Source of the DNA: an uncultured Roseovarius sp.
Lineage (GTDB): Bacteria; Pseudomonadota; Alphaproteobacteria; Rhodobacterales; Rhodobacteraceae
DNA: 64,000 nucleotides
Direction: 5' to 3'
Assembly: GCA_951812895.1 (NCBI GenBank)
Contig: OX638333.1
Location: 1,850,366 to 1,914,365, forward strand
Shown: positions 1 to 64,000 of the stretch, piece after piece
How positions within the stretch are numbered: the first letter of the stretch is position 1
Layout of the letters: every line of letters begins with the position of its first letter
Made by a program: the position numbers and the translations under genes
The notes under the pieces: model-generated
Told to the model about the DNA's origin: nothing
Databases searched by the model: none
Seen by the model: the letters and a program-made list of their open reading frames with translations, nothing else

Positions 1-53
1 TAACCGGGATTTGCCATTGTTCGGCAACTGAGGAAGAAATCCCGGAGTCGCAG

Positions 54-1565
54 ATGTTAAATCTCCCGACCGGCCAGATCCCTGCCGGAGACATTCCAGA
101 ACGTAGAAGTAACGCGAACGCGCCAATCTTGACTGCAAATTTTGAGAACTTGTCTGCAACGCTTAGTTCGAAAGAGGTTCCAGCTGATTTTCGGGCAATT
201 TTCCTTGCCGAAATTGACGGGGAAAAACTCCCAATCAGGACTGACACAACTGCACCCAGGCAAGATGGGAAAACGGCGGAGTCTGGCCCAATACAACCAA
301 CGGAACATGGTGAGCCCGCAGAGGCGCTTGAATCCGCCTCGCTTACTGAACCCAAGCTCACAGAGATCAATACGCAAAGCCCGAATACACACACAACACC
401 ATTAGAAGCAAAGCAATCAAATGAACTGCCGCTGCGGGTTCGGTCAACGATCGCGACTCCAGAAATTAACGACAATAAAAACAGCGCCGAACCTCAAAAA
501 ACCGAAGTTGCATCGACATCAGAAACGACCCAACCCGCAAGGGAGATTCCACCTGTAATCGTGCAAGACCGGCCCGTGTTGGACGTACGATTTGAGATAT
601 CAGACAAAACTCCAACAATCATTGTCACGCCTGAGGTGGCAGGGGATGAAAATCAGCAACTTTTGGTTACAGCTCAAAATGAACCTGCATTCGATGGGTA
701 TCCCCAAAATATTCAAGGTTTGGGTGAATCAAACCCGGAAGCGGCGCCAACTGATCCGCTGATTGGAAAGAGGAACCCGGTTCACGCAGAAAGAAATGCA
801 ATTCCCGCAGCGGTGCCCGTTCAACCTTCACCACGGTTTGGCAATCCACCTCCGATGCCCGATCAAATTATTCAAAAAGCAAAGCCATCAATCGCTGTGT
901 CTGGTCCATCAGTTCCATCCACAGATCAGTCGATCCCGATATTTGGTCAATCTTTTCCAAAACATGCACAGCCAGCAGGAGTTGATGTAAACCCGATGAC
1001 TGCTGCACAATCGAATGCCAACGCAAAGATTTTTCATGGTCACGGAGAGGGAGATCGCGAAACAACGACGGTCCGCTCTCAACGCGCTGAATCGGACAAG
1101 TCAGATTTGCGATCTACGCTGGTCAGGCACAATAAAGGTGCTGAGCAAGAGGTGAGCGTACGATTAGCCGCCGCTAAAGTGGTGAATGTTCAGACGCCGC
1201 GCGAAACCACCGGCGAAGGCTCTGTGATATCTACGCAAACTGAGGTGAAATTGGATACGATGGCGCAGCCAGCGCCGCCAAAAACAGGCCCGGCTTTGCC
1301 CGGGTCCACTGAACCAGAACAACCTGCGACCAATTTGGCAACCAAAGACGGGATGACAGATCCAAAGCCATTACCTCGGCCCTTCGCATTCACCGAACCA
1401 CCCGCCTTTGAACCTTCGCAGGCATCGGTAAATACGTCATCGACTGCGCCTCTCTCTTATGTGGAAAAGGTTCCTGTACCTGCCAATTCGGCAGTTTCTC
1501 AAGGCCAGCAAATTTCATCCGGAATTCCCCCAAAATTTATTCGCGCGCGCCGAACCACAGCCTGA
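54..1565 (+). CDS. fliK: FliK flagellar hook-length control protein, N-terminal part (frameshifted gene)
   Basis: A 503-residue, low-complexity reading frame rich in Pro, Gln, Thr, Ser and Glu, without clear domains. This is the usual look of the long disordered N-terminal ruler region of FliK. It ends at a TGA at 1563 just where the +1 frame takes over with the conserved FliK C-terminal domain (to 2226), and flgD follows. I read the two frames as one gene of about 720 codons interrupted by a +1 shift between 1432 and 1562. FliK is secreted through the flagellar export apparatus and switches export specificity once the hook reaches length; without its C-terminal domain this piece could not do so. 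The start ATG is preceded by GGAG at 44-47. Confidence 0.7.
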   Translation: MLNLPTGQIPAGDIPERRSNANAPILTANFENLSATLSSKEVPADFRAIFLAEIDGEKLPIRTDTTAPRQDGKTAESGPIQPTEHGEPAEALESASLTEPKLTEINTQSPNTHTTPLEAKQSNELPLRVRSTIATPEINDNKNSAEPQKTEVASTSETTQPAREIPPVIVQDRPVLDVRFEISDKTPTIIVTPEVAGDENQQLLVTAQNEPAFDGYPQNIQGLGESNPEAAPTDPLIGKRNPVHAERNAIPAAVPVQPSPRFGNPPPMPDQIIQKAKPSIAVSGPSVPSTDQSIPIFGQSFPKHAQPAGVDVNPMTAAQSNANAKIFHGHGEGDRETTTVRSQRAESDKSDLRSTLVRHNKGAEQEVSVRLAAAKVVNVQTPRETTGEGSVISTQTEVKLDTMAQPAPPKTGPALPGSTEPEQPATNLATKDGMTDPKPLPRPFAFTEPPAFEPSQASVNTSSTAPLSYVEKVPVPANSAVSQGQQISSGIPPKFIRARRTTA

Positions 1566-2226
1566 CCAGTTGGATCGACATCCCGCACAAATGTTGCGCG
1601 GGCCCTCCCAGCCGCGCAACGTCGTGGAAGCAATTTCAATCCGCCATGTTCCGAACGCAGTCACTGCTGTTCAGGCGCCGGCAACGCAGATGGCAATCAT
1701 GCCTGCCAAAACCAATGTTGAAGTGCAGAATGTAACTTGGTCGGATGAACTGACCATTTCTTCTGAACACCGGTTTTCAGAAGAAATAGGATCGGCGACG
1801 CGCATTTTACCATCGAGCGTTCTCACAGCACCAGATGCACCGCAGGTGATCGCGCGACAAATCACCGTGGCGCTACAGCGTAGTGGCGAAAAGGTGGTGA
1901 ACCTTACGCTCAACCCGGCAGAGCTTGGCAAAGTGCGCATTAGTCTTAGCACGACTGATTCAGGGGTCGCTGTAATGATCACCGCCGACCGCCCTGAAAC
2001 GCTGGATCTCATGCGCCGGAACGCGGACGTTCTGGCACAGGAATTCCATAATATCGGCTATGGCAGCGCGCAGTTTGAGTTTGGGCAAAACAACCCGGGT
2101 AAAGAGCATGCCCATCTTTCGAATTCCGAACAGCCCGGAACCGATACCATGCAATCTGAAACAGACGAAGAGCCACAAAGCATCGCAACAATTTTACTAA
2201 CAGATCGCGTCGATATCCGAATTTAG
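1459..2226 (+). CDS. fliK: FliK flagellar hook-length control protein, C-terminal domain (frameshifted gene)
   Basis: The last 120 or so residues carry the FliK/Flg_hook C-terminal signature, including LTLNPAELGKVRISL and a following stretch about ETLDLMRRNADVL, the region that contacts the export switch protein FlhB. The first codons of this frame (from 1459) overlap the end of the upstream fliK frame and have no good ribosome site, so 1459 is unlikely to be a true start. The domain is probably the end of one long FliK reached by a frameshift or correctable by one base. flgD begins 11 bases after the stop, which fits co-transcription of hook assembly genes. Confidence 0.75.
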   Translation: MWKRFLYLPIRQFLKASKFHPEFPQNLFARAEPQPDQLDRHPAQMLRGPSQPRNVVEAISIRHVPNAVTAVQAPATQMAIMPAKTNVEVQNVTWSDELTISSEHRFSEEIGSATRILPSSVLTAPDAPQVIARQITVALQRSGEKVVNLTLNPAELGKVRISLSTTDSGVAVMITADRPETLDLMRRNADVLAQEFHNIGYGSAQFEFGQNNPGKEHAHLSNSEQPGTDTMQSETDEEPQSIATILLTDRVDIRI

Positions 2227-2237
2227 AAAGGCCATTT

Positions 2238-2906
2238 ATGGAAGTTTCCACACAGACACAAACCACCATCCCACAACCAACCTCAAATCTTTCCTCTGCT
2301 TCAGAGGCATCAACTCTCAGCTCGGATTTTGAAACCTTTATCAAGATGCTGACGGTTCAGATGCAAAACCAGGATCCGCTAAACCCGTTGGATTCCTCTG
2401 ATTTTGCGACGCAGCTGGCCACTTTTTCTTCTGTTGAACAACAGGTTCTGACAAATGACCTTCTGGCTGAATTGGGAACACAGTTTGGCACATTTGGTAT
2501 GGCGCAGCTTTCAGGCTGGATCGGAATGGAGGCGAGTGCAGAGATGCCGGTGCATTTTGATGGCGCTCCGGTATCTCTGACAGTTCAGGGGGCGTCACTT
2601 TCAGAACAGGATGAACTGGTGGTCCGGAATGCAAACGGGATCGTGGTGCAAAGGTTTGCGGCAGCATTGGGTCGCCATGATGTTCAATGGGCCGGTGTCG
2701 ATGAAAGTGGCGCGCCTTTGCCAGGCGGCACCTACCATTTGACCGTAGAATCCATGTCAGGCGAAGAAGTGATCGCCATAACCCCCGTTCTGGTCCACGG
2801 CAAAGTTACCGAAGCACGCAATGACAATGGATCAACCATCCTGGTGTTTAACACAGGCCAAGAGATTCCGGCCCAAACCGTGCATGGCCTTCGAGAATCA
2901 AACTAA
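2238..2906 (+). CDS. flgD: Flagellar hook assembly protein FlgD
   Basis: 222 residues, the family's normal length. The N-terminal part has the FlgD signature: F..ML..QMQNQDPLNPLDSSDF, then FSSVEQQ, at about residues 33-75. The rest matches the beta-rich FlgD tudor/FnIII-like part, with LPGGTYHL near residue 160. FlgD caps the growing hook and lets hook subunits FlgE polymerise; it is exported and absent from the finished flagellum. It lies 11 bases downstream of fliK with AAAGG before the ATG, so the two are very likely one transcript. Confidence 0.95.
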   Translation: MEVSTQTQTTIPQPTSNLSSASEASTLSSDFETFIKMLTVQMQNQDPLNPLDSSDFATQLATFSSVEQQVLTNDLLAELGTQFGTFGMAQLSGWIGMEASAEMPVHFDGAPVSLTVQGASLSEQDELVVRNANGIVVQRFAAALGRHDVQWAGVDESGAPLPGGTYHLTVESMSGEEVIAITPVLVHGKVTEARNDNGSTILVFNTGQEIPAQTVHGLRESN

Positions 2907-2908
2907 TT

Positions 2909-4441
2909 TCAGAGGAACCAATCCAGCAGGAAGAATCCCGCAGCACCAATAACAATCCCAGTCACGGCACATAAAAACAAAGGCCCGCGCCTTTGTCGTG
3001 TAGGCGGCTCAACCGGGGTCGATTGCCGGATCAGTGCATTTTCAACCAATTGTGGCAGGCGCGGTCCATAGCGCGACAACACGCCAAAGGTTCGGCGCAG
3101 ATCGCGCAGCATGGCCTGTGGCCCGATGCTCTGGCGGATATAGGATTCGACAATCGGGCGCGCGACCTCCCATATGTTGATCTGCGGGCTCAGTGATCGT
3201 GCGACACCTTCTACCACCACCATCGTGCGTTGCAGCAGGATCAGCTCGGTCCGCGTTTCCATGCCAAAACGTTCTGTCACTTCGAACAGGTAGCTCAAAA
3301 GGCTGCCCATCGAAATCCGGCTCGCATCCATCCCAAAAATCGGTTCACCCACTGCACGCAGAGCGCGGGCAAATTCGTCCACATCACGGTCTGCGGGAAC
3401 GTATCCGGCTTCGAAATGCACCTCGGCCACCCGCTGGTAATCGCGCCGGATGAACCCAAACAAAATCTCGGCATAGACCCGTCGGGTATATTCATCGATA
3501 TGCCCCATGATACCAAAGTCATAGGCAATGATGTCCCCATTCGCGGCGACCTTCATGTTACCCTGGTGCATGTCCGCGTGGAAAAACCCATCCCGCAACG
3601 CATGGCTCAGGAAAAGCTGTAACACGCGCTCACCCAGCTGCACCCGGTCATGCCCCGCCGCATCAAGTGCTGCATTATCGCCCAGTGGCACGCCGCCCGC
3701 CCAGCCCATAGTCATCACCCGGCGGCTTGACAGATCCCATTTGACCTCGGGCAACTGAAAGCCCGCATCATCCTTGGTATTTGCCGCAAATTCCGAAGCC
3801 GAAGAGGTCTCAAGCCGCAGATCAAGCTCGCCCAGCACCACCCCCTCGAAATGCGCAATCACATCTGTGGGTCGTAACCTTCGCGAGGCAGGCGAGAGGA
3901 ATTCAATCATATGCGCCGCAAAGTAAAACGCATCGATGTCCTTGCGAAATGCCTTTTCAACCTTTGGCCGCAGCACCTTTACAGCCACATCTTCACCAGT
4001 ACGGCGCAGCTTGGCGCGGTGGACTTGAGCAATCGAGGCCGCGGCGACAGGCTCGCTGAAATCGTCGAAGATCTCCTCGACAGGTTGCCCAAGTTCAAAC
4101 TCGACATCGGCTTTGGCAATCTCTGTAGAAAAGGGCGGCAGTTTGTCCTGCAGCACACGTAGCTGCGTGGCCAGCCGTTCTCCCGCGATGTCCGGCCGGG
4201 TCGAAAGAATCTGACCAAATTTTATATAGGCCGGGCCAAGTGCTGTCAGCGCCCGGGTCGCCGGCGGCATGGATTTGTCGCCCCGATATCCCAGCCATTG
4301 AAACGGCCAGGCCAGCGTTCGCAATGTGCCCCGTACCAAAGGTGGCGCATCCATTGCGTCCATGATCACCCGCATCGCGCCTGTGCGTTCCAGCGTGGCA
4401 CCGGTCCGGATCAGCCGGAGTATGTTATGCGGGCCCCGCAA
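2909..4441 (-). CDS. ubiB: Ubiquinone biosynthesis protein UbiB (ABC1/ADCK kinase-like)
   Basis: An ABC1/ADCK/UbiB family protein of about 510 residues. It shows the KxGQ motif as YIKFGQILSTRPD in the N-terminal part, an AAAS-type loop (VAAASIAQVHRA), a lysine in DVAVKVLRP, HADMHQGN as the catalytic loop and AYDFGIMG as the DFG-like motif. A hydrophobic C-terminal segment (CAVTGIVIGAAGFFLL) should anchor it in the inner membrane. UbiB is needed for ubiquinone synthesis, probably as an ATPase that handles lipid precursors. I chose a TTG start at 4441, preceded by GGAAG and 4 bases after the ubiE stop; an in-frame TTG at 4477 inside ubiE would add 12 residues. Confidence 0.93.
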   Translation of the reverse strand: MRGPHNILRLIRTGATLERTGAMRVIMDAMDAPPLVRGTLRTLAWPFQWLGYRGDKSMPPATRALTALGPAYIKFGQILSTRPDIAGERLATQLRVLQDKLPPFSTEIAKADVEFELGQPVEEIFDDFSEPVAAASIAQVHRAKLRRTGEDVAVKVLRPKVEKAFRKDIDAFYFAAHMIEFLSPASRRLRPTDVIAHFEGVVLGELDLRLETSSASEFAANTKDDAGFQLPEVKWDLSSRRVMTMGWAGGVPLGDNAALDAAGHDRVQLGERVLQLFLSHALRDGFFHADMHQGNMKVAANGDIIAYDFGIMGHIDEYTRRVYAEILFGFIRRDYQRVAEVHFEAGYVPADRDVDEFARALRAVGEPIFGMDASRISMGSLLSYLFEVTERFGMETRTELILLQRTMVVVEGVARSLSPQINIWEVARPIVESYIRQSIGPQAMLRDLRRTFGVLSRYGPRLPQLVENALIRQSTPVEPPTRQRRGPLFLCAVTGIVIGAAGFFLLDWFL

Positions 4442-4445
4442 CGCC

Positions 4446-5189
4446 TTAAATCTTCCAACCGGAATGCAGACAGGCAATGCCCATCGTCAGGTTGCGGTAC
4501 TTCGCATTCTCGAACCCGGCCTCTCGCACCATACTCAGGAATGTTTCCTGATCCGGGAACTGCCGGATCGATTCCACCAGATACTGATAACTGTCCCGGT
4601 CGCCGGCAATCATCTGGCCCATCTGCGGAATGATATTGAAACTGTAAAGATCATAAACCTTCTGCATCATCTCATTGGGTATCTGGCTAAACTCCAGCAC
4701 CATCAATCGGCCACCCGGTTTCAGCACACGAAAGGCTTCGTTCAGCGCCTCCTGCGGGCGGGTCACATTCCGGATGCCGAAACTGATCGTGTAGACGTCA
4801 AAGCTGTTATCCTCGAACGGTAACGCCATCGCATCGCCGACAACCCAGTCAAGACTGCCTGCCATCTGCTCTGCCTCGGCCCGCTTGCGGCCCTCGATCA
4901 GCATCGGTTCGGTCAGGTCCAGAACAGTGGCATGCCCATGGCCTGCACGTTTCAGAAACCGGAAAGAAATATCGCCGGTTCCCCCTGCCACATCCAACAG
5001 GCGCTGTCCCGGGCGCGGCGCCAGCCAATCCATCATCGCGTCTTTCCAGACCCGGTGAATGCCCATGCTCATCGCGTCATTCATCACATCATATTTTGAT
5101 GCGACAGAGCCAAAGACGCCCATCACCCGTCCGGCCTTTTCGGCTTCCGGTACGGTATCAAATCCGAAATGTGTGGTTTTCTCGTTCAT
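4446..5189 (-). CDS. ubiE: Ubiquinone/menaquinone C-methyltransferase UbiE
   Basis: 247 residues, typical UbiE length. Motifs seen: [21 protein letters not shown] near residue 30, the SAM-binding loop [16 protein letters not shown], and [14 protein letters not shown] with LEFSQIP after it, all family hallmarks. The enzyme uses SAM to methylate the ring of the demethylquinone intermediate in ubiquinone biosynthesis. ubiB follows directly on the same strand, so the pair forms an operon. mutM and the small membrane ORF point the other way, so the gap 5190-5273 holds divergent promoters. Confidence 0.96.
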
Positions 5190-5273
5190 GGGTCTTGCCT
5201 AATACGTGTTAAAGCAACCTTATAGAGGTCCACAAACAGAAGACAATGCGACCTGATACAACAGGATAGTCAA

Positions 5274-5528
5274 TTGAGTCCCAGAGTTTTTGTCACCCTA
5301 CTGATCCTCGGCCTTCTGGGTTTTGGTGGGAGTGTTGTGATGCATCAATTTGGCTTTTTCACGCTCTCCGAAGCGTTTGAATTTCAGGCGATGCTGGCCA
5401 CATTCGTGCTGGCAAAGGTCCTGTTTTGGATACTGATCCTTTCGGGAAAATTCAGCCACGAGTCGCTTGGATACTTTGTTGCAGATACTAAAGAGCGCTT
5501 AAAAGATGCCCGAACTCCCCGAAGTTGA
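5274..5528 (+). CDS. Small predicted membrane protein upstream of mutM
   Basis: 84 residues from a TTG start with AGGAT about 9 bases upstream. Two hydrophobic segments are visible: residues about 5-24 ([20 protein letters not shown]) and about 38-58, followed by a charged tail ([12 protein letters not shown]). It overlaps the first 23 bases of mutM in another frame, which suggests translational coupling. I do not recognise the family. The steady hydrophobic pattern and the position between divergent ubiE and mutM support a real gene, but the TTG start and short length leave doubt. Confidence 0.5.
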
Positions 5529-6357
5529 AACCGTCCGCACCGGCCTTGCCCCCGCGATGGAGGGGCAGGTGATTGCGCACGCGCAGGTCAACCGCCCTGA
5601 TCTGCGCTGGCCGTTTCCGGACAATATGGCCGGGCGTCTCACTGGTCAGACGGTCCTGCGTCTGCGCCGTCGCTCCAAATACATCCTCGCCGATCTTTCT
5701 TCGAATGAAACCCTGCTTATCCACCTGGGCATGTCCGGTCGAATTCTTGTATCAGGCGACCCGCTGGGCCAGTTTGTTCGGGATCATCCGTCGCCCGAAA
5801 AGCATGACCATGTGGTGATCGACATGAAGAATGGCGCCCGGATCACGTTCAACGATCCCCGCCGATTTGGCGCGATGGATTTGATCGACACTGAACATGC
5901 AGACACCCATCCGCTGCTGGCAAAGCTTGGACCCGAACCGTTGGGCAATAGCTTTAGCGAGGAATATCTCGCAACGGTCCTCAAAAACAAAAACACGCCA
6001 ATTAAATCCGCCTTGCTGGATCAGCGAATCGTGGCAGGACTGGGCAATATCTATGTGTGCGAGGCGCTGTTCAGGGCTGGAATCTCCCCTAAACGCCGCG
6101 CCGGGGCTGTTTCACAACGTCGCGCTGTCACTCTTGTCCCAATCATTCGCGACGTTCTGTCAGAAGCGATAACCGCAGGCGGGTCCAGCCTTCGCGATTT
6201 TCGTCAGGCAGATGGCGAACTTGGTTATTTTCAACACAGTTTCGACGTCTACGACCGCCAAGATGAGCCCTGCCGTAAACCCGCTTGCACCGGCACGATT
6301 CGCCGTATCGTGCAATCAGGCCGTTCATCTTTCTATTGCCCCCTATGCCAAAGATAG
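5506..6357 (+). CDS. mutM: Formamidopyrimidine-DNA glycosylase (Fpg/MutM)
   Basis: 283 residues beginning [10 protein letters not shown], with the catalytic Pro2 and Glu3 and the conserved Lys58 (RRSKYI). The helix-two-turn-helix region includes [20 protein letters not shown], and the C-terminal zinc finger is present (CRKPAC ... FYCPLC). The enzyme removes 8-oxoguanine and ring-opened purines from DNA and nicks the abasic site by beta,delta-elimination. The spacing in the first zinc knuckle (C-x4-C) is wider than the usual C-x2-C but the finger looks intact. Confidence 0.97.
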
Positions 6358-6422
6358 GTTGAACCGGCTGACCAGAATGATAATGAATCAATTCTGACTG
6401 AAACAAGCGAAAGTAAAATTTC

Positions 6423-7199
6423 ATGGCCTATGAGACGATCATCGTCGAAGTAGAAGACCACGTAGCCCTCATTACCCTGAACCGGCCCGATGCGCTGAAT
6501 GCCCTCAATGATCAATTGTTGGGTGAACTGGTGCACGCGCTCGAAGATGCTCAGGTCAATGACAAAGTGCGGTGTGTCGTGATCACTGGATCGGACAAAG
6601 CTTTTGCCGCCGGGGCCGATATCAAGATGATGAGCACCAAATCCTTTGTCGATATGTTCTCAGAGGATTTCTTTGGCCCGGAAGCCGATGCAATCGCGCG
6701 CATCCGCAAGCCGGTGATCGCAGCGGTGTCCGGCTATGCACTGGGCGGAGGATGCGAGCTCGCGATGATGTGCGACTTCATCATTGCATCGGACACTGCA
6801 AAGTTTGGCCAGCCTGAGATCAATCTTGGTGTTATGGCAGGCCTTGGCGGATCACAGCGCCTGACCCGCTTTATCGGCAAGTCCAAGGCAATGGACATGA
6901 ACCTCACCGGCCGTTTCATGGATGCCGAAGAGGCAGAGCGTTCAGGACTTGTCAGCCGCGTTGTCCCGGTGAAAAAGCTCAAGGAAGAGGCATTGTCCGC
7001 CGCGGCCAAGATCGCCGAGAAATCGATCATGTCCGTGATGGCGGTCAAAGAGGCGGTCAACCGATCCTACGAGGTGCCCCTGCGCGAGGGGCTGCTTTTC
7101 GAACGCCGCGTCTTCCACTCGCTCTTCGCCACAGAAGACCAAAAAGAAGGCATGGCCGCCTTCGCGGAAAAACGCGAAGCTCAGTTCAGAGACAAATGA
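6423..7199 (+). CDS. Enoyl-CoA hydratase (crotonase family)
   Basis: 258 residues with the crotonase fold signature. The oxyanion-hole stretch is [12 protein letters not shown], and the hydratase glutamates lie in [16 protein letters not shown] and in [18 protein letters not shown]. The C-terminal [15 protein letters not shown] region is typical of short-chain enoyl-CoA hydratases (FadB/PaaF/Ech type). It should add water to trans-2-enoyl-CoA in fatty acid or amino acid beta-oxidation. It sits 65 bases after mutM and is closed by a terminator at 7228-7258. Substrate range cannot be read from the sequence. Confidence 0.92.
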
Positions 7200-7227
7200 A
7201 CAAAGGCTAAATCACTGTCTCTGATAT

Positions 7228-7258
7228 GGGCCCCACATAGATCGGGCCCCCTTGTTTT
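7228..7258 (+). terminator. Rho-independent terminator after the enoyl-CoA hydratase gene
   Basis: GGGCCC at 7228-7233 and again at 7244-7249 pair around a 10-base loop, followed by CCTTGTTTTT. It lies 28 bases past the stop codon. Confidence 0.65.
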
Positions 7259-7573
7259 TGAATTCGCCCGATCGACGCCTGCCTTTGAAAATCAGGCCAC
7301 CTCAAACTGCTCCATGCGCATTCCTCGATTCGTGTCACCGAGGTTACAGCACGCTAAAATTTGTTTGTGCGCTCAAAGAAGTCTTTCGCGCCGATTCGCC
7401 GCAACACCGTCATAACTTTGCTGTTTGCATTTCCGAAAAACTTGGGTATACGCCGCGGCAATACATGCGCGTGCGGCCCGCTCTGGCCAGAATCACACCG
7501 GCTGAGGACCTGCCGGATCGGGAACGCTTTCGTGCAATTGAAACACTAGAACCCGAATAAAGGTCTGAATAAT
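7259..7573. other. Intergenic leader of rpsT, no gene supported
   Basis: About 315 bases between the enoyl-CoA hydratase terminator and rpsT. A TTG-initiated frame (7252-7560) crosses it but shows no domain or convincing start. The stretch must hold the rpsT promoter and 5' leader; I cannot pick out clear -35/-10 boxes. Confidence 0.4.
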
Positions 7574-7837
7574 ATGGCTAACTCGCCCCAGTCTAAAAAG
7601 CGCGCCCGTCAGAATGACCGCCGCCTGGCCGTTAACAAAGCGCGCCGCTCTCGTATCCGCACACACCTTCGTAAAGTCGAAGAAGCCATCGCTTCCGGCG
7701 ACAAAGACGCAGCAACTGCAGCTCTGCGCGCCGCTCAGCCAGAGCTGATGCGCGGCGTGACCAAAGGTGTTTTCCACAAAAACACAGCGTCTCGCAAAAT
7801 GTCGCGCCTGTCGTCGCGGGTCAAAGCGCTCGGCTGA
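7574..7837 (+). CDS. rpsT: 30S ribosomal protein S20
   Basis: 87 residues, Lys/Arg-rich, beginning [17 protein letters not shown], the standard S20 opening. The C-terminal portion [22 protein letters not shown] is equally typical. S20 is a primary binding protein of 16S rRNA in the small subunit. An AAAGG precedes the ATG by about 10 bases. It is monocistronic, ending in a strong terminator. Confidence 0.98.
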
Positions 7838-7862
7838 AGAATTTCGGCTAACATGTTGATTG

Positions 7863-7893
7863 AAAAAGGCGCCCTGAATACGGGCGCCTTTTA
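7863..7893 (+). terminator. Rho-independent terminator of rpsT
   Basis: GGCGCCC (7868-7874) pairs with GGGCGCC (7882-7888) around a 7-base loop, extended by flanking A and T runs (AAAAA ... TTTTATT). Confidence 0.9.
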
Positions 7894-8364
7894 TTGTTGC
7901 AGTGCAGAAAAAAATTGTAACAGATTCTTTTCATCCAAAGCCTCTGTCAAGCGCGAAGATCAGTTGCCGCACCCCAATTCATGTTGCTAGTTTCAGACAG
8001 CGATTCACGCTTGGGGGGACAGGCCACGGACATTGCTTACATGGTTGCAAGGCGCCAGAATTTGGTGACGCGCCACCGCGAGTTTGCATCACAGTCATTG
8101 ATTTGACGTTCTGGCTCAGTCCAACAGGTTCGCGCAGGATTTACACATTGCAGACCCCCGAATAGGGGACGTTTCGGCGGGTCGTTTATGCAATTGTGTG
8201 GAAGGCCTGCGTGTTACTCGGTCCGCAGAAGGGCTTTCCGGTTCGCAGCAGGTTGCTGCGATACAGGATGCTGTTTTCACCGACCCCCTGAATGTGACGC
8301 TCTGCATGATGCATTGGGACGCATCATGCCGGTTAGGGCAACGATTTAGGTGAACGGGGAAGGC
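7894..8364. other. dnaA upstream region
   Basis: About 470 bases with no supported gene. This is the dnaA promoter and leader region and one place where a replication origin might be expected, but I found no TTATCCACA-type DnaA box on either strand. A TTTACACATT decamer at 8140-8149 recurs in the gyrB leader (15575-15584). Confidence 0.4.
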
Positions 8365-9723
8365 ATGACCAACGAGCAATGGGGCCAACTGAAAAGCGAT
8401 CTGCAGCATTCAGTCGGAAAGAACAACTACAAGAGCTGGATAGAACCTCTCGAACTCGACAATGTAAGCGATGGCGTCGCCACCTTCACTGTTCCGACCA
8501 GCTTTATGGGCAATTATATTTCCCAGAATTTTGGCGATCTCATTCTCTACCGGGTTGGTCTTATCACCCCAAAGGTGCGGCGCATTCATTTCCAGGCGTC
8601 ACAGGGCAAGGCGGAAGCTTCAGCACCGGCACGTCAATCGAAACCTGCAACCGCATCTCGGGCTTCGCTGACAGATGGCCAGATACCTGCCGCCCCTCTG
8701 GACGACCGTTTCACATTCGACACATTCGTGGTCGGCAAACCGAACGAGCTCGCCCATGCCGCCGCCAAACGCGTGGCCGAGGGTGGTCCGGTAACATTCA
8801 ATCCCTTGTTCCTTTATGGTGGTGTTGGTCTGGGCAAGACCCACCTGATGCACGCCATCGCATGGGAGCTTCGTCAGAAACGCCGCGATCTCAATGTGGT
8901 TTATCTGTCGGCAGAACAGTTCATGTATCGTTTTGTTCAGGCGCTGCGCGACCGCAAGATGATGGACTTCAAGGAAATGTTCCGTTCCGTTGACGTGCTG
9001 ATGGTTGATGACGTGCAGTTCATCGCCGGCAAGGACAGCACTCAGGAAGAATTCTTTCACACGTTCAACGCGCTTGTGGATCAGAACAAACAGATCGTTA
9101 TATCCGCCGACCGTGCGCCGGGTGAAATTGAAAACCTCGAGGACCGGATCAAATCACGCCTGCAATGCGGGTTGGTGGTTGATCTGCACCCAACCGATTA
9201 CGAGCTGCGCCTTGGTATCCTGCAATCCAAGTCAGACCGCTACAGCGCTGATTACCCCGGCCTTCACATGTCCGATGGCGTGCTTGAATTCCTCGCCCAG
9301 CGGATCAGCACCAATGTGCGCGTGCTCGAGGGGGCGCTCACCCGGCTTTATGCATTCGCGTCTCTCGTGGGGCATGAGATTACGCTTGAACTGGCTCAGG
9401 ACTGCCTTGCAGATATCCTGCGCGCGTCAGATCGAAAAATTTCGATTGATGAAATTCAGCGTCAGGTCTCGGATCACTACAACATCCGCCTGTCTGACAT
9501 GATCGGGCCAAAACGCGTGCGCACATTTGCGCGGCCCCGTCAGGTGGCGATGTTCCTGTGCAAACAGATGACCTCGCGTTCATTGCCGGAAATCGGCCGT
9601 CGTTTTGGCGGGCGTGACCACACGACCGTGATGCACGGCGTCCGCCGGATTGATGAGCTGCGCCAGCAGGACGCCCAGATCGCCGAAGATCTGGAAATGC
9701 TGCGACGTTCACTGGAAGGGTGA
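8365..9723 (+). CDS. dnaA: Chromosomal replication initiator protein DnaA
   Basis: 452 residues from the ATG at 8365, which has GGGGAAGG just upstream; a GTG at 8350 would add five residues. Domain I runs to about residue 75 (NYKSWIEPL), then a short variable linker, then the AAA+ domain with Walker A at about 152-160 (GGVGLGKTH), Walker B LMVDDVQFIAGK and sensor sequences, then the C-terminal DNA-binding domain with GGRDHTTVMHGVRRI. DnaA-ATP binds boxes at oriC and melts DNA to begin replication. Placed first in a replication cluster with dnaN, recF and gyrB downstream. Confidence 0.98.
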   Translation: MTNEQWGQLKSDLQHSVGKNNYKSWIEPLELDNVSDGVATFTVPTSFMGNYISQNFGDLILYRVGLITPKVRRIHFQASQGKAEASAPARQSKPATASRASLTDGQIPAAPLDDRFTFDTFVVGKPNELAHAAAKRVAEGGPVTFNPLFLYGGVGLGKTHLMHAIAWELRQKRRDLNVVYLSAEQFMYRFVQALRDRKMMDFKEMFRSVDVLMVDDVQFIAGKDSTQEEFFHTFNALVDQNKQIVISADRAPGEIENLEDRIKSRLQCGLVVDLHPTDYELRLGILQSKSDRYSADYPGLHMSDGVLEFLAQRISTNVRVLEGALTRLYAFASLVGHEITLELAQDCLADILRASDRKISIDEIQRQVSDHYNIRLSDMIGPKRVRTFARPRQVAMFLCKQMTSRSLPEIGRRFGGRDHTTVMHGVRRIDELRQQDAQIAEDLEMLRRSLEG

Positions 9724-10138
9724 GCAGATACTAAGGATACATTTTCGCCTGCGAACGGGCGGAGTTCTGGCCAGTTAATCCTGGCGCGAAATAGCGGCCA
9801 AAGGCCGCCGCGCATCGTCGGCGCGCACCAACGCGGCGGCGATTTGGCTGCAGTTGGTATGACGCTCTGGCCTTTTTCGAATTCGGCAAAATAAACTGCT
9901 CAGATCAAATGTCGGACCACCACCACGCGCGTCGACAATGCGCGGCTCAGCGCTAAAATGCCTAACGTCAGAAAACGGTAGTATTGTATGTTTTGGGCCT
10001 GTGCTCATCTGCCCTAAACAATTGCACTCCCTATCGACGGTCACAGGCCACCATCTCGGGGTCAATCACAGCACCCTTTACACATCCCTCGATACAGCCA
10101 ACACTCCCTCCAACAAACTTCGCGAGGGGAGATAAGCC
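9724..10138. other. Intergenic region between dnaA and the amine dehydrogenase-like gene
   Basis: 415 bases with no supported gene on either strand and no DnaA-box consensus. Its length, after the tight dnaA stop, suggests the next gene has its own promoter. A GGGGAGAT ribosome site lies just before 10139. Confidence 0.4.
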
Positions 10139-11167
10139 ATGGCCAACCCAACAGAAGCAAACAAACCTCCTCGCGTTATCGTCTACGGCGTCGGTGCAAT
10201 GGGCGCTACTGTGACACGCCTTCTGCTGGACAAAGGCGCCCGGATCGTCGGCGCCATTGGTCGTAGCCCAGCCAAGGTTGGCCGCGATCTGGGGGATGTG
10301 GCCGGTCTGGACCGGCAGGTCGGCGTTACCGTTGAGTCGGACGCCCGGCAGGTTCTTGCCCGGGGTGCAGATATCGCGGTGGTATGTGTCGGCAGTTACC
10401 TTGAAACAATGCACGACCACTTTGCCCTGTGCCTCGAACATGGTGTCAACGTCGTCACCATCGAAGAAGAAGCTGTTTACCCATGGACAACCGCACCTGA
10501 TCTGGCCCAGTCACTGGATGCGCTCGCCCGCGTCAATGGCGTGACGCTCGCCGCTTCCGGGGCGCAGGATATTTTTTGGATGAACCTCATCACCACACTT
10601 TTGGGCGCGTCACACCATGTCGACAAGGTCATCGGACAGTGCTGCTGGAATGTCGATGACTACGGCCCCGAAGTTGCCACCCATCTCAATATTGGCCAGC
10701 CCCGCGAGGCCTTTGATCAATACGTATCAGAGCATGGCTGGCCCGAATTCGTCGCCCGCCAGAATCTGGAGGCTCTTGTGTCCCGCCTGAACCTGACGGT
10801 GCAGGATATCAGGTCCGACGTCACCCCGGTCCTTGCCAATGAACCTGTGATCTGCCGCGCACTGGGCATCGAAGTCCAGATTGGCAGCCTGATCGGGACC
10901 ATCGACCGGACGGTTGTGACCACCCAGGAGGGCCCTGTTTTTGAGCTTAGCATGGAGGGACGCGTTTACCGCGAGGGCGAAAACGACACCAACCGCTGGC
11001 AGGTTCAGGGTGAACCAAATCTCGACCTGATCAACGAATCTGTGCCCTACCGGTTCACCACCTGCTCCTCCCTCGTCAATCGCATCCCCGACGTGATCGC
11101 GGCCCCCCCCGGGCTGCTTTCGCTCGATCAGATGGGAACGCCCAGTTACAAGCACGGCACATTCTGA
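10139..11167 (+). CDS. NAD(P)-dependent amine dehydrogenase-like protein (DapB fold, 2,4-diaminopentanoate dehydrogenase family)
   Basis: 342 residues. The N-terminus has a Rossmann dinucleotide loop (VYGVGAMGATVTRLLL, about residues 15-30), followed by a DapB-like alpha/beta arrangement (VVCVGSYLE, GVNVVTIEEE, LAASGAQDIFWMNLI). This matches the dihydrodipicolinate-reductase-like family that includes clostridial 2,4-diaminopentanoate dehydrogenase, which deaminates a diamine acid with NAD(P). The true substrate in an aerobic alphaproteobacterium is unknown. It separates dnaA from dnaN, where these genes are normally neighbours; codon use looks like the surroundings. Confidence 0.7.
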   Translation: MANPTEANKPPRVIVYGVGAMGATVTRLLLDKGARIVGAIGRSPAKVGRDLGDVAGLDRQVGVTVESDARQVLARGADIAVVCVGSYLETMHDHFALCLEHGVNVVTIEEEAVYPWTTAPDLAQSLDALARVNGVTLAASGAQDIFWMNLITTLLGASHHVDKVIGQCCWNVDDYGPEVATHLNIGQPREAFDQYVSEHGWPEFVARQNLEALVSRLNLTVQDIRSDVTPVLANEPVICRALGIEVQIGSLIGTIDRTVVTTQEGPVFELSMEGRVYREGENDTNRWQVQGEPNLDLINESVPYRFTTCSSLVNRIPDVIAAPPGLLSLDQMGTPSYKHGTF

Positions 11168-11371
11168 ACCGCCGGTTCGGACGAGGTAGTGCCCAAATTC
11201 TGCGGGCGCAGTCTGAAAATTCCTGCAACAGCCCGCGACCGACACCCCCACCACCCTTGACCCTCCCCCCAATACAGCCGAAAACTCAAGAAAAGGCTTG
11301 AGCCACTGGGGGAGTTTGCTACCTTGCGCTTCCCGGCAGAGGTCCGGCACGAAAAATATGGGAGCGACGGG

Positions 11372-12490
11372 ATGAAACTCAGCATCGAACGCGGAACACT
11401 GCTCAAGGCGGTGTCACAGGCGCAATCGGTCGTCGAACGCCGCAACACTATCCCGATCCTCGCCAATGTGCTGATCGAGGCTGACGGCGACGCCGTTCAT
11501 TTCCGCGCCACCGATCTCGACATCGAAGTTTTGGACAAGGCCCCGGCACAGGTTGAGCGCGCAGGCGCCACCACCGTTTCGGCCGTCACCCTGCACGAGA
11601 TTGTCCGCAAACTGCCCGACGGTGCACTGGTCACTCTGGCCGATGACGGCGCATCCGGGCGCCTCACGGTCGAGGCCGGGCGCTCTAACTTCTCTCTTGC
11701 GACATTGCCGAAAGAGGATTTCCCGGTGATGGCCTCGTCTGAATACGCCTGCAACTTCTCGGCCAAGGCGCCGGAACTGCGCCGCCTGTTCGACAAATCC
11801 AAATTCGCGATTTCGACCGAAGAGACGCGCTATTACCTCAACGGCGTCTATATGCACATCTCTGACAGCGACGGCGGCAAGGTGCTGCGCTGTGTGGCCA
11901 CCGATGGCCATCGCTTGGCGCGGATTGATTCCGATCTGCCCGATGGCGCGTCAGACATGCCCGGCGTGATCGTACCGCGCAAAACAGTGGGTGAGCTGCG
12001 CAAGCTCTTGGATGATGACGATATGAACATCGCAGTCTCTGTGTCGGAAACCAAGGTCCGTTTCGCCACCCCGGATATCACGCTGACGTCAAAGGTGATC
12101 GACGGTACCTTCCCCGACTATTCCCGCGTCATTCCCGCAGGCAACACCCGCAAGATGGAAGTCGACGCTGCTGAATTTGCCCAAGCCGTTGACCGCGTCG
12201 CGACCGTCAGCTCGGAACGATCCCGTGCGGTGAAACTGTCCCTGGACGAGGATCGCCTTGTCCTGTCGGTCAACGCGCCAGACAGCGGTGCCGCCGAAGA
12301 AGAGCTTGCCGTGGCCTATGGCGACGAACGGCTCGATATCGGGTTCAATGCAAAGTACCTGCTGGAAATTGCCAGCCAGGTCGACCGCGAAAACGCGGTA
12401 TTCCTGTTCAATTCCGCGGGCGATCCTACCCTGATGCGTGAAGGCAACGACACATCCGCCATTTATGTCGTCATGCCGATGCGCGTGTAG
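11372..12490 (+). CDS. dnaN: DNA polymerase III beta subunit (sliding clamp)
   Basis: 372 residues from the ATG at 11372, preceded by GGGAGCGACGGG; an upstream in-frame codon at 11324 would give an unusual extension. It opens MKLSIERGTLLKAVSQAQSV and has the three-repeat clamp layout, with ETRYYLNGVYMH in the middle and a C-terminal DPTLMREG...YVVMPMRV ending typical of the family. The dimeric ring holds the polymerase on DNA. recF starts 69 bases downstream. Confidence 0.98.
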   Translation: MKLSIERGTLLKAVSQAQSVVERRNTIPILANVLIEADGDAVHFRATDLDIEVLDKAPAQVERAGATTVSAVTLHEIVRKLPDGALVTLADDGASGRLTVEAGRSNFSLATLPKEDFPVMASSEYACNFSAKAPELRRLFDKSKFAISTEETRYYLNGVYMHISDSDGGKVLRCVATDGHRLARIDSDLPDGASDMPGVIVPRKTVGELRKLLDDDDMNIAVSVSETKVRFATPDITLTSKVIDGTFPDYSRVIPAGNTRKMEVDAAEFAQAVDRVATVSSERSRAVKLSLDEDRLVLSVNAPDSGAAEEELAVAYGDERLDIGFNAKYLLEIASQVDRENAVFLFNSAGDPTLMREGNDTSAIYVVMPMRV

Positions 12491-12511
12491 CCGCTGTTGC
12501 CGGATCGGCGC

Positions 12512-12540
12512 TGCCGATGCCTTCGGCACGAGTTTTATTT
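12512..12540 (+). terminator. Possible terminator or attenuator between dnaN and recF
   Basis: TGCCGA (12512-12517) and TCGGCA (12523-12528) pair around five bases, followed by CGAGTTTTATTT. The stem is short, so partial read-through into recF is likely. Confidence 0.4.
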
Positions 12541-12559
12541 GCAAGATGAAGGGCGTTGA

Positions 12560-13663
12560 ATGCCCGGTCTCCATTTGTCTCGCCTCACCCTGTCCCACTA
12601 CCGCTCGCACCTTTCCGCGCGGCTGGAAACAGATGCACGGCCTGTGGCGATCTACGGTCCTAACGGTGCTGGCAAGACCAATATTTTAGAGGCCGTATCT
12701 CTGTTTTCTCCGGGCCGCGGATTCCGCCGCTCATCGGCGCAGGACATGATGCGCCGGCCCCAGGCACCTGGATGGAAACTGACCGGGATCCTGCACTCCC
12801 TCCACCAGATCCATGAAATCGAAATCTGGTCCGATGCGGGCGCCGCCCGTCAGGTGCGCATTGATGGCAAAGCTGCGTCCCAGACCGCCCTTGGCCGTAT
12901 TGCGCGTGTCCTCTGGCTGATCCCCTCCATGGACCGGCTCTGGATCGAAGGCGCCGAAGGCCGCCGCCGGTTTCTGGACCGCATGACGCTTAGCTTTACC
13001 CCCGGTCATGCAGAGGTTGCATTGAGCTATGAAAAAGCCATGCGCCAGCGCAATCAGCTGCTCAAGGATCAGGTGCGCGATGGCCACTGGTATGTCGCAG
13101 TGGAACGGCAAATGGCCGAAGCCGGCAGCGCCATACATGCCAACCGTCAGGCGGCATTGGCCCTGCTTGAATCTGCACGGGCAGAGGCCGAAACCGCCTT
13201 TCCCGCGGCAGAGCTTGAACTGACCATGACAGAGGGCGAAATGCCTGAAACAGACTCTGATTTTCGCGACGCCCTGCATGAAAGCCGGTTCCGTGATCTC
13301 GCTGCCGGGCGCACACTTGTCGGTCCCCACCGCGCTGATGTGCACGGGGTATACGCAGCCAAGGGCCTGCCGGCACGGGATTGTTCTACCGGAGAGCAAA
13401 AGGCGCTGCTGATCTCACTCATCCTCGCCAATGCCCGCGCATTACAGCGTGATTTTGGCGCACCGCCCATATTGCTGTTGGACGAGGTCGCCGCCCATCT
13501 CGACGCCACCCGCCGCGCAGCACTTTATGATGAGCTTTGTGCATTGGGGGCACAGGCTTGGATGACCGGTACCGGCCCGGAACTCTTCACCGAACTGGCC
13601 GACCGCGCGCAGCATATGGAAGTCACCGAGGCGGAGGGATCAAGTAAAGTAAAGCAAATCTAG
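12560..13663 (+). CDS. recF: DNA replication and repair protein RecF
   Basis: 367 residues, normal for RecF. Walker A GPNGAGKTN at about residues 33-41, the RecF-specific FLDRMTLSFTPGH segment, the signature-type CSTGEQKALLISLILANA and Walker B ILLLDEVAAHLD are all present. RecF is an SMC-like ATPase that, with RecO and RecR, loads RecA at single-strand gaps. Third gene of the replication cluster. Confidence 0.97.
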   Translation: MPGLHLSRLTLSHYRSHLSARLETDARPVAIYGPNGAGKTNILEAVSLFSPGRGFRRSSAQDMMRRPQAPGWKLTGILHSLHQIHEIEIWSDAGAARQVRIDGKAASQTALGRIARVLWLIPSMDRLWIEGAEGRRRFLDRMTLSFTPGHAEVALSYEKAMRQRNQLLKDQVRDGHWYVAVERQMAEAGSAIHANRQAALALLESARAEAETAFPAAELELTMTEGEMPETDSDFRDALHESRFRDLAAGRTLVGPHRADVHGVYAAKGLPARDCSTGEQKALLISLILANARALQRDFGAPPILLLDEVAAHLDATRRAALYDELCALGAQAWMTGTGPELFTELADRAQHMEVTEAEGSSKVKQI

Positions 13664-13736
13664 CACCCTGGTCTTTGCTGGCCTGGCCCACCCTGCCTGT
13701 GTGATAGTCACATCTAAGAGATTATGAGAGCAGAAA

Positions 13737-14471
13737 ATGACATTTCGAAAATACCTTGCAGCATTGATTACCGTATTGCTGCCGCTATCGCCTCATTCCG
13801 CGGCGGCTGAAACCCCACAGGAATTCGCCTTTCTGAAATGGGGTGACTATCTAGAGGTCACAGGCTGTACGGCGCCCGGCTATCGATCACCACTTACGGA
13901 TGCATTGAGGTTTCTCGCATTCCCGGAGGCCGATACTGGCAATCCTAACAACAGCGACATTCTTTATGCGCGACGCCACACCAGACCTTTCTTTGTCGAT
14001 CTTCTGGATGAAAATCAACTGGCCGACGGCACGCTTGATCCCAACTGCTTACCCCCATCTTTGTACAAGGTCGCGTTGGCTTTGAAGCTGTTGAACGAAG
14101 ATGGTAAATATACAGCCGCTGAGCCTTGGATTGACCATGTCTATGGCCCTCACATGCCAAAAGCAGGACCTCCTTTGCCGCAGGCCTATCCGGTCCTTAC
14201 CCGACAGCTTTACATGGAACGGACTGGCTGTTTGATATCTTCGAAGACCTACGACAATTATCGTCTGGCATATGAAACACTGGTGCTTGAACGCAGCTTA
14301 ATCTCATCGGGCCAAGAAGAGATGGTCTTGTTCCTGAACGATCTGGTGGATAGCCAGCCAGCACCCGAAGAATTCCTCCAGCAAAAGTGCCTGATTGAAC
14401 CAATTTCCCGGATCGCGGAGGAGCTTGGCTTGCTGGATGCCGATGGTCGCTATCAAAGGCAACCAGAATGA
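13737..14471 (+). CDS. Secreted protein of unknown function with an internal duplication
   Basis: 244 residues with a Sec signal peptide (about 1-24, ending AAA before ETPQ). I do not recognise the family. The mature part appears to be two diverged copies of about 85 residues: about 36-125 (DYLEVTGC ... CLPPSLYKVALALKLLNEDGKY) and about 157-239 (QLYMERTGC ... CLIEPISRIAEELGLLDADGRY). Each copy keeps a pair of cysteines (44 and 104; 165 and 218), which may form a disulphide per repeat in the periplasm. The last bases overlap the VOC gene as ATGA, so the two are translationally coupled. Confidence 0.75.
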   Translation: MTFRKYLAALITVLLPLSPHSAAAETPQEFAFLKWGDYLEVTGCTAPGYRSPLTDALRFLAFPEADTGNPNNSDILYARRHTRPFFVDLLDENQLADGTLDPNCLPPSLYKVALALKLLNEDGKYTAAEPWIDHVYGPHMPKAGPPLPQAYPVLTRQLYMERTGCLISSKTYDNYRLAYETLVLERSLISSGQEEMVLFLNDLVDSQPAPEEFLQQKCLIEPISRIAEELGLLDADGRYQRQPE

Positions 14472-14899
14472 CCCCACAGCGTGTCACACTGATCACCCTC
14501 GGGGTGGACGATATTGCCCGATCCAAGTCGTTTTACGCCGAACTTGGATGGTCTCCGGCCGAAGAGCAGGAAGGCGTGGTGTTCTATCAACTGAACGGGC
14601 TTGTTCTCGGCCTGTTTGGACGCAATGCCCTGGCGAAAGATCAGGGCCGGCCAGACGCGCCACTGGGAACGGGGGCGACCACGCTCGCGCAGAACTTCCC
14701 AACCGACGCCGAAGTGGACACGGCCTTTGCTGCGGCCCTTCAGGCCGGTGCCACAGCGCTCAAAAAGCCGGAAAAGGTGTTCTGGGGCGGGTATTCCGGC
14801 TATTACGCCGATCCTGACGGTCATGTCTGGGAGGTCGCGATGAACCCTTTCTGGCCGCTGGCCGATGACGGAAGCCTGACCCTGCCCCCCGCGCAATGA
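14468..14899 (+). CDS. VOC family protein (glyoxalase/bleomycin resistance fold)
   Basis: 143 residues. It opens RVTLITLGVDDIARSKSFYAELGW and ends with GGYSGYYADPDGHVWEVAMNP, the paired beta-alpha-beta-beta-beta module pattern of VOC proteins such as lactoylglutathione lyase. The Glu of WEVA and His of DGHVW are at usual metal-ligand positions, but the first-module metal ligand is not obvious, so enzyme activity is uncertain. Overlaps its neighbours on both sides by 4 bases. Confidence 0.85.
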   Translation: MTPQRVTLITLGVDDIARSKSFYAELGWSPAEEQEGVVFYQLNGLVLGLFGRNALAKDQGRPDAPLGTGATTLAQNFPTDAEVDTAFAAALQAGATALKKPEKVFWGGYSGYYADPDGHVWEVAMNPFWPLADDGSLTLPPAQ

Positions 14900-15519
14900 C
14901 ACTCTCTTCCGCTGATATCCTGCTTTATGCAGGGGCCATGCTGGTTCTTTTCCTCACCCCCGGTCCGGTCTGGCTGGCCCTGCTGGCGCGCGGTATGTCG
15001 GGTGGATTTGCTGCCGCCTGGCCATTGGCGGTAGGGGTGGCGGTCGGCGATATGGTTTGGCCATTGTTGGCCGTGTTGGGGGTCAGCTGGATTGTGTCGG
15101 TATACGCTGGCTTCCTTGATGTGATGCGGGTGGTGGCGGTTGTGATGTTTCTGGGTATGGGGGGGTTGCTGATCCTCAATGCTGGAAAATCCATTACCAC
15201 CGACCAACGCCTCACCCGCCCCGGAATGTGGGCGGGATTTCTTGCCGGTCTTGCTGTCATTCTGAGCAACCCCAAGGCGGTTTTGTTCTACATGGGCGTG
15301 TTGCCCGGATTCTTCGATCTCACCCGGATTGGTGTTCTGGACATAGCGGTGATTGTCGTGATCTCATTCGTGGTACCACTAACGGGCAATCTGATCCTGG
15401 CATTCTTTATTGACCGGCTTCGGCGGTACCTGACGTCAGCGCAGGCGCTCAGGCGGACTAACATCGTATCCGGCTCTTTGTTAATCGTGGTCGGCGTTGT
15501 GATCTGGTGGCTTCCCTGA
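14896..15519 (+). CDS. LysE/RhtB family amino acid exporter
   Basis: 207 residues, strongly hydrophobic with about six membrane segments. The N-terminal FLTPGPVWLALLARGMSGG matches the family's conserved PGP..L...G motif, and GFLAGLAVILSNPKAVLFYMGVLPGF is the typical middle part. Members export amino acids or homoserine-like compounds across the inner membrane. Start overlaps the VOC gene (ATGA), the third gene of this small operon. Confidence 0.9.
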   Translation: MTLSSADILLYAGAMLVLFLTPGPVWLALLARGMSGGFAAAWPLAVGVAVGDMVWPLLAVLGVSWIVSVYAGFLDVMRVVAVVMFLGMGGLLILNAGKSITTDQRLTRPGMWAGFLAGLAVILSNPKAVLFYMGVLPGFFDLTRIGVLDIAVIVVISFVVPLTGNLILAFFIDRLRRYLTSAQALRRTNIVSGSLLIVVGVVIWWLP

Positions 15520-15618
15520 CCGATTAATCTGGCTGTGCTGATTGTTGTAAAAATTCACGTACAAATGCACACAGTTTACACATTTTCCTGATCAGATTTT
15601 GGGCCAAATTCATGCTGA

Positions 15619-18180
<2,562 letters not shown>

Positions 18181-18208
18181 TTCAGCAGAATCATTATTGA
18201 CAAAATTT

Positions 18209-18293
18209 CCATCCCGTCGCAGCGTTCATTCCGTTGAACAATGGGATGGTCTGAAATGACACATCTGGTCAAAGATCGGCGTGATGGACGCCG
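18209..18293 (+). repeat. Two hairpins between gyrB and the hydantoinase operon
   Basis: CCATCCC (18209-18215) pairs with GGGATGG (18243-18249), enclosing an inner GTTCA/TGAAC stem (18224-18228 with 18235-18239). A second stem CGGCGT/ACGCCG lies at 18277-18293. There is no T-run, so these look more like leader or operator structure than a clear terminator. Confidence 0.45.
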
Positions 18294-18416
18294 TGCAAAA
18301 CGGGTAGATCTGGTCACCTAGCGACGAGATCGTTTGACACCGCGCAGCTGCGCGGCCCTTTTCCGTTTCTTCAACACATCGACGCGAAAAGCGTCATCCA
18401 TTGACCGGATACCCGA

Positions 18417-20513
18417 ATGACAGATTTTAGCGGATTGCGTGTCGCCGTTGATATCGGTGGAACATTTACCGATACAGTTCTTGTTAACGACGATGGAACT
18501 GTCCTAGCCACCACCAAAACCCCGACCACGCCGGAAAATCCTACGAACGGAGCTTTGGAAGGTGTCGAGCATGTGCTGCAAGTCTCAGATGCAGATTGGT
18601 CTGGCATTTCCGGATTCATTCATGGAACGACTTTAGCAACAAACGCATTGATTGAGCGCCAGGGCGCAAAGGTTGCGGCCATTACGACCGAAGGGTTTCG
18701 CGACATCCTCGAAATCGGATACGAGCGTCGATACAGCCAGTATGATATCAATCTGCAGAAGCCTGATCTCATCGTCCCGCGCGAGTTGTGTTTTACCATT
18801 GGTGGACGCATGGACGTTCACGGGCATCAACGAGCTGACCTGGATGAGGCGGCACTGCCCGCGCTCGTTTCGGCTCTGCAAAGGTCCGGTGCTGGGGCCG
18901 TAGCTATCTGCCTGATGCATTCATATGCCAACCCTAGTCATGAACTTCGCCTGCGTGATTCTCTGCAAAAGGCTTTGCCGGAGCTCTCAATTTCACTATC
19001 CCACGAAGTCAGTCCCGAAGCGCGCGAATTTGATCGCCTTTGTACCACCATCGCTAACGCTTACATTCAGCCGCTTATGGCGCGCTATCTTTCCGAGTTT
19101 CAGGAACGGTTCAGTGCAGTAGGGTTGACCTGTCCAATTCTGATGATGACTGCCGGAGGCGGTATGACGACGGTCGAAACTGCCGCCGCACTACCGATCA
19201 GGTTGGTTGAGTCCGGTCCCGCCGGAGGCGCCATTTTGGCAGCTCACATTGCACAGCGGGCTCAGGCGGGTTCGGTGCTTTCCTTTGATATGGGCGGAAC
19301 CACGGCCAAGCTTTGTTTGATCGACAACTATCAACCACAAAGCGCCCGCAAGTTTGAGATCGCCCGCGCAGAGCGCTTTATCAAAGGGTCCGGCATGCCG
19401 GTGCGTATTCCTGTACTTGAGATGATTGAAATCGGAGCAGGTGGCGGGTCTATTGCCAGTGTTGACCGGCTGGGCAGAGTACAAGTTGGCCCCCTCAGCG
19501 CGGGGAGCGAACCCGGCCCCGCCGCGTTCGACAAAGGTGGTACTGAGCCAACTGTAACGGACGCAGACGTGCTTCAGGGGTTGATCGAACCGGCTAGTTT
19601 TGCGGAGGGGCGGCTGACCATCAAGCCTGATTTAGCCAGTATTGCGGTTGGCCAAGCGGTAGGTGGACCGCTTTCTCTGTCAGCGGTGGAAGCTGCTGCA
19701 GGGATCAGCGAGATCGTAGATGAAAACATGGCCGGGGCTGGCCGTATGCACGCTGTGGAATCCGGTAAAGACTTGGGCGCCCGCACGATGATAGCCTTTG
19801 GAGGCAATGGCCCGCTTCATGCAACGCGCGTTGCCCGGCGCGCAGGCGTGCGCCGCATTCTGATACCGCGTGATCCCGGAGTTGGATCCGCGGTGGGTTT
19901 CCTATTTGCACCTGTATCTTTTGAAATCGTGCGCAGTCGTTACGCGCGTCTGGACAGTCTTGATGTCTCAGACATCAGCCGCTTTTTTGACACCATGACA
20001 GAAGAGGCGGAAGCAGTTGTGCGCGCCGGCGCCCCGGTTGGTGAATTGAACTACACTCGCACGGCCTTTATGCGGTATCACGGGCAAGGTCATGAGATAG
20101 AAATCACCCTTCCGGACCGAAGCCTGGAAGCGGGTGACATCGAAACATTGCGTCTTGCGTTCGAGGCCGAATACAGTCGCCAATTCTCGCGTTCGGTTCC
20201 AGGTATGGAAATCGAAATTCTCAACTGGTCCGTTCAGGTGGCATCGAGAACCAGCGAAGCAGATGCAATTGCGAAAACGACTGCACAAGGATCTGCAAAA
20301 CCTGACAGGTCTCATGACATTCTGTGCGAAGTGTCTGGTGAGCGGCGCAAGGCGTCCATCTATGATCGGGGCAACCTAGGGCCGGGGCAATACATTGAGG
20401 GCCCTGCTCTTATCGTTGAACCACAGACAACTACCTATGTCAGTGCGGATTTCACAGCCGCGATTGACGGAGACGGAAATATTATCCTTGAACGTCTGGA
20501 GGGCCAGTCATGA
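18417..20513 (+). CDS. Hydantoinase/oxoprolinase family protein, subunit A (HyuA-like)
   Basis: 698 residues, the usual length of N-methylhydantoinase A. The N-terminus VAVDIGGTFTDTVLVNDDG is the ASKHA phosphate-binding loop; later FDMGGTTAKLCLID and IEIGAGGGSIASVD are the second phosphate and adenosine motifs, with AFGGNGPLHA in the C-terminal half. With subunit B (next gene) such enzymes use ATP to open cyclic amides: hydantoins, 5-oxoproline, acetone-like substrates in some relatives. First gene of a seven-gene operon; its last 4 bases overlap hyuB (ATGA). Actual substrate unknown. Confidence 0.92.
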   Translation: MTDFSGLRVAVDIGGTFTDTVLVNDDGTVLATTKTPTTPENPTNGALEGVEHVLQVSDADWSGISGFIHGTTLATNALIERQGAKVAAITTEGFRDILEIGYERRYSQYDINLQKPDLIVPRELCFTIGGRMDVHGHQRADLDEAALPALVSALQRSGAGAVAICLMHSYANPSHELRLRDSLQKALPELSISLSHEVSPEAREFDRLCTTIANAYIQPLMARYLSEFQERFSAVGLTCPILMMTAGGGMTTVETAAALPIRLVESGPAGGAILAAHIAQRAQAGSVLSFDMGGTTAKLCLIDNYQPQSARKFEIARAERFIKGSGMPVRIPVLEMIEIGAGGGSIASVDRLGRVQVGPLSAGSEPGPAAFDKGGTEPTVTDADVLQGLIEPASFAEGRLTIKPDLASIAVGQAVGGPLSLSAVEAAAGISEIVDENMAGAGRMHAVESGKDLGARTMIAFGGNGPLHATRVARRAGVRRILIPRDPGVGSAVGFLFAPVSFEIVRSRYARLDSLDVSDISRFFDTMTEEAEAVVRAGAPVGELNYTRTAFMRYHGQGHEIEITLPDRSLEAGDIETLRLAFEAEYSRQFSRSVPGMEIEILNWSVQVASRTSEADAIAKTTAQGSAKPDRSHDILCEVSGERRKASIYDRGNLGPGQYIEGPALIVEPQTTTYVSADFTAAIDGDGNIILERLEGQS

Positions 20514-22177
20514 GCGCGATCCCACAAACCCGCCTGCAAGTCATGTGGAACCGTCTGCTTGCCGTGGTTGAAGAACAGGGTCAGGCACTGATCCGCGCGG
20601 CGTTTAGCCCGATCGTCAGGGAAAGCGGCGATATCTCTGCCGGTATCTTTGATCTGCGTGGCCGGATGCTGGCACAGGCCGTGACCGGCACGCCCGGCCA
20701 TATCAACACCATGGCCGAGGCAGTTAAACATCTGCTGGATCGCTTCAGCATCCAGAACATGCAGCCCGGCGATATCTATATGACCAATGATCCTTGGCTG
20801 GCGTCCGGGCATCTTAACGATTTTCTGCTAATGCAGCCGGTTTTTCACAAGAACCGTGTCGTTGGATTTACTTCCTGTACGTCGCATCTGGCAGATCTCG
20901 GGGGCAAAGGGATGGGGCCAGAAGGGTCGGATATCTTTGACGAGGGGTTGTTGATCCCACCCTGCAAATTGGTAGATCGTGGAGAAATCCATGAATTTCT
21001 GATGGAGGTGGTCAAGGCCAACTCTCGGGAACCCATTGCGAACGAGGGTGATATTTACGCACTGATCGCGTGCTGCGAAACCGGGGCCACTCGGTTGGCT
21101 GGAATGATGGAAGAGTTCGGCCTGGATGATCTCGACCCACTTGCTGACTACATCATCGAAACCTCTTACAAAGGCACTCTGGATGCGATCGCCGAGGTGC
21201 CCAAAGGCGTTTACCATAGCACGCTGAATGTAGACGGCTATGAGCATCCTATTACGCTTTGTGCAACACTCACTGTAGCCGACGATCACATCACGCTGGA
21301 TTTTGATGGAACATCGAGGTGTTCCGACAAAGGGATCAATGTTCCTCTAAACTATGCGACCGCTTATTCGGTTTTCGCACTGCGCTGTATCATCGGGCCA
21401 GACATTCCGAACAACGCCGGATCGCTTGAACTGTTCCGGGTAACGGGGCCGAAAGGTTGTATCCTGAATGCACAAAGACCTGTACCGGTGGCCATGCGTC
21501 ATTCACTGGGCCAAATGACACCTGATCTTGCTTATGGCTGCCTTTCGCAGGCCTTGCCGGACATGGTGCCGGCTGAGGGTGCCTCTTGCCTATACGACCT
21601 CCCCTTGCGCCATACTCCAGAAGCAGCGCGTGATGGTGGAACCACATTCGCGTTGGAACTCGTCTACAACGGGGGAACGGGTGCACGGCCATCGTCCGAC
21701 GGGCTGTCAGCAACAGCCTTCCCAAGCGGGGTTTGGGGCAGCCAGATCGAAACGACCGAAGCCGTGGCCCCGGTTCTGATCACCAGACGAGAATTGCGAG
21801 AAGACAGCGGCGGAGCTGGTAAGTATCGTGGCGGATTGGGGCAGCATATCGAAATGGAATCCGCAACTGACGAAGATTTTCTGGTGTTCCTTTCGGTCGA
21901 ACGCGTTCTGTTTCCCGCAGCGGGTAGACATGGCGGAGAAGCGGGTGCCAAAGGGCGTATACGCGTCGGCCACGATGGTAGTGATTTACCCAGCAAGGGT
22001 GAAATACGTGTGCCTGCGGGCACACCCTTGGTTGTTGCCACACCGGGCGGAGGTGGCTTTGGGCCTGTCCTGGAACGAAGCCAACGTGATGTAACGCGCG
22101 ACCTTAAGTCTGGAATCATTTCAGAAAAAGCCGCCTTGGGAACATATGGTTATCGCGGTGCAGGAGATGATAAATGA
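20510..22177 (+). CDS. Hydantoinase B/oxoprolinase family protein (HyuB-like)
   Basis: 555 residues. Family motifs seen: SPIVRESGDISAGIFDLRGRMLAQ near residue 25, PGDIYMTNDPW near 83, FTSCTSHLADLGGK, SLGQMTPDLAYG and a Gly-rich C-terminus (ATPGGGGFGPV). This is the partner that, with HyuA, completes the ATP-dependent cyclic amidohydrolase. ATGA overlaps on both ends show translational coupling to hyuA and the aminotransferase gene. Confidence 0.93.
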   Translation: MSAIPQTRLQVMWNRLLAVVEEQGQALIRAAFSPIVRESGDISAGIFDLRGRMLAQAVTGTPGHINTMAEAVKHLLDRFSIQNMQPGDIYMTNDPWLASGHLNDFLLMQPVFHKNRVVGFTSCTSHLADLGGKGMGPEGSDIFDEGLLIPPCKLVDRGEIHEFLMEVVKANSREPIANEGDIYALIACCETGATRLAGMMEEFGLDDLDPLADYIIETSYKGTLDAIAEVPKGVYHSTLNVDGYEHPITLCATLTVADDHITLDFDGTSRCSDKGINVPLNYATAYSVFALRCIIGPDIPNNAGSLELFRVTGPKGCILNAQRPVPVAMRHSLGQMTPDLAYGCLSQALPDMVPAEGASCLYDLPLRHTPEAARDGGTTFALELVYNGGTGARPSSDGLSATAFPSGVWGSQIETTEAVAPVLITRRELREDSGGAGKYRGGLGQHIEMESATDEDFLVFLSVERVLFPAAGRHGGEAGAKGRIRVGHDGSDLPSKGEIRVPAGTPLVVATPGGGGFGPVLERSQRDVTRDLKSGIISEKAALGTYGYRGAGDDK

Positions 22178-23259
22178 TATCCCCAGTTCCTCACGTCGCC
22201 GCAATGGCACCTTATGCTTTGGCTGATCTGTCTGCACCGCCGGGCAAACGCTTGGTGTCTTTATCGCAAAATGAAAGTTTACGAGGCCCAAGCCCCTTGG
22301 CAATCAAAGCGTCGGAGAGTGCAGCTCAGAACCCGCATTTGTACCCCGATCCCGACTGGACTTCGCTGCGTGATGCAATTGCCGAGGTGCATGAAATCGA
22401 CGCAGGTTTGATCGTTTGTGGCAATGGGTCACTCGACCTTATCGGAAGCATTGCGAGGGCTTTTTGCGGTCCAGATCGCGCCGCTCTGGCGCCGGCCCAT
22501 GCCTATCCATTCTTTCGTAGTGCGACGCTCATGACCGGCGCACGATACGACGCGGCACCTGAATTGGCGATGACAGCAGATGTCGATGCTCTGTTGAACT
22601 CAGTTCAGCCGGATACAAGCATCGTTTTCGTCGCAAATCCCGGCAATCCGACCGGCACACGCATTTCACGCACCGAGTTGCTACGCCTTCGCGAAGGGTT
22701 GAGAGGTGACATTCTGTTTGTGATTGATGAGGCCTATGGCGAGTTTGCAGATCATGTGCATGAGCCAATGTTCGATCTGGTTGACCGTGGGGATACCGTG
22801 GTTCTGCGCACATTTTCCAAGGCATACGGCCTTGCCGGAATGCGCGTTGGTTGGGGCTTGTTTCCGGCGCTGATTGGCACGGAAATACGTAAACTTCTGA
22901 ACCCAAACAATGCCGCCGCTCCGGGCCAGGCAGCTGCACAGGCTGCAATGCTGGATCAGGACTACATGAGAGCGACTTGTGCCGAGACTGCACAACAGCG
23001 CGACGCATTTGCCAAACGCGCGCGCGCCCTCGGGCTGGACGTGCCGCAAAGTTTCACCAACTTCACTCTCATACGCTTTGCATCTTCTGAGGCGGCAGCC
23101 AGTGCTGATGCATTCCTGCGATCAGAAGGTGTATTCCTTCGCGCGCAGGGTGGGGCCGGGCTACCGAATTGCCTGCGCGCGACCGCAAGTGTCGCAGATG
23201 ACATGGATTTGGCCGCCGGACTGCTTGAGGATTGGATGCAAAGGGAGGCCTCTAAATGA
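22174..23259 (+). CDS. Class I/II PLP aminotransferase, HisC-like
   Basis: 361 residues with the fold-type I aminotransferase pattern of histidinol-phosphate aminotransferase relatives: SQNES at about 31, FVANPGNPTGT at about 152, VIDEAYGEF at about 183, and the PLP lysine Lys216 in RTFSKAYGLAGMRVGW. It lacks his-operon neighbours; its place in a hydantoinase operon suggests it transaminates an amino acid freed by ring opening rather than histidinol phosphate. Coupled to both neighbours by 4-base overlaps. Confidence 0.85.
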   Translation: MISPVPHVAAMAPYALADLSAPPGKRLVSLSQNESLRGPSPLAIKASESAAQNPHLYPDPDWTSLRDAIAEVHEIDAGLIVCGNGSLDLIGSIARAFCGPDRAALAPAHAYPFFRSATLMTGARYDAAPELAMTADVDALLNSVQPDTSIVFVANPGNPTGTRISRTELLRLREGLRGDILFVIDEAYGEFADHVHEPMFDLVDRGDTVVLRTFSKAYGLAGMRVGWGLFPALIGTEIRKLLNPNNAAAPGQAAAQAAMLDQDYMRATCAETAQQRDAFAKRARALGLDVPQSFTNFTLIRFASSEAAASADAFLRSEGVFLRAQGGAGLPNCLRATASVADDMDLAAGLLEDWMQREASK

Positions 23260-24002
23260 TTGCCCCAACACGCGGCCGCGCACGTATCGGTGTGTTTGTG
23301 CCTTTTACCAATACCAACCTTGAACCTGACATGATGATGTTGCGACCGAACGGTGTATCGCTGCATTTTGCCCGTTTGGGCGGGTACGATGAGGATGAAA
23401 TTCCTGATGAATCGCAGATGGCAGAGCTTGGCGCTGCGGATATGGAGGAGCCGTTACGCCTTCTTCAGGGGGCCAAGCCGGATGTGATCATGTACGGCTG
23501 TACCTCGGCAACGCTCGCCCATGGCCCTGTATTTGATCGTGATTTGGCAGAAAGGATCGCCAAATCAAGTGGGGCCAAAACGGTTACGGCAGCCGGGGCT
23601 CTTGTCCACGCCTTGAAATCGCTCGGAGTAAAAAGGATTGGCTTTGCTTCCCCTTATGTTCCATCGCTGAACGATGAGGCAATTGCATATCTTGCTAGAG
23701 AAGGCTTTGAAACCGTCTCGCGTGCCGACTTTGCGGGTGAGCTTGATAATGCGGGGCAGGGCGCTGTAACCCCGGATGAGGTGTTTGCCTTAGGTCAGCG
23801 CGCCAACAGCGAAACAGCTCAGGCGGTTGTCTTGTCCTGTACCGACATGCGCAGTGTCGAGGTTGTTGACCAGCTTGAAAGCGCGATTGGAAAATCGGTG
23901 ATAACTTCTAATCAGGCAATGATGTTTCAGGCGATGCAGCTTGCAGGGATAGAAGATGCGCCCATGGGTTTTGGGCAGCTTTTCGAAAGGATCGGATCAT
24001 GA
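23256..24002 (+). CDS. Asp/Glu racemase superfamily protein, maleate isomerase/arylmalonate decarboxylase type
   Basis: 248 residues. Two catalytic-type cysteines are present: Cys82 in YGCTSAT and Cys195 in LSCTDMRS, the arrangement of maleate cis-trans isomerase and related racemases. The N-terminal GVFVPFTNTNLEPD stretch also fits the maleate isomerase subgroup. Such enzymes isomerise or racemise small dicarboxylic or amino acids without cofactor. Whether this one racemises a carbamoyl or amino acid, or isomerises a maleate-like acid, cannot be told from sequence. Confidence 0.82.
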   Translation: MIAPTRGRARIGVFVPFTNTNLEPDMMMLRPNGVSLHFARLGGYDEDEIPDESQMAELGAADMEEPLRLLQGAKPDVIMYGCTSATLAHGPVFDRDLAERIAKSSGAKTVTAAGALVHALKSLGVKRIGFASPYVPSLNDEAIAYLAREGFETVSRADFAGELDNAGQGAVTPDEVFALGQRANSETAQAVVLSCTDMRSVEVVDQLESAIGKSVITSNQAMMFQAMQLAGIEDAPMGFGQLFERIGS

Positions 24003-25381
24003 ACCAAACGCTTAACCCCGTAGCGGTTCCCAGCGAAGAACAGTTCGCTGAGATTGCGGAATTTGCTCTGCGGAGTGATTTGGATATCCCTGAAGAAGCA
24101 CTACACCACACGTCGACCCTATTGATTGACACCCTTGGCGTTGCGGCCGGGGCAACTTCACTTGAGGTCGGGCATATCGCCCGGGAACACGCCGTCGAAT
24201 TTCACGCGGCGGGCTCGAACTCCTCCGCTGCACGCATGTTGTTTGATGGTCGGCTTGTCAGCCTGCCCGGCGCAGCATGGGCATTGGCAACACAGATCGA
24301 CAATCTGGATGGGCATGATGGATTCAACCAAGTCAAAGGTCACATTGGCTGTGCCGTTGTTCCCGCCCTGTTTGCATTCGCGGAAAGGCATCCGGACTTA
24401 ACCGGACAACAAGCATTACGTGCACTCGCCATGTCATATGAGATCGCTGCGCGCGCGGGCTTGTCCCTGCATGCCACTGTCAGCGATTATCACACTTCAG
24501 GGGCATGGAATGCGCTTGGCGTTGTCGCACTTGGTTGTCACCTTGAAGGGACTGACAAAGAGATATTGCGACAGGCGCTTGGTATTGCAGAGTATCATGG
24601 TCCTCGTAGCCAAATGATGCGCGAGATCGACAACCCGACGATGTTGCATGATGGCTCTGGTATGGGGGCAATGGTTGGCACCATGTCAACGCTTCTCGCC
24701 ATACGTGGCTTTACCGGTGCGCCTGCGATCACGATCGAGGCGCCAGAGGTGAGTGCTTACTGGTCTGATTTGGGGCAGCGATGGACCGTATCCGAAAATT
24801 ACATCAAGCCTTATCCCAGCTGCCGCTGGGGTCACGCTGCAATCGACGCCCTGCGCAAGCTCATGTTGACCGAAGGGGTCACAGCGGAAAACACAGCAGC
24901 CATAGAAGTCCGTACATTTGACGAGGCTGCACGCCTTTTCGCAGGCGTACCGGAAACCACTACTCAGGCACAATATTCGCTCAACTTTGTGATGGCGGCG
25001 ATGTTGCGTTACGGCGCGGTTGCACCGGAACATATCTCGGGTTCTGGACTGAATGATCCGGCAATCACGTTATTGATTCCTCGGATCACTGCCGTCTCAT
25101 CAGACCGTCATAACGCGGCGTTTCCAGAGGGGCGATGGTCAGATGTCGAGGTTACACTGACTGACGGTCGCAAGCTCAATTCTGGTGATGTCGCAGCCAG
25201 CGGCGGGCCCGGTGCGTGGCGCAGTGATGCAGAGGTCGAAGAAAAGTTCCACGTTTTTTGCGCCAAGGCTTTGTCAAAGGATCGGACCAAAGCCATTTGG
25301 GCGATGCGTGATGCGTTGCTTGAACCTGGCGTAAAGTTTTCTGATCTGATTGCATTGATCTACCCGGGTGTTGATGCATGA
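23999..25381 (+). CDS. MmgE/PrpD family protein
   Basis: 460 residues. DTLGVAAGAT at about residue 43, the H-rich LDGHDGFNQVKGHIGCAVVPALFA segment and YIKPYPSCRWGHAAIDAL at about 265 are hallmarks of MmgE/PrpD. Members include 2-methylcitrate dehydratase, cis-aconitate decarboxylase and iminodisuccinate epimerase. No methylcitrate-cycle genes are near, so a role on a dicarboxylic or imino acid intermediate of this operon is more likely. ATGA overlaps at both ends. Confidence 0.88.
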   Translation: MNQTLNPVAVPSEEQFAEIAEFALRSDLDIPEEALHHTSTLLIDTLGVAAGATSLEVGHIAREHAVEFHAAGSNSSAARMLFDGRLVSLPGAAWALATQIDNLDGHDGFNQVKGHIGCAVVPALFAFAERHPDLTGQQALRALAMSYEIAARAGLSLHATVSDYHTSGAWNALGVVALGCHLEGTDKEILRQALGIAEYHGPRSQMMREIDNPTMLHDGSGMGAMVGTMSTLLAIRGFTGAPAITIEAPEVSAYWSDLGQRWTVSENYIKPYPSCRWGHAAIDALRKLMLTEGVTAENTAAIEVRTFDEAARLFAGVPETTTQAQYSLNFVMAAMLRYGAVAPEHISGSGLNDPAITLLIPRITAVSSDRHNAAFPEGRWSDVEVTLTDGRKLNSGDVAASGGPGAWRSDAEVEEKFHVFCAKALSKDRTKAIWAMRDALLEPGVKFSDLIALIYPGVDA

Positions 25382-26352
25382 GCACAGAAAGCCCAACTAT
25401 CTTATTACACAATTCTGAAACCGGCGAGATGGCCGCGCGCCTGAAAGCCGCCCTGCCGAACATAACGGTTGCCGAATGCAACAGCTACGAAGGCATGCAA
25501 TCCCTGGTGCCCGAACTGAAGCCGGATGTGGTGTATTCTGTCCGCTTCGCCGGCACGCCCGGTTTTCCCCGTGACATCATGCTTGGGCCAGATGGCCCGC
25601 GTTGGATTTCGGTCGGTGGTTCAGGTTGTGACCACCTCGGGCAATGGGACACCGAACAGGTCACCGTAACCAATTCGGCAGGTGTGGCTGCGGCGATGAT
25701 GGCAGAGTATGTTTTTGGCTCGGTACTGAATTTTACTCTCGATATCTCAGGGCTGCATCAGGACAAAGCCGCACGTAAATGGAACGGTGCACGCTTGATG
25801 GAAACATTGCGTGGCAAGACCATTCTGATTGTTGGTCTTGGTCACACCGGCCAGGAAATTGCCACCCGGGCCAAAGCATTCGGTATGCATGTCATTGGCA
25901 CCCGTGCCCGGCCCGTACCAACCGACAATGTGGACGAAGTTTTCGCCGCTGACGATCTGCCCGAGTTATGGGACCGTGCAGATGTGGTTGCGGTTTGCGT
26001 TCCGTTACTGGCGTCTACGCGCGGTCTGATTGATGCACGCGCGCTGGCAGCGATGAAGCCGACAACTATTTTGGCGGATGTCTCGCGCGGAGGGGTTGTC
26101 GAAGGCAGTGCACTGATTAATGCGCTGAGGAATGGAACTATCGCGGCTGCGGCGCTGGACGTGTTCGAGACTGAGCCACTACCGCCCGACAACCCGATTT
26201 GGGAGTTGGAGAACGTTATCCTCTCACCACATTGTTCCAGTGTCTATGAAGGCTGGGAAATGGAATCCTTTGAAATGTTCATCGAAAACCTGCGTCGCTG
26301 GCAGCGGGGCGAGCAGTTACACAACATCGTAGATCCCACGCGTGGATACTAA
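25378..26352 (+). CDS. D-2-hydroxyacid dehydrogenase family protein
   Basis: 324 residues. The NAD-binding loop is VGLGHTGQEIATRAKAFGM; the catalytic Arg lies in ADVSRGGVVEG, the Glu in DVFETEPLP and the His in ILSPHCSS, as in D-isomer-specific 2-hydroxyacid dehydrogenases. It should interconvert a 2-keto acid and a D-2-hydroxy acid with NAD(P)H. In this operon it could reduce a keto acid from the aminotransferase or the aldolase. Overlaps the PrpD gene by 4 bases. Confidence 0.9.
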   Translation: MSTESPTILLHNSETGEMAARLKAALPNITVAECNSYEGMQSLVPELKPDVVYSVRFAGTPGFPRDIMLGPDGPRWISVGGSGCDHLGQWDTEQVTVTNSAGVAAAMMAEYVFGSVLNFTLDISGLHQDKAARKWNGARLMETLRGKTILIVGLGHTGQEIATRAKAFGMHVIGTRARPVPTDNVDEVFAADDLPELWDRADVVAVCVPLLASTRGLIDARALAAMKPTTILADVSRGGVVEGSALINALRNGTIAAAALDVFETEPLPPDNPIWELENVILSPHCSSVYEGWEMESFEMFIENLRRWQRGEQLHNIVDPTRGY

Positions 26353-26366
26353 TTAGAGGACACACC

Positions 26367-27263
26367 ATGTCAGAGCGGTTTCGCGGCGTCATCACGCCTA
26401 TTCTTACCCCTTACAATGATGATCACAGCATTGCGCGAGACCTTTATCTTGATCACGCCGCAGGATGTCTTGCAGGGGGTGCACACTATATTTCACCCTT
26501 TGGCACGACCAGCGAGGCATTAAGCAACTCTTCGCGCGAACGGATGGAAATGCTGGAACTGTTGATCGGTTCCGGTGCTGCCCGGCCTGATCAGATGATG
26601 CCAGGCACGGGGCTTTGCTCGTTTGAGGAGACACTGACCTTGTGCCGCCACGCGGTTGATCTGGGATGCGCGGCTGTGATGACCCTGCCACCGTTTTTCT
26701 TCGTAAATGCCTCTGATGAGGGGCTTTATCGTTACTTTAGTGAGTTGATTGAGGCCACCGGATCAGAGGCACTTAAGATCTGCCTTTATCATATCCCGCA
26801 AATGGCTGGGATTGGCATTTCGCCCGCACTTGCAGCCCGTCTGAACGTGGCATTCCCCCAGATTGTTGTGGCTTACAAAGACAGCTCCGGGAATTGGGAC
26901 AATACGCAGGCGGTGATCGAAGCTGCGCCGGGCATTTCTGTGTTTCCCGGATCAGAAAGTTTCCTGATCAAAGGTATGAAAATTGGTGGTGGCGGCTGTA
27001 TTTCTGCCAGCTGCAACTCAAACGTTGCGGCCATCCGGGCGATGTACGAGCTTGCCAAGACCCAGAACTGGGAGGCGGCAGAGGCAGCACTTGGGCCAAT
27101 CAACATTCATCGGCAAGCCATTCAGGACGGTGGCCTGATCCCTGCACTAAAATCTCTAAAAGCATATCAATCCGGCGATCTTCGCTGGCTCAATCTACGA
27201 CCACCGCTAGACAATGCAGACTCCGAACTTTGGGCTGCGCTGGCGGCAACCCTTCCGGCGTAG
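26367..27263 (+). CDS. DapA/N-acetylneuraminate lyase family aldolase
   Basis: 298 residues, the family's length. Motifs: GTTSEALSNSSRER at about 46-60 (carboxylate-binding GTTGE-like), Tyr141 in LYHIPQMAG and Schiff-base Lys171 in VVAYKDSSGNWD. Members condense or split pyruvate and an aldehyde; this copy is far from lysine-biosynthesis genes, so a catabolic retro-aldol or hydratase role is more likely. It is the last gene, 14 bases after the dehydrogenase with an AGAGGA ribosome site, and ends 4 bases from the convergent M16 gene. Confidence 0.88.
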   Translation: MSERFRGVITPILTPYNDDHSIARDLYLDHAAGCLAGGAHYISPFGTTSEALSNSSRERMEMLELLIGSGAARPDQMMPGTGLCSFEETLTLCRHAVDLGCAAVMTLPPFFFVNASDEGLYRYFSELIEATGSEALKICLYHIPQMAGIGISPALAARLNVAFPQIVVAYKDSSGNWDNTQAVIEAAPGISVFPGSESFLIKGMKIGGGGCISASCNSNVAAIRAMYELAKTQNWEAAEAALGPINIHRQAIQDGGLIPALKSLKAYQSGDLRWLNLRPPLDNADSELWAALAATLPA

Positions 27264-27267
27264 GTGG

Positions 27268-28581
27268 TTAGTTCAGCGTGGTTTCCAGACCTTCAGGCTG
27301 ACCAATCACCACAAAGGTCAGTTTGTCGGTGTCCATTAACTCTTTGGCCATTCGGTTCACATCGTCCAGGGTAACAGCGTTGACCTGGTCATTGCGCGTC
27401 GTGATGTAATCTGCAGGCAAACCCAATAGCTGTAGCTGAACGGAAAGATTTGCGATTGGTCCGTTGCCATCAAACCGTAACGGAAAGGCGCCGGTCAGAT
27501 AGGTCTTGGCATCGTCCAGCTCTGCCTGCGTTATCCCGTTTTCCTGAATCCGTACCCATTCGGCGCTTATCACCTCAACAGCCTCGGCCACCCGGTCATT
27601 TGCCGAGGCGACAGATCCCATCCAGATCTCTGCACTATCCCGGTCCGCCAGGAAGGTATAAACACCGTAGGTTAAACCGCGCTTTTCGCGCACTTCCTGC
27701 ATCAGGCGACTTTCAAAGCCACCGCCACCAATGATGTGGTTCAAAATGTAAGCTGCAAAGAAATCCGGGTGATCCCGCTCAATCCCGGGTTGGGCAAATG
27801 TAACAACAGACTGAGGCGTCGGATACTCGATCACCTGCACACCACCGGGCAGATTTACATCTGCTTTGTCTGGTACAGGTAAACCTTTTTCTGGTAGCTC
27901 ACCCAAAAGATCGTCCAGCAAAGTGGCAAGATCATCGGCAGTGATATCGCCAACGGCACTGACATATAGCCGCTCGCGCGTGATCGTCCCTTTGTGAGCG
28001 TCTTTAATGTCTTCTTGAGTCAGAGCAGACACAATTTCAACTGTGCCGTTCAGGGCGCTGCCATAGGGATGCGCCCCGTAAACCAGTTCTCGAAAAGCGC
28101 TGGCACCAATCTCTTGCGGGTCTTTCAGGTCTGATTGGATGATCGACAAAACTTGTGCGCGTACGCGTTCGATTGAAGCCTGGTCGAATGTTGGATTGAC
28201 CAGACTGTCCCGCAACAACGCCACTGCCTCATCCCGGTTCTCAGTCAGAAACTTGGCTGAAACACTGATCCAGTCATTGTTGGGCGTGTAGGAAAAGCTC
28301 GCGGCGAGCCCTTCTTTCGCCTGCGCAAAACCCTGAGAGTCGAGATCCCCGGACCCTTCCTCAAGCAGCGCCACCATCAGGTTGGTGACGCCTCTTTTGT
28401 CAGCCGGGTCAAGCGATGCGCCGCCTCGGAACCGCAGTTCAAGTGCCACAAAAGGGATCGAATGATCTTCTACCAGCCATGCATGTATTCCGGCCGGTGT
28501 TGTGATTTCCTGGAATTTCACTTCTGCCTGCAAAGGCAAAGCCGCGAACAACATTACGCAAATAAGAATGAGCCGGTTCAC
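27268..28581 (-). CDS. M16 family peptidase-like protein, non-catalytic subunit
   Basis: 437 residues with a signal peptide (about 1-19, ALPLQA). The M16 fold is recognisable (RFRGGASLDPADKRGVTNLMVALLEEG, EVREKRGLTYGVY, and TYLTGAFPLRF), but the zinc motif HxxEH is absent at the expected place. In Rhodobacterales such a protein usually pairs with an active M16 subunit, here the next upstream gene, overlapping by 4 bases. The pair likely forms a periplasmic heterodimeric peptidase of unknown target. Confidence 0.9.
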   Translation of the reverse strand: MNRLILICVMLFAALPLQAEVKFQEITTPAGIHAWLVEDHSIPFVALELRFRGGASLDPADKRGVTNLMVALLEEGSGDLDSQGFAQAKEGLAASFSYTPNNDWISVSAKFLTENRDEAVALLRDSLVNPTFDQASIERVRAQVLSIIQSDLKDPQEIGASAFRELVYGAHPYGSALNGTVEIVSALTQEDIKDAHKGTITRERLYVSAVGDITADDLATLLDDLLGELPEKGLPVPDKADVNLPGGVQVIEYPTPQSVVTFAQPGIERDHPDFFAAYILNHIIGGGGFESRLMQEVREKRGLTYGVYTFLADRDSAEIWMGSVASANDRVAEAVEVISAEWVRIQENGITQAELDDAKTYLTGAFPLRFDGNGPIANLSVQLQLLGLPADYITTRNDQVNAVTLDDVNRMAKELMDTDKLTFVVIGQPEGLETTLN

Positions 28582-29912
28582 TGTGTCACCTCCGGTGCTT
28601 TGATCCAGCCGGTTACGGCATTGTCGCGGTTAAAAAGTTCATGTGCGGCGGCGATAATATCGTCTTCGGTGACGGCGTTCAGTATATCGGGCCAGGCCTG
28701 CACATCCTCAACAGTCAAACCTTGTGTCAGCGCGCGCCCGTATCGGCTGGCCAGCCCGCTTACATCATCGCGTGCATAGATTTCGTTCGCACGTATCTGC
28801 GTTCGAATACGTTCCAGATGCGCGGGATCAATTCCGCCTTGCAGAAATTCGGCAACCGCATCGTCCAGCGCTGCCTCGGCGTCGGTAAGGGACACACCAG
28901 CCGCAGGAACAATCGTCAGGTTAAAGCTGGTGTCGTCGAGCGACAGGCCCGAGTAATAGGCTGACGTATAAACCGACAACTGGCTTTCGAATTGCAGTTT
29001 CTGCGTAAGAAATGAGGTGGTTCCATTGCCCAGAACTTCTGCGAGCATGGTCAGCGCCGCCGCCTTTTCCTGCGCACCACTGTCGCGTTCAGGGGCGAGA
29101 TACGAGCGCGTCACATAGGGCTGGGCCACCCGGTCATCTTCATAGATGATCCGCCGTTCAGCCATTTGGCGGGGCTCTTGTGGACGGATACGCTCCGGCA
29201 GATCGGCATTGGCTGGGATCGCACCGTAATAGGTTTCTGCTAATGTGCGTACTTCATCCGGTGCGACATCTCCCGCAACAATCAGAATGGCGTTGTTCGG
29301 CGCATAGTGGGTTTTGTAAAAATCCAGCGCATCATCAAGATCAAGATCAACCATCTCATGCTGCCAGCCAATGATTGGCACGCCATAACGATGGTTCAGA
29401 TACTGTGCAGCGTTTTGCTGTTCACGGTAAAGGGCACTGGGGTTGTTTTCGACGCGTTGATTGCGTTCTTCGATGATCACGTCCCGCTCTGTTGCGATAT
29501 CCTCTTCTCCAAGCCGCAGATTAACCATCCGGTCGGATTCCATTCGCATCATCAGTTCCAGCCGATCAGCGGCCACGCGTTGATAGTAAGCTGTATAATC
29601 GTAGCTGGTAAAAGCGTTATCAGTGCCGCCGTTCCGGGCAACCACGGCGGAAAATTCACCAGGCGCCAAGGTGTCCGTGCCTTTGAAAAGCAAATGTTCC
29701 AGAAAATGCGCGACGCCGGAATTGCCTGCGGTCTCATCCGCTGATCCTGCCCGGTACCAGACCATATGCACGACAACCGGTGCCCGATGATCTTCGATCA
29801 CAACCACTTCCATGCCGTTGTCTAGTTCAAACGTGGTAACCAGATCGTTTGCCGATGCCGGGACCATTGTCGCCCAAAACACTGCCAATGTGGTGATCAG
29901 ATATCGCTTCAT
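28578..29912 (-). CDS. M16 family zinc peptidase, catalytic subunit
   Basis: 444 residues from the ATG at 29912, which follows a perfect GGAGG site; an upstream in-frame codon at 29945 lacks one. Signal peptide about 1-21 (VPASA). The inverted zinc motif HFLEH is at 69-73 with the distal Glu in VIIEERNQRVENNPS. C-terminal YGRALTQGLTVEDV belongs to the second M16 domain. It is the active partner of the downstream zinc-less M16 protein. A palindromic terminator of the preceding transcript lies just upstream. Confidence 0.94.
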   Translation of the reverse strand: MKRYLITTLAVFWATMVPASANDLVTTFELDNGMEVVVIEDHRAPVVVHMVWYRAGSADETAGNSGVAHFLEHLLFKGTDTLAPGEFSAVVARNGGTDNAFTSYDYTAYYQRVAADRLELMMRMESDRMVNLRLGEEDIATERDVIIEERNQRVENNPSALYREQQNAAQYLNHRYGVPIIGWQHEMVDLDLDDALDFYKTHYAPNNAILIVAGDVAPDEVRTLAETYYGAIPANADLPERIRPQEPRQMAERRIIYEDDRVAQPYVTRSYLAPERDSGAQEKAAALTMLAEVLGNGTTSFLTQKLQFESQLSVYTSAYYSGLSLDDTSFNLTIVPAAGVSLTDAEAALDDAVAEFLQGGIDPAHLERIRTQIRANEIYARDDVSGLASRYGRALTQGLTVEDVQAWPDILNAVTEDDIIAAAHELFNRDNAVTGWIKAPEVTQ

Positions 29913-29947
29913 GTTGCCTCCATACCCGCAAACGGGGCCTCTCACGA

Positions 29948-29971
29948 AAATACGGCCCGCGGGCCGTATTT
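29948..29971 (-). terminator. Palindromic terminator after the DUF3035 gene
   Basis: A perfect 24-base palindrome, AAATACGGCCCG facing CGGGCCGTATTT. Read on the minus strand it ends in TTTTC, which suits termination of the lspA-DUF3035 transcript. It lies 36 bases before the M16 start codon, so the M16 promoter must be close to or within it. Confidence 0.75.
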
Positions 29972-30005
29972 CAAGTTTGCTGAACAGGTTGTGATCGCCG
30001 GTAGC

Positions 30006-30533
30006 TTACTGCGCCGGAGGCGCAGACGGGGTTTCAATTCCGCGACGGCGCAGCCGTTCTTGTTCTGCTTGGGAATCGAGCCACTGTTTGCGGTAGGCAT
30101 CCGTGTAATCATCCGTTTTGCCAATTCGCAGAATATTCACCAGTCCATGACGCTTGCGAGTTTCCTCGTCTTCAACGGCGAGTGTTTGCCGGATACCTGC
30201 ACTTACCCCATACCGGCCAGCATGCCGCACTAACCCGACATCTGATGTGCCAACGCCTCTACTGTTCACGGCATTGGGATTGCCGCCAAGCGCGGCGATT
30301 CCGTCAGCTTTGGGGTTTTGGTCGGTCAGGTTTGCACCACCCGGCACCGGTGTTGGCAAAGCGGCATAGCTTTCAGGTGCTTCCAACGGTTTGCCCGGCA
30401 GAATGGAAAATTCATCTGGTCCGGGGGTCGTATTCTTGATCCGGGTCAGTCGGACCTCTTTGTCCCGCTTGCCGCAGGCGGTAACCGCCAGCGCCATTGC
30501 CAGAACCAGAATTGAAATACGCGGCAAGCTCAT
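30006..30533 (-). CDS. DUF3035 family lipoprotein
   Basis: 175 residues with a lipoprotein signal: a hydrophobic stretch followed by VTAC at Cys20, so the mature protein should be lipid-anchored. The remainder fits the DUF3035 family of alphaproteobacteria (TTPGPDEFSILPGKPLEAP, then an Arg/Glu-rich C-terminus). Function unknown. It follows lspA on the same strand, which is apt since LspA cleaves lipoprotein signals. Confidence 0.85.
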   Translation of the reverse strand: MSLPRISILVLAMALAVTACGKRDKEVRLTRIKNTTPGPDEFSILPGKPLEAPESYAALPTPVPGGANLTDQNPKADGIAALGGNPNAVNSRGVGTSDVGLVRHAGRYGVSAGIRQTLAVEDEETRKRHGLVNILRIGKTDDYTDAYRKQWLDSQAEQERLRRRGIETPSAPPAQ

Positions 30534-30586
30534 GCGCGTGTCTCCTGCATGTTTCGCGCCACATTTAACCTATTGTACAGCATAGG

Positions 30587-31057
30587 TCACGTGGCCTTTT
30601 TCTCAGAGCTGAATATCACCATTCCAAACGCACCTGCGAAAACGGCGATATCGGCGATATTGAATGCATACTGGTTGTTTATCCCACAACAGGACATGTT
30701 GATAAAGTCCGCAACAGCCCCATAAAGCAACCGATCCAGCACATTCCCGATCGCCCCACCAATCAGCAAACCAGCGGCAACTTTTTGCCAATACCCGGAT
30801 GGTTCACGATGAATCCACCACAACACCAATGCAGATATAACAAGCGCAACTGCGATCAATGCCCACCTGGTCAGCGGGCTGTCTTGTGCCAAGAGCCCGA
30901 AATTGATGCCATAGTTCCACGCCATGCGCAGATTGAGCAACGGGGGCAGCACGTCGATTTCAATGACTTCGCGCAGGTTCATCATGTGAACAACAAGATA
31001 TTTGCTTGCCTGGTCCACAAGAAATGTAATGAACGCTGTCCAGAACACGGTGCGCAT
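30587..31057 (-). CDS. lspA: Lipoprotein signal peptidase (signal peptidase II)
   Basis: 156 residues from the ATG at 31057, preceded by GGAGA; an upstream ATG at 31108 would add 17 polar residues ahead of the first membrane segment. Four membrane segments; catalytic aspartates Asp117 (GAVADFIN) and Asp136 (FNIADIAVF), with NxGxxFG as NYGINFG. It cuts diacylglyceryl-modified prolipoproteins before the lipid-modified Cys. Downstream of purH in the same direction. Confidence 0.95.
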   Translation of the reverse strand: MRTVFWTAFITFLVDQASKYLVVHMMNLREVIEIDVLPPLLNLRMAWNYGINFGLLAQDSPLTRWALIAVALVISALVLWWIHREPSGYWQKVAAGLLIGGAIGNVLDRLLYGAVADFINMSCCGINNQYAFNIADIAVFAGAFGMVIFSSEKKAT

Positions 31058-31118
31058 ATATGTCTCCTGCCCATATTCGGGCTGCGTGCCCGTCTCTATC
31101 CCGCTCATACTGGTGGCC

Positions 31119-32708
31119 TTAGTGCCGGAAATGCCGCATCCCGGTCAAGACCATCGCCAATCCCGCTTCATCAGCTGCGGCAATGACATCATCGTCACGC
31201 ATTGACCCGCCGGGATGAATCACGGCGGTAGCCCCGGCTTCGGCTGCAGTCAGCAAACCGTCGGCGAATGGAAAAAACGCATCAGATGCCACAACACTGC
31301 CGTGTGTCAGCGGCGCGGCAAGGTTCAGTTCCCGCGCCATATCCTCTGACTTGCGCGCGGCGATGCGGCAACTGTCGACACGGCTCATCTGACCGGCCCC
31401 GACACCAACGGTCGCGCCGTCTTTGACATAAACGATGGCGTTCGATTTTACGTGTTTTGCAACCTTCCAGGCAAACAGCATATCTGCCATTTCCTGTTCG
31501 GTTGGCGCCCGCTTGGTCACGATTTTCAAATCGTTCTCGGTAATCTGACCATTATCCTTGTCCTGCATCAGATACCCGCCAGCCACTTGTTTGAGCATCA
31601 TAGAAGCCGTCGCCGGATCGGCCAGCCCGTTTGTGGTGAGCAAACGCAGATTTTTCTTGGCGGCAAACACAGCGCGTGCATCAGCATCGGCGCCCGGCGC
31701 AATAACCACCTCGGTGAAAATCCTGGCGATCTCTTCCGCCGTGGCCCCATCCAGTGGCTGGTTCAGCGCGACGATTCCGCCGAAGGCACTTGTCCGGTCA
31801 CAATCAAAGGCCTTTACGTAGGCGTCTTGCAGCGTAGCACCGCGCGCTACACCACAGGGGTTGGCATGTTTGATGATCGCAACCGCAGGGCCATCCACAG
31901 CAGCGAATTCGCTCGCCAGCTCAAACGCAGCATCCGTGTCATTGATGTTATTGTAGCTCAGTTCTTTGCCCTGATGCTGGGTTGCTGTGGCTACCCCGGG
32001 ACGGGCGCTGCCATCGGTATAAAATGCGGCTTTCTGGTGCGGGTTCTCGCCATAACGGAGGGTCTGCGCCAGCTGCCCTGCCACCGCCCTGCGGCGGGGT
32101 GCATTTTGGCCAAGGGCCCCGGCCATCCACCCGGAAACCGCGGCATCATAGGCACCTGTTCGGGCATATGCGGTCAACGCCAGTCGTTGCCGAAATGCAT
32201 AAGTGGTCTGTCCGTCATTGGCCGCCAGCTCGTCCAGTAGAGGCTGATAATCTTCAACGTCTACCACAACATTGACAAAGGAATGGTTCTTCGCCGCTGC
32301 CCGGATCATTGCCGGGCCGCCAATATCAATATTTTCGATGCAGGTGTCATAATCGGCACCCTTGGCCACTGTTTCTTCAAATGGATAAAGATTGACCACC
32401 AACAGATCTATCGGCCCAATTCCGTGGGTATCCATCGCGGCGACGTGATCATCATTGTCTCGCAGGGCCAGCAAACCACCATGCACCATCGGGTGCAGAG
32501 TTTTGACCCGACCGTCCATCATTTCCGGAAAACCCGTTACATCAGCGACATCGCGCACCTCTAGCCCGGATTCGCGCAGTGCTTTGGCACTACCGCCTGT
32601 CGACAACAGCTCTATCCCCTGATTGGCCAGCGCGAGACCCAGTTCGGTCAGGCCGGTCTTGTCGGATACAGAAAGAAGGGCTCGGCGCACAGGGGCGAGA
32701 TCGGTCAT
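31119..32708 (-). CDS. purH: Bifunctional AICAR formyltransferase/IMP cyclohydrolase
   Basis: 529 residues from the ATG at 32708 (GAGGA about 10 bases upstream); an ATG three codons earlier is too close to that site. N-terminal IMP cyclohydrolase with [11 protein letters not shown] and STGGSAKAL, then the formyltransferase domain with [24 protein letters not shown] and [10 protein letters not shown], ending with GMRHFRH. It catalyses the last two steps of de novo IMP synthesis. lspA follows at a short distance. Confidence 0.97.
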
Positions 32709-32743
32709 TGGCAGCATGTCCTCGGACTATTGGCGTTTGGTTA

Positions 32744-34486
32744 TCAGGCTCCGGCCATCGGTTCTGATCCGCCCTGGGCCAGATCGCGCAATGCGACCGG
32801 CGAATCCTGCGGCTTGGCTAATGACCATCTTACGCGCGTCGCATACTCTATTGCGCGGCCGGATAGAACGATCTGTTTGGTCGCACGTGGCTTTAGCCGC
32901 GATTTTTCCAGATAAACACTGGGTTCCAGCGCCATTTCCACCCTGCCATCCACCCGCAACAGCCAGATTTCCCCGCTCATCAGCGCCATTGAGGCCACAG
33001 TACCCCCCATGTCCACAGAGACATCCACGTCAGGATGCAGATGAAATCGAATGTCAAATGGCACACCTTCCAGCGCAGTGTTGTCCAACGCCTTGTCGAA
33101 CCTCTGCTTGTCAGAATCGGTCAGCGCCAGCAACATATCCTCGGCCGCCATCGCCCGGCCATCGAGTGTCAGTTCAAGTTTGCGCACATGGGTTAATCCA
33201 AAATTTCTGACATACCCATCGTGCCCGCCTTCAAACCGCACTCCGTCTTGCACCTGGCTGACTTGGATAGGTACTTTGCGCGGGCCCTCCTGTAACAGCT
33301 CACGGTCCTGTAGCCGTTCGCCCAGTTTGGCACTCGACTGATCGGCCAATACAACTGCTGAATGTGAAGGTGTGGCCCGACCGGCGCGACGCCAGTCCTG
33401 TCCAAAGCTTGCCCCAGATCCACAATTCACGATCAGTGATCTGCGTCCCGAAGTCAGCTCGAAGGCAAGAGTTGATGCATGGGCGTCGGTAGCAGCCTTG
33501 CCACGTGGCGGCGGAGCGGCATCGATGATCACACTTGTGCGCCCTGCGCTGAGCCGTGCAAACCCCATCGATAGCCCATTTGGTTGCGAACCCTTTACTC
33601 CGCTGGTGGCCAGCGCGTTGTCAAGCCGTCCTTCCAGCCCCCTGCCACCGCCATGGAATCGAGCCAATGCCCCGTCTGCGTGCCGCAGAGTGCGCAAAGT
33701 AGGGGCAATCCGCTCAATTGCCTGCCAATGGGCATCGCGCGGGCTGTGGCCGGTTTCGGCTAGCGCCAATGCGGCCCAGGTCAGCAAAGTGAAAACCTCT
33801 AACAGCTCCTCAGGGTTCCGCGTCGGCAACCCACCCTGATCACTGATCTGCGACGCACATTCGCGATCCAACGCAGCAACCGCCGGTGCGACATGATCCT
33901 CCATACCTTCCAGCGACAACCCGGCGTAAATCAGGCCGGTCAAGGCTTCGAATCTCGGCAACCCCGGCCGTGACGCCTTCCACCTGCGGCCCAGAAATAT
34001 CGTTTGTTGGCCCAGAGATCGGTAAAACGCCTGAGACGCAGACTGATCCTGACCGTTAAGCAAAAAAATCGCGTGGTTGATCCAACGGATCAATCGCCGA
34101 CCGGCCAGGTCCGGGGTCCATCCCGGTCCGCGCCCTGCGCCGTAAAGTGTGATCCAGCGCCACAGCCAGTCTTGTGCGCAAATGCGGGCCGGGGCGTCGC
34201 CCGCCGCGGCAAGATCGTCCAGCCAGCCAAAGCCCTGCAGTTCTTCGGCAAATCCCGCATCCGGCGCTTTCAGATCCCACATGTTTGTGTCTGGTTGCTG
34301 CAGCAGGTGGCCGGCAAATACAAAGTTGCCAGCCGAAAGCTGGCGACCTCGGGCAAAACTGCCAATTGTGCGGGGTTCTGGCTGCGACAGTAATGCCGTT
34401 GCAGGTCGGCTCATTGCCACCCGTCGTGCCGCGATCCGGTTTAGAAAACGCGCCCATCGCGCCGGCAGTTTTTCGGAATGCGTCAT
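32744..34486 (-). CDS. Heparinase II/III family protein
   Basis: 580 residues. The N-terminal half is mostly helical (WRWITLYGAGRGPGW, RRLIRWINHAIFLL), and the C-terminal half is beta-rich with ASTLAFELTSGRRSLIVNCGSG, as in heparinase II/III-like polysaccharide lyases found beside purH/rsmB in alphaproteobacteria. No signal peptide is visible, so the protein may be cytoplasmic or exported otherwise. The sugar polymer acted on is unknown. Lies 35 bases upstream of purH on the same strand. Confidence 0.85.
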   Translation of the reverse strand: MTHSEKLPARWARFLNRIAARRVAMSRPATALLSQPEPRTIGSFARGRQLSAGNFVFAGHLLQQPDTNMWDLKAPDAGFAEELQGFGWLDDLAAAGDAPARICAQDWLWRWITLYGAGRGPGWTPDLAGRRLIRWINHAIFLLNGQDQSASQAFYRSLGQQTIFLGRRWKASRPGLPRFEALTGLIYAGLSLEGMEDHVAPAVAALDRECASQISDQGGLPTRNPEELLEVFTLLTWAALALAETGHSPRDAHWQAIERIAPTLRTLRHADGALARFHGGGRGLEGRLDNALATSGVKGSQPNGLSMGFARLSAGRTSVIIDAAPPPRGKAATDAHASTLAFELTSGRRSLIVNCGSGASFGQDWRRAGRATPSHSAVVLADQSSAKLGERLQDRELLQEGPRKVPIQVSQVQDGVRFEGGHDGYVRNFGLTHVRKLELTLDGRAMAAEDMLLALTDSDKQRFDKALDNTALEGVPFDIRFHLHPDVDVSVDMGGTVASMALMSGEIWLLRVDGRVEMALEPSVYLEKSRLKPRATKQIVLSGRAIEYATRVRWSLAKPQDSPVALRDLAQGGSEPMAGA

Positions 34487-34673
34487 CAGCCTTGCCTCTG
34501 CGCGCTCTTGCTGGCGCCGTTGGCAACACTATAGCGCGCCAGACCAGTCAAGTCACGGCGTTTACCTGTTCAGATATCGCTCGGCGATAAACAGCACCTG
34601 AATGTTTGGGATAAGGGCCAAACAGGCAAAAGTCGGATATGCAAAACCAATAAGGTAGTGCTGATTGCAGCGA

Positions 34674-35297
34674 TTATTCGTACGTCAAAGCACGCGCGAC
34701 AAGATTCGGATCCCAATCCTTCAGAACCTTGGTATTGTCGTCGCTGTCATATTCATGCAAACGCCGCTCGGTCACACCTGCGACAGTGGCAAATTCCTCG
34801 GCCAGACGTTTGGGATACCAGGTCTCGGTGATCTGACCGGGGAAAAGCTGTGCCATGATGCTTGACGTGCTGCGCGCACACTGCGCTGACGGCACCGCGC
34901 CATAGGATTGTACCATTGCCAGTGCTCTTGCCGCCACTTCTGGGGAAACAGTGATCCTTTGCACCCGGACATGCCAGCTTTCGCGCGCGTGATAGCGAGT
35001 GTAGATATCCTCAACCGCCGGGGTGATACCAAAAACGACATCATTACGTTCAGGGATAGCCGGATGTTTGAACGACCCGGCGGGATCGAAAATCACCCGT
35101 TGTGAGCCACTGACCATAAGCGATGTATGCCCGCCAGCACCCGACCGGTTGTTGATCATCGTGAACAGCGTCAGCTCTGGCGACCCATCATGGCGATAGG
35201 CCGCACGTGCCACTTCCTCATCCGGGGCCCAAACCGATTCTGAGGCGCAACCGGCCAGCATCAAAATCGCAAATACCGCAAGAAACGCACGATGCAT
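34674..35297 (-). CDS. Lipoprotein with possible permuted papain-like (NlpC/P60-type) His/Cys pair
   Basis: 207 residues from the ATG at 35297 (GGGGGA seven bases upstream); a TTG at 35312 is less likely. Lipobox LAGC at Cys17. The mature part holds GAGGHTSLMV with His57 and VPSAQCARSTSSIM with Cys140. In circularly permuted NlpC/P60-like proteins (YaeF/YiiX, DUF4105 type) the catalytic His precedes the Cys in this way, so a periplasmic amidase or peptidase fold is a reasonable guess. I do not recognise the exact family. Confidence 0.6.
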   Translation of the reverse strand: MHRAFLAVFAILMLAGCASESVWAPDEEVARAAYRHDGSPELTLFTMINNRSGAGGHTSLMVSGSQRVIFDPAGSFKHPAIPERNDVVFGITPAVEDIYTRYHARESWHVRVQRITVSPEVAARALAMVQSYGAVPSAQCARSTSSIMAQLFPGQITETWYPKRLAEEFATVAGVTERRLHEYDSDDNTKVLKDWDPNLVARALTYE

Positions 35298-35346
35298 GTT
35301 CAAATCCCCCAAATTTCAATTGCCCGCCACTCCGGGCAAGCAGGCG

Positions 35347-35481
35347 TCAGGAATTTACCAACGCCATAAAAATCAGCGCACCAATGGATGCAACGCTGAC
35401 CCACATTGCCGCGCGAATAAAGCCTTCAAAGGTTTTTTCCTGAACTTCGATGTTCATCTCACCATGTTTATGTTCGGCCAT
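35347..35481 (-). CDS. aa3-type cytochrome c oxidase subunit IV
   Basis: A 44-residue protein, read directly from the minus strand: it begins MAEHKHGEMNIEVQEKTF, continues EGFIRAAMWVSVASIG and ends ALIFMALVNS. This is the small single-helix subunit IV of alphaproteobacterial aa3 oxidases, with one membrane segment (about 25-42). It sits in the inner membrane against the oxidase core. No other cox genes are in the window, so it is encoded apart from the complex. Confidence 0.9.
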   Translation of the reverse strand: MAEHKHGEMNIEVQEKTFEGFIRAAMWVSVASIGALIFMALVNS

Positions 35482-35574
35482 TTCTGTTTGTCCCTTTTCG
35501 TGGCGTATCGCTCAAATCAGAGGCTGGATACTGTATTTAATTCCAAGTGTCACGACCCATGCTATGCGCTCAGG

Positions 35575-36024
35575 TCAGGCTTTTTCAAGGTCCTGCGCAA
35601 GCCGGAAACCGATCCTGGCAGGCTCAGCCTCCTCAACCTTTTTTGGCAAAGCGCGCAGCATAACGTTTAGCTGGGTGACATGTTGGACCAGTTGAGTTTT
35701 TGCCCCGGTAGGATCGCTGCCATAAAATGTCACGATATCAGGATCAAAATATCCCATGCCCTCAATACGCATCACCCCTGCATCGCCGCCGGTAAATCCC
35801 ATCGCAATCTCATGCGCGCTGTCCAGCGTCTTTTCAAAGTTCTGGATATAGAGGATGAGCCGCTCATAGGCCCATTGTGCCGGGCTCTTCTCGGCCACCG
35901 GGCTTTGTGCCATTTGCTCCGGAACAGGCGGCTTACACCGTTCAGGATCTGCATGCACTTCATGACAGCGCGGTAATGCATCGTTTTCGGCCAATTCCGC
36001 CGATGTTTCGATTTCATCCTGCAT
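35575..36024 (-). CDS. DUF6173 family protein
   Basis: 149 residues. A variable acidic N-terminus, then a conserved block PAQWAYERLILYIQNFEKTL, EIAMGFTGGDAGVMRIEGMG, FYGSDPTGAKTQLVQHVTQLNVMLRAL, and PARIGFRL near the end, which I associate with DUF6173 proteins of Rhodobacterales. No signal peptide or membrane segment. Function unknown. It ends the run started by the DmdC-like dehydrogenase, 3 bases after the MBL-fold gene. Confidence 0.7.
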   Translation of the reverse strand: MQDEIETSAELAENDALPRCHEVHADPERCKPPVPEQMAQSPVAEKSPAQWAYERLILYIQNFEKTLDSAHEIAMGFTGGDAGVMRIEGMGYFDPDIVTFYGSDPTGAKTQLVQHVTQLNVMLRALPKKVEEAEPARIGFRLAQDLEKA

Positions 36025-36027
36025 GTC

Positions 36028-37074
36028 TCAATCCCCTCTGCGCCAAAGCCACGCCCCGTCAGAACGACGTTCGCGAGTGATATCTCCAGCCTGATGAAGA
36101 TGATTGAGATGTGCGACCGCTTCCACAAGAGCTAATCCATAGGTTCCGTGATCAATTTTTCGTTTAAACAGCGGCGCAAAGCATTCTGCCGCGGTTTTTG
36201 GCGTGTTCAGGTGGTCGCGCAGTCGCGCCAATGCCCCGTGGTGATTCTCTTCCAGCTGCCGCATGCGCATGGGCAAACCGGTGAAGGGGACCTTGTGACC
36301 ACCCAGAACCAGATGGTTTTCACGTGCCAAATGTCCCAGCCGGACACAGCTCTCCATCCAGTCGGCAATCGGATCGGCTTCGGGTTCTGTCGGATAGACC
36401 CCAATATTGGGGCTGATAGATGGAAGGATCTGATCACCTGAAAGCACCAGATGATCATCCCGCGACCATAACGTGAGATGCTCAGGCGCATGACCATGCC
36501 CGATATGAACGTCCCAATCCCGCCCGCCTACGTGGATTAGGCTATCCTGCTTTACACGGGTGTATCCGACAGGGATCGGATGACAGATGTCAGCGAAGTT
36601 ATAGGGTCTGTCGTTTCTCCGTGTTTCATAAATTTCAGTATCCATACCCGCCGCCCGCCAATGCGCCAGCGCCTGTTCGGTTGGACGTGGTTCGACATCC
36701 AGAATCAGCATGCGCGACATCAGCCATGCGGTGCGCGTTGTAATCAGCTCGGCTTCGAAACGCTCCATCAGCCAGCCCGCGATGCCAATATGATCAGGAT
36801 GATGATGGGTCAGAATCACCCGACCAACCGGTTTGCCCTTCAAAGGCCCGCTTAGAATATTCTCCCACAGCGCAACGGTTCTTCTCGATTTGATGCCGGT
36901 GTCCACAATGGTCCAGCTGTCGCCATCATCCAGTGCATAGATATTCACATGGTCCAGCGCCATCGGCAGCGGCAGGCGAATCCACAACACCCCCTCGGCA
37001 ACCTCGATTGCGTCACCATGCTCCGGTGGTTCGGGCCAAGGGTATCTTATCGTGCCACTGCTTCCATCCATCAT
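36028..37074 (-). CDS. MBL-fold metallo-hydrolase
   Basis: 348 residues. The zinc signature is ILTHHHPDHIGIAGWL; further ligands fit GHGHAPEHLTLW and SGDQILPSISPNI. A C-terminal part of about 80 residues resembles the winged-helix tail of LACTB2-like hydrolases. The start overlaps the stop of the acyl-CoA dehydrogenase gene (ATGA), so it may be a thioesterase-like or hydrolytic partner for the same acyl-CoA pathway. Substrate unknown. Confidence 0.9.
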   Translation of the reverse strand: MMDGSSGTIRYPWPEPPEHGDAIEVAEGVLWIRLPLPMALDHVNIYALDDGDSWTIVDTGIKSRRTVALWENILSGPLKGKPVGRVILTHHHPDHIGIAGWLMERFEAELITTRTAWLMSRMLILDVEPRPTEQALAHWRAAGMDTEIYETRRNDRPYNFADICHPIPVGYTRVKQDSLIHVGGRDWDVHIGHGHAPEHLTLWSRDDHLVLSGDQILPSISPNIGVYPTEPEADPIADWMESCVRLGHLARENHLVLGGHKVPFTGLPMRMRQLEENHHGALARLRDHLNTPKTAAECFAPLFKRKIDHGTYGLALVEAVAHLNHLHQAGDITRERRSDGAWLWRRGD

Positions 37075-38786
37075 GCCTGTAACTCCTCTGGTGTCAGCGC
37101 ATAAAGGTCATCCGCCCCGTTGGTCGCATGCGCCAGCAATCCGGTATGCTCGGGCAACATCCGCGTGATATAAAACTGTGTCAGTTTGGCCCGGGTGCCT
37201 TCCGGTTCGGCTATTGCCGCCTTCAGGTGAAAATGCCCCCCCAAAACGCGCGCAAATGCCCAAAGATACGGCACCGCTCCTGCAAATCGCTGGTTTAAAT
37301 CAATTTGCGCAAGCATCCATTCCGTGGCTTCCCGCAACGTTTCACTGGCCTGCCATACCGGTTCGGCCAGATCGGGCATATTTGCGCGCGCCTCTTCTGC
37401 ATGCGCCTCAATCTCGTCCAGCAGTGCGAATGCGGCTTCGCCCCCGTCCATCAGCTTGCGGCCCACCAGATCCATTGCCTGAATGCCGTTGGTCCCCTCG
37501 TAAATAGCAGTGACCCGTACATCACGGGCATATTGCGCAGCACCTGTCTCTTCGATGTAGCCCATGCCACCATGCACCTGGATGCCCATTTCAGCGACGT
37601 TCATTCCTGTCCCGGTGCCGAATGCCTTGGCAATCGGGGTCAGAAATGCGGCCCTTGCCTGCCAGGCGCCTTCACCTGTTGCATGCCCCATATCAATCGC
37701 AACGGCACAGGCCAGAGCGATGGACCGTGCGGATGCTATCTCGGCTTTCATCGTGGTCAGCATCCGCCGCACGTCAGCATGATCAATGATCGTACCCGTG
37801 CCGCCTTCAACCGGGCTTCGCCCCTGACGGCGATCCTGCGCATAGGCAAGTGCATGCTGATACGCGCCTTCGGCAGCACCGATGCCTTGTCCGCCAACTC
37901 CCAGCCGGGCGTTGTTCATCATAGTGAACATGCACCGCATACCGTCGTTTTCATCGCCGATCAGCCAGCCGGTCGCACCATCAAACTGCATCACCGCTGT
38001 CGGGCTGCCATGCAGGCCCAGCTTGTGCTCCAGGCTAACCACCTTCAGGCTGTTAGCCACGCCCGGTTCTCCGGTGTCGTTTGGGATCAACTTCGGCACA
38101 ATGAACAGGCTTATGCCCTTGGTTCCTTCCACCGCATCAGGCAACCGCGCCAGAACCAGATGACAGACATTGCCGGTGAAGTCATTGTCTCCCCAGCTGA
38201 TGAAAATCTTCTGTCCGGTGATGGCATAGCTGCCATCACCCTTGGGCTCCGCCCGTGTGCGCAACGCGCCCACATCACTTCCGGCCTGCGCTTCGGTCAG
38301 GTTCATCGTCCCCGACCACTCGCCACTGATCAGCTTGGGTAGGTAAACGTCTTGGATTTCTTTGCTGGCATGATTCTGCAGCGCTTCAATCTGGCCCTGT
38401 GTCATCAGGGGATTAAGCTGCAACGACAGACAAGCCGCACTCATCATTTCGTTCACCGCAGCGGTCACTGTGATCGGCAACCCCATACCGCCGTGTTTCG
38501 GATCGGCACTGGTGGAAACCCATCCGCCCTCCGCGATCGCGGCGTATCCTTCGCCAAACCCCGGGCTAGTCCTTACAACACCGTTTTCCAACACCGAGGG
38601 ATGCAGATCGCCATTGCACTGCAGTGGGTACAATACTTCTTCGCACATCCGCCCGGCTTCGGTCAGAATGGCAGCGGTCAAATCCGGTGTTGCTTCGGAA
38701 TACAGATCGGTCGCGGCCACCTGACCAAGATCAACCACGTGATTAAACAGAAATTGATATTCCTCCACCGGTGCACGATAGGGCAT
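37071..38786 (-). CDS. Acyl-CoA dehydrogenase, DmdC-like (3-methylmercaptopropionyl-CoA dehydrogenase family)
   Basis: 571 residues from the ATG at 38786, with AGGAGA upstream; the frame is open to 38858 without family resemblance. It begins MPYRAPVEEYQFLF and carries TMNLTEAQAGSDVGALRT, FISWGDND and QVHGGMGYIEETGAAQYARD, a pattern I know from DmdC enzymes, longer than ordinary acyl-CoA dehydrogenases. DmdC oxidises the CoA thioester of 3-methylmercaptopropionate in DMSP breakdown, but roseobacters have several paralogues on other acyl-CoAs. FAD flavoenzyme, cytosolic. Coupled to the MBL-fold gene. Confidence 0.85.
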   Translation of the reverse strand: MPYRAPVEEYQFLFNHVVDLGQVAATDLYSEATPDLTAAILTEAGRMCEEVLYPLQCNGDLHPSVLENGVVRTSPGFGEGYAAIAEGGWVSTSADPKHGGMGLPITVTAAVNEMMSAACLSLQLNPLMTQGQIEALQNHASKEIQDVYLPKLISGEWSGTMNLTEAQAGSDVGALRTRAEPKGDGSYAITGQKIFISWGDNDFTGNVCHLVLARLPDAVEGTKGISLFIVPKLIPNDTGEPGVANSLKVVSLEHKLGLHGSPTAVMQFDGATGWLIGDENDGMRCMFTMMNNARLGVGGQGIGAAEGAYQHALAYAQDRRQGRSPVEGGTGTIIDHADVRRMLTTMKAEIASARSIALACAVAIDMGHATGEGAWQARAAFLTPIAKAFGTGTGMNVAEMGIQVHGGMGYIEETGAAQYARDVRVTAIYEGTNGIQAMDLVGRKLMDGGEAAFALLDEIEAHAEEARANMPDLAEPVWQASETLREATEWMLAQIDLNQRFAGAVPYLWAFARVLGGHFHLKAAIAEPEGTRAKLTQFYITRMLPEHTGLLAHATNGADDLYALTPEELQA

Positions 38787-38919
38787 AGGTCTTCTCCTGT
38801 ACTGCAACGACAGCACCGGCACCTTGGCAAGTGCCGCGCGCCGCGATATGCATTCCATCCTCTGCCTAGCTTAGTGAAACCCAAACTTCCAGCAACCGAA
38901 ACGCCGCGTCATTCAGCCG

Positions 38920-39867
38920 ATGAACCTCTCTACCCGCACTCTTTCGGATACCTCGCAGGGTCGCACCGCCGCGGCGGATATCCTGCGGGCAGGCGGACTT
39001 GTCGCCTTCCCAACTGAAACGGTCTATGGGCTGGGCGGTGATGCGCGCAACGACTATGCGGTGGCCCGCATATTCGAGGCAAAGGGCCGGCCACGTTTCA
39101 ACCCGCTGATCGTGCATGTGGCCTCGGTTGCAGCTGCGCAAGAATTGGTGGAATGGCCTGACATCGCGTCGCATCTGGCCCAAGCCTTTTGGCCCGGACC
39201 GCTCACATTGGTGCTACCGTTAAAGCCCGGCACGGGGCTTTCACCTCTAGTCACGTCTGACCTGCCAACGCTGGCGATTCGCATGCCAGCCCACCCACTG
39301 GCACAGGCGCTGCTGGCTGAATTTGACGGACCCGTCGCAGCACCGTCGGCCAATCCATCTGGCAGGATCAGCCCAACGACAGCAGAGCATGTCATTGACG
39401 GCCTGTCCGGCCGCATCGACGCAGTGATTGACGGTGGTGCCTGCAATGTAGGTCTTGAATCAACCATACTTGGCCTGTCCGAGGGCCCGGTTCTGCTCCG
39501 CCCCGGTGGCCTGCCGGTCGAGGTGCTGGAGCAGGCGCTTGGCGCAACGGTCGCGCGCAGGGCGTCGGGTGACGCGCTTACTGCGCCGGGCCAACTCGCC
39601 TCGCATTATGCGCCGGGCGCACAGGTCCGGCTAAACGTGGCATCGCCAAAACAAGGCGAACATTACCTAGGGTTCGGAAATGTGGATTGTGATCTCAACC
39701 TGTCGCGCGCGGCTGACCTGACCGAAGCCGCGGCCAACCTTTTTGGCCATCTGCACCAGCTTGATGCCCGTGATGGCCACCAAATCGCAGTTTCACCAAT
39801 ACCTGAAACGGGCCTGGGCAGGGCGATCAACGACCGTCTGCGGCGTGCCGCAGCACCGCGCAGCTAG
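38920..39867 (+). CDS. L-threonylcarbamoyladenylate synthase (Sua5/TsaC type)
   Basis: 315 residues. The YrdC domain is clear: GGLVAFPTETVYGLGGDA, KGRPRFNPLIVHV, WPGPLTLVLP, and APSANPSGRISPTTAEHV. The extra C-terminal part after LRPGGLPVE (about 210-315, with PGQLASHYAPGAQ) marks the longer Sua5 form rather than short TsaC. It makes threonylcarbamoyl-AMP for the t6A37 modification of ANN-decoding tRNAs. Divergent from the acyl-CoA dehydrogenase gene. Confidence 0.95.
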   Translation: MNLSTRTLSDTSQGRTAAADILRAGGLVAFPTETVYGLGGDARNDYAVARIFEAKGRPRFNPLIVHVASVAAAQELVEWPDIASHLAQAFWPGPLTLVLPLKPGTGLSPLVTSDLPTLAIRMPAHPLAQALLAEFDGPVAAPSANPSGRISPTTAEHVIDGLSGRIDAVIDGGACNVGLESTILGLSEGPVLLRPGGLPVEVLEQALGATVARRASGDALTAPGQLASHYAPGAQVRLNVASPKQGEHYLGFGNVDCDLNLSRAADLTEAAANLFGHLHQLDARDGHQIAVSPIPETGLGRAINDRLRRAAAPRS

Positions 39868-39898
39868 TCATACTGTTACATCTGTAAACGGCCAGAAA

Positions 39899-40426
39899 CT
39901 ACTTACAGCGCTTCTCGGCTTCTTCCACTGCAGCGGTAAATCCGAGCAACGAAAACGTGTCTTTGGTGATGGTCCCACGCGACGACCTTGCCGAAAGCAC
40001 AGCATCGCTACCACGTTTCATAGCGGCAATGATCTTAACGTCGTCAGCAGGGCTTGCCGGCCAGGCCCATTCTCCCTCGGTAAAGAGCTCGAATTCTGTC
40101 CCGCCAATGTTGAGATTGACAGTTGATCCGCCAGCGAACGGATATCCGCCTGTGAATGTCACCTGACCCGACACACCCGCATCCGGGCGGTAAAACGTCA
40201 TGAACAGAATATCACTGCGACGCACTGCCACCACGCGCCCGTCCTTGGTGTTAACCGTTTCGGTCGGCGACGAGACGGCCCAGCATTCGCGCGGGCTCTT
40301 GTCTTCAAATACACTCCATGCGGTTTTGGCTGCCACCTGGTTTGTACTTGTTTCCTGCGCCCATGCACCAGTTCCTACCAAAGCCATCAACGCCCCGGTA
40401 AACCCACGTGTTTTCCATGATCCCAT
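39899..40426 (-). CDS. IalB-like (invasion associated locus B) family protein
   Basis: 175 residues with a signal peptide (about 1-23, GTGAWA before QET). The mature part has WSVFEDKSPRECWAVSSPT, the beta-sandwich type sequence of invasion associated locus B family proteins, and a C-terminal Cys (EKRCK) that could pair with the Cys in ECW. Periplasmic, function unclear; IalB affects host-cell entry in Bartonella, but free-living alphaproteobacteria have many relatives. Converges on the Sua5 gene. Confidence 0.7.
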   Translation of the reverse strand: MGSWKTRGFTGALMALVGTGAWAQETSTNQVAAKTAWSVFEDKSPRECWAVSSPTETVNTKDGRVVAVRRSDILFMTFYRPDAGVSGQVTFTGGYPFAGGSTVNLNIGGTEFELFTEGEWAWPASPADDVKIIAAMKRGSDAVLSARSSRGTITKDTFSLLGFTAAVEEAEKRCK

Positions 40427-40604
40427 TTGTCCAGCCTCCAGCTGTCCTTAACCTCAATCTTATCCGAATCCGCGCCTATCCTGTCCCGGATACTTTTTGA
40501 CTACGGTCCGATTTATACTCGACAATGCAACAATAGCCTGAAACACGCGAGTTATGAAAGACGCAATTGGCGAAATTCCGCAAACGCCCGTCCGGAGGAT
40601 TTCC

Positions 40605-41600
40605 ATGACAAACCCCATTCCCTTGACAGAAATCTGGCGCGGTCCGCTGGCTGAAAGCATTCATACTGGCCATGCAGTGATTTGTGATGACACCGGCGCT
40701 ATCGTCGAAGCATGGGGCGATCCCAACGCAACTGTTCTTCCCCGCAGCTCGGCCAAGATGATCCAGGCTTTGCCGTTGATCGAAAGCGGTGCTGCGGATG
40801 CACAGGGGTTGACGCCTGAACATCTTGCTCTGTCCTGTGCGTCACATATTGCAGCGCCAATTCACACAGACATGGTAAATACATGGCTTGCAGATATTGG
40901 TCTGTCCGATGGCAGTTTTCGCTGTGGCCCGCAAATGCCCCGTGACAGATCCGCCTTCAACCACCTGATCCGCACCGATGCCAAACCTTGCCAGGTCCAC
41001 AATACGTGCTCAGGTAAACATGCGGGGTTTCTGACACTCGCCCAGCATCTTGGTTCCGGACCTGAATATGTCGAGCTTGACCATCCGGTTCAAAAGGCAT
41101 GCCTCGAAGCCTTCGAATCCGTGACCGGCGCGACAAGCCCGGGTTCAGCCATCGATGGCTGCTCTGCGCCGAACCCGATGACAACTGTGCATGGAATGGC
41201 ACGTGCCATGGCCTATTTCGCGGCGGCAAAAGAGGGCGCCGATGCTCGTCAATCTGCGGCCGTGCGCCTGTGGCAGTCGATGGTCAGCCACCCGGTCATG
41301 GTCGCAGGTGAAAAACAGCCCTGCACGGAGCTTATGCGCGCCTGCAAAGAACCCGTAGCGCTTAAATACGGAGCAGAGGCGTTTTACATCGCCATTGTCC
41401 CAACCCGCAAACTGGGCATCGCTCTGAAAATAGCAGATGGCGGTACGCGCGCCTCAAACTGCACCATTGCGGCTCTGCTGGTTCGCCTTGGCCTTCTTGA
41501 CGCGGATCATCCGACGACCCGCCGTTACATGAATGCACCGATCAAGAACCGACGGGGCATTGTGACTGGCATGATGAAACCTGCCGCAACCCTGCTCTGA
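40605..41600 (+). CDS. Asparaginase II family protein
   Basis: 331 residues from the ATG at 40605, which has GGAGGA at the right distance; an upstream ATG at 40554 would add 17 residues. Family signatures: PRSSAKMIQALPLIESGAAD, HNTCSGKHAGFLTLAQH, and DGCSAPNPMTTVHGMARAMA, with a C-terminal KIADGGTRASNCTIAALL. This is the asparaginase II family of rhizobia and relatives, unrelated to the E. coli type enzymes, and should hydrolyse L-asparagine to aspartate and ammonia. Confidence 0.92.
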   Translation: MTNPIPLTEIWRGPLAESIHTGHAVICDDTGAIVEAWGDPNATVLPRSSAKMIQALPLIESGAADAQGLTPEHLALSCASHIAAPIHTDMVNTWLADIGLSDGSFRCGPQMPRDRSAFNHLIRTDAKPCQVHNTCSGKHAGFLTLAQHLGSGPEYVELDHPVQKACLEAFESVTGATSPGSAIDGCSAPNPMTTVHGMARAMAYFAAAKEGADARQSAAVRLWQSMVSHPVMVAGEKQPCTELMRACKEPVALKYGAEAFYIAIVPTRKLGIALKIADGGTRASNCTIAALLVRLGLLDADHPTTRRYMNAPIKNRRGIVTGMMKPAATLL

Positions 41601-41651
41601 TCTGCCGTAAATCCGGCTTGCCAGTGAATGCGCTCTGCCTCATGATACCCA

Positions 41652-41801
41652 CGTTCTCAGGGCGGGGTGAAATTCCCCACCGGCGGTAACAGGTTCCACC
41701 TGAAGCCCGCGAGCGCATCGGGTTTCATAACGAATCCCCTTGGTCAGCAGATCTGGTGCAACTCCAGAGTCGACGGTCATAGTCCGGATGAAAGAGAACG
41801 T
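41652..41801 (+). ncRNA. FMN riboswitch (RFN element)
   Basis: The outer stem CGTTCTC/GAGAACG closes a domain with the conserved blocks AGGGCGGGGTGAAATTCCCC, ACCGGCGGTAA, CAGCAGAT, CCAGAGTCGACGGT and AGTCCGGATGAAAG. It senses FMN and lies 83 bases before the lumazine synthase gene, so FMN should repress that gene, probably at translation initiation or by early termination. Confidence 0.95.
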
Positions 41802-41883
41802 CAGGCATTGTGGGGCACCTGCCTCTCTTTCCTGTCGTCCTGCGCCTTGGGTGAACGTGTCGACATAGGAAAGGAGCCTGAAC

Positions 41884-42321
41884 ATGACACCCACCCGATA
41901 CGCCTTTATCAAAGCAAACTGGCACGCTGATATCGTTGACCGCGCCCTTGAAGGGTTTTGCGAACTGATCCCCCGCGATGCGGTTGATGTCTTCGATGTC
42001 CCCGGCGCATTCGAAATGCCTCTCATGGCCCGCGATCTTGCCGCAACCGGGAAATATGCCGCGGTAGCCGCTGCCGCCTTTGTGGTTGATGGCGGCATCT
42101 ACCGGCACGACTTCGTGGCGCAGGCCGTGGTTGACGGGTTGATGCGCGCAGGACTGGAGACCGGTATCCCGGTGCTCTCGGTCTCACTCACCCCACATCA
42201 ATATCAGGAAACAGACCACCACAACGTGATCTTCGCCAATCATTTCATTGAAAAAGGCCGTGAAGCCGCCCGCGCGGCGCTGATGATCGGCAAAACCCGG
42301 GCACAGGCCCGCGCCGCCTGA
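41884..42321 (+). CDS. ribH2: 6,7-dimethyl-8-ribityllumazine synthase, type II (RibH2)
   Basis: 145 residues. FDVPGAFEMPLMARDLAATGKY, AAAFVVDGGIYRHDFVAQAVVDGLM and TPHQYQETDHH fit lumazine synthase of the RibH2 (decameric, Brucella/Mesorhizobium) type rather than the usual icosahedral RibE-like form. It joins the pyrimidine and 3,4-dihydroxybutanone phosphate to make the riboflavin precursor. It stands alone behind an FMN riboswitch; a separate RibH1 with the main rib genes would be expected elsewhere. RBS AGGAG before the ATG. Confidence 0.93.
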   Translation: MTPTRYAFIKANWHADIVDRALEGFCELIPRDAVDVFDVPGAFEMPLMARDLAATGKYAAVAAAAFVVDGGIYRHDFVAQAVVDGLMRAGLETGIPVLSVSLTPHQYQETDHHNVIFANHFIEKGREAARAALMIGKTRAQARAA

Positions 42322-42405
42322 TCTGCTAAAAAAGCCTTCGGCGGAAGAATAAGGTATAGTTTTTCTTCTTGCCCCAAAATATCCCCGCAGGAGGCTCCCG
42401 CATTC

Positions 42406-43098
42406 TCAACCCAGATAGGTCCTCAAAGCCTCTGGCGGATCCCTGAACAACTCACCCGTTTCCTGCGGTGCGTGTGCAATCCCGCCATGCACCAAAATCA
42501 CCTGATCAGCGAAATGCTTTGCATCCCCCGGATCATGGCTCACCATCAGTGCGGTAGAACCGGTTTCGGCACAAAGCTCGGAAACCAGATCAAGCATTTC
42601 CATCTTCTGCGCCGGTCCAAGCGCCGCAAAAGGTTCATCCATCAACAACAACGCCCGCTCCTGAACCAGAACCCGAGCCAGCGCCACGCGACTTTGCTGA
42701 CCACCGGACAATTCCGCAGATCGGCGATTGCTCATCCCATCCAGCCCCACCCGGGCAAGTGCGGCAAGCACTTTTCTGTGCGCGTCTTCGTCCAGTTTAA
42801 GATTGGGGTTCATGCCCAGCCCGACATTCTGTTCCGCAGTCAAATGCGGAAACAAATTGCCGTCCTGAAACAACATCGCCACAGGCCGAGCACCCGGGTC
42901 CTTGTCCTGCAATGTTTTGCCATCCCAGACAATTCGCCCGGTTTTTAAGGGTAAAAACCCCGCCACAGCCTCCAACAGCGTCGATTTACCCCCTCCGGAT
43001 GGCCCGATCACTGCAATTTTCGTACCCGCGATCACTTCAAAATCCGCCGTTAAGGCAAAGCCGCCATTGGCAATGCGGCACTTTTCAAGCTTCAGCAT
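42406..43098 (-). CDS. thiQ: Thiamine ABC transporter ATP-binding protein ThiQ
   Basis: 230 residues from the ATG at 43098, with GGAGGG upstream (a GTG at 43113 is possible). ABC motifs: Walker A GPSGGGKST, Q-loop FQDGNLFPHLT, signature LSGGQQSRVALARVL, Walker B LLLMDEPFAALG and the H-loop VSHDP. Third gene of thiBPQ, overlapping thiP by 14 bases. It powers import of thiamine or its phosphates. Confidence 0.94.
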   Translation of the reverse strand: MLKLEKCRIANGGFALTADFEVIAGTKIAVIGPSGGGKSTLLEAVAGFLPLKTGRIVWDGKTLQDKDPGARPVAMLFQDGNLFPHLTAEQNVGLGMNPNLKLDEDAHRKVLAALARVGLDGMSNRRSAELSGGQQSRVALARVLVQERALLLMDEPFAALGPAQKMEMLDLVSELCAETGSTALMVSHDPGDAKHFADQVILVHGGIAHAPQETGELFRDPPEALRTYLG

Positions 43099-44641
43099 GC
43101 CATCGCCCTCCACGGTCCAGCGCCCAGAATATACCCATCGACAGGACCAGCAGGATCAATGCCGCGCCCGCTGCTGCATCCGTTTGGTATGAGCCCATCA
43201 AACGAAACACCTGCAGCGGCAAAGTTGCCACCTCAGGGTCGGCAAATAATGCAATCACACCCAGGTCCCCCATCGACAATGCCGCGGCTAACCCCGCGGT
43301 AAAACCGATCTGCGCACGCATGCGCGGCAACAGCACTCGCCGGATAAATGGCCACCCCACCATGCCCAGCGAAAGGGACAGCCGCGTATATTGCACTACC
43401 ACCTGCCGCGCGCGTGGCACCAAAATCCGAACCGCAAAAGGCAACGCCATCACTGCGTTGACCAGCGCCGTGACCGGCAGGGCCAGCGTTGTGGGATTGG
43501 CAAATGGAAAGATAATGATGAACAGCCCCGTCCCGATTACCAAAGGTGACGCAGCCAATCCCAGAATGCCGGCGGCCTCTCCGATCTTGTCGCGGCCCAA
43601 TGCCACCGCAACTGCCATCGGCAACGCCAGCAACAGTGTCAGCACCATGCTCACCAATGCGACACCAACTGAGATCAGCGCTGAACTGAACACCTGTATC
43701 GGCAAATCACTCAATCCCTTTAGGCCAGACAAAACCACCGCTGTCAGTGGCAACAACAAAAAGGCCGCCCCAAGTGCTATGCTCGAAAAATCCAAAGCGC
43801 GCGCACCCCGGCCTCTGCCATCCCACCGGTGCACCATTCGGTCCTGTCCACCACCAAACCCCGCGCCCGTCGCCGCCCGCAGGGCAAGCAACGCGGCCCC
43901 CCCGGTCAATACCAACTGTACGCCTGACAACAATGCGGCCCTGCCCAGATCAAAATCAAATCGGAAAGCCTGATAAATCGCCAGTTCAACGGTTGTCGCT
44001 TTTGGCCCACCCCCTAGGGTCAATGCCACGGCAAAGCTGGTCATGCAGATGGCGAAAATCACCGCCAACACACCCGGGACCACCCGGCGCAGCATTGGCA
44101 CCTCAATCCGCCACAGCATCGCGCGTGCGCCAAACCCCAGCTGCGCGGCTAAACGAAACCGCTCTGCCGGAATTTCCTGCCAGCCCTGCAAAATCAGACG
44201 TGTCGCCAGGGGCAGGTTGAAAAACACATGTGCCAGCACTACACCATGCAACCCGTATATCCGCACCGGCGGTAAACCAATCAAGCCCAGGCCCGCACTG
44301 ACCCACCCGGCACGACCGAACACCTCCAGCAAACCAAGGATCGCCACGATCACCGGCAGGATAAATGGCGCGCCCATCAAGGTGATCAACACCTGTCGGC
44401 CCTTGAATCTTCGCCGTGCCAATGCGCGTGCTACAGGAATTGCTAACCCGACGCTGATCGCCGCCGATAGCACAGCCTGCACCAGTGTAAATCGTAGAGC
44501 GGCCCAATCAGAAGAAGACAGCCCGCTGCCTTCTTCGGCACGCATTGCCACAGCGACAAGCGTGCCAAATATCAGCGCGGCCACCAATGCAGCCGCGCCA
44601 AGACCCCAACGGGTGCTTACTGGCTGAGCGCGGTCAGCCAT
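43085..44641 (-). CDS. thiP: Thiamine ABC transporter permease ThiP
   Basis: 518 residues, two fused permease halves of about six membrane segments each, the usual ThiP layout. EAA-type loops are visible in each half (LRLAAQLGFGARAMLWRIEVP and RLSLSLGMVGWPFIRRVLLP). Overlaps thiB by 25 bases upstream and thiQ by 14 bases downstream, so the three genes are tightly coupled behind the TPP riboswitch. Confidence 0.94.
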   Translation of the reverse strand: MADRAQPVSTRWGLGAAALVAALIFGTLVAVAMRAEEGSGLSSSDWAALRFTLVQAVLSAAISVGLAIPVARALARRRFKGRQVLITLMGAPFILPVIVAILGLLEVFGRAGWVSAGLGLIGLPPVRIYGLHGVVLAHVFFNLPLATRLILQGWQEIPAERFRLAAQLGFGARAMLWRIEVPMLRRVVPGVLAVIFAICMTSFAVALTLGGGPKATTVELAIYQAFRFDFDLGRAALLSGVQLVLTGGAALLALRAATGAGFGGGQDRMVHRWDGRGRGARALDFSSIALGAAFLLLPLTAVVLSGLKGLSDLPIQVFSSALISVGVALVSMVLTLLLALPMAVAVALGRDKIGEAAGILGLAASPLVIGTGLFIIIFPFANPTTLALPVTALVNAVMALPFAVRILVPRARQVVVQYTRLSLSLGMVGWPFIRRVLLPRMRAQIGFTAGLAAALSMGDLGVIALFADPEVATLPLQVFRLMGSYQTDAAAGAALILLVLSMGIFWALDRGGRWHAEA

Positions 44642-45594
44642 TCATCCAGTGCTGCATCACGCGCCAAAGCCGCCTCATCCGCCGTCAGCAACAGCGCCTT
44701 ACCGGGTTGTGCCAGCGTGTCGAACCCATCGGGCAGGCCACCTGCGGGTGTGACAGCCGGATACATCCAATTGGTTGTCGGAATGATCGACTGAAACGCA
44801 TCTGAAACCATAAAAGCCAGAAACTGATCGGCCAGCTCTGGCTGATCGGTCGCTGCTAGTTTAGCCGCGACTTCCACCTGCATGTAGTTGCCTTCATCAA
44901 AGACAGCGGCGGCTTTCGTCGGATCATCCTCTGCGATCAGATGATACGCCGGTGACGTGGTATAGCTCAGCACCATATCTGCCTCGCCTTCCAGAAACAA
45001 ACCGTAAGCTTCGGACCATCCCTTGGTGACCGTCACAACGTTGTCTGACAATCCTTCCCAGACCTCAGGCGCGTCCTCGCCATAGGCCGCCTTGACCCAC
45101 AACAGCAAGCCGAGACCGGGGGTTGATGACCGCGGGTCCTGAATGACGATCTTTGCGTCGCTTTCGGCCAGTGCTCGGAAATTCGCCGGTGCTGTTACGT
45201 CTGCGTTATGGACAAACGCAAAATAACCCCAGTCAAACGGCACAAACACCGGATCATCCCACGCCACGGGCAGATCATACTCGGCTTCAACACTATGCTC
45301 TGCAAACAGGCCGGTTGCCGCCGCTGCCGTGGTCAGGTTGGTATCCAGTCCAAGCACCACATCCGCCTCTGATCGCACCCCTTCCAGCCGCACCCGCGCC
45401 AAAAGAGCCGCGCCATCCTCGACGCCGATAAGCTTCAGATCACAGCCGCATGTCGCTTCAAACGCGGCCTCCACCTGCGGGCCGGGCCCCCAGTCGGCAA
45501 CAAAACTGTCATAGGTATATACGGTCAATTCGGGCGTTTCGGCCGCCACGGCCTGTGCGCTCAAAATTCCCGCAGCAATAAAAAGATACTTCAT
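44617..45594 (-). CDS. thiB: Thiamine ABC transporter substrate-binding protein ThiB
   Basis: 325 residues with a signal peptide (about 1-18, AVAAETPEL). LTVYTYDSFVADWGPG and the CGCDLKLIGVEDGAALLARV stretch are typical of periplasmic ThiB/TbpA, as is SYTTSPAYHLIAED. It captures thiamine in the periplasm for ThiPQ. The ATG follows AGGAGG by five bases. The TPP riboswitch lies just upstream. Confidence 0.95.
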   Translation of the reverse strand: MKYLFIAAGILSAQAVAAETPELTVYTYDSFVADWGPGPQVEAAFEATCGCDLKLIGVEDGAALLARVRLEGVRSEADVVLGLDTNLTTAAAATGLFAEHSVEAEYDLPVAWDDPVFVPFDWGYFAFVHNADVTAPANFRALAESDAKIVIQDPRSSTPGLGLLLWVKAAYGEDAPEVWEGLSDNVVTVTKGWSEAYGLFLEGEADMVLSYTTSPAYHLIAEDDPTKAAAVFDEGNYMQVEVAAKLAATDQPELADQFLAFMVSDAFQSIIPTTNWMYPAVTPAGGLPDGFDTLAQPGKALLLTADEAALARDAALDEWLTALSQ

Positions 45595-45643
45595 GGCATC
45601 CTCCTTTGCGGCGAGAGGGCAAGGATGGATGTGAAATCCGAAA

Positions 45644-45729
45644 ACCTTCCCTCCGCCGGTTCTAGCCGGTTCAGGTTCAACGGGTTCGCAAACTGCATCT
45701 CAGCGCGGTTCCCCACGCACCCCGAGGTG
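45644..45729 (-). ncRNA. TPP riboswitch (THI element)
   Basis: On the minus strand: CTCGGGGTGC, then GCTGAGATG (about 45696-45704), then ACCCGTTGAACCTGAACCGG and GCGGAGGGAAGG. These are the conserved sensor blocks of the thi box in order. It precedes thiB by about 50 bases, so thiamine pyrophosphate should shut off thiBPQ. Confidence 0.95.
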
Positions 45730-45874
45730 GCGCGGAATTTAGGAGGGTGTGGCGACGAAGGCAAGCCGATACCTCTAAAGGCCAGCAAATATTTCGGAAG
45801 TCGACCCGGGAACAGTAGCCTTGGACTTTGGCTGATTTATGTGTTGCAAATTCAGAGCAGGGAGGTGTGTGCAA

Positions 45875-46648
45875 ATGACCAAGCCGAAAAAGGTGGCCAT
45901 CGTCACAGGAGGAATGTCAGGCATTGGCCTTGCGGTGGTCAAACTGCTCTTGGCCGAAGGGGTGCAGGTTTGCGCCGGTGGTCGCCGCGCTTCAGATCCC
46001 GAAGCAGCACGTCAGTTTCATCTCGATACCGGTGACGTTGCCAACCTGCAAGCACTCGACGTGACTAGTACCGAGAGTGTCGAAAGCTTCGTGACCCATG
46101 TAAAAGAAGCGCTAGGCACACCCGTCATCCTGATCAATGCGGCCGGTCTTTTCCTGCCATCTGAAATCATTGGTCATACAGATGACCTCTGGTCAGACAT
46201 GATCGAAACCAACCTCACCGGATGTTTCCGAACGATCCGTTCAACGCTGCCGGGGATGAAAGAGGCCGGCTGGGGCCGGATCGTCAACATCGCCTCCACT
46301 GCTGCCCATATTGGGGCCGAAGGATACTCCGCTTATTGCGCGTCCAAGGCGGGTCTCTTGGGTCTTAGCCGTTGCACCAGCCTCGAAGGTGCCCCCCACG
46401 GCGTCACCTGCACCACCATCAGCCCCACCTGGGTTGAAACCGATATGATGCAACGCTCACTGAATCGCGCGGAGCAACGCACCGGGCGTTCAAGGGCAGA
46501 CATTCTGGCAGAGTACGAAACCTCAAACCCTCAAGGTAAACTGGTTCAGCCTGAAGAGGTGGCTAAACTAGCCGCGTTCCTTGCCAGCGATGATGCGCGC
46601 GCGATTACGATGGAGGATATTCAGATCAATGCAGGGTCCATCTGGTAG
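45875..46648 (+). CDS. Short-chain dehydrogenase/reductase (3-hydroxybutyrate dehydrogenase-like)
   Basis: 257 residues from the ATG at 45875 with GGGAGG upstream. SDR motifs: TGGMSGIGLAVV (cofactor loop), NAAG, and the catalytic Ser-Tyr-Lys in NIASTAAHIGAEGYSAYCASKAG. The overall pattern, with PTWVETDMMQ and ERTGRS-type region near residue 200, resembles D-3-hydroxybutyrate dehydrogenases, but substrate assignment in SDRs is unsure. Divergent from the thiB riboswitch. Confidence 0.85.
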   Translation: MTKPKKVAIVTGGMSGIGLAVVKLLLAEGVQVCAGGRRASDPEAARQFHLDTGDVANLQALDVTSTESVESFVTHVKEALGTPVILINAAGLFLPSEIIGHTDDLWSDMIETNLTGCFRTIRSTLPGMKEAGWGRIVNIASTAAHIGAEGYSAYCASKAGLLGLSRCTSLEGAPHGVTCTTISPTWVETDMMQRSLNRAEQRTGRSRADILAEYETSNPQGKLVQPEEVAKLAAFLASDDARAITMEDIQINAGSIW

Positions 46649-46660
46649 AACTCTCGACAC

Positions 46661-47146
46661 TTAAAACACACCCATGTTCAGCCCTGCAGCCATTGCCATC
46701 CCCAGCTCGCGGCACTTTTCCAGTTCAACTTCGGGAATGACTTTTTGCGCCAGAATGGCCTCTGGCGTCTGCGCGTGCGTACACACAATGATCGGCGCCT
46801 GCACTTCTTTCAACCGCCAGCCTGTGGCAATCCGCGCGGTTTGGGCAACGGCGTTCGCACCGTCTGACCCGGCACAGACCATCTGGGCATAGGGCCGCCC
46901 CTCGATCTGCCCCAGCACCGGATAATAACAGCGGTCGTAAAAATCCTTCATCAACCCCGCAATCGCTGCAAGGTTCTCCGGTGCGCAGAATATGTAACCC
47001 GCAGCACTTAACAGGTCTTCGGGCCCGGCCTGTTCTGCGGTTTTAAGAATCACTGCGCCTTCTTCACGCGCGGCCGCCGCTGCAGCTTCAGCCATTTGCT
47101 GGCTGCCGCCTGTCTTTGAATGATAAACAATCAAAAGCTCACTCAT
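46661..47146 (-). CDS. Flavodoxin-like/NAD(P)H-dependent oxidoreductase family protein
   Basis: 161 residues. It begins LLIVYHSKTGGSQQMAEAAAAAA, the phosphate-binding loop of flavodoxin-fold proteins, followed by GYIFCAPENLAAIAGLMKDFYDR, an FMN-isoalloxazine loop pattern. It probably binds FMN and transfers electrons or reduces quinones. Partner unknown. Convergent with the SDR gene, 12 bases between stops. Confidence 0.85.
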   Translation of the reverse strand: MSELLIVYHSKTGGSQQMAEAAAAAAREEGAVILKTAEQAGPEDLLSAAGYIFCAPENLAAIAGLMKDFYDRCYYPVLGQIEGRPYAQMVCAGSDGANAVAQTARIATGWRLKEVQAPIIVCTHAQTPEAILAQKVIPEVELEKCRELGMAMAAGLNMGVF

Positions 47147-47252
47147 GCCTGACTGTTCTACGGCATTTCATCAAAACGCAACCCCACCGCGCCCGGGCCT
47201 GACCTGGAGTCTCGCGGTAGGATCGCTTTGTTTGGTCAATATCAGGCAGAAT

Positions 47253-47564
47253 TTACATCTCCATTATCGGCGCCACCTCAACCGACCCGCCTGCATCAAG
47301 GATCGGGCACCCTTTGGCCATGTTACACGCCGCACCTGCATCCGCAGCTTCGACAATCGTGTAGCCTGACAACGGGTTTGATCCGCCATCATCTGCCACG
47401 CCTGCGCTGCTGACCGTTTGCGACATCCCCACAGGCGCGCCCATGTCGATACAGGCTTCGCCCATGCCCTGCATCCAGCCTTGCCAGGCCGCCATCACTT
47501 GCGCGCGCTCTTCATCGGTCTCCGGCATGCTACCCCCGTGATAGGCAAAAATGAACTTTGTCAT
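47253..47564 (-). CDS. YCII-related (DGPF-type) protein
   Basis: 103 residues. FIFAYHGGSMPETDEERAQVMAAWQGWMQ and the C-terminal GYTIVEAADAGAACNMAKGCPIL.AGGSVEVAPIMEM are characteristic of YCII/DGPF proteins, small dimeric alpha-beta barrels. Function unknown; often beside SRPBCC and ArsR genes, as here. Confidence 0.85.
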   Translation of the reverse strand: MTKFIFAYHGGSMPETDEERAQVMAAWQGWMQGMGEACIDMGAPVGMSQTVSSAGVADDGGSNPLSGYTIVEAADAGAACNMAKGCPILDAGGSVEVAPIMEM

Positions 47565-47598
47565 GTCTCTCTCCTTTCAAATTAAATTTTACGAGCAT

Positions 47599-48027
47599 TC
47601 AACCCAGATAGGCCGCAAGCGAATTGATCGAACTGATCCAACCCTGTTCATGCTGCGCGCCGATCTCGTCATCAGGCAGCTCAACATGCTCAATGACCAG
47701 CCTTGCGCCACCAACAGTTTCACTCACGCGAAACGTCACATGGCTTTCCGGCCCGCGCTGGTCGTCGTCGTCATGCCAGCCCCAGGTGAACCCTACAGTC
47801 CGTGGAGCATCTACATGGGTCACCTGTCCGGACATTTTGAAACGGCCGCCCTCCTGACCCGTCACCACTGCATACCATGCGCCGGTATTGGTGAAATCCA
47901 GCTGACTGTCGGTCAGCTGCATGCTTTCCGGCCCCCACCACGCCACCAAATCGGCATTCGCTGTCACAGCGGCGAACAACCGCTCCGGCGTGACCTTGAA
48001 TTCCCGTTCCAACCGCACTTCGGTCAT
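47599..48027 (-). CDS. SRPBCC/AHSA1 domain protein
   Basis: 142 residues. REFKVTPERLFAAVTANADLVAWWGPE at the N-terminus and GARLVIEHVELP near residue 110 mark the AHSA1-like START/Bet v1 fold, a ligand-binding or chaperone-assisting module. The gene overlaps the upstream ArsR gene by 4 bases, the usual ArsR-SRPBCC pairing. Confidence 0.92.
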   Translation of the reverse strand: MTEVRLEREFKVTPERLFAAVTANADLVAWWGPESMQLTDSQLDFTNTGAWYAVVTGQEGGRFKMSGQVTHVDAPRTVGFTWGWHDDDDQRGPESHVTFRVSETVGGARLVIEHVELPDDEIGAQHEQGWISSINSLAAYLG

Positions 48028-48353
48028 TCACCCTCTCCTTCTTCCAGCGCCAGATGCGCATCCAGCCGTGCCATCCCGGCTTCCCAGAATGTGCGATGAT
48101 CCATCGTCCAGTCTGCAATCGCTTTCAGTGCTTCGGGCCGGACCGAATACAACCGGCTGGTGCCCGCAACACGCTGTTCGACCAGACCTGCGTGACGCAA
48201 AACCTTCAAATGGCGCGACATCGCGGGCGCGCTCATCTGTGTATTCTCTACTAAGGCACCGGCTGGCAGCTCACCTTCTGCCATCAACCGCTCGATCACA
48301 TCCAGACGGGTGGGGTCAGACAAGGCGGCGAAGGTTTCGATCAACGTAGTCAT
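48024..48353 (-). CDS. ArsR/SmtB family transcriptional regulator
   Basis: 109 residues. FAALSDPTRLDVIERLMAEGELPAGALVENTQMSAPAMSRHLKVLRHAGLVEQRVAGTSRLYSV is a textbook winged-helix ArsR domain. The usual ELCVC metal-binding cysteines are missing, so it probably senses an organic ligand. It likely represses its own operon with the SRPBCC and YCII genes through the palindrome at 48362-48379. Confidence 0.93.
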   Translation of the reverse strand: MTTLIETFAALSDPTRLDVIERLMAEGELPAGALVENTQMSAPAMSRHLKVLRHAGLVEQRVAGTSRLYSVRPEALKAIADWTMDHRTFWEAGMARLDAHLALEEGEGE

Positions 48354-48361
48354 GAACCATT

Positions 48362-48379
48362 ATTAACATAAGTGTTAAT
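48362..48379. promoter_or_regulatory. Candidate ArsR operator
   Basis: ATTAACA and TGTTAAT form a perfect 7-base inverted repeat around TAAG, centred 17 bases before the ArsR start codon. Size and position suit an autoregulatory ArsR site. Confidence 0.6.
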
Positions 48380-48403
48380 TAACGAAAAGAGAAAATATAA
48401 ATC

Positions 48404-49309
48404 TTAATCCCGCACCGCCATCACTCCGGCCAAAACAATTGCGCCAATTCCCAACAGGGTCAGCATATCGGGAACCTCCAGAAACAAGATCAAGCCCCAG
48501 ATCACCGCAAATCCGACATAGCTGAAATCAAAAACCCCGATGATCTGCGGTGGTCCATTCTGATAAGCGATGGCTGCACCGATACTGCCAATCAACAAGG
48601 CCAGCGCCAATATGCCGATCACTATCCAGCCTTCGGCGTCCAATGGCGACCACCCCGAAAGAAGAAATCCGGCCGTTTCGCCTGTGCTCAAGCCCTCAAC
48701 CAAAAGACTGGCCACAGTTCCACTAATCAGAAACCCTGCATTCAGCCAAAACCCCAAAACCACTGCATGCTCGCCCCGGCACTTCGTTCGCGTCAGGATC
48801 ATCGCCAGCGCATACAGAACTGCCGACAACAAGGGCAATACGACATAGCCATTCATGCCCTCCGGTCCCGGGCGCAGAATGATCACCACCCCGACAAAAC
48901 CAATCACAACCGAGCCCCACCCTAAACGGCCAATCCGGGCATTGGTTAACAGCGCGGAAAACAACGTCATGAATATCGGCAATGTGTAATAGGCCGCAGC
49001 CGCCACTGAAAACGGCAGATGTGGCAGCGCTGCGTAATAGGCCACCCACATGCCCAACAGCATCCCCACCCGAAGCGCCATCCAACCCGGTGCAACCGGC
49101 CACAGACTGAACCCCCGCGCAAAGATCACAAACATCAACGCAAATCCCGGCAAGGCGACAGCCGACCGCAGCACAAAGATTTGCCACAGGCTAACATTCC
49201 CGGCTCCGTCGCGTATCAACGCATCGCCAAAGGACAGCGCCAGCGTGGTGAAAATTATCACCAAAATGGCCAACCCTAACCGGTCACGAGATGGGTCAGA
49301 CTTTTGCAT
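48404..49309 (-). CDS. DMT superfamily EamA transporter
   Basis: 301 residues from the ATG at 49309 (the frame also opens at a TTG one codon earlier). About ten membrane segments in two EamA halves; LPHLPFSVAAAAYYTLPIFMTLFSALL and the C-terminal YQNGPPQIIGVFDFSYVGFAVIWGLILFLEVPD are typical. Probably exports or imports a small metabolite. It shares orientation with serB upstream, but the 120-base gap argues for separate transcription. Confidence 0.9.
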   Translation of the reverse strand: MQKSDPSRDRLGLAILVIIFTTLALSFGDALIRDGAGNVSLWQIFVLRSAVALPGFALMFVIFARGFSLWPVAPGWMALRVGMLLGMWVAYYAALPHLPFSVAAAAYYTLPIFMTLFSALLTNARIGRLGWGSVVIGFVGVVIILRPGPEGMNGYVVLPLLSAVLYALAMILTRTKCRGEHAVVLGFWLNAGFLISGTVASLLVEGLSTGETAGFLLSGWSPLDAEGWIVIGILALALLIGSIGAAIAYQNGPPQIIGVFDFSYVGFAVIWGLILFLEVPDMLTLLGIGAIVLAGVMAVRD

Positions 49310-49429
49310 CAAGGGGTTTTTCGCGCGAGTTCATGGAAAAACCAGACAGGCATTGCAGTATCGGGTCAATCCCGGAACACCGCGCTACCGCCAACCGTTG
49401 TCAGCAGAAAAAACGCGATGACCCTGCTG

Positions 49430-50302
49430 TCAGCCGGTTGCAAACTCGTCCAGCGCATAACCCTGCAGATACAACAGCGCGCTCAGGTCACCGTGGTTGA
49501 TCCGCACGTCACATTCCGCCGCAACCGCCGGTTTGGCATGCAAGGCAACACCCGTGCCCGCCCGGCCCAGCATGCCCAGATCATTCGCACCATCGCCCAC
49601 AGCAATCACATCCGCCTCTGAAATACCCAGCCGCTTGGTGATCTCTTCCAACGCCCCGACCTTGGCCTGCCGTCCCAGTATCGGGCGACCTACATCCCCG
49701 CTCAGCTTGCCACCCTCGATCAGCAACGTGTTGGCCCGGTTCTCGTCAAATCCCAGCTCTGCGGCTACCTTTTCAGTGAAGGCCGTGAATCCGCCTGAAA
49801 CCAGGGCGCAATAGGCACCACCGGCCCGCATCGTCGCCACCAACGCGGCGCCGCCGGGCATATAAGTGATGCGGCTCTCAAGAACTTCGCCAATCACCTT
49901 TGCGTCCAGCCCCTTCATCAGGGCCACGCGCTCAATCAGCGCCTCTTCGAAATCCAGTTCGCCATTCATCGCCCGTGCCGTAATGGCTTTGACATAGTCG
50001 CCCTTGCCTGCCGCATCCGCCAGCTCATCAATGCATTCCTGTTGAATCATCGTGCTGTCCATGTCGGCCAGCAGCATCTTCTTACTGCGCCCACCGGCAG
50101 GCTGGATGACCAAATCAACCTGCAATGCCTGTAAGTCTTCCCAAACTTTCCACTGGTTTCCTGGCACATTTTCAACCGTAAACTCAGCCGCCTCATCAGG
50201 CGATAGCCATACCGCATCCCCCCCGCCCCACGCGTTGCGCAGGTTCTCGACAAGGGCGGGCTCAAGCACGCCCTTGGGCGCGATCAGGGTGGCAACATAC
50301 AT
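49430..50302 (-). CDS. serB: Phosphoserine phosphatase SerB
   Basis: 290 residues. HAD motif I is LLADMDSTMIQQECIDELAD, motif II SGGFTAFTE, and motif III/IV AVGDGANDLGMLGRAGTGVALHAKP. The N-terminal 80 residues form an ACT-like domain. It removes phosphate from L-phosphoserine, the last step of serine synthesis. serC and serA lie close by on the other strand. Confidence 0.96.
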   Translation of the reverse strand: MYVATLIAPKGVLEPALVENLRNAWGGGDAVWLSPDEAAEFTVENVPGNQWKVWEDLQALQVDLVIQPAGGRSKKMLLADMDSTMIQQECIDELADAAGKGDYVKAITARAMNGELDFEEALIERVALMKGLDAKVIGEVLESRITYMPGGAALVATMRAGGAYCALVSGGFTAFTEKVAAELGFDENRANTLLIEGGKLSGDVGRPILGRQAKVGALEEITKRLGISEADVIAVGDGANDLGMLGRAGTGVALHAKPAVAAECDVRINHGDLSALLYLQGYALDEFATG

Positions 50303-50398
50303 CCGGCAGGTCCTTTTGTGTCGTGAGCCCGCCTTTACGTCAGCCCCACCAGATTTACCAGCAGATCACCAGCTTTGTACTCTCCCGGTGTTGCCCGC

Positions 50399-50875
50399 CT
50401 AATTGATGGTCAACCAGTTTTCCGGCCAGTGTTTCCCACTGGTATTAAATGCAACCTGTTCTTTGGATGTGACGCTCGTGTGAGCATAAAACTCGTATGG
50501 TGACACTTCATAACTTTCCAATTCGTGCGCTGGCACGTGCGTTATCGCCCCTTCCCCGTGAATATGGATACACAATTTGTCCTGGTTGCCGGGCGAAGGC
50601 GTGATCGCAAAGCAGACCTCACCCCGACAGCCTGCAACAGCAGAATTTCGGCCAACTTGCCACAACAGATCTGCCCCCGCTGCAACATTCAGAGCCGCAC
50701 CCCATTGCGTACCTTGTGTGCAGCTATTGGTCGAAACAACCGTCAAGGTTATATTCTGTGCCATTCTGTTTTGAATGCGTAAAAGCGCCGGTTCCGCCGA
50801 CGCGCTGATGACACTTAACAAAACTAAGGCCATTGAAACGCATAGCAGATTCCTGAATTTTGGAAATTTGGTCAT
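50399..50875 (-). CDS. Secreted protein of unknown function between serB and serC
   Basis: 158 residues from the ATG at 50875, preceded by AGGAGAT; the frame opens further upstream without a good site. Signal peptide about 1-27 (VISASA before EPALL). Mature part has NRMAQNITLTVVSTNSC, four cysteines (likely disulphides) and CIHIHGEGAITHVPAHELESYEVSPYEF. It may be a periplasmic beta-sandwich protein; I do not recognise the family. Confidence 0.65.
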   Translation of the reverse strand: MTKFPKFRNLLCVSMALVLLSVISASAEPALLRIQNRMAQNITLTVVSTNSCTQGTQWGAALNVAAGADLLWQVGRNSAVAGCRGEVCFAITPSPGNQDKLCIHIHGEGAITHVPAHELESYEVSPYEFYAHTSVTSKEQVAFNTSGKHWPENWLTIN

Positions 50876-51084
50876 GCTATCTCCTGATCGCCCGAAAGGG
50901 CCGCGCTGCCCAACATAGCACAGAGTTCGGCGTATAATGGAATAAACGTTCAAACGATCTTCTCAGCTGCCAAACCTGCTTGGCGCTAAGTGGAGTTTCC
51001 GATCGTGAACAAGACAGTCGTATTTGAACCATAAACCGGCGCAACTCTACCATTTCTGCACTTGCGAAGCATCCTGAACAGGCG

Positions 51085-51145
51085 TACCTCCATCCGTGGG
51101 ACACCCCTCCCCAACGAGGGGCGCATATCTGAGAGGATACCAGCA
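51085..51145 (+). ncRNA. Candidate serC leader RNA
   Basis: Just before serC: ACCTCCATCCGTGGGA, then a stem CCCCTC (51104-51109)/GAGGGG (51116-51121) with loop CCCAAC, then ATCTGAGAGGATACCAG up to the start codon. A structured RNA called the serC motif is known from 5' leaders of serC in alphaproteobacteria, and this position and layout fit. The assignment is from memory of the motif, not from a covariance search. The GAGAGGA ribosome site lies at its 3' end, so it could control translation. Confidence 0.5.
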
Positions 51146-52300
51146 ATGGCTATCAAGCAACCGGCTGCGCGGCCGGATAATCCGCGTTTTTCGTCTGGCC
51201 CCTGTGCCAAACCCCCCTCATTTGAAATCACCCGTCTGTCCGACGCCCCCCTCGGCCGCAGCCACCGCGCCGCCGTGGGCAAGGCCCGGCTCAAAGCCGC
51301 GATCGAAGGCACGCGGGAGGTTTTGGGCATCCCTGCCGAATACCGCATCGGCATCGTGCCTGCCTCTGATACTGGTGCTGTTGAAATGGCGATGTGGAAC
51401 CTGCTGGGCGCACGCAAGGTTGAAATGCTCGCATGGGAAAGCTTTGGCGCGGGCTGGGTCACCGACGTGGTCAAGCAGCTGAAACTCGATGCCGAAGTCA
51501 AGATCGCAGACTACGGGCAGATCGTGAACCTTTCCACCGTCGACACCGACAACGATGTTGTATTCACCTGGAACGGGACCACCTCTGGTGTTCGCGTCCC
51601 CAACGGTGATTGGATCAAATCTGATCGTGCAGGTCTGACCATCTGTGATGCCACCTCGGCCGCCTTCGCGCAGGACCTGCCTTGGGATAAGCTCGATGTG
51701 ACAACCTTCTCATGGCAGAAGGTGCTGGGCGGCGAGGCTGCGCACGGCATGCTGATCCTGTCGCCCCGCGCGATTGAGCGTCTGGAAAGCTATACTCCGG
51801 CATGGCCCCTGCCAAAGATCTTCCGCCTCACAAAAGGAGGCAAGCTGATCGAAGGCATCTTCGAAGGAGCCACCATCAACACCCCCTCCATGCTTGCAGT
51901 CGAAGATTATTTACTGGCCCTCGATTGGGCCCGTTCGGTTGGTGGTCTAAAGGGCCTTATCGCCCGGGCCGACGCCAATGCAAGCGTGATAGATGATTTC
52001 GCTGCAACGCGTGACTGGCTCACCAACCTTGCCGAGGATGCAACCACGCGGTCAAACACCTCCGTCTGCCTCAGATTCACCGATCCTCGCATTGCCGATG
52101 GCGCTACCTTTGCCAAGGCGGTAGCCAAACGGCTGGAGGCCGAAGATGTCGCATTGGATATCGGCGCCTACCGCGATGCCCCTGCGGGCCTGCGCATCTG
52201 GTGCGGCGGCACGGTTGAAACCTCCGATGTTGCGGCACTCATGCCCTGGATCGAATGGGCATTCGAAGCTGAGATTTCGGCACAAGCGCAAGTGGCCTGA
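51146..52300 (+). CDS. serC: Phosphoserine transaminase SerC
   Basis: 384 residues from the ATG at 51146; an earlier in-frame codon at 51062 would run through the structured leader. [13 protein letters not shown] at the N-terminus, [35 protein letters not shown] with the PLP lysine in SWQK, and [12 protein letters not shown] follow the long alphaproteobacterial SerC type. It converts 3-phosphohydroxypyruvate and glutamate to phosphoserine. serA follows 99 bases on. Confidence 0.96.
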
Positions 52301-52305
52301 GGTGC

Positions 52306-52376
52306 GCCGGGGTGAACCCCGGCCTACCCACCAAGTAACCTGAATTTCAAAGATGCAGGGCGGGGTTCACCCCGCC
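52306..52376. repeat. Pair of GC-rich palindromes between serC and serA
   Basis: GCCGGGGTGAACCCCGGC (52306-52323) and GGCGGGGTTCACCCCGCC (52359-52376). Each is a near-perfect hairpin, and their 12-base cores (GGGGTGAACCCC and GGGGTTCACCCC) are exact reverse complements, so they can pair with each other or fold alone. They look like a REP-type repeat or an RNA switch between the two genes. Confidence 0.7.
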
Positions 52377-52399
52377 ACCCGGCCAAAGGACCCTATAAA

Positions 52400-53995
52400 A
52401 TGACACCCAAAGTTCTCGTCTCCGACAAGCTATCGGAAACTGCCGTACAGATTTTCCGCGACCGCGGCATTGATGTCGACTTCATGCCCGATGTGGGCAA
52501 GGACAAGGAAAAGCTGCGTGAGATCATCGGCCAGTATGACGGCCTCGCCATCCGCTCGGCCACCAAAGTCACACCTAAAATCCTCGACGCAGCGGACAAT
52601 CTTAAGGTTATCGCCCGCGCCGGTATCGGCACTGATAATATCGATAAAGAAGCCGCTTCGAAAAAAGGTGTGATCGTCATGAACACGCCTTTCGGCAACA
52701 TGATCACCACCGCCGAACATGCCATCGCCCTGATGTTCGCTGTTGCCCGCCAATTGCCAGAAGCCAGCGCTTCGACCCACGCTGGCAAATGGGAAAAATC
52801 CAAGTTTATGGGCGTTGAACTGACCGGCAAAACTCTGGGCGTGATTGGCGCAGGCAATATTGGCAGTATCGTCTGTGACCGTGCCCGCGGGCTTAAGATG
52901 AAAGTTATCGCTTACGATCCGTTTCTGAGCGAAGAAAAGGCCGACAAGATGGGCGTTGAAAAGGTCGACCTTGACGACCTTGTCGCACGCGCCGATTTCA
53001 TCACCCTGCACGTGCCGTTGACTGATCAGACCCGCAATATTCTGTCCGCCGAACGCTTGACCCAAACCAAACCCGGCGTGCGCATCATCAACTGTGCCCG
53101 TGGTGGTCTGGTGGATGAAGAGGCACTGGCAGAACTGCTCAAATCCGGCCATGTGGCCGGCGCAGCCTTTGATGTGTTCAGCGTCGAACCCGCCACAGAC
53201 AGCCCGCTCTTTAATCTGCCCAACGTGGTATGTACCCCGCACTTAGGGGCCGCCACGACAGAGGCGCAGGAAAATGTTGCCCTTCAGGTGGCAGAACAGA
53301 TGTCGGACTATCTGCTGACCGGCGCAGTTTCAAACGCGCTCAACATGCCGTCTGTTACAGCGGAAGAGGCCAAGGTCATGGGCCCCTGGATCAACCTCGC
53401 CGGACATTTGGGCAATTTTATCGGTCAGATGACAGATGAGCCGGTTAAAGCCATCAACATCCTCTATGATGGCGTCGTCTCTGAAATGAACCTCAATGCG
53501 CTCACCTGCGCGGCGGTCGCCGGGATCATGAAATCCGTGAACCCGGACGTTAATCTGGTTTCGGCGCCGGTGATCGCAAAAGAACGCGGCGTGAAAATCT
53601 CAACCACCCATCAGGACAAATCAGGTGCCTTCGAGGGATACATCAAGCTCACGGTTGTCACCGACAAACGTGAGCGTTCTATCGGTGGCACTGTGTTCTC
53701 AGACGGCAAACCACGATTCATCCAGATCAAGGGCATCAACATCGATGCCGAGATCGGCCAGCACATGCTCTACACCACCAATCAGGACGAGCCGGGGATT
53801 ATCGGCACTCTGGGGCAGACCATGGGCGAAAACGGTGTGAACATCGCCAACTTTACCCTGGGCCGGTCTGTTGCAGGGGGTGAGGCGATCGCGCTTTTAT
53901 ATGTTGATGCGCAGGTACCGGATAATGTGATCGCAAAGCTGGAAGGCACCGGAAAATTTCAGCAAATCCGCTCACTTGAATTTGACGTTAGCTGA
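52400..53995 (+). CDS. serA: D-3-phosphoglycerate dehydrogenase SerA
   Basis: 531 residues, the long three-domain form. NAD loop GVIGAGNIGSIVCDRARGL, catalytic Arg in NCARGGLVDEEAL, Glu in FDVFSVEPA, His in CTPHLGAATTEAQ; an allosteric substrate-binding domain (about 315-450) and a C-terminal ACT domain (TTNQDEPGIIGTLGQTMGENGVNIANFTLGR). It starts the serine pathway and is often inhibited by serine through the ACT domain. Ends just before a strong hairpin. Confidence 0.97.
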   Translation: MTPKVLVSDKLSETAVQIFRDRGIDVDFMPDVGKDKEKLREIIGQYDGLAIRSATKVTPKILDAADNLKVIARAGIGTDNIDKEAASKKGVIVMNTPFGNMITTAEHAIALMFAVARQLPEASASTHAGKWEKSKFMGVELTGKTLGVIGAGNIGSIVCDRARGLKMKVIAYDPFLSEEKADKMGVEKVDLDDLVARADFITLHVPLTDQTRNILSAERLTQTKPGVRIINCARGGLVDEEALAELLKSGHVAGAAFDVFSVEPATDSPLFNLPNVVCTPHLGAATTEAQENVALQVAEQMSDYLLTGAVSNALNMPSVTAEEAKVMGPWINLAGHLGNFIGQMTDEPVKAINILYDGVVSEMNLNALTCAAVAGIMKSVNPDVNLVSAPVIAKERGVKISTTHQDKSGAFEGYIKLTVVTDKRERSIGGTVFSDGKPRFIQIKGINIDAEIGQHMLYTTNQDEPGIIGTLGQTMGENGVNIANFTLGRSVAGGEAIALLYVDAQVPDNVIAKLEGTGKFQQIRSLEFDVS

Positions 53996-54000
53996 CTTCA

Positions 54001-54037
54001 AAATTGCCGGGCCTGCTGTTCGCCGGCCCGGCAATTT
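54001..54037. terminator. Strong hairpin terminator between serA and the CcoN-like gene
   Basis: AAATTGCCGGGCC (54001-54013) pairs perfectly with GGCCCGGCAATTT (54025-54037), a 13-base stem with an 11-base loop. With A and T runs on both ends it can serve both converging transcripts. Confidence 0.8.
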
Positions 54038-54057
54038 CCGTGCAAGATCAATGTAAG

Positions 54058-54429
54058 TTACCGCACCTGCGCCCCGCGTAAGACCACGATCAGAAAACAC
54101 AACATTCCCAACGCGCTCAGGATTGACCCCCCTGCGGCGAGCACTTCGGTTATATCCAATTTCGACAGAACAATCCCCGGCACCACAACCACCAGTCCAA
54201 CGGCTGATAATCCAAAATGCAGATTGGGCAAAGTACCCTCACCGGCACCCGGCACCACATGATAGTAAAACGCAAAGATTGAAAAACCCACCCAGCCCAA
54301 CAAGTTCAGGTGCGCATGCGCCGGTGCCAACAGGTAATCCTGATTTCCAGCCATGTGGATACCCCAGCCCATGCCAATCAGCACGCTGACGATCCCCAAA
54401 ACCAGAAACCAAAGCGCCAGTCCTCTCAT
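54058..54429 (-). CDS. Small CcoN-like membrane protein (cbb3 oxidase subunit I fragment)
   Basis: 123 residues with four hydrophobic segments. The stretch APAHAHLNLLGWVGFSIFAFYYHVVP, with His38, His40 and His57, strongly resembles the second helix region of haem-copper oxidase subunit I of the cbb3 type, where this His binds low-spin haem. The full subunit has about twelve helices; this protein is complete with its own start and terminator, so it may be a stand-alone haem protein rather than an oxidase. Function unknown. Confidence 0.7.
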   Translation of the reverse strand: MRGLALWFLVLGIVSVLIGMGWGIHMAGNQDYLLAPAHAHLNLLGWVGFSIFAFYYHVVPGAGEGTLPNLHFGLSAVGLVVVVPGIVLSKLDITEVLAAGGSILSALGMLCFLIVVLRGAQVR

Positions 54430-54507
54430 CTTTCATCCTCCCCATCCCGCTATTGCTGATCGTACCCTGCACGACCTGCCAGCAATGCGCAAACCTGCTT
54501 GGTTTGA

Positions 54508-55746
54508 TCAGTCCGGCTCAGACTCCAGCGAAAATACCGAAGGTGATGCTGCCGGCGAACGAGAGAATTTCGATTTCGCGACCCTAGTCTTACTTGTATC
54601 CAGAACCATGCGGCACACCGCGAACAATCCAAGCGAAAACAGAACCAGCCCGATAAAGATAAACAATCCACCCGGGTGGCCGTCTCCCATAAACCAAGAG
54701 GCTGACAAGGGGCCAATGGTTGCGCCAATCGAAAAGGACAAAAGCAATCCCCCGCTGGTCTCAACCATGCGCGAATTGGGGACATTGTCATTGGCATGAG
54801 AAATGCACAAAGCATAGATCGGAATCATCAGGGCGCCGTGAACCGCGGCCATGGCGAAATTCGAGGTGTTGGACGAAAAAACACCAAACCCGATAATCAG
54901 CCCCGTCACCACAGTGCCAAAAGACACCGCAGCAATCACAATCCGTCTGTCAATTTTGTCCGATATCCACCCCAGCGGCCATTGCGACAGCGTGCCGCCA
55001 AACACGAATGCCGCCATCAGGATCGCGATGTTGGTTGTGTCCATGCCGCGCCCCTGCGCAAATGCCGGACCCAGCGACCAAAAAGAGCCTTCAACGATAC
55101 CTGCCAACAAACACCCGATCACGCCGACAGGGGAGACTTTGAACAGCTTAGGCAGGTTCAGACGCGCCGACGGAATGGGGGTAGGGCTCATGGTTGGCGC
55201 CAGGCTAAGCGGTACGATCGACAAACAAATCAACATTGCAACGATGATGAACAATGTGGCTTCTCTGGTGTCATAAGTGGTCACCATCAACTGACCCGCC
55301 ATCGTCACAATGTTACAGACGATAATGTAGGTTGAGAGGATACGACCGCGGTTTGTGTTGCTCGAACTGTCGTTCAACCAGCTTTCAACAATAATGTAGA
55401 GCACGGCCAGACAAGTCCCTCCAACAACCCGCATAATTCCCCAAAACACCGGGTCGACATAGAGTGGGAAAGACAGAAAAGAGGCCGTCAACATCGCTGT
55501 TAATCCGGCGAAGGCACGCACATGCCCAACGGTCATGATGATTTTCGGGCCGATAAAGCAGCCAATCGCAAAGCCGCCAAAGTACGTGGCCCCCAGCATA
55601 CCGATTAACGCGGTGGAATATCCTTCGTGCCCTGCACGAATGGGCAGCAGGGTCTGGAACAATCCGTTGCCCGCAAAAAGCAGTGCCGCACATGCCAGAA
55701 TGGTAATAACCGAACCAAAAGCGGTTACAGAATAAGATTTGCTCAT
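54508..55746 (-). CDS. MFS transporter (YcaD-like)
   Basis: 412 residues from the ATG at 55746; a TTG seven codons upstream also opens the frame. About twelve membrane segments. RAGHEGYSTALIGMLGATYFGGFAIGCFIGPKII in the N-terminal half and GTLSQWPLGWISDKIDRRIV in the middle are the typical MFS loops, closest to the UCP-type YcaD/YbfB group. Substrate unknown. Separated by about 80 bases from the CcoN-like gene. Confidence 0.9.
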   Translation of the reverse strand: MSKSYSVTAFGSVITILACAALLFAGNGLFQTLLPIRAGHEGYSTALIGMLGATYFGGFAIGCFIGPKIIMTVGHVRAFAGLTAMLTASFLSFPLYVDPVFWGIMRVVGGTCLAVLYIIVESWLNDSSSNTNRGRILSTYIIVCNIVTMAGQLMVTTYDTREATLFIIVAMLICLSIVPLSLAPTMSPTPIPSARLNLPKLFKVSPVGVIGCLLAGIVEGSFWSLGPAFAQGRGMDTTNIAILMAAFVFGGTLSQWPLGWISDKIDRRIVIAAVSFGTVVTGLIIGFGVFSSNTSNFAMAAVHGALMIPIYALCISHANDNVPNSRMVETSGGLLLSFSIGATIGPLSASWFMGDGHPGGLFIFIGLVLFSLGLFAVCRMVLDTSKTRVAKSKFSRSPAASPSVFSLESEPD

Positions 55747-56019
55747 GATCTCACACGTTCCATACAATATAGGACTGGCCCATTTGCCCGGACCTGTGGC
55801 TCAGTTGCCGACTTTGGCAATCTTGAAACTTGATCAGCAACCGGTAGCAGAAAGTGGTCGGACTACGCCATCACCAAATTTTAAAATTCTACCAAATCTT
55901 CAAAAACAGCGGCACGAATCCTACGATCATTTAAGCTTGGCGACCCAAGAGTTTGTGAAATTTCTTCGAGCGATGGGCTGAACCGCATAAAGCTAAACAT
56001 ATCTATCAAAACTAGGGCT

Positions 56020-56475
56020 CTATTTCTCGCCGCGCCCATGGTCGTAAATTTGGCCCGCTTTTGCGTGGCTTGCCATGTTAATTACAACATCAACATTTTT
56101 GCTGCAAAGAATTGCATTGGACATGATATCCGCCAATGGTTGCCATTTCGCGTCGTTCACGTCGTCACCTGCGTTCGGCTCGCCAGAAATGTACTCACAT
56201 AGTACGGCGACAAGAAGAAAGTGATGCGCAATCTTGCCCTCGGCATCTTTCGAAATCACATCCAGGTTGGTGATGTAATCAAGGGGCTTTGCAATAACTT
56301 CAGTTTCTTCGCGCAATTCACGCACAGCGGCCTCTTTCGCGGTTTCGCCTAGCTCCACGTGCCCTCCTGGGAACCCCCACAACCCTTCATCAGGTGGGTT
56401 CCGGCGCTTAACCAGCAAGACGGTATCTGTGCGTATTACAACCGCAATTGCAGCAAGTTTGGGAGAGCGTAGCAT
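56020..56475 (-). CDS. NUDIX hydrolase
   Basis: 151 residues. The Nudix box is clear: GGHVELGETAKEAAVRELREETEV, preceded by LLVKRRNPPDEGLWGFP. ADP-ribose or NTP pyrophosphatase type hydrolases begin this way; the real substrate is not determined. The gap of 273 bases to the MFS gene holds no supported gene. Confidence 0.92.
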   Translation of the reverse strand: MLRSPKLAAIAVVIRTDTVLLVKRRNPPDEGLWGFPGGHVELGETAKEAAVRELREETEVIAKPLDYITNLDVISKDAEGKIAHHFLLVAVLCEYISGEPNAGDDVNDAKWQPLADIMSNAILCSKNVDVVINMASHAKAGQIYDHGRGEK

Positions 56476-56514
56476 GACAGTGAGCAGCCTTATTTGACAG
56501 ATCCAAGCTGATTG

Positions 56515-56604
56515 TTAGTGCATGATCGGCCTGTGTTCCATCGGGGTGATGGTTTCCCGGGCTGGTGGGCGGTAGTCTAGTGCACTGTGTGGTCGTTGAT
56601 ACCA
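56515..56604 (-). pseudogene. Remnant of an IS3/IS481-type transposase C-terminus
   Basis: A 30-codon fragment that ends in TAA at 56515: reading from 56604 it gives WYQRPHSALDYRPPARET followed by ITPMEHRPIMH. This is a characteristic C-terminal tail of DDE transposases of IS3-like elements. No start, no catalytic DDE region and no inverted repeats are present, so only a scar of the element remains, between the NUDIX and phosphatase genes. Confidence 0.8.
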
Positions 56605-56822
56605 AATTTGAAACTATCAAAAACCGCTCCTTTGGCTGCTAGTCCACCAATTGAACATGTTGATAACGGTATAACCTTCAGGATTTCTGGTCGAAGTCGT
56701 CAAAGATTTGAACACTCGCACGACTATTGGTGTAAACTTGCAACGCCACCAGTTGAGTCTCAAAGATCGGAGCAAGACGGTTCCTGGCCGCCTGCGCCGT
56801 CTCCATTGCCCGGATAAAGAGT
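56605..56822. other. AT-richer intergenic DNA beside the transposase remnant
   Basis: About 220 bases without a supported gene on either strand. It probably contains eroded mobile-element or former gene sequence, plus the promoter of the metallophosphatase gene. Confidence 0.35.
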
Positions 56823-57533
56823 ATGTGCTTGTTTGTCATCCCAGATATCCACGGTCACGCCGACAAACTTGACCAGGCCATCGCACGGATCGACACCTTT
56901 GCTGGAAAAGATGCGAATGTGGTGTTTCTTGGGGACTATACCGACCGTGGTCCAGAAAGCCGCAAAGTAATCCAGACTCTGATCGACGGCGCAGCGACAG
57001 GGCGCAACTGGATCTTTCTGCGCGGCAATCATGACCAGCTATTTCTCGATTTTCTGACAGGAACCCGGCAAGAGCGTGAAAACGCGCGCTGGTTTTCCGG
57101 CAATCTCGGCGGTCGCGATACGCTTGCCTCTTACGGGATCGACGCGCACGATCCGGCTTTGGATTGGGAGGATGCCTTGACGGCTGTACCGGAAAGTCAC
57201 CGGAAATTTCTGTCTGACCTGCCCCATGCATATGAAACCGATGCCCTCGTTCTGGTGCATGCAGGCATCCTTCCTGGCGTGCCGCTTGACCAGCAGGACC
57301 CTTATGACCTGATCTGGATAAGAGAGCCGTTTTTGTCAGACACCCGTGACCATGGGCGGCTGATCGTGCATGGTCACACCCCGCTCGAACATCCCACGCA
57401 TTTTGTAAACCGTATCGGTCTTGACGGTAGTGTCGCCTGGGGAGGCGAGCTGCATGTTGCAATGTTCAAAGGCCGCGACTGCTATCTCCTGACTGATACT
57501 GGTCCGGTGCCGCTGACCACGTTGGGTGGGTGA
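56823..57533 (+). CDS. Calcineurin-like metallophosphatase (serine/threonine phosphatase type)
   Basis: 236 residues. PDIHGHADKL, VVFLGDYTDRGPES, FLRGNHDQLF and the C-terminal VHGHTPLEH are the PPP-family metal motifs in order, with a further His in VLVHAGI. It should be a dimetal protein phosphatase or a bis(nucleosyl)tetraphosphatase-like enzyme; the compact size matches prokaryotic PrpA/PrpB-like forms. Neighbour genes give no hint of target. Confidence 0.92.
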   Translation: MCLFVIPDIHGHADKLDQAIARIDTFAGKDANVVFLGDYTDRGPESRKVIQTLIDGAATGRNWIFLRGNHDQLFLDFLTGTRQERENARWFSGNLGGRDTLASYGIDAHDPALDWEDALTAVPESHRKFLSDLPHAYETDALVLVHAGILPGVPLDQQDPYDLIWIREPFLSDTRDHGRLIVHGHTPLEHPTHFVNRIGLDGSVAWGGELHVAMFKGRDCYLLTDTGPVPLTTLGG

Positions 57534-57759
57534 CAACCTACTGCGTTAATGATTGGATCTTTAAGAATCTGGAGCACTCCAAAAACGCCTGCATTCTGTA
57601 AAATGCGTCCATGATGCACACAATTACCTAAAACACCCCGATCATTGTCCAAATCAGATGTACAATTTGTACAACTCCGGGCCTCTAAGCCACGTTGCAT
57701 TTCCCTTCCGTTTTCCGGTGCGTTACCAAGGATGTGATATCTAATCAGCGAGGGCTTTC

Positions 57760-58935
57760 ATGACTGATGTTGTTCTTCTTGATGGTGCGCGCACCGCGAT
57801 CGGCACCTTTGGCGGCTCGCTCGCCTACACGGCTCCCACATCGCTCGCAGCCATTGTGTCAAAGGCCGCGATGGAAAAGTCCGGCGTGGAACCTGCACAG
57901 GTTGGGCAGGTGATTTTTGGCCACGTGATCAACACCGAACCCCACGACATGTACCTCTCGCGCATTGCCGCAATGAAGGCCGGAATTCCCGACACAACCC
58001 CAGCAATGAACGTCAACCGCCTTTGCGGCTCTGGCGCGCAAGCTATTGTTTCTGCAGTACAATCCTTGATGTTGGGGGATGCTGATTTTGCTCTTGCCGG
58101 TGGCGCCGAAACTATGAGCCGCTCTCCTTACGTGATCCCGGATCAACGTTGGGGCGCTAAAATGGGTGATGTAAGAACCCTCGACATGATGCTCGGCGCG
58201 CTTAACTGTCCTTTCGGCACCGGACATATGGGTGTCACGGCAGAGAATGTTGCGGCTGAACATGATATCTCTCGGGAATCACAAGATAATTTTGCTCTGA
58301 CCAGCCAATCACGTGCAGCTGCGGCCATCGCTGAAGGGCGCTTTTCCTCGCAAATTACGCCTGTTGAAATCCGCGTGAAACGTGATGTTGTTGCTTTCGA
58401 TAAAGATGAACATCCCAAAGCAACAACTGCAGGAGCCCTCGCTGGTCTGCGTGCGGTGTTTCAGAAGGACGGTAGCGTAACTGCGGGAAACGCAAGCGGA
58501 ATTAATGATGGTGCCGCTGCTTTGATCTTTGCCCGCGCCGAAGCGGCAGAGTCAGCAGACCTCAAACCGAAGGCCCGAGTTCTGGGCTATGCCCATGCCG
58601 GCGTGCGCCCGGAGGTAATGGGGATAGGCCCTGTCCCGGCGGTCGAAAACCTGTTCGAAAAAACCGGGTTAACCAAGGATGATTTTGACGTGATCGAGTC
58701 GAACGAAGCCTTTGCAGCACAGGCGCTTGCGGTCAATAAATGCCTTGATCTAGATGCGAAAAAGGTCAACCCAAATGGCGGCGCAATCGCGCTTGGTCAC
58801 CCAGTCGGTGCAACCGGCGCACTCATAACCGTAAAGGCGCTTTACGAGCTTGAACGCATCGGCGGTTCACGCGCTTTGATTACAATGTGTATCGGTGGCG
58901 GCCAGGGAATTGCGCTTGCGATCGAACGTATTTGA
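57760..58935 (+). CDS. Acetyl-CoA C-acetyltransferase (thiolase)
   Basis: 391 residues. Acylation Cys89 in NVNRLCGSGAQAIVSA, the His loop NPNGGAIALGHPVGATGA and the second Cys in TMCIGGGQGIALAIE complete the thiolase active site. SIETMSRSPY-type loop (GGAETMSRSPYVIP) supports the degradative or biosynthetic acetoacetyl-CoA thiolase group, as used for beta-oxidation or polyhydroxybutyrate. Its stop abuts the convergent pbpC stop. Confidence 0.95.
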   Translation: MTDVVLLDGARTAIGTFGGSLAYTAPTSLAAIVSKAAMEKSGVEPAQVGQVIFGHVINTEPHDMYLSRIAAMKAGIPDTTPAMNVNRLCGSGAQAIVSAVQSLMLGDADFALAGGAETMSRSPYVIPDQRWGAKMGDVRTLDMMLGALNCPFGTGHMGVTAENVAAEHDISRESQDNFALTSQSRAAAAIAEGRFSSQITPVEIRVKRDVVAFDKDEHPKATTAGALAGLRAVFQKDGSVTAGNASGINDGAAALIFARAEAAESADLKPKARVLGYAHAGVRPEVMGIGPVPAVENLFEKTGLTKDDFDVIESNEAFAAQALAVNKCLDLDAKKVNPNGGAIALGHPVGATGALITVKALYELERIGGSRALITMCIGGGQGIALAIERI

Positions 58936-60981
58936 TCAGTCAATCCAGACGGTTACGCGGTCTGCGCGACCTTCAGCATCAATCACTGAAAGCGTCGAAA
59001 ACCCGCTTGAGACTTCGGTAAATGTCGTGTCACGCCGGTGCTGGTTACTGGAAATCGGCGTGCCATTTAAGAGCCAGGCAAACGGAGGCGTGCCGTCACG
59101 TAGCTTTGCAGTTAGCAAGCCGTCCTCAATCAAAAGACGCACACCGTTTCGCGGAAACACCAGCTTTGGTGCATCGGCGGCTTTCTCAAAAACTGCCCTT
59201 CTACCGCGGAACCGTCGCAACGGTTGGTGCAGTTCGGCAGTGGACACAATCAATGTTTCTGGCGGAGGCGGGCGCAAAAGGTCCGGGGTGGGCTTAAGCC
59301 GCTGAAACGCTTCAAACAAAATAGGTGCCGCTAGATCGCCGCCAAAGGCACCGGGCACAGGTGTTCCATCGGCGCGACCGATCCAGACACCAGCGACATG
59401 TGCGCCGTCATACCCGACCGCCCAAGCATCGCGATGCCCGTATGAGGTGCCCGTTTTATACGCTATGCGACCTGATGGAGAGTCTGGCGGTGGCGTAAGG
59501 TTTGAAAGAATATCAGAGATTTGCCACGCAGAGGCGCGGCTAATGATCTGTTCATTGATGTCGGGTTCTGCGTCTGGATCCCATCGCAACGTTTGCGCCT
59601 CTCCACCATTTGCCAGCATTGCGTAAAGCTGCACCAAATCAGTTAACGAGATCCCGACACCCCCAAGCGCGACAGCTAACCCCGGCTTACCACCCGGCAG
59701 CTTTGCATGCGCACCGCTGCGCCGCATGACATCCATCAAATGCGCCGGCCCGATCTGGTCCATTAACAGCACAACAGGAATGTTAAGTGACTGGCGCAGC
59801 GCCTCCGCTATTGGCAGCTCTCCCCGGAACTCGCCATCAAAGTTCTTTGGCGCATAGGAACCAAAAGCCACTGGCCGATCATCAATCAACGTACGCGGAT
59901 GGGCGAGACCTCGGTCAAATGCCATTGCATAGATCAGCGGCTTCAGCGTTGATCCCGGTGATCTTTGGGCAAGGGTCATATCCACGAAACCCTGGCGGGA
60001 ATCCCCAGATCCATAACTTGCTGAACCAACAGAGCCGAGAATTTCACCGGTGCGGTGATCCGCAACCACCATCGCCACGGACACGTTCTCGGACAATCCA
60101 CGCAACGCAGATTGCGCAAGTGTTTCAAGGTTTCTCTGCAACTCTGCGTCCAGCGTCAGTGTCCTGCGAAGCAACAGAGGATTCTGGGCTAATACACGCT
60201 CTGTCAAATGGGGCGCCAGTGCTGGGAACGGGCGGCGCTTGTATGGGATGGGTTCTGATAATGCTGCTGTGATCGTTTCACTGTCTACGACACCGGCGTG
60301 CCCAACTCGTTTCAATACCCGGTCCCGGGCGGTCAAAGCATTCTCCGGGTTACGGTCCGGTCTGCGCGACTCTGGCGATTGCGGAAGTGCGACCAATAGT
60401 GCGGCCTCAGCCGGGGTAAGCCGTCCAGGTTCTTTGCCGAACCATGCGAGCGTTGCAGTGCGCAAGCCTTCGAGGTTCCCTCCATATGGTGCGCGTGCCA
60501 GATAAAGGCCGAGGATCTGTTTTTTGGACAGTTTTCGTTCAAGTGCCAAAGCCACACGAATTTGACGCAGTTTGCCCTGCCACCGGCCAGTCCCGCTATC
60601 CTCTAATAATCTTGCCACCTGCATGCTTAGGGTGGACCCGCCAGAGATTACCTGCCCGTTTGTAACGGCCTGCCCGACGGCCCGTGTCATCGCGATCAGG
60701 TCAACCCCAGAGTGTCGGTAAAATCGCTTGTCTTCGAACGCTACCAGCATCTCAAGAAACAACGGATCCACTGCATCTCCAGATACGGCCAATCGCCATC
60801 GTCCGTCTTCGACGGTGAAGACCCGCAACAACTCACCGTTGCGGTCCCTGATTTCGGGTGATGTGGTGCTAATCAGCACCGGCAGGTTCGTCTGGTCAAT
60901 CCATTGGTCAAACTGATCCCGGGCGAGCGCTGTCAGAAACAACACTGCCGCCAGGATCCAGCTAAACCGGGCTGATCGCAT
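58936..60981 (-). CDS. pbpC: Penicillin-binding protein 1C
   Basis: 681 residues. One N-terminal membrane anchor, then a glycosyltransferase GT51 domain (VAFEDKRFYRHSGVDLIAMTRA, SGGSTLSMQVARLLE), a transpeptidase domain with SPGSTLKPLIYAMAFDRG (SxxK Ser) and YKTGTSYGHRDAWAVGYDG (KTGT), and a C-terminal PBP1C domain of about 90 residues. It polymerises and cross-links peptidoglycan; PBP1C has low affinity for most penicillins. The alpha-2-macroglobulin gene lies directly upstream, as in many Gram-negatives. Confidence 0.95.
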   Translation of the reverse strand: MRSARFSWILAAVLFLTALARDQFDQWIDQTNLPVLISTTSPEIRDRNGELLRVFTVEDGRWRLAVSGDAVDPLFLEMLVAFEDKRFYRHSGVDLIAMTRAVGQAVTNGQVISGGSTLSMQVARLLEDSGTGRWQGKLRQIRVALALERKLSKKQILGLYLARAPYGGNLEGLRTATLAWFGKEPGRLTPAEAALLVALPQSPESRRPDRNPENALTARDRVLKRVGHAGVVDSETITAALSEPIPYKRRPFPALAPHLTERVLAQNPLLLRRTLTLDAELQRNLETLAQSALRGLSENVSVAMVVADHRTGEILGSVGSASYGSGDSRQGFVDMTLAQRSPGSTLKPLIYAMAFDRGLAHPRTLIDDRPVAFGSYAPKNFDGEFRGELPIAEALRQSLNIPVVLLMDQIGPAHLMDVMRRSGAHAKLPGGKPGLAVALGGVGISLTDLVQLYAMLANGGEAQTLRWDPDAEPDINEQIISRASAWQISDILSNLTPPPDSPSGRIAYKTGTSYGHRDAWAVGYDGAHVAGVWIGRADGTPVPGAFGGDLAAPILFEAFQRLKPTPDLLRPPPPETLIVSTAELHQPLRRFRGRRAVFEKAADAPKLVFPRNGVRLLIEDGLLTAKLRDGTPPFAWLLNGTPISSNQHRRDTTFTEVSSGFSTLSVIDAEGRADRVTVWID

Positions 60982-61019
60982 TGCGCTCTCCTAAGATCAG
61001 GCGACTACCAATAAACACA

Positions 61020-64000
61020 TCACTCAGTTACCCGCATTTCCCCAGTTTCAGAATGTGCCCGGTATTGTGGCCTATACATGTCCTCTACAGAAGCCGCGGG
61101 GTGATGGTAGGAGCCGGGAGAGACCGCACGGACAATATATGCCAGCTGAAAGGGCTTGTCCGAGCGCCAATCAACAGCGGCCAAAAACCGGTCTGAGCGG
61201 AATTCGGTATGCCGTGCCTCGATCGGGTTCAGCCAATCGAGCGAACGCACATCACCGGATCGCAGCAGGTTGGGATTGTCTATTTCCAAACCCGCTGGAA
61301 GCGGATCGTTGACCATCAGTCGCGCCTCTCCGTGTTCGAACGGAATGACGCGAATGACCGCAACCAGCCGCGTTCCCGTCGTCAATCCATCGAGCGGGGC
61401 GGGGTTGCCATCTAGGTCAAAATAGCTCCGCTCGATGGCGTAGCCATATCCTCCAGCCTCCGGCGCGACCAACGGAACACCGATAGTTGTCAGCGTGATG
61501 TCTGTGTCGGCACTACCAATGTTTTCGATCACTCTTGGTGCCGTCGCACCATCTGCAAAAACCTCTACCAACGGGCCAGAAACCGGCTCGCCATCGATTG
61601 TCAGGCCAGCCTTAGCTGGGTCTTTTAACAATGCGTTGGCGGCGAGCAGGGTCCAAGCCTGTTCCTGCGTTGACATTTGTGGGCCTGCATTGGCCAGAGT
61701 TTGAGAGAGTGTCGAGACATCCACAACAGAGCTTCCCGCTTCAACGGCCAGAGCCAACAGCCCTGCACGGTCCCTTAGCCGCGTACCATAATCGCTGCGC
61801 CAGACATGGCCTTCGCTTTTGGTGTTGAACGCAACCTGGCGTGTCGCCAGCCCGAACATTCGGTCGGCACGGGTTTGATCGCCGTACGACGCCAATGCAG
61901 AGCCAAGCTGTGCCAGCGCAAGCGGGGTTGCGAAATCGTCAGACTTTACATCTGCATAATAGCGCAAGTCCCCCATGCTGGCGGCACCTTCGCGGGCGAG
62001 AACCATCAGAGCATAGGCAATATCCTGTCCGCCATTGTCAAAGTCCGGCGCGTAATTCACACGGTTCCGCAGATTGTCCATCGCCATAGAAAACGCCTGA
62101 TCAGGGACTGAGTGGCCATTTTCACGCGCGCGGGACAGGAAGTCTGCTACATAGGCGTCCAGCCAAAAATCACCTGAACTGGCCCGCCACAGACCAAAGC
62201 CGCCGCTGCTGGATTGACGTGACAACACTCGGTCGATCGCTTGCTCAATGCGGGTTTCTATCTGACCTGTTTCGCCAAGCCCCATCGCGCTTGCCACCTG
62301 GTTGAAGTAAAGCAGTGGCATTGCCCGTGACGTCACCTGTTCGGTGCAGCCATATGGATATCTGTCCAGAGCGCTTAACAGGCCCGGCGCATTCAGTTTG
62401 GCCAAGGGACCAGCCGCAACAATTGCGCGGCCGCTACCGGATTTGAATCCTACAAGGACATTTTCATCGAGCCTGAATTCATGACCCGCACCCAGTACAA
62501 AGCGACGGGTCTCCGATACTTCGGGGTCATTGGCCCGCACCCCAAGTTTCAGCGCTTTTGTGAGCAGTTTTCCGTCAGGTGTCGTGAGCGAAACAGTAAC
62601 TGTGTGATCGCCAACATCGCCCGCAATTATCGGCAGGCTGAAGACTGCCTTTTCCTGCGAACCAAGTTCGAATCCTGACGGAACGTTACCACCAAAGGTC
62701 AGCCCATTTGCCACAACGTCCAGACCCATGCGCCCAGTTGGGCCGTCTGCATGTACAACCTCCAACAAGAGGCGGCTTTCATCACCTGGGGCAAGGAACC
62801 GCGGCAATGAAGCGGTGACCACAACCGGATCACGCACCAGAACATCGCGTTCGGACTGGCCAACCGAAGTTGGTGACCAGGCAACGGCCATCAATCTTAC
62901 CGTTCCATTGAAGTCCGGTATGTCGAACGTGGCCTGTACGGTTCCGTCTGCGCCAACGGCCAACGGGCCCGAGAAATAGGCAACAAGTTCTTCGGTCGGA
63001 GGCGGAGAATCGAATTGCATCTGATTGCTTCCATCACCACCGGATCGCACCTGTCCTTGTGCACCGTTCAGGCCGTCGATCAAACGACCGTAAAGGTCGC
63101 GGATTTCAACACCAAGGCGTCGTTGTCCAAAATAGTGTTCCGACGGATCAGGGCTTTCGAAACCGGTCAGGTTGAGGATACCCAGATCGACAGCGGCGAG
63201 CGTGACATAGACAGTCTCACCCTCGACAATTCCATCAATGGTCAAGCTTACATTTAGTGGGCCTCTTGGGTCTGAAATTTCCGGTGCATCAATGCTAACT
63301 GAAAGTTGCTGCTCACCCGGCGCAACTTTGGCATAGGACAGCCCAAGTGACCGTGCAGGATTTTGTCCTGCGGTCACGTCCATCGGGCGGATCACTTGCG
63401 CGGTGACATAGGCACCAGCACCCCATTCATCGGTGACATCCAATGGGATCACGTTTTCACCTTTTGTAACCTCGACCGCTTGCATGCTGATCACGCGGTT
63501 AGACATGACAGTGACCAGGGCGGTCCCTGCATAGCGTGGCACAATCCGCAACATGGCCGTATCACCAGAGCGATAGCCTTCTGCATCCAAAGACAGTTCA
63601 AGCGTATCAGGCGTACTGGAAGCATCAGCTGGCGCGTACCAACCGGCGTAGAATTCGCGAGAAGCTGAAACATATTCACCGTCTTTGCGTTCCACGACGA
63701 TTTCGTAGCGGCCCCAGTCCACGGGTGCCGTAACTGTAAATGGATCATCGTCGAGAGTAGTGGTGCCGGTGGCCACGCGTTTGCGTGTTGTAATCGGCTC
63801 CCAGTGCCAGCTGCCATATTCTTGATACCATTGATATCGGGTTTGAACGCGGTTGACTGTCCATTGCACTTCCATTGCTTGTGGGGACAGATCTGCGCCA
63901 ATTGAAATGAGCTGGAATTCTGCATTTGAGCCTTCTGCGACAACACCATCAGAAGTGGATCTGATGCCAATCATTGGGCCTGCAGGTGCGAGCATACGCG
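61020..64000 (-). CDS. Bacterial alpha-2-macroglobulin, C-terminal part (gene continues past the window)
   Basis: The frame is open to the right edge; about 993 codons of what is normally a 1,500-1,900-residue protein are here. MG-type beta domains (VPLDVTDEWGAGAYVTAQV, IPDFNGTVRLMAVAW) lead to the thioester motif YPYGCTEQVTSRA and the toroid helical domain. The Cys-Glu(Gln) thioester lets it trap attacking proteases in the periplasm. The N-terminal lipoprotein signal is not visible. Pairs with pbpC, so it may guard cell wall repair after envelope damage. Confidence 0.93.
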   Translation of the reverse strand, partial: RMLAPAGPMIGIRSTSDGVVAEGSNAEFQLISIGADLSPQAMEVQWTVNRVQTRYQWYQEYGSWHWEPITTRKRVATGTTTLDDDPFTVTAPVDWGRYEIVVERKDGEYVSASREFYAGWYAPADASSTPDTLELSLDAEGYRSGDTAMLRIVPRYAGTALVTVMSNRVISMQAVEVTKGENVIPLDVTDEWGAGAYVTAQVIRPMDVTAGQNPARSLGLSYAKVAPGEQQLSVSIDAPEISDPRGPLNVSLTIDGIVEGETVYVTLAAVDLGILNLTGFESPDPSEHYFGQRRLGVEIRDLYGRLIDGLNGAQGQVRSGGDGSNQMQFDSPPPTEELVAYFSGPLAVGADGTVQATFDIPDFNGTVRLMAVAWSPTSVGQSERDVLVRDPVVVTASLPRFLAPGDESRLLLEVVHADGPTGRMGLDVVANGLTFGGNVPSGFELGSQEKAVFSLPIIAGDVGDHTVTVSLTTPDGKLLTKALKLGVRANDPEVSETRRFVLGAGHEFRLDENVLVGFKSGSGRAIVAAGPLAKLNAPGLLSALDRYPYGCTEQVTSRAMPLLYFNQVASAMGLGETGQIETRIEQAIDRVLSRQSSSGGFGLWRASSGDFWLDAYVADFLSRARENGHSVPDQAFSMAMDNLRNRVNYAPDFDNGGQDIAYALMVLAREGAASMGDLRYYADVKSDDFATPLALAQLGSALASYGDQTRADRMFGLATRQVAFNTKSEGHVWRSDYGTRLRDRAGLLALAVEAGSSVVDVSTLSQTLANAGPQMSTQEQAWTLLAANALLKDPAKAGLTIDGEPVSGPLVEVFADGATAPRVIENIGSADTDITLTTIGVPLVAPEAGGYGYAIERSYFDLDGNPAPLDGLTTGTRLVAVIRVIPFEHGEARLMVNDPLPAGLEIDNPNLLRSGDVRSLDWLNPIEARHTEFRSDRFLAAVDWRSDKPFQLAYIVRAVSPGSYHHPAASVEDMYRPQYRAHSETGEMRVTE

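Follow-up and report, generated by a model that had tools for sequence, protein, structure and literature searches.

The seven genes hyuA, hyuB, hisC, race, prpD, dh and dapA of an uncultured Roseovarius sp. make up a conserved predicted operon, which is organized around a four-gene core (hyuA-hyuB-hisC-race) with prpD and dh as common additions and dapA as a rare one. The set is not a chance assembly, because the order of its core recurs in other genomes. We tentatively read it as a pathway that breaks down an amino-acid-like cyclic amide (a lactam, an imide, or a cyclic ureide), the compound being N-methylated in at least some relatives, and we place the probability of this reading somewhat below even.

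The window, i.e., the whole stretch of 64,000 nucleotides that was analyzed, carries these genes between positions 18417 and 27263 as seven intact ORFs, all on the + strand (Table 1). Five 4-base ATGA overlaps link the first six genes, and neither a transporter nor a regulator lies inside the seven-gene stretch. The single direction, the coupling of six genes, and the lack of transport and regulatory genes in the window's operon had all been claimed in the original prediction and are borne out. The G+C content is 0.554 for the operon and 0.558 for the window. Pfam matches were obtained for all seven products and agree with the family names proposed earlier; the exception is the fourth gene, whose closest families are EutA, arylmalonate decarboxylase, and maleate isomerase and not hydantoin racemase. 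None of the seven proteins reaches the cut-off of a named NCBIfam model, and their catalytic residues are unchanged, except for gaps, across ortholog alignments from which sequences with internal stops were excluded, as were matches with <85% coverage or <39% identity from the ortholog collection.

Table 1. Genes of the predicted operon, with products as predicted from sequence (positions are those of the window).
Gene	Position	Strand	Length (aa)	Pfam match	Junction with preceding gene	Predicted product
hyuA	18417-20513	+	698	PF05378/PF01968/PF19278		Large, ATP-site subunit of ATP-dependent hydantoinase/oxoprolinase-type amidohydrolase
hyuB	20510-22177	+	555	PF02538 (483 bits)	ATGA overlap	Metal-site subunit of the HyuAB amidohydrolase
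hisC	22174-23259	+	361	PF00155	ATGA overlap	Fold-I PLP aminotransferase related to HisC
race	23256-24002	+	248	PF17645	ATGA overlap	EutA/maleate-isomerase-like member of the Asp/Glu-racemase superfamily
prpD	23999-25381	+	460	PF03972/PF19305	ATGA overlap	MmgE/PrpD-family protein, subgroup of its own
dh	25378-26352	+	324	PF02826 (173.8 bits)	ATGA overlap	D-2-hydroxyacid dehydrogenase
dapA	26367-27263	+	298	PF00701 (113.2 bits)	No overlap; 14 bases past the dh stop	DHDPS-family lyase/aldolase

The comparison with relatives covers 109 unique race loci, left from 123 once 11 duplicates and the 3 loci that have no race ortholog had been dropped, and including the decayed locus L056 and short contigs. 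The core order is present in 88 of the 97 loci with sufficient upstream sequence. ATGA or GTGA overlaps are seen in most adjacent same-strand pairs of hyuA/hyuB (89/100), hyuB/hisC (88/96), hisC/race (90/100), and race/prpD (33/38), in 16/36 prpD/dh pairs, and in 0/10 dh/dapA pairs. Bare four-gene cores account for 21 loci with both flanks read, and dapA is found in 11 of the 109. Thus, the expectation that the set recurs in other Rhodobacterales is upheld, with rarer occurrences outside that order, but a fixed seven-gene pathway unit gives way to a core with optional prpD and dh and an occasional dapA. Four race orthologs (L073, L076, L171, and L172) lie without HyuAB in the stretch read. In searches of 295 and 290 family genomes, race was present in 24 of the 26 hisC-positive ones (in G278 only in pieces), with G167 and G175 being those that lack it. 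Core-bearing Rhodobacterales come from coral, seawater, biofilm, and microplastic. Neighbor counts here and below take in either strand, anywhere in the stretch read; one comparison retained 80 of 209 relatives, and 9 of 11 plasmid matches were taken in.

HyuA and HyuB retain the ATP-site aspartates, the PGP motif, and the D-H-D-H metal site of their family, and the earlier proposal of an ATP-driven opening of a cyclic amide would fit these residues. D291 and the first P of PGP of HyuA are kept in 97/97 orthologs and D12 and D19 in 96/97 each, both shortfalls being a gap in the alignment. HyuB D41, H101, D104, and H126, which align to D41, H99, D102, and H124 of CapB, are kept in 96/96. The nearest solved chain for both subunits is an N-methylhydantoinase. 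HyuAB paralogs from the same genome were compared as well. Against the caprolactamase CapAB models they score 443.5 and 197.9 bits, under the NCBIfam equivalog cut-off of 1000 for each. The HisC-like protein likewise stays under the histidinol-phosphate transaminase model (226.3 bits; TIGR01141 cut-off, 276.55), and its K216, which we take to be the PLP lysine, is kept in 96/96 orthologs.

A pair of active-site cysteines defines the two-cysteine racemases and isomerases of the Asp/Glu racemase superfamily; arylmalonate decarboxylase (AMDase) has only one of them. The race protein keeps both, C82 and C195, in 104/104 orthologs. Its scores are 124.3 bits against EutA (TIGR02990 cut-off, 318) and 83.7 bits against arylmalonate decarboxylase (NF052327 cut-off, 225), and no NCBIfam hydantoin racemase model was matched. 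The hydantoin racemase that Pseudomonas NS671 also has belongs to this superfamily. A race paralog of the same Roseovarius genome (L057) lies near a hisC, among genes whose sequences suggest the amino-acid biosynthesis enzymes HisC and TyrA.

The PrpD protein keeps D104, H115, H165, K270, and C275 in 53/53 orthologs. The bases of iminodisuccinate (IDS) epimerase are H99 and Y145, of which the His is kept and the Y145 position is a gap in 53/53 aligned orthologs. The site residues named for the cis-aconitate decarboxylase bsIRG1 are D91, H102, H151, K200, K266, and C271; K200 was matched to the PrpD alignment by motif, and this Lys of K-P-[LM]-H has no counterpart in 53/53 aligned orthologs, while the others are kept if the published numbers run two above those of the chain. 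As these site residues are absent from the alignment, both iminodisuccinate epimerase and cis-aconitate decarboxylase (for which the K-P-L-H Lys would be expected) were rejected as identities of prpD. The epimerization that the original prediction had considered for PrpD is weakened because the second base and the conserved site lysine are both missing. The 2-methylcitrate dehydratase model gives only 28.4 bits (NF042438 cut-off, 950).

The NAD-binding domain of dh exceeds its Pfam cut-off of 25.1 bits severalfold (Table 1), and R237, E266, and H285, presumably the catalytic Arg/Glu/His site of D-2-hydroxyacid dehydrogenases, are kept in 55/55 orthologs; at one locus (L136), prpD and dh are fused as a single ORF. 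The dapA product scores 97.1 bits against dihydrodipicolinate synthase (TIGR00674 cut-off, 206.15). It keeps K171 and Y141, which we assume to be catalytic, in 8/8 orthologs, and the position presumably equivalent to the substrate arginine of the synthase is M in the window and N in 7/8 orthologs. A 4-hydroxy-2-oxoglutarate aldolase, yielding pyruvate and glyoxylate, would fit the family.

A particular MttB-type quaternary-amine methyltransferase, from an ortholog group whose members are 63-69% alike, lies near the core in 12 of the 109 loci, including Pelagibius (race-MTTB-prpD-dh), one of four Neomegalonema loci, and roseobacter-type loci; in the other 97, MTTB is absent from the stretch read. 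The linked loci sit at three places of the race tree, and a single origin of the linkage is compatible with this quick tree, in which 46 of 102 inner branches are open. At some of them the neighborhood further includes genes for a FAD-GcvT demethylase, for sarcosine-oxidase-type subunits, for a LysR regulator, and for an aminotransferase. Importer genes, too, lie near the core in some relatives, as do a LysR gene and genes for N-demethylation. The set is complete in Ruegeria sp. SCSIO 43209, where it comprises soxB-D-A-type, LysR, FAD-GcvT, and aminotransferase V genes; a family-5 solute-binding protein is also encoded next to the core there (L157:7327-8934). Across 290 family genomes, the MttB ortholog occurs in 13, of which 8 hold the core (hypergeometric p about 1e-6, uncorrected for relatedness) and 5 are without race; 4 of the 8 carry it away from the core, at another genomic site. 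In three genomes whose core locus has four genes only (G031, G193, and G200), prpD sits with the distant MttB set, as does dh in G200. The MttB-ortholog genomes hold many MttB genes, which bears on the weight of the adjacency.

At the window's own locus, MttB, Sox, and aminotransferase-V genes are all absent, and its operon thus lacks the MttB-type gene of a quaternary-amine demethylation system. The genome encodes 14 MttB-family proteins, none of them an ortholog of the linked group (best, 46%), and 17 FAD-GcvT-type proteins. A 72% FAD-GcvT relative stands there with no other member of the set as a neighbor, so this protein may be a general demethylase. Furthermore, dapA (11 loci) and MTTB (12 loci) share none of the 109 loci, and the substrates of the two operon types may therefore differ. 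A further variant is seen in G175, whose genome has neither HyuAB nor race orthologs (best HyuB, 33%; no race match) and whose cluster comprises prpD-soxBDAG-type-MTTB-FADGcvT-AT5, a dihydropyrimidinase-type gene, BKACE, dh, hisC, and importer genes, with a nitrilase-family amidase on the left flank. In this one genome, the dihydropyrimidinase-type hydrolase possibly replaces HyuAB. The other loci searched yielded no N-carbamoyl amidase of the G175 type, an absence that argues against a hydantoin as the substrate of the HyuAB type.

For the proposed cyclic-amide pathway, we infer the substrate class and the order and direction of the steps as follows. HyuA would activate the ring amide with ATP, perhaps via carboxyphosphate as proposed for caprolactamase, and HyuB with its metal would hydrolyze the activated amide. 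The EutA-like two-cysteine protein would interconvert stereo- or cis/trans isomers, either of the ring compound or of the acid formed when the ring opens. The transaminase would convert its substrate to a 2-oxo acid by taking off the amino group, the PrpD protein would dehydrate or hydrate the carbon skeleton, and the dehydrogenase would interconvert a 2-oxo acid and a D-2-hydroxy acid. In the Roseovarius-type operon, the DapA-family lyase would then cleave the skeleton to release pyruvate, and in some relatives MttB-type, FAD-GcvT, and sometimes sarcosine-oxidase-type subunits would remove methyls before or between these steps.

A more specific version, which is doubtful but deserves mention, places the operon in an undescribed marine cyclic-betaine pathway, acting on a ring amide or ureide with a trimethylammonium (or successively demethylated) amino group. 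Here, MttB-type, FAD-GcvT, and Sox-type enzymes would take off the methyls, ring opening would fall to HyuAB (or, in one genome, to the dihydropyrimidinase-type enzyme), and HisC, PrpD, dh, and the lyase of DapA type would convert the carbon skeleton into pyruvate and a 2-oxo or hydroxy acid. The organism of the window would meet the compound already demethylated or use other MttB-family or FAD-GcvT-type genes of its own. Candidate substrates considered were homarine, ergothioneine/hercynine hydantoins, creatinine, betaine-lipid head groups, and carnitine, the last on account of BKACE in G175; none of them is directly supported. By title and abstract opening, the homarine papers found held nothing on this cluster, nor did searches on ergothioneine/hercynine hydantoins, and passages of PMC9768040 held nothing useful for the hydantoinase question. 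Literature searches aimed at the gene combination itself gave no published substrate, in line with the original prediction of no known combined role.

Several other explanations bear on the same genes. The operon is unlikely to be a variant of the plasmid-borne hyuABC of Pseudomonas NS671, in which HyuAB would open a 5-substituted hydantoin to the N-carbamoyl amino acid, the racemase would equilibrate its isomers, and an unlinked carbamoylase would act before the transaminase takes the amino acid. The homology of HyuAB, the known reaction of NS671, and the dihydropyrimidinase-type gene and flanking amidase of G175 would favor it, yet no carbamoylase stands beside hyuAB among the seven genes, the G175 type was not met at the other loci searched, and race falls with EutA and arylmalonate decarboxylase models rather than with hydantoin racemase. 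It is quite unlikely that two or more short pathways merely share one operon, with the HyuAB-HisC-race core alone making a central metabolite and prpD, dh, and dapA serving another substrate: the 21 core-only loci and the rarity of dapA, which overlaps dh in none of 10 loci, are what such sharing would predict, but the frequent race/prpD overlap, the PrpD-DH fusion, and the joining of prpD to the MttB set in three bare-core genomes argue against it.

We regard it as very unlikely that HyuAB carboxylates its substrate at the expense of ATP, as acetone and acetophenone carboxylases do, with the AMDase-like protein decarboxylating or isomerizing its product. HyuAB does resemble these enzymes and shares their ATP and metal residues, and race matches PF17645, but N-methylhydantoinase and 6yra (which has the CapA loop) are better matches than the carboxylases, and in G175 a cyclic-ureide-type hydrolase takes the place of HyuAB. 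A biosynthetic or detoxifying route in the opposite direction is highly improbable: transaminase and dehydrogenase reactions are reversible, but ATP-driven ring hydrolysis is hard to run backwards, and the importers and demethylases near the core in some relatives suit uptake and breakdown. Scarcely credible is an ectoine/hydroxyectoine-type system in which race, as EutA, inverts a ring hydroxyl. Among NCBIfam models, race scores best with EutA, and a review assigns EutA a proposed ring-inversion role; however, the score lies far under the cut-off, and none of the seven proteins matches another Eut-named model, on which grounds an ectoine operon was rejected.

Under the favored cyclic-amide reading, this conserved catabolic core in Rhodobacterales directs attention to the still unmapped turnover of an organic nitrogen compound. 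With demethylases close to the core in some relatives, the field of candidates shrinks to cyclic amino-acid derivatives that are N-methylated, and the question of the substrate could be addressed with a short compound panel. Both the PrpD subgroup, whose active site is altered, and the possible replacement of an ATP-dependent ring hydrolase by an ATP-independent one would aid the annotation of many genomes.

Parallels may be drawn with several known systems. CapAB of Pseudomonas jessenii and OplAB of P. putida are likewise two-subunit ATP-dependent cyclic-amide hydrolases, and CapAB has ATP-site aspartates and a D-H-D-H metal site identical to those of the window's HyuAB; however, their partner genes differ and HyuAB scores far below the caprolactamase cut-offs. 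N-methylhydantoinase and the NS671 hyuABC share the HyuAB-type enzyme, but in the window a transaminase, PrpD, dehydrogenase, and lyase take the place of a carbamoylase. EutA, maleate isomerase, and arylmalonate decarboxylase belong to the superfamily of race, and the first two have the same conserved cysteine pair, although race stays below the cut-offs of both the EutA and arylmalonate decarboxylase models. Iminodisuccinate epimerase, cis-aconitate decarboxylase, and 2-methylcitrate dehydratase are MmgE/PrpD-family enzymes like the window's PrpD, whose orthologs differ from IDS epimerase and bsIRG1 in having neither the second epimerase base nor the site lysine. Finally, roseobacter glycine betaine demethylation by MtgBCD and its later steps uses MttB-family and FAD-GcvT/Sox-type demethylases like those beside the core in some relatives; unlike MtgBCD, the MttB ortholog group, which is missing at the window's locus, adjoins ring hydrolase, transaminase, and PrpD genes.

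Seven genes in one direction, six of them coupled by 4-base ATGA overlaps, had been the original prediction, and this is borne out: all seven ORFs are complete, five ATGA junctions link the first six genes, and dapA starts 14 bases past the stop of dh (D-2-hydroxyacid dehydrogenase). In operon order, the products belong to the Pfam families Hydantoinase_A, Hydantoinase_B, Aminotran_1_2, Amdase, MmgE_PrpD, 2-Hacid_dh, and DHDPS, with Asp_Glu_race falling slightly below the Pfam cut-off for the race protein. All seven proteins score below the cut-off of every listed NCBIfam model; hence, HisC, DapA, and PrpD are used here as family names only. In base composition, the operon differs little from the window. 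From sequence, the preceding gene reads as GyrB and those past the operon, on the opposite strand, as M16 peptidases; ORF families from either flank also surround the operon in L066 and L069, both Roseovarius loci. We regard it as almost certain that the operon is a functional unit.

Orthologs of race, with identities of 51% or more across most of the protein, are found in 26 of 295 family genomes, including the window's, and are separated by an identity gap from paralogs, which reach at most 38%. In G278, a genome of the same genus, the match (52%) covers only half of the protein, and the locus is apparently a decayed copy of the hyuA-hyuB-hisC-race core. This core order is present in 22 of the 25 race-bearing family genomes other than the window's, the exceptions being loci L033, L046, and L055. 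Orthologs of hisC occur in 26 of 290 family genomes, and all of these genomes except G167 and G175 also have race (only partial in G278). At E <= 1e-50, race matches were recovered from five genomes outside the family in a class sample of 385, two with no hyuAB next to race within the sequence read and one with hyuAB but with hisC not seen there; a phylum sample of 398 gave no match beyond the window's genome and one family member. Among named genomes, a scan yielded 209 relatives, and the best 80 of these, taken for comparison, include Roseovarius, Ruegeria, Tateyamaria, Nioella, Boseongicola, Silicimonas, Pelagibius, and Neomegalonema; the core is also plasmid-borne in Leisingera and Ruegeria.

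Among 109 unique loci with a race ortholog, 97 extend at least 5.2 kb 5' of race, and these carry hyuA (93), hyuB (93), and hisC (90), with all four core genes in unbroken order in 88. In the 93 loci with at least 4 kb 3' of race, dh (50), prpD (44), MTTB (12), LysR (11), dapA (10), FAD-GcvT (8), aminotransferase V (6), and soxA (2) are seen. The bare core stands alone in 21 of the 109 loci, all with both flanks. The full seven-gene order recurs in 11 of the 109 loci besides the window (three with prpD or dapA split in two pieces). Overlaps are kept in 89/100 adjacent hyuA/hyuB pairs, 88/96 hyuB/hisC, 90/100 hisC/race, 33/38 race/prpD, 16/36 prpD/dh, and 0/10 dh/dapA, and single-ORF fusions join PrpD with DH in L136 and HyuA with HyuB in L105 and L145. 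Two Tateyamaria loci (L073 and L076) read hisC-race-prpD-dh, and the available sequence before hisC shows no hyuAB match. In eight others (L043, L045, L116, L125, L130, L132, L137, and L144), the place after dh that dapA takes in the window is occupied by an MlrC/M81-type gene and family-5 ABC importer genes, with one ORF between in L045 and L144. A literature search aimed at the gene combination and at candidate substrates, over titles and abstract openings of mostly open-access papers, bioRxiv preprints aside, found no paper on this gene set.

Coordinates of the operon and of other loci with core, HyuAB, or neighboring genes
Feature	Genome	Coordinates	Strand	Observation
Operon hyuA-hyuB-hisC-race-prpD-dh-dapA	G000 (window's genome)	18417-27263 of the window	+	
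Second, distant HyuAB pair	G000	L150:9168-19705 (G000:C1:2035167-2045704)		32/30% identical; adjoins MttB gene, FAD-GcvT gene, another FAD oxidoreductase
Third HyuAB pair	G000	L152:6210-13641		52/59% identity to the window's; adjoins Amidohydro_3 gene, branched-chain-type ABC genes, ORFs reading as RidA-like protein and regulator
Core remnant	G278	L056 (G278:C1:357000-376900)		fragments only of hyuA, hyuB, hisC, race
Partial core	G167	L224:810-7852		FAD-GcvT gene shortly 5' of broken hyuA, short hyuB, hisC; no race match
Further distant HyuAB pair	G200	L197:573-4557		28-29%; beyond MttB set
Gene before the core	Pelagibius	L097:2310-3437		matches cobalamin-independent methionine synthase catalytic domain, 48.7 bits

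In several relatives, demethylation-type genes lie near the core. In Ruegeria sp. SCSIO 43209, the opposite strand past the core carries an MttB-family methyltransferase gene, dh, a small gene, sarcosine-oxidase-type genes (alpha, delta, and beta), and prpD, beyond which lie LysR, FAD-GcvT dehydrogenase, and class-V aminotransferase genes; a family-5 ABC importer is on the core's other side. Four Leisingera plasmids carry MttB, prpD, LysR, and FAD-GcvT, and part of them aminotransferase V. The Ruegeria THAF33 and AD91A plasmids have prpD and LysR without MttB, the Ruegeria sp. B32 plasmid has the bare core, and Leisingera methylohalidivorans has hyuA in pieces without MttB nearby. The Pelagibius order is hyuA-hyuB-hisC-race-MTTB-prpD-dh, with a glycine-betaine-type ABC transporter (OpuAC) starting ~0.9 kb further, past an opposite-strand ORF, and MTTB directly follows race in one of four Neomegalonema loci. 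The MttB proteins of roseobacter-type, Pelagibius, and Neomegalonema loci are 63-69% alike across these three lineages; the loci bearing them fall in three places in the race tree, which is compatible with a single origin of the linkage. The MttB ortholog is found in 13 of 290 family genomes, eight of which hold the core, with MttB elsewhere in the genome in four of the eight (hypergeometric p about 1.3e-6 over the 290 genomes, uncorrected for relatedness). In G031, G193, and G200, only four genes are seen at the core locus, and prpD (in G200 also dh) lies with the distant MttB set. Passages of PMC12478193, a 2025 paper, describe an increase of MttB-family (pfam06253) proteins in Ruegeria pomeroyi growing on N-osmolytes, glycine betaine among them, and MttB-family genes as often several per genome, up to seven, in such bacteria.

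Against such a link for the window, demethylation genes are absent from its locus and the MttB ortholog from its genome. Genome-wide, 14 MttB-family matches, all paralogs (best 46%), and 17 FAD-GcvT-type matches were seen, and a 72% FAD-GcvT relative lies there without the set's remaining genes beside it. Further, dapA and MTTB never share one of the 109 loci, no MTTB is seen in 97 of them, and 5 of the 13 MttB-ortholog genomes are without race. Thus, a connection with N-methylated substrates has good support in some relatives but is only possible for the window: the natural substrate is probably N-methylated in at least the MttB-bearing relatives, whereas for the window's strain this appears doubtful. 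The distant pair in L150 indicates that the proximity of HyuAB to demethylases recurs in another HyuAB lineage.

A different putative ring opener is seen in G175, where LysR and prpD-soxBDAG-type-MTTB-FADGcvT-aminotransferase V are followed by a dihydropyrimidinase/D-hydantoinase-type gene, by BKACE, and by dh-hisC together with importer genes of family 5; the left flank holds genes for a RidA-type protein and an amidase of the nitrilase family. The hydrolase scores 439.7 bits against the dihydropyrimidinase model, short of the cut-off of 647. This genome has no race match, and its sole HyuB match is at 33% identity, with one stop counted within it. From this single genome, it seems that a cyclic-ureide or imide hydrolase could also open the ring on which HyuAB acts; the G175-type amidase was not found in the remaining loci searched. 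On balance, we favor a catabolic role of the operon for a cyclic amide or ureide that resembles an amino acid, with HyuAB as the likely ring opener; the steps past ring opening we infer from family chemistry alone.

In alignments, DapA keeps one lysine and one tyrosine, which we take to be the Schiff base and a catalytic residue, respectively, and does not keep the synthase arginine. HyuA keeps the ATP-site aspartates and HyuB the D-H-D-H metal site, residues whose replacement in caprolactamase, according to passages of PMC8453981, abolishes activity or nearly so; portions of PMC8453981 and PMC11033972 report bicarbonate dependence and propose carboxyphosphate. The nearest solved chains are N-methylhydantoinase and 6yra, which contains the CapA loop as quoted in part of PMC8453981, with carboxylases next. 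In the 53 aligned PrpD orthologs, the His proposed as one base of iminodisuccinate epimerase is conserved, but the position of the other proposed base, Tyr145, is a gap, and the lysine of the K-P-[LM]-H motif is missing; these are residues named in a section of PMC7347537, whose numbers equal those of the B. subtilis chain + 2 and whose K200 was matched by motif. Two cysteines of race are conserved in all 104 of 104 orthologs; its closest solved chain is maleate isomerase and its closest NCBIfam model is EutA, for which passages of the review PMC5924519 give a proposed ring-inversion role in hydroxyectoine breakdown.
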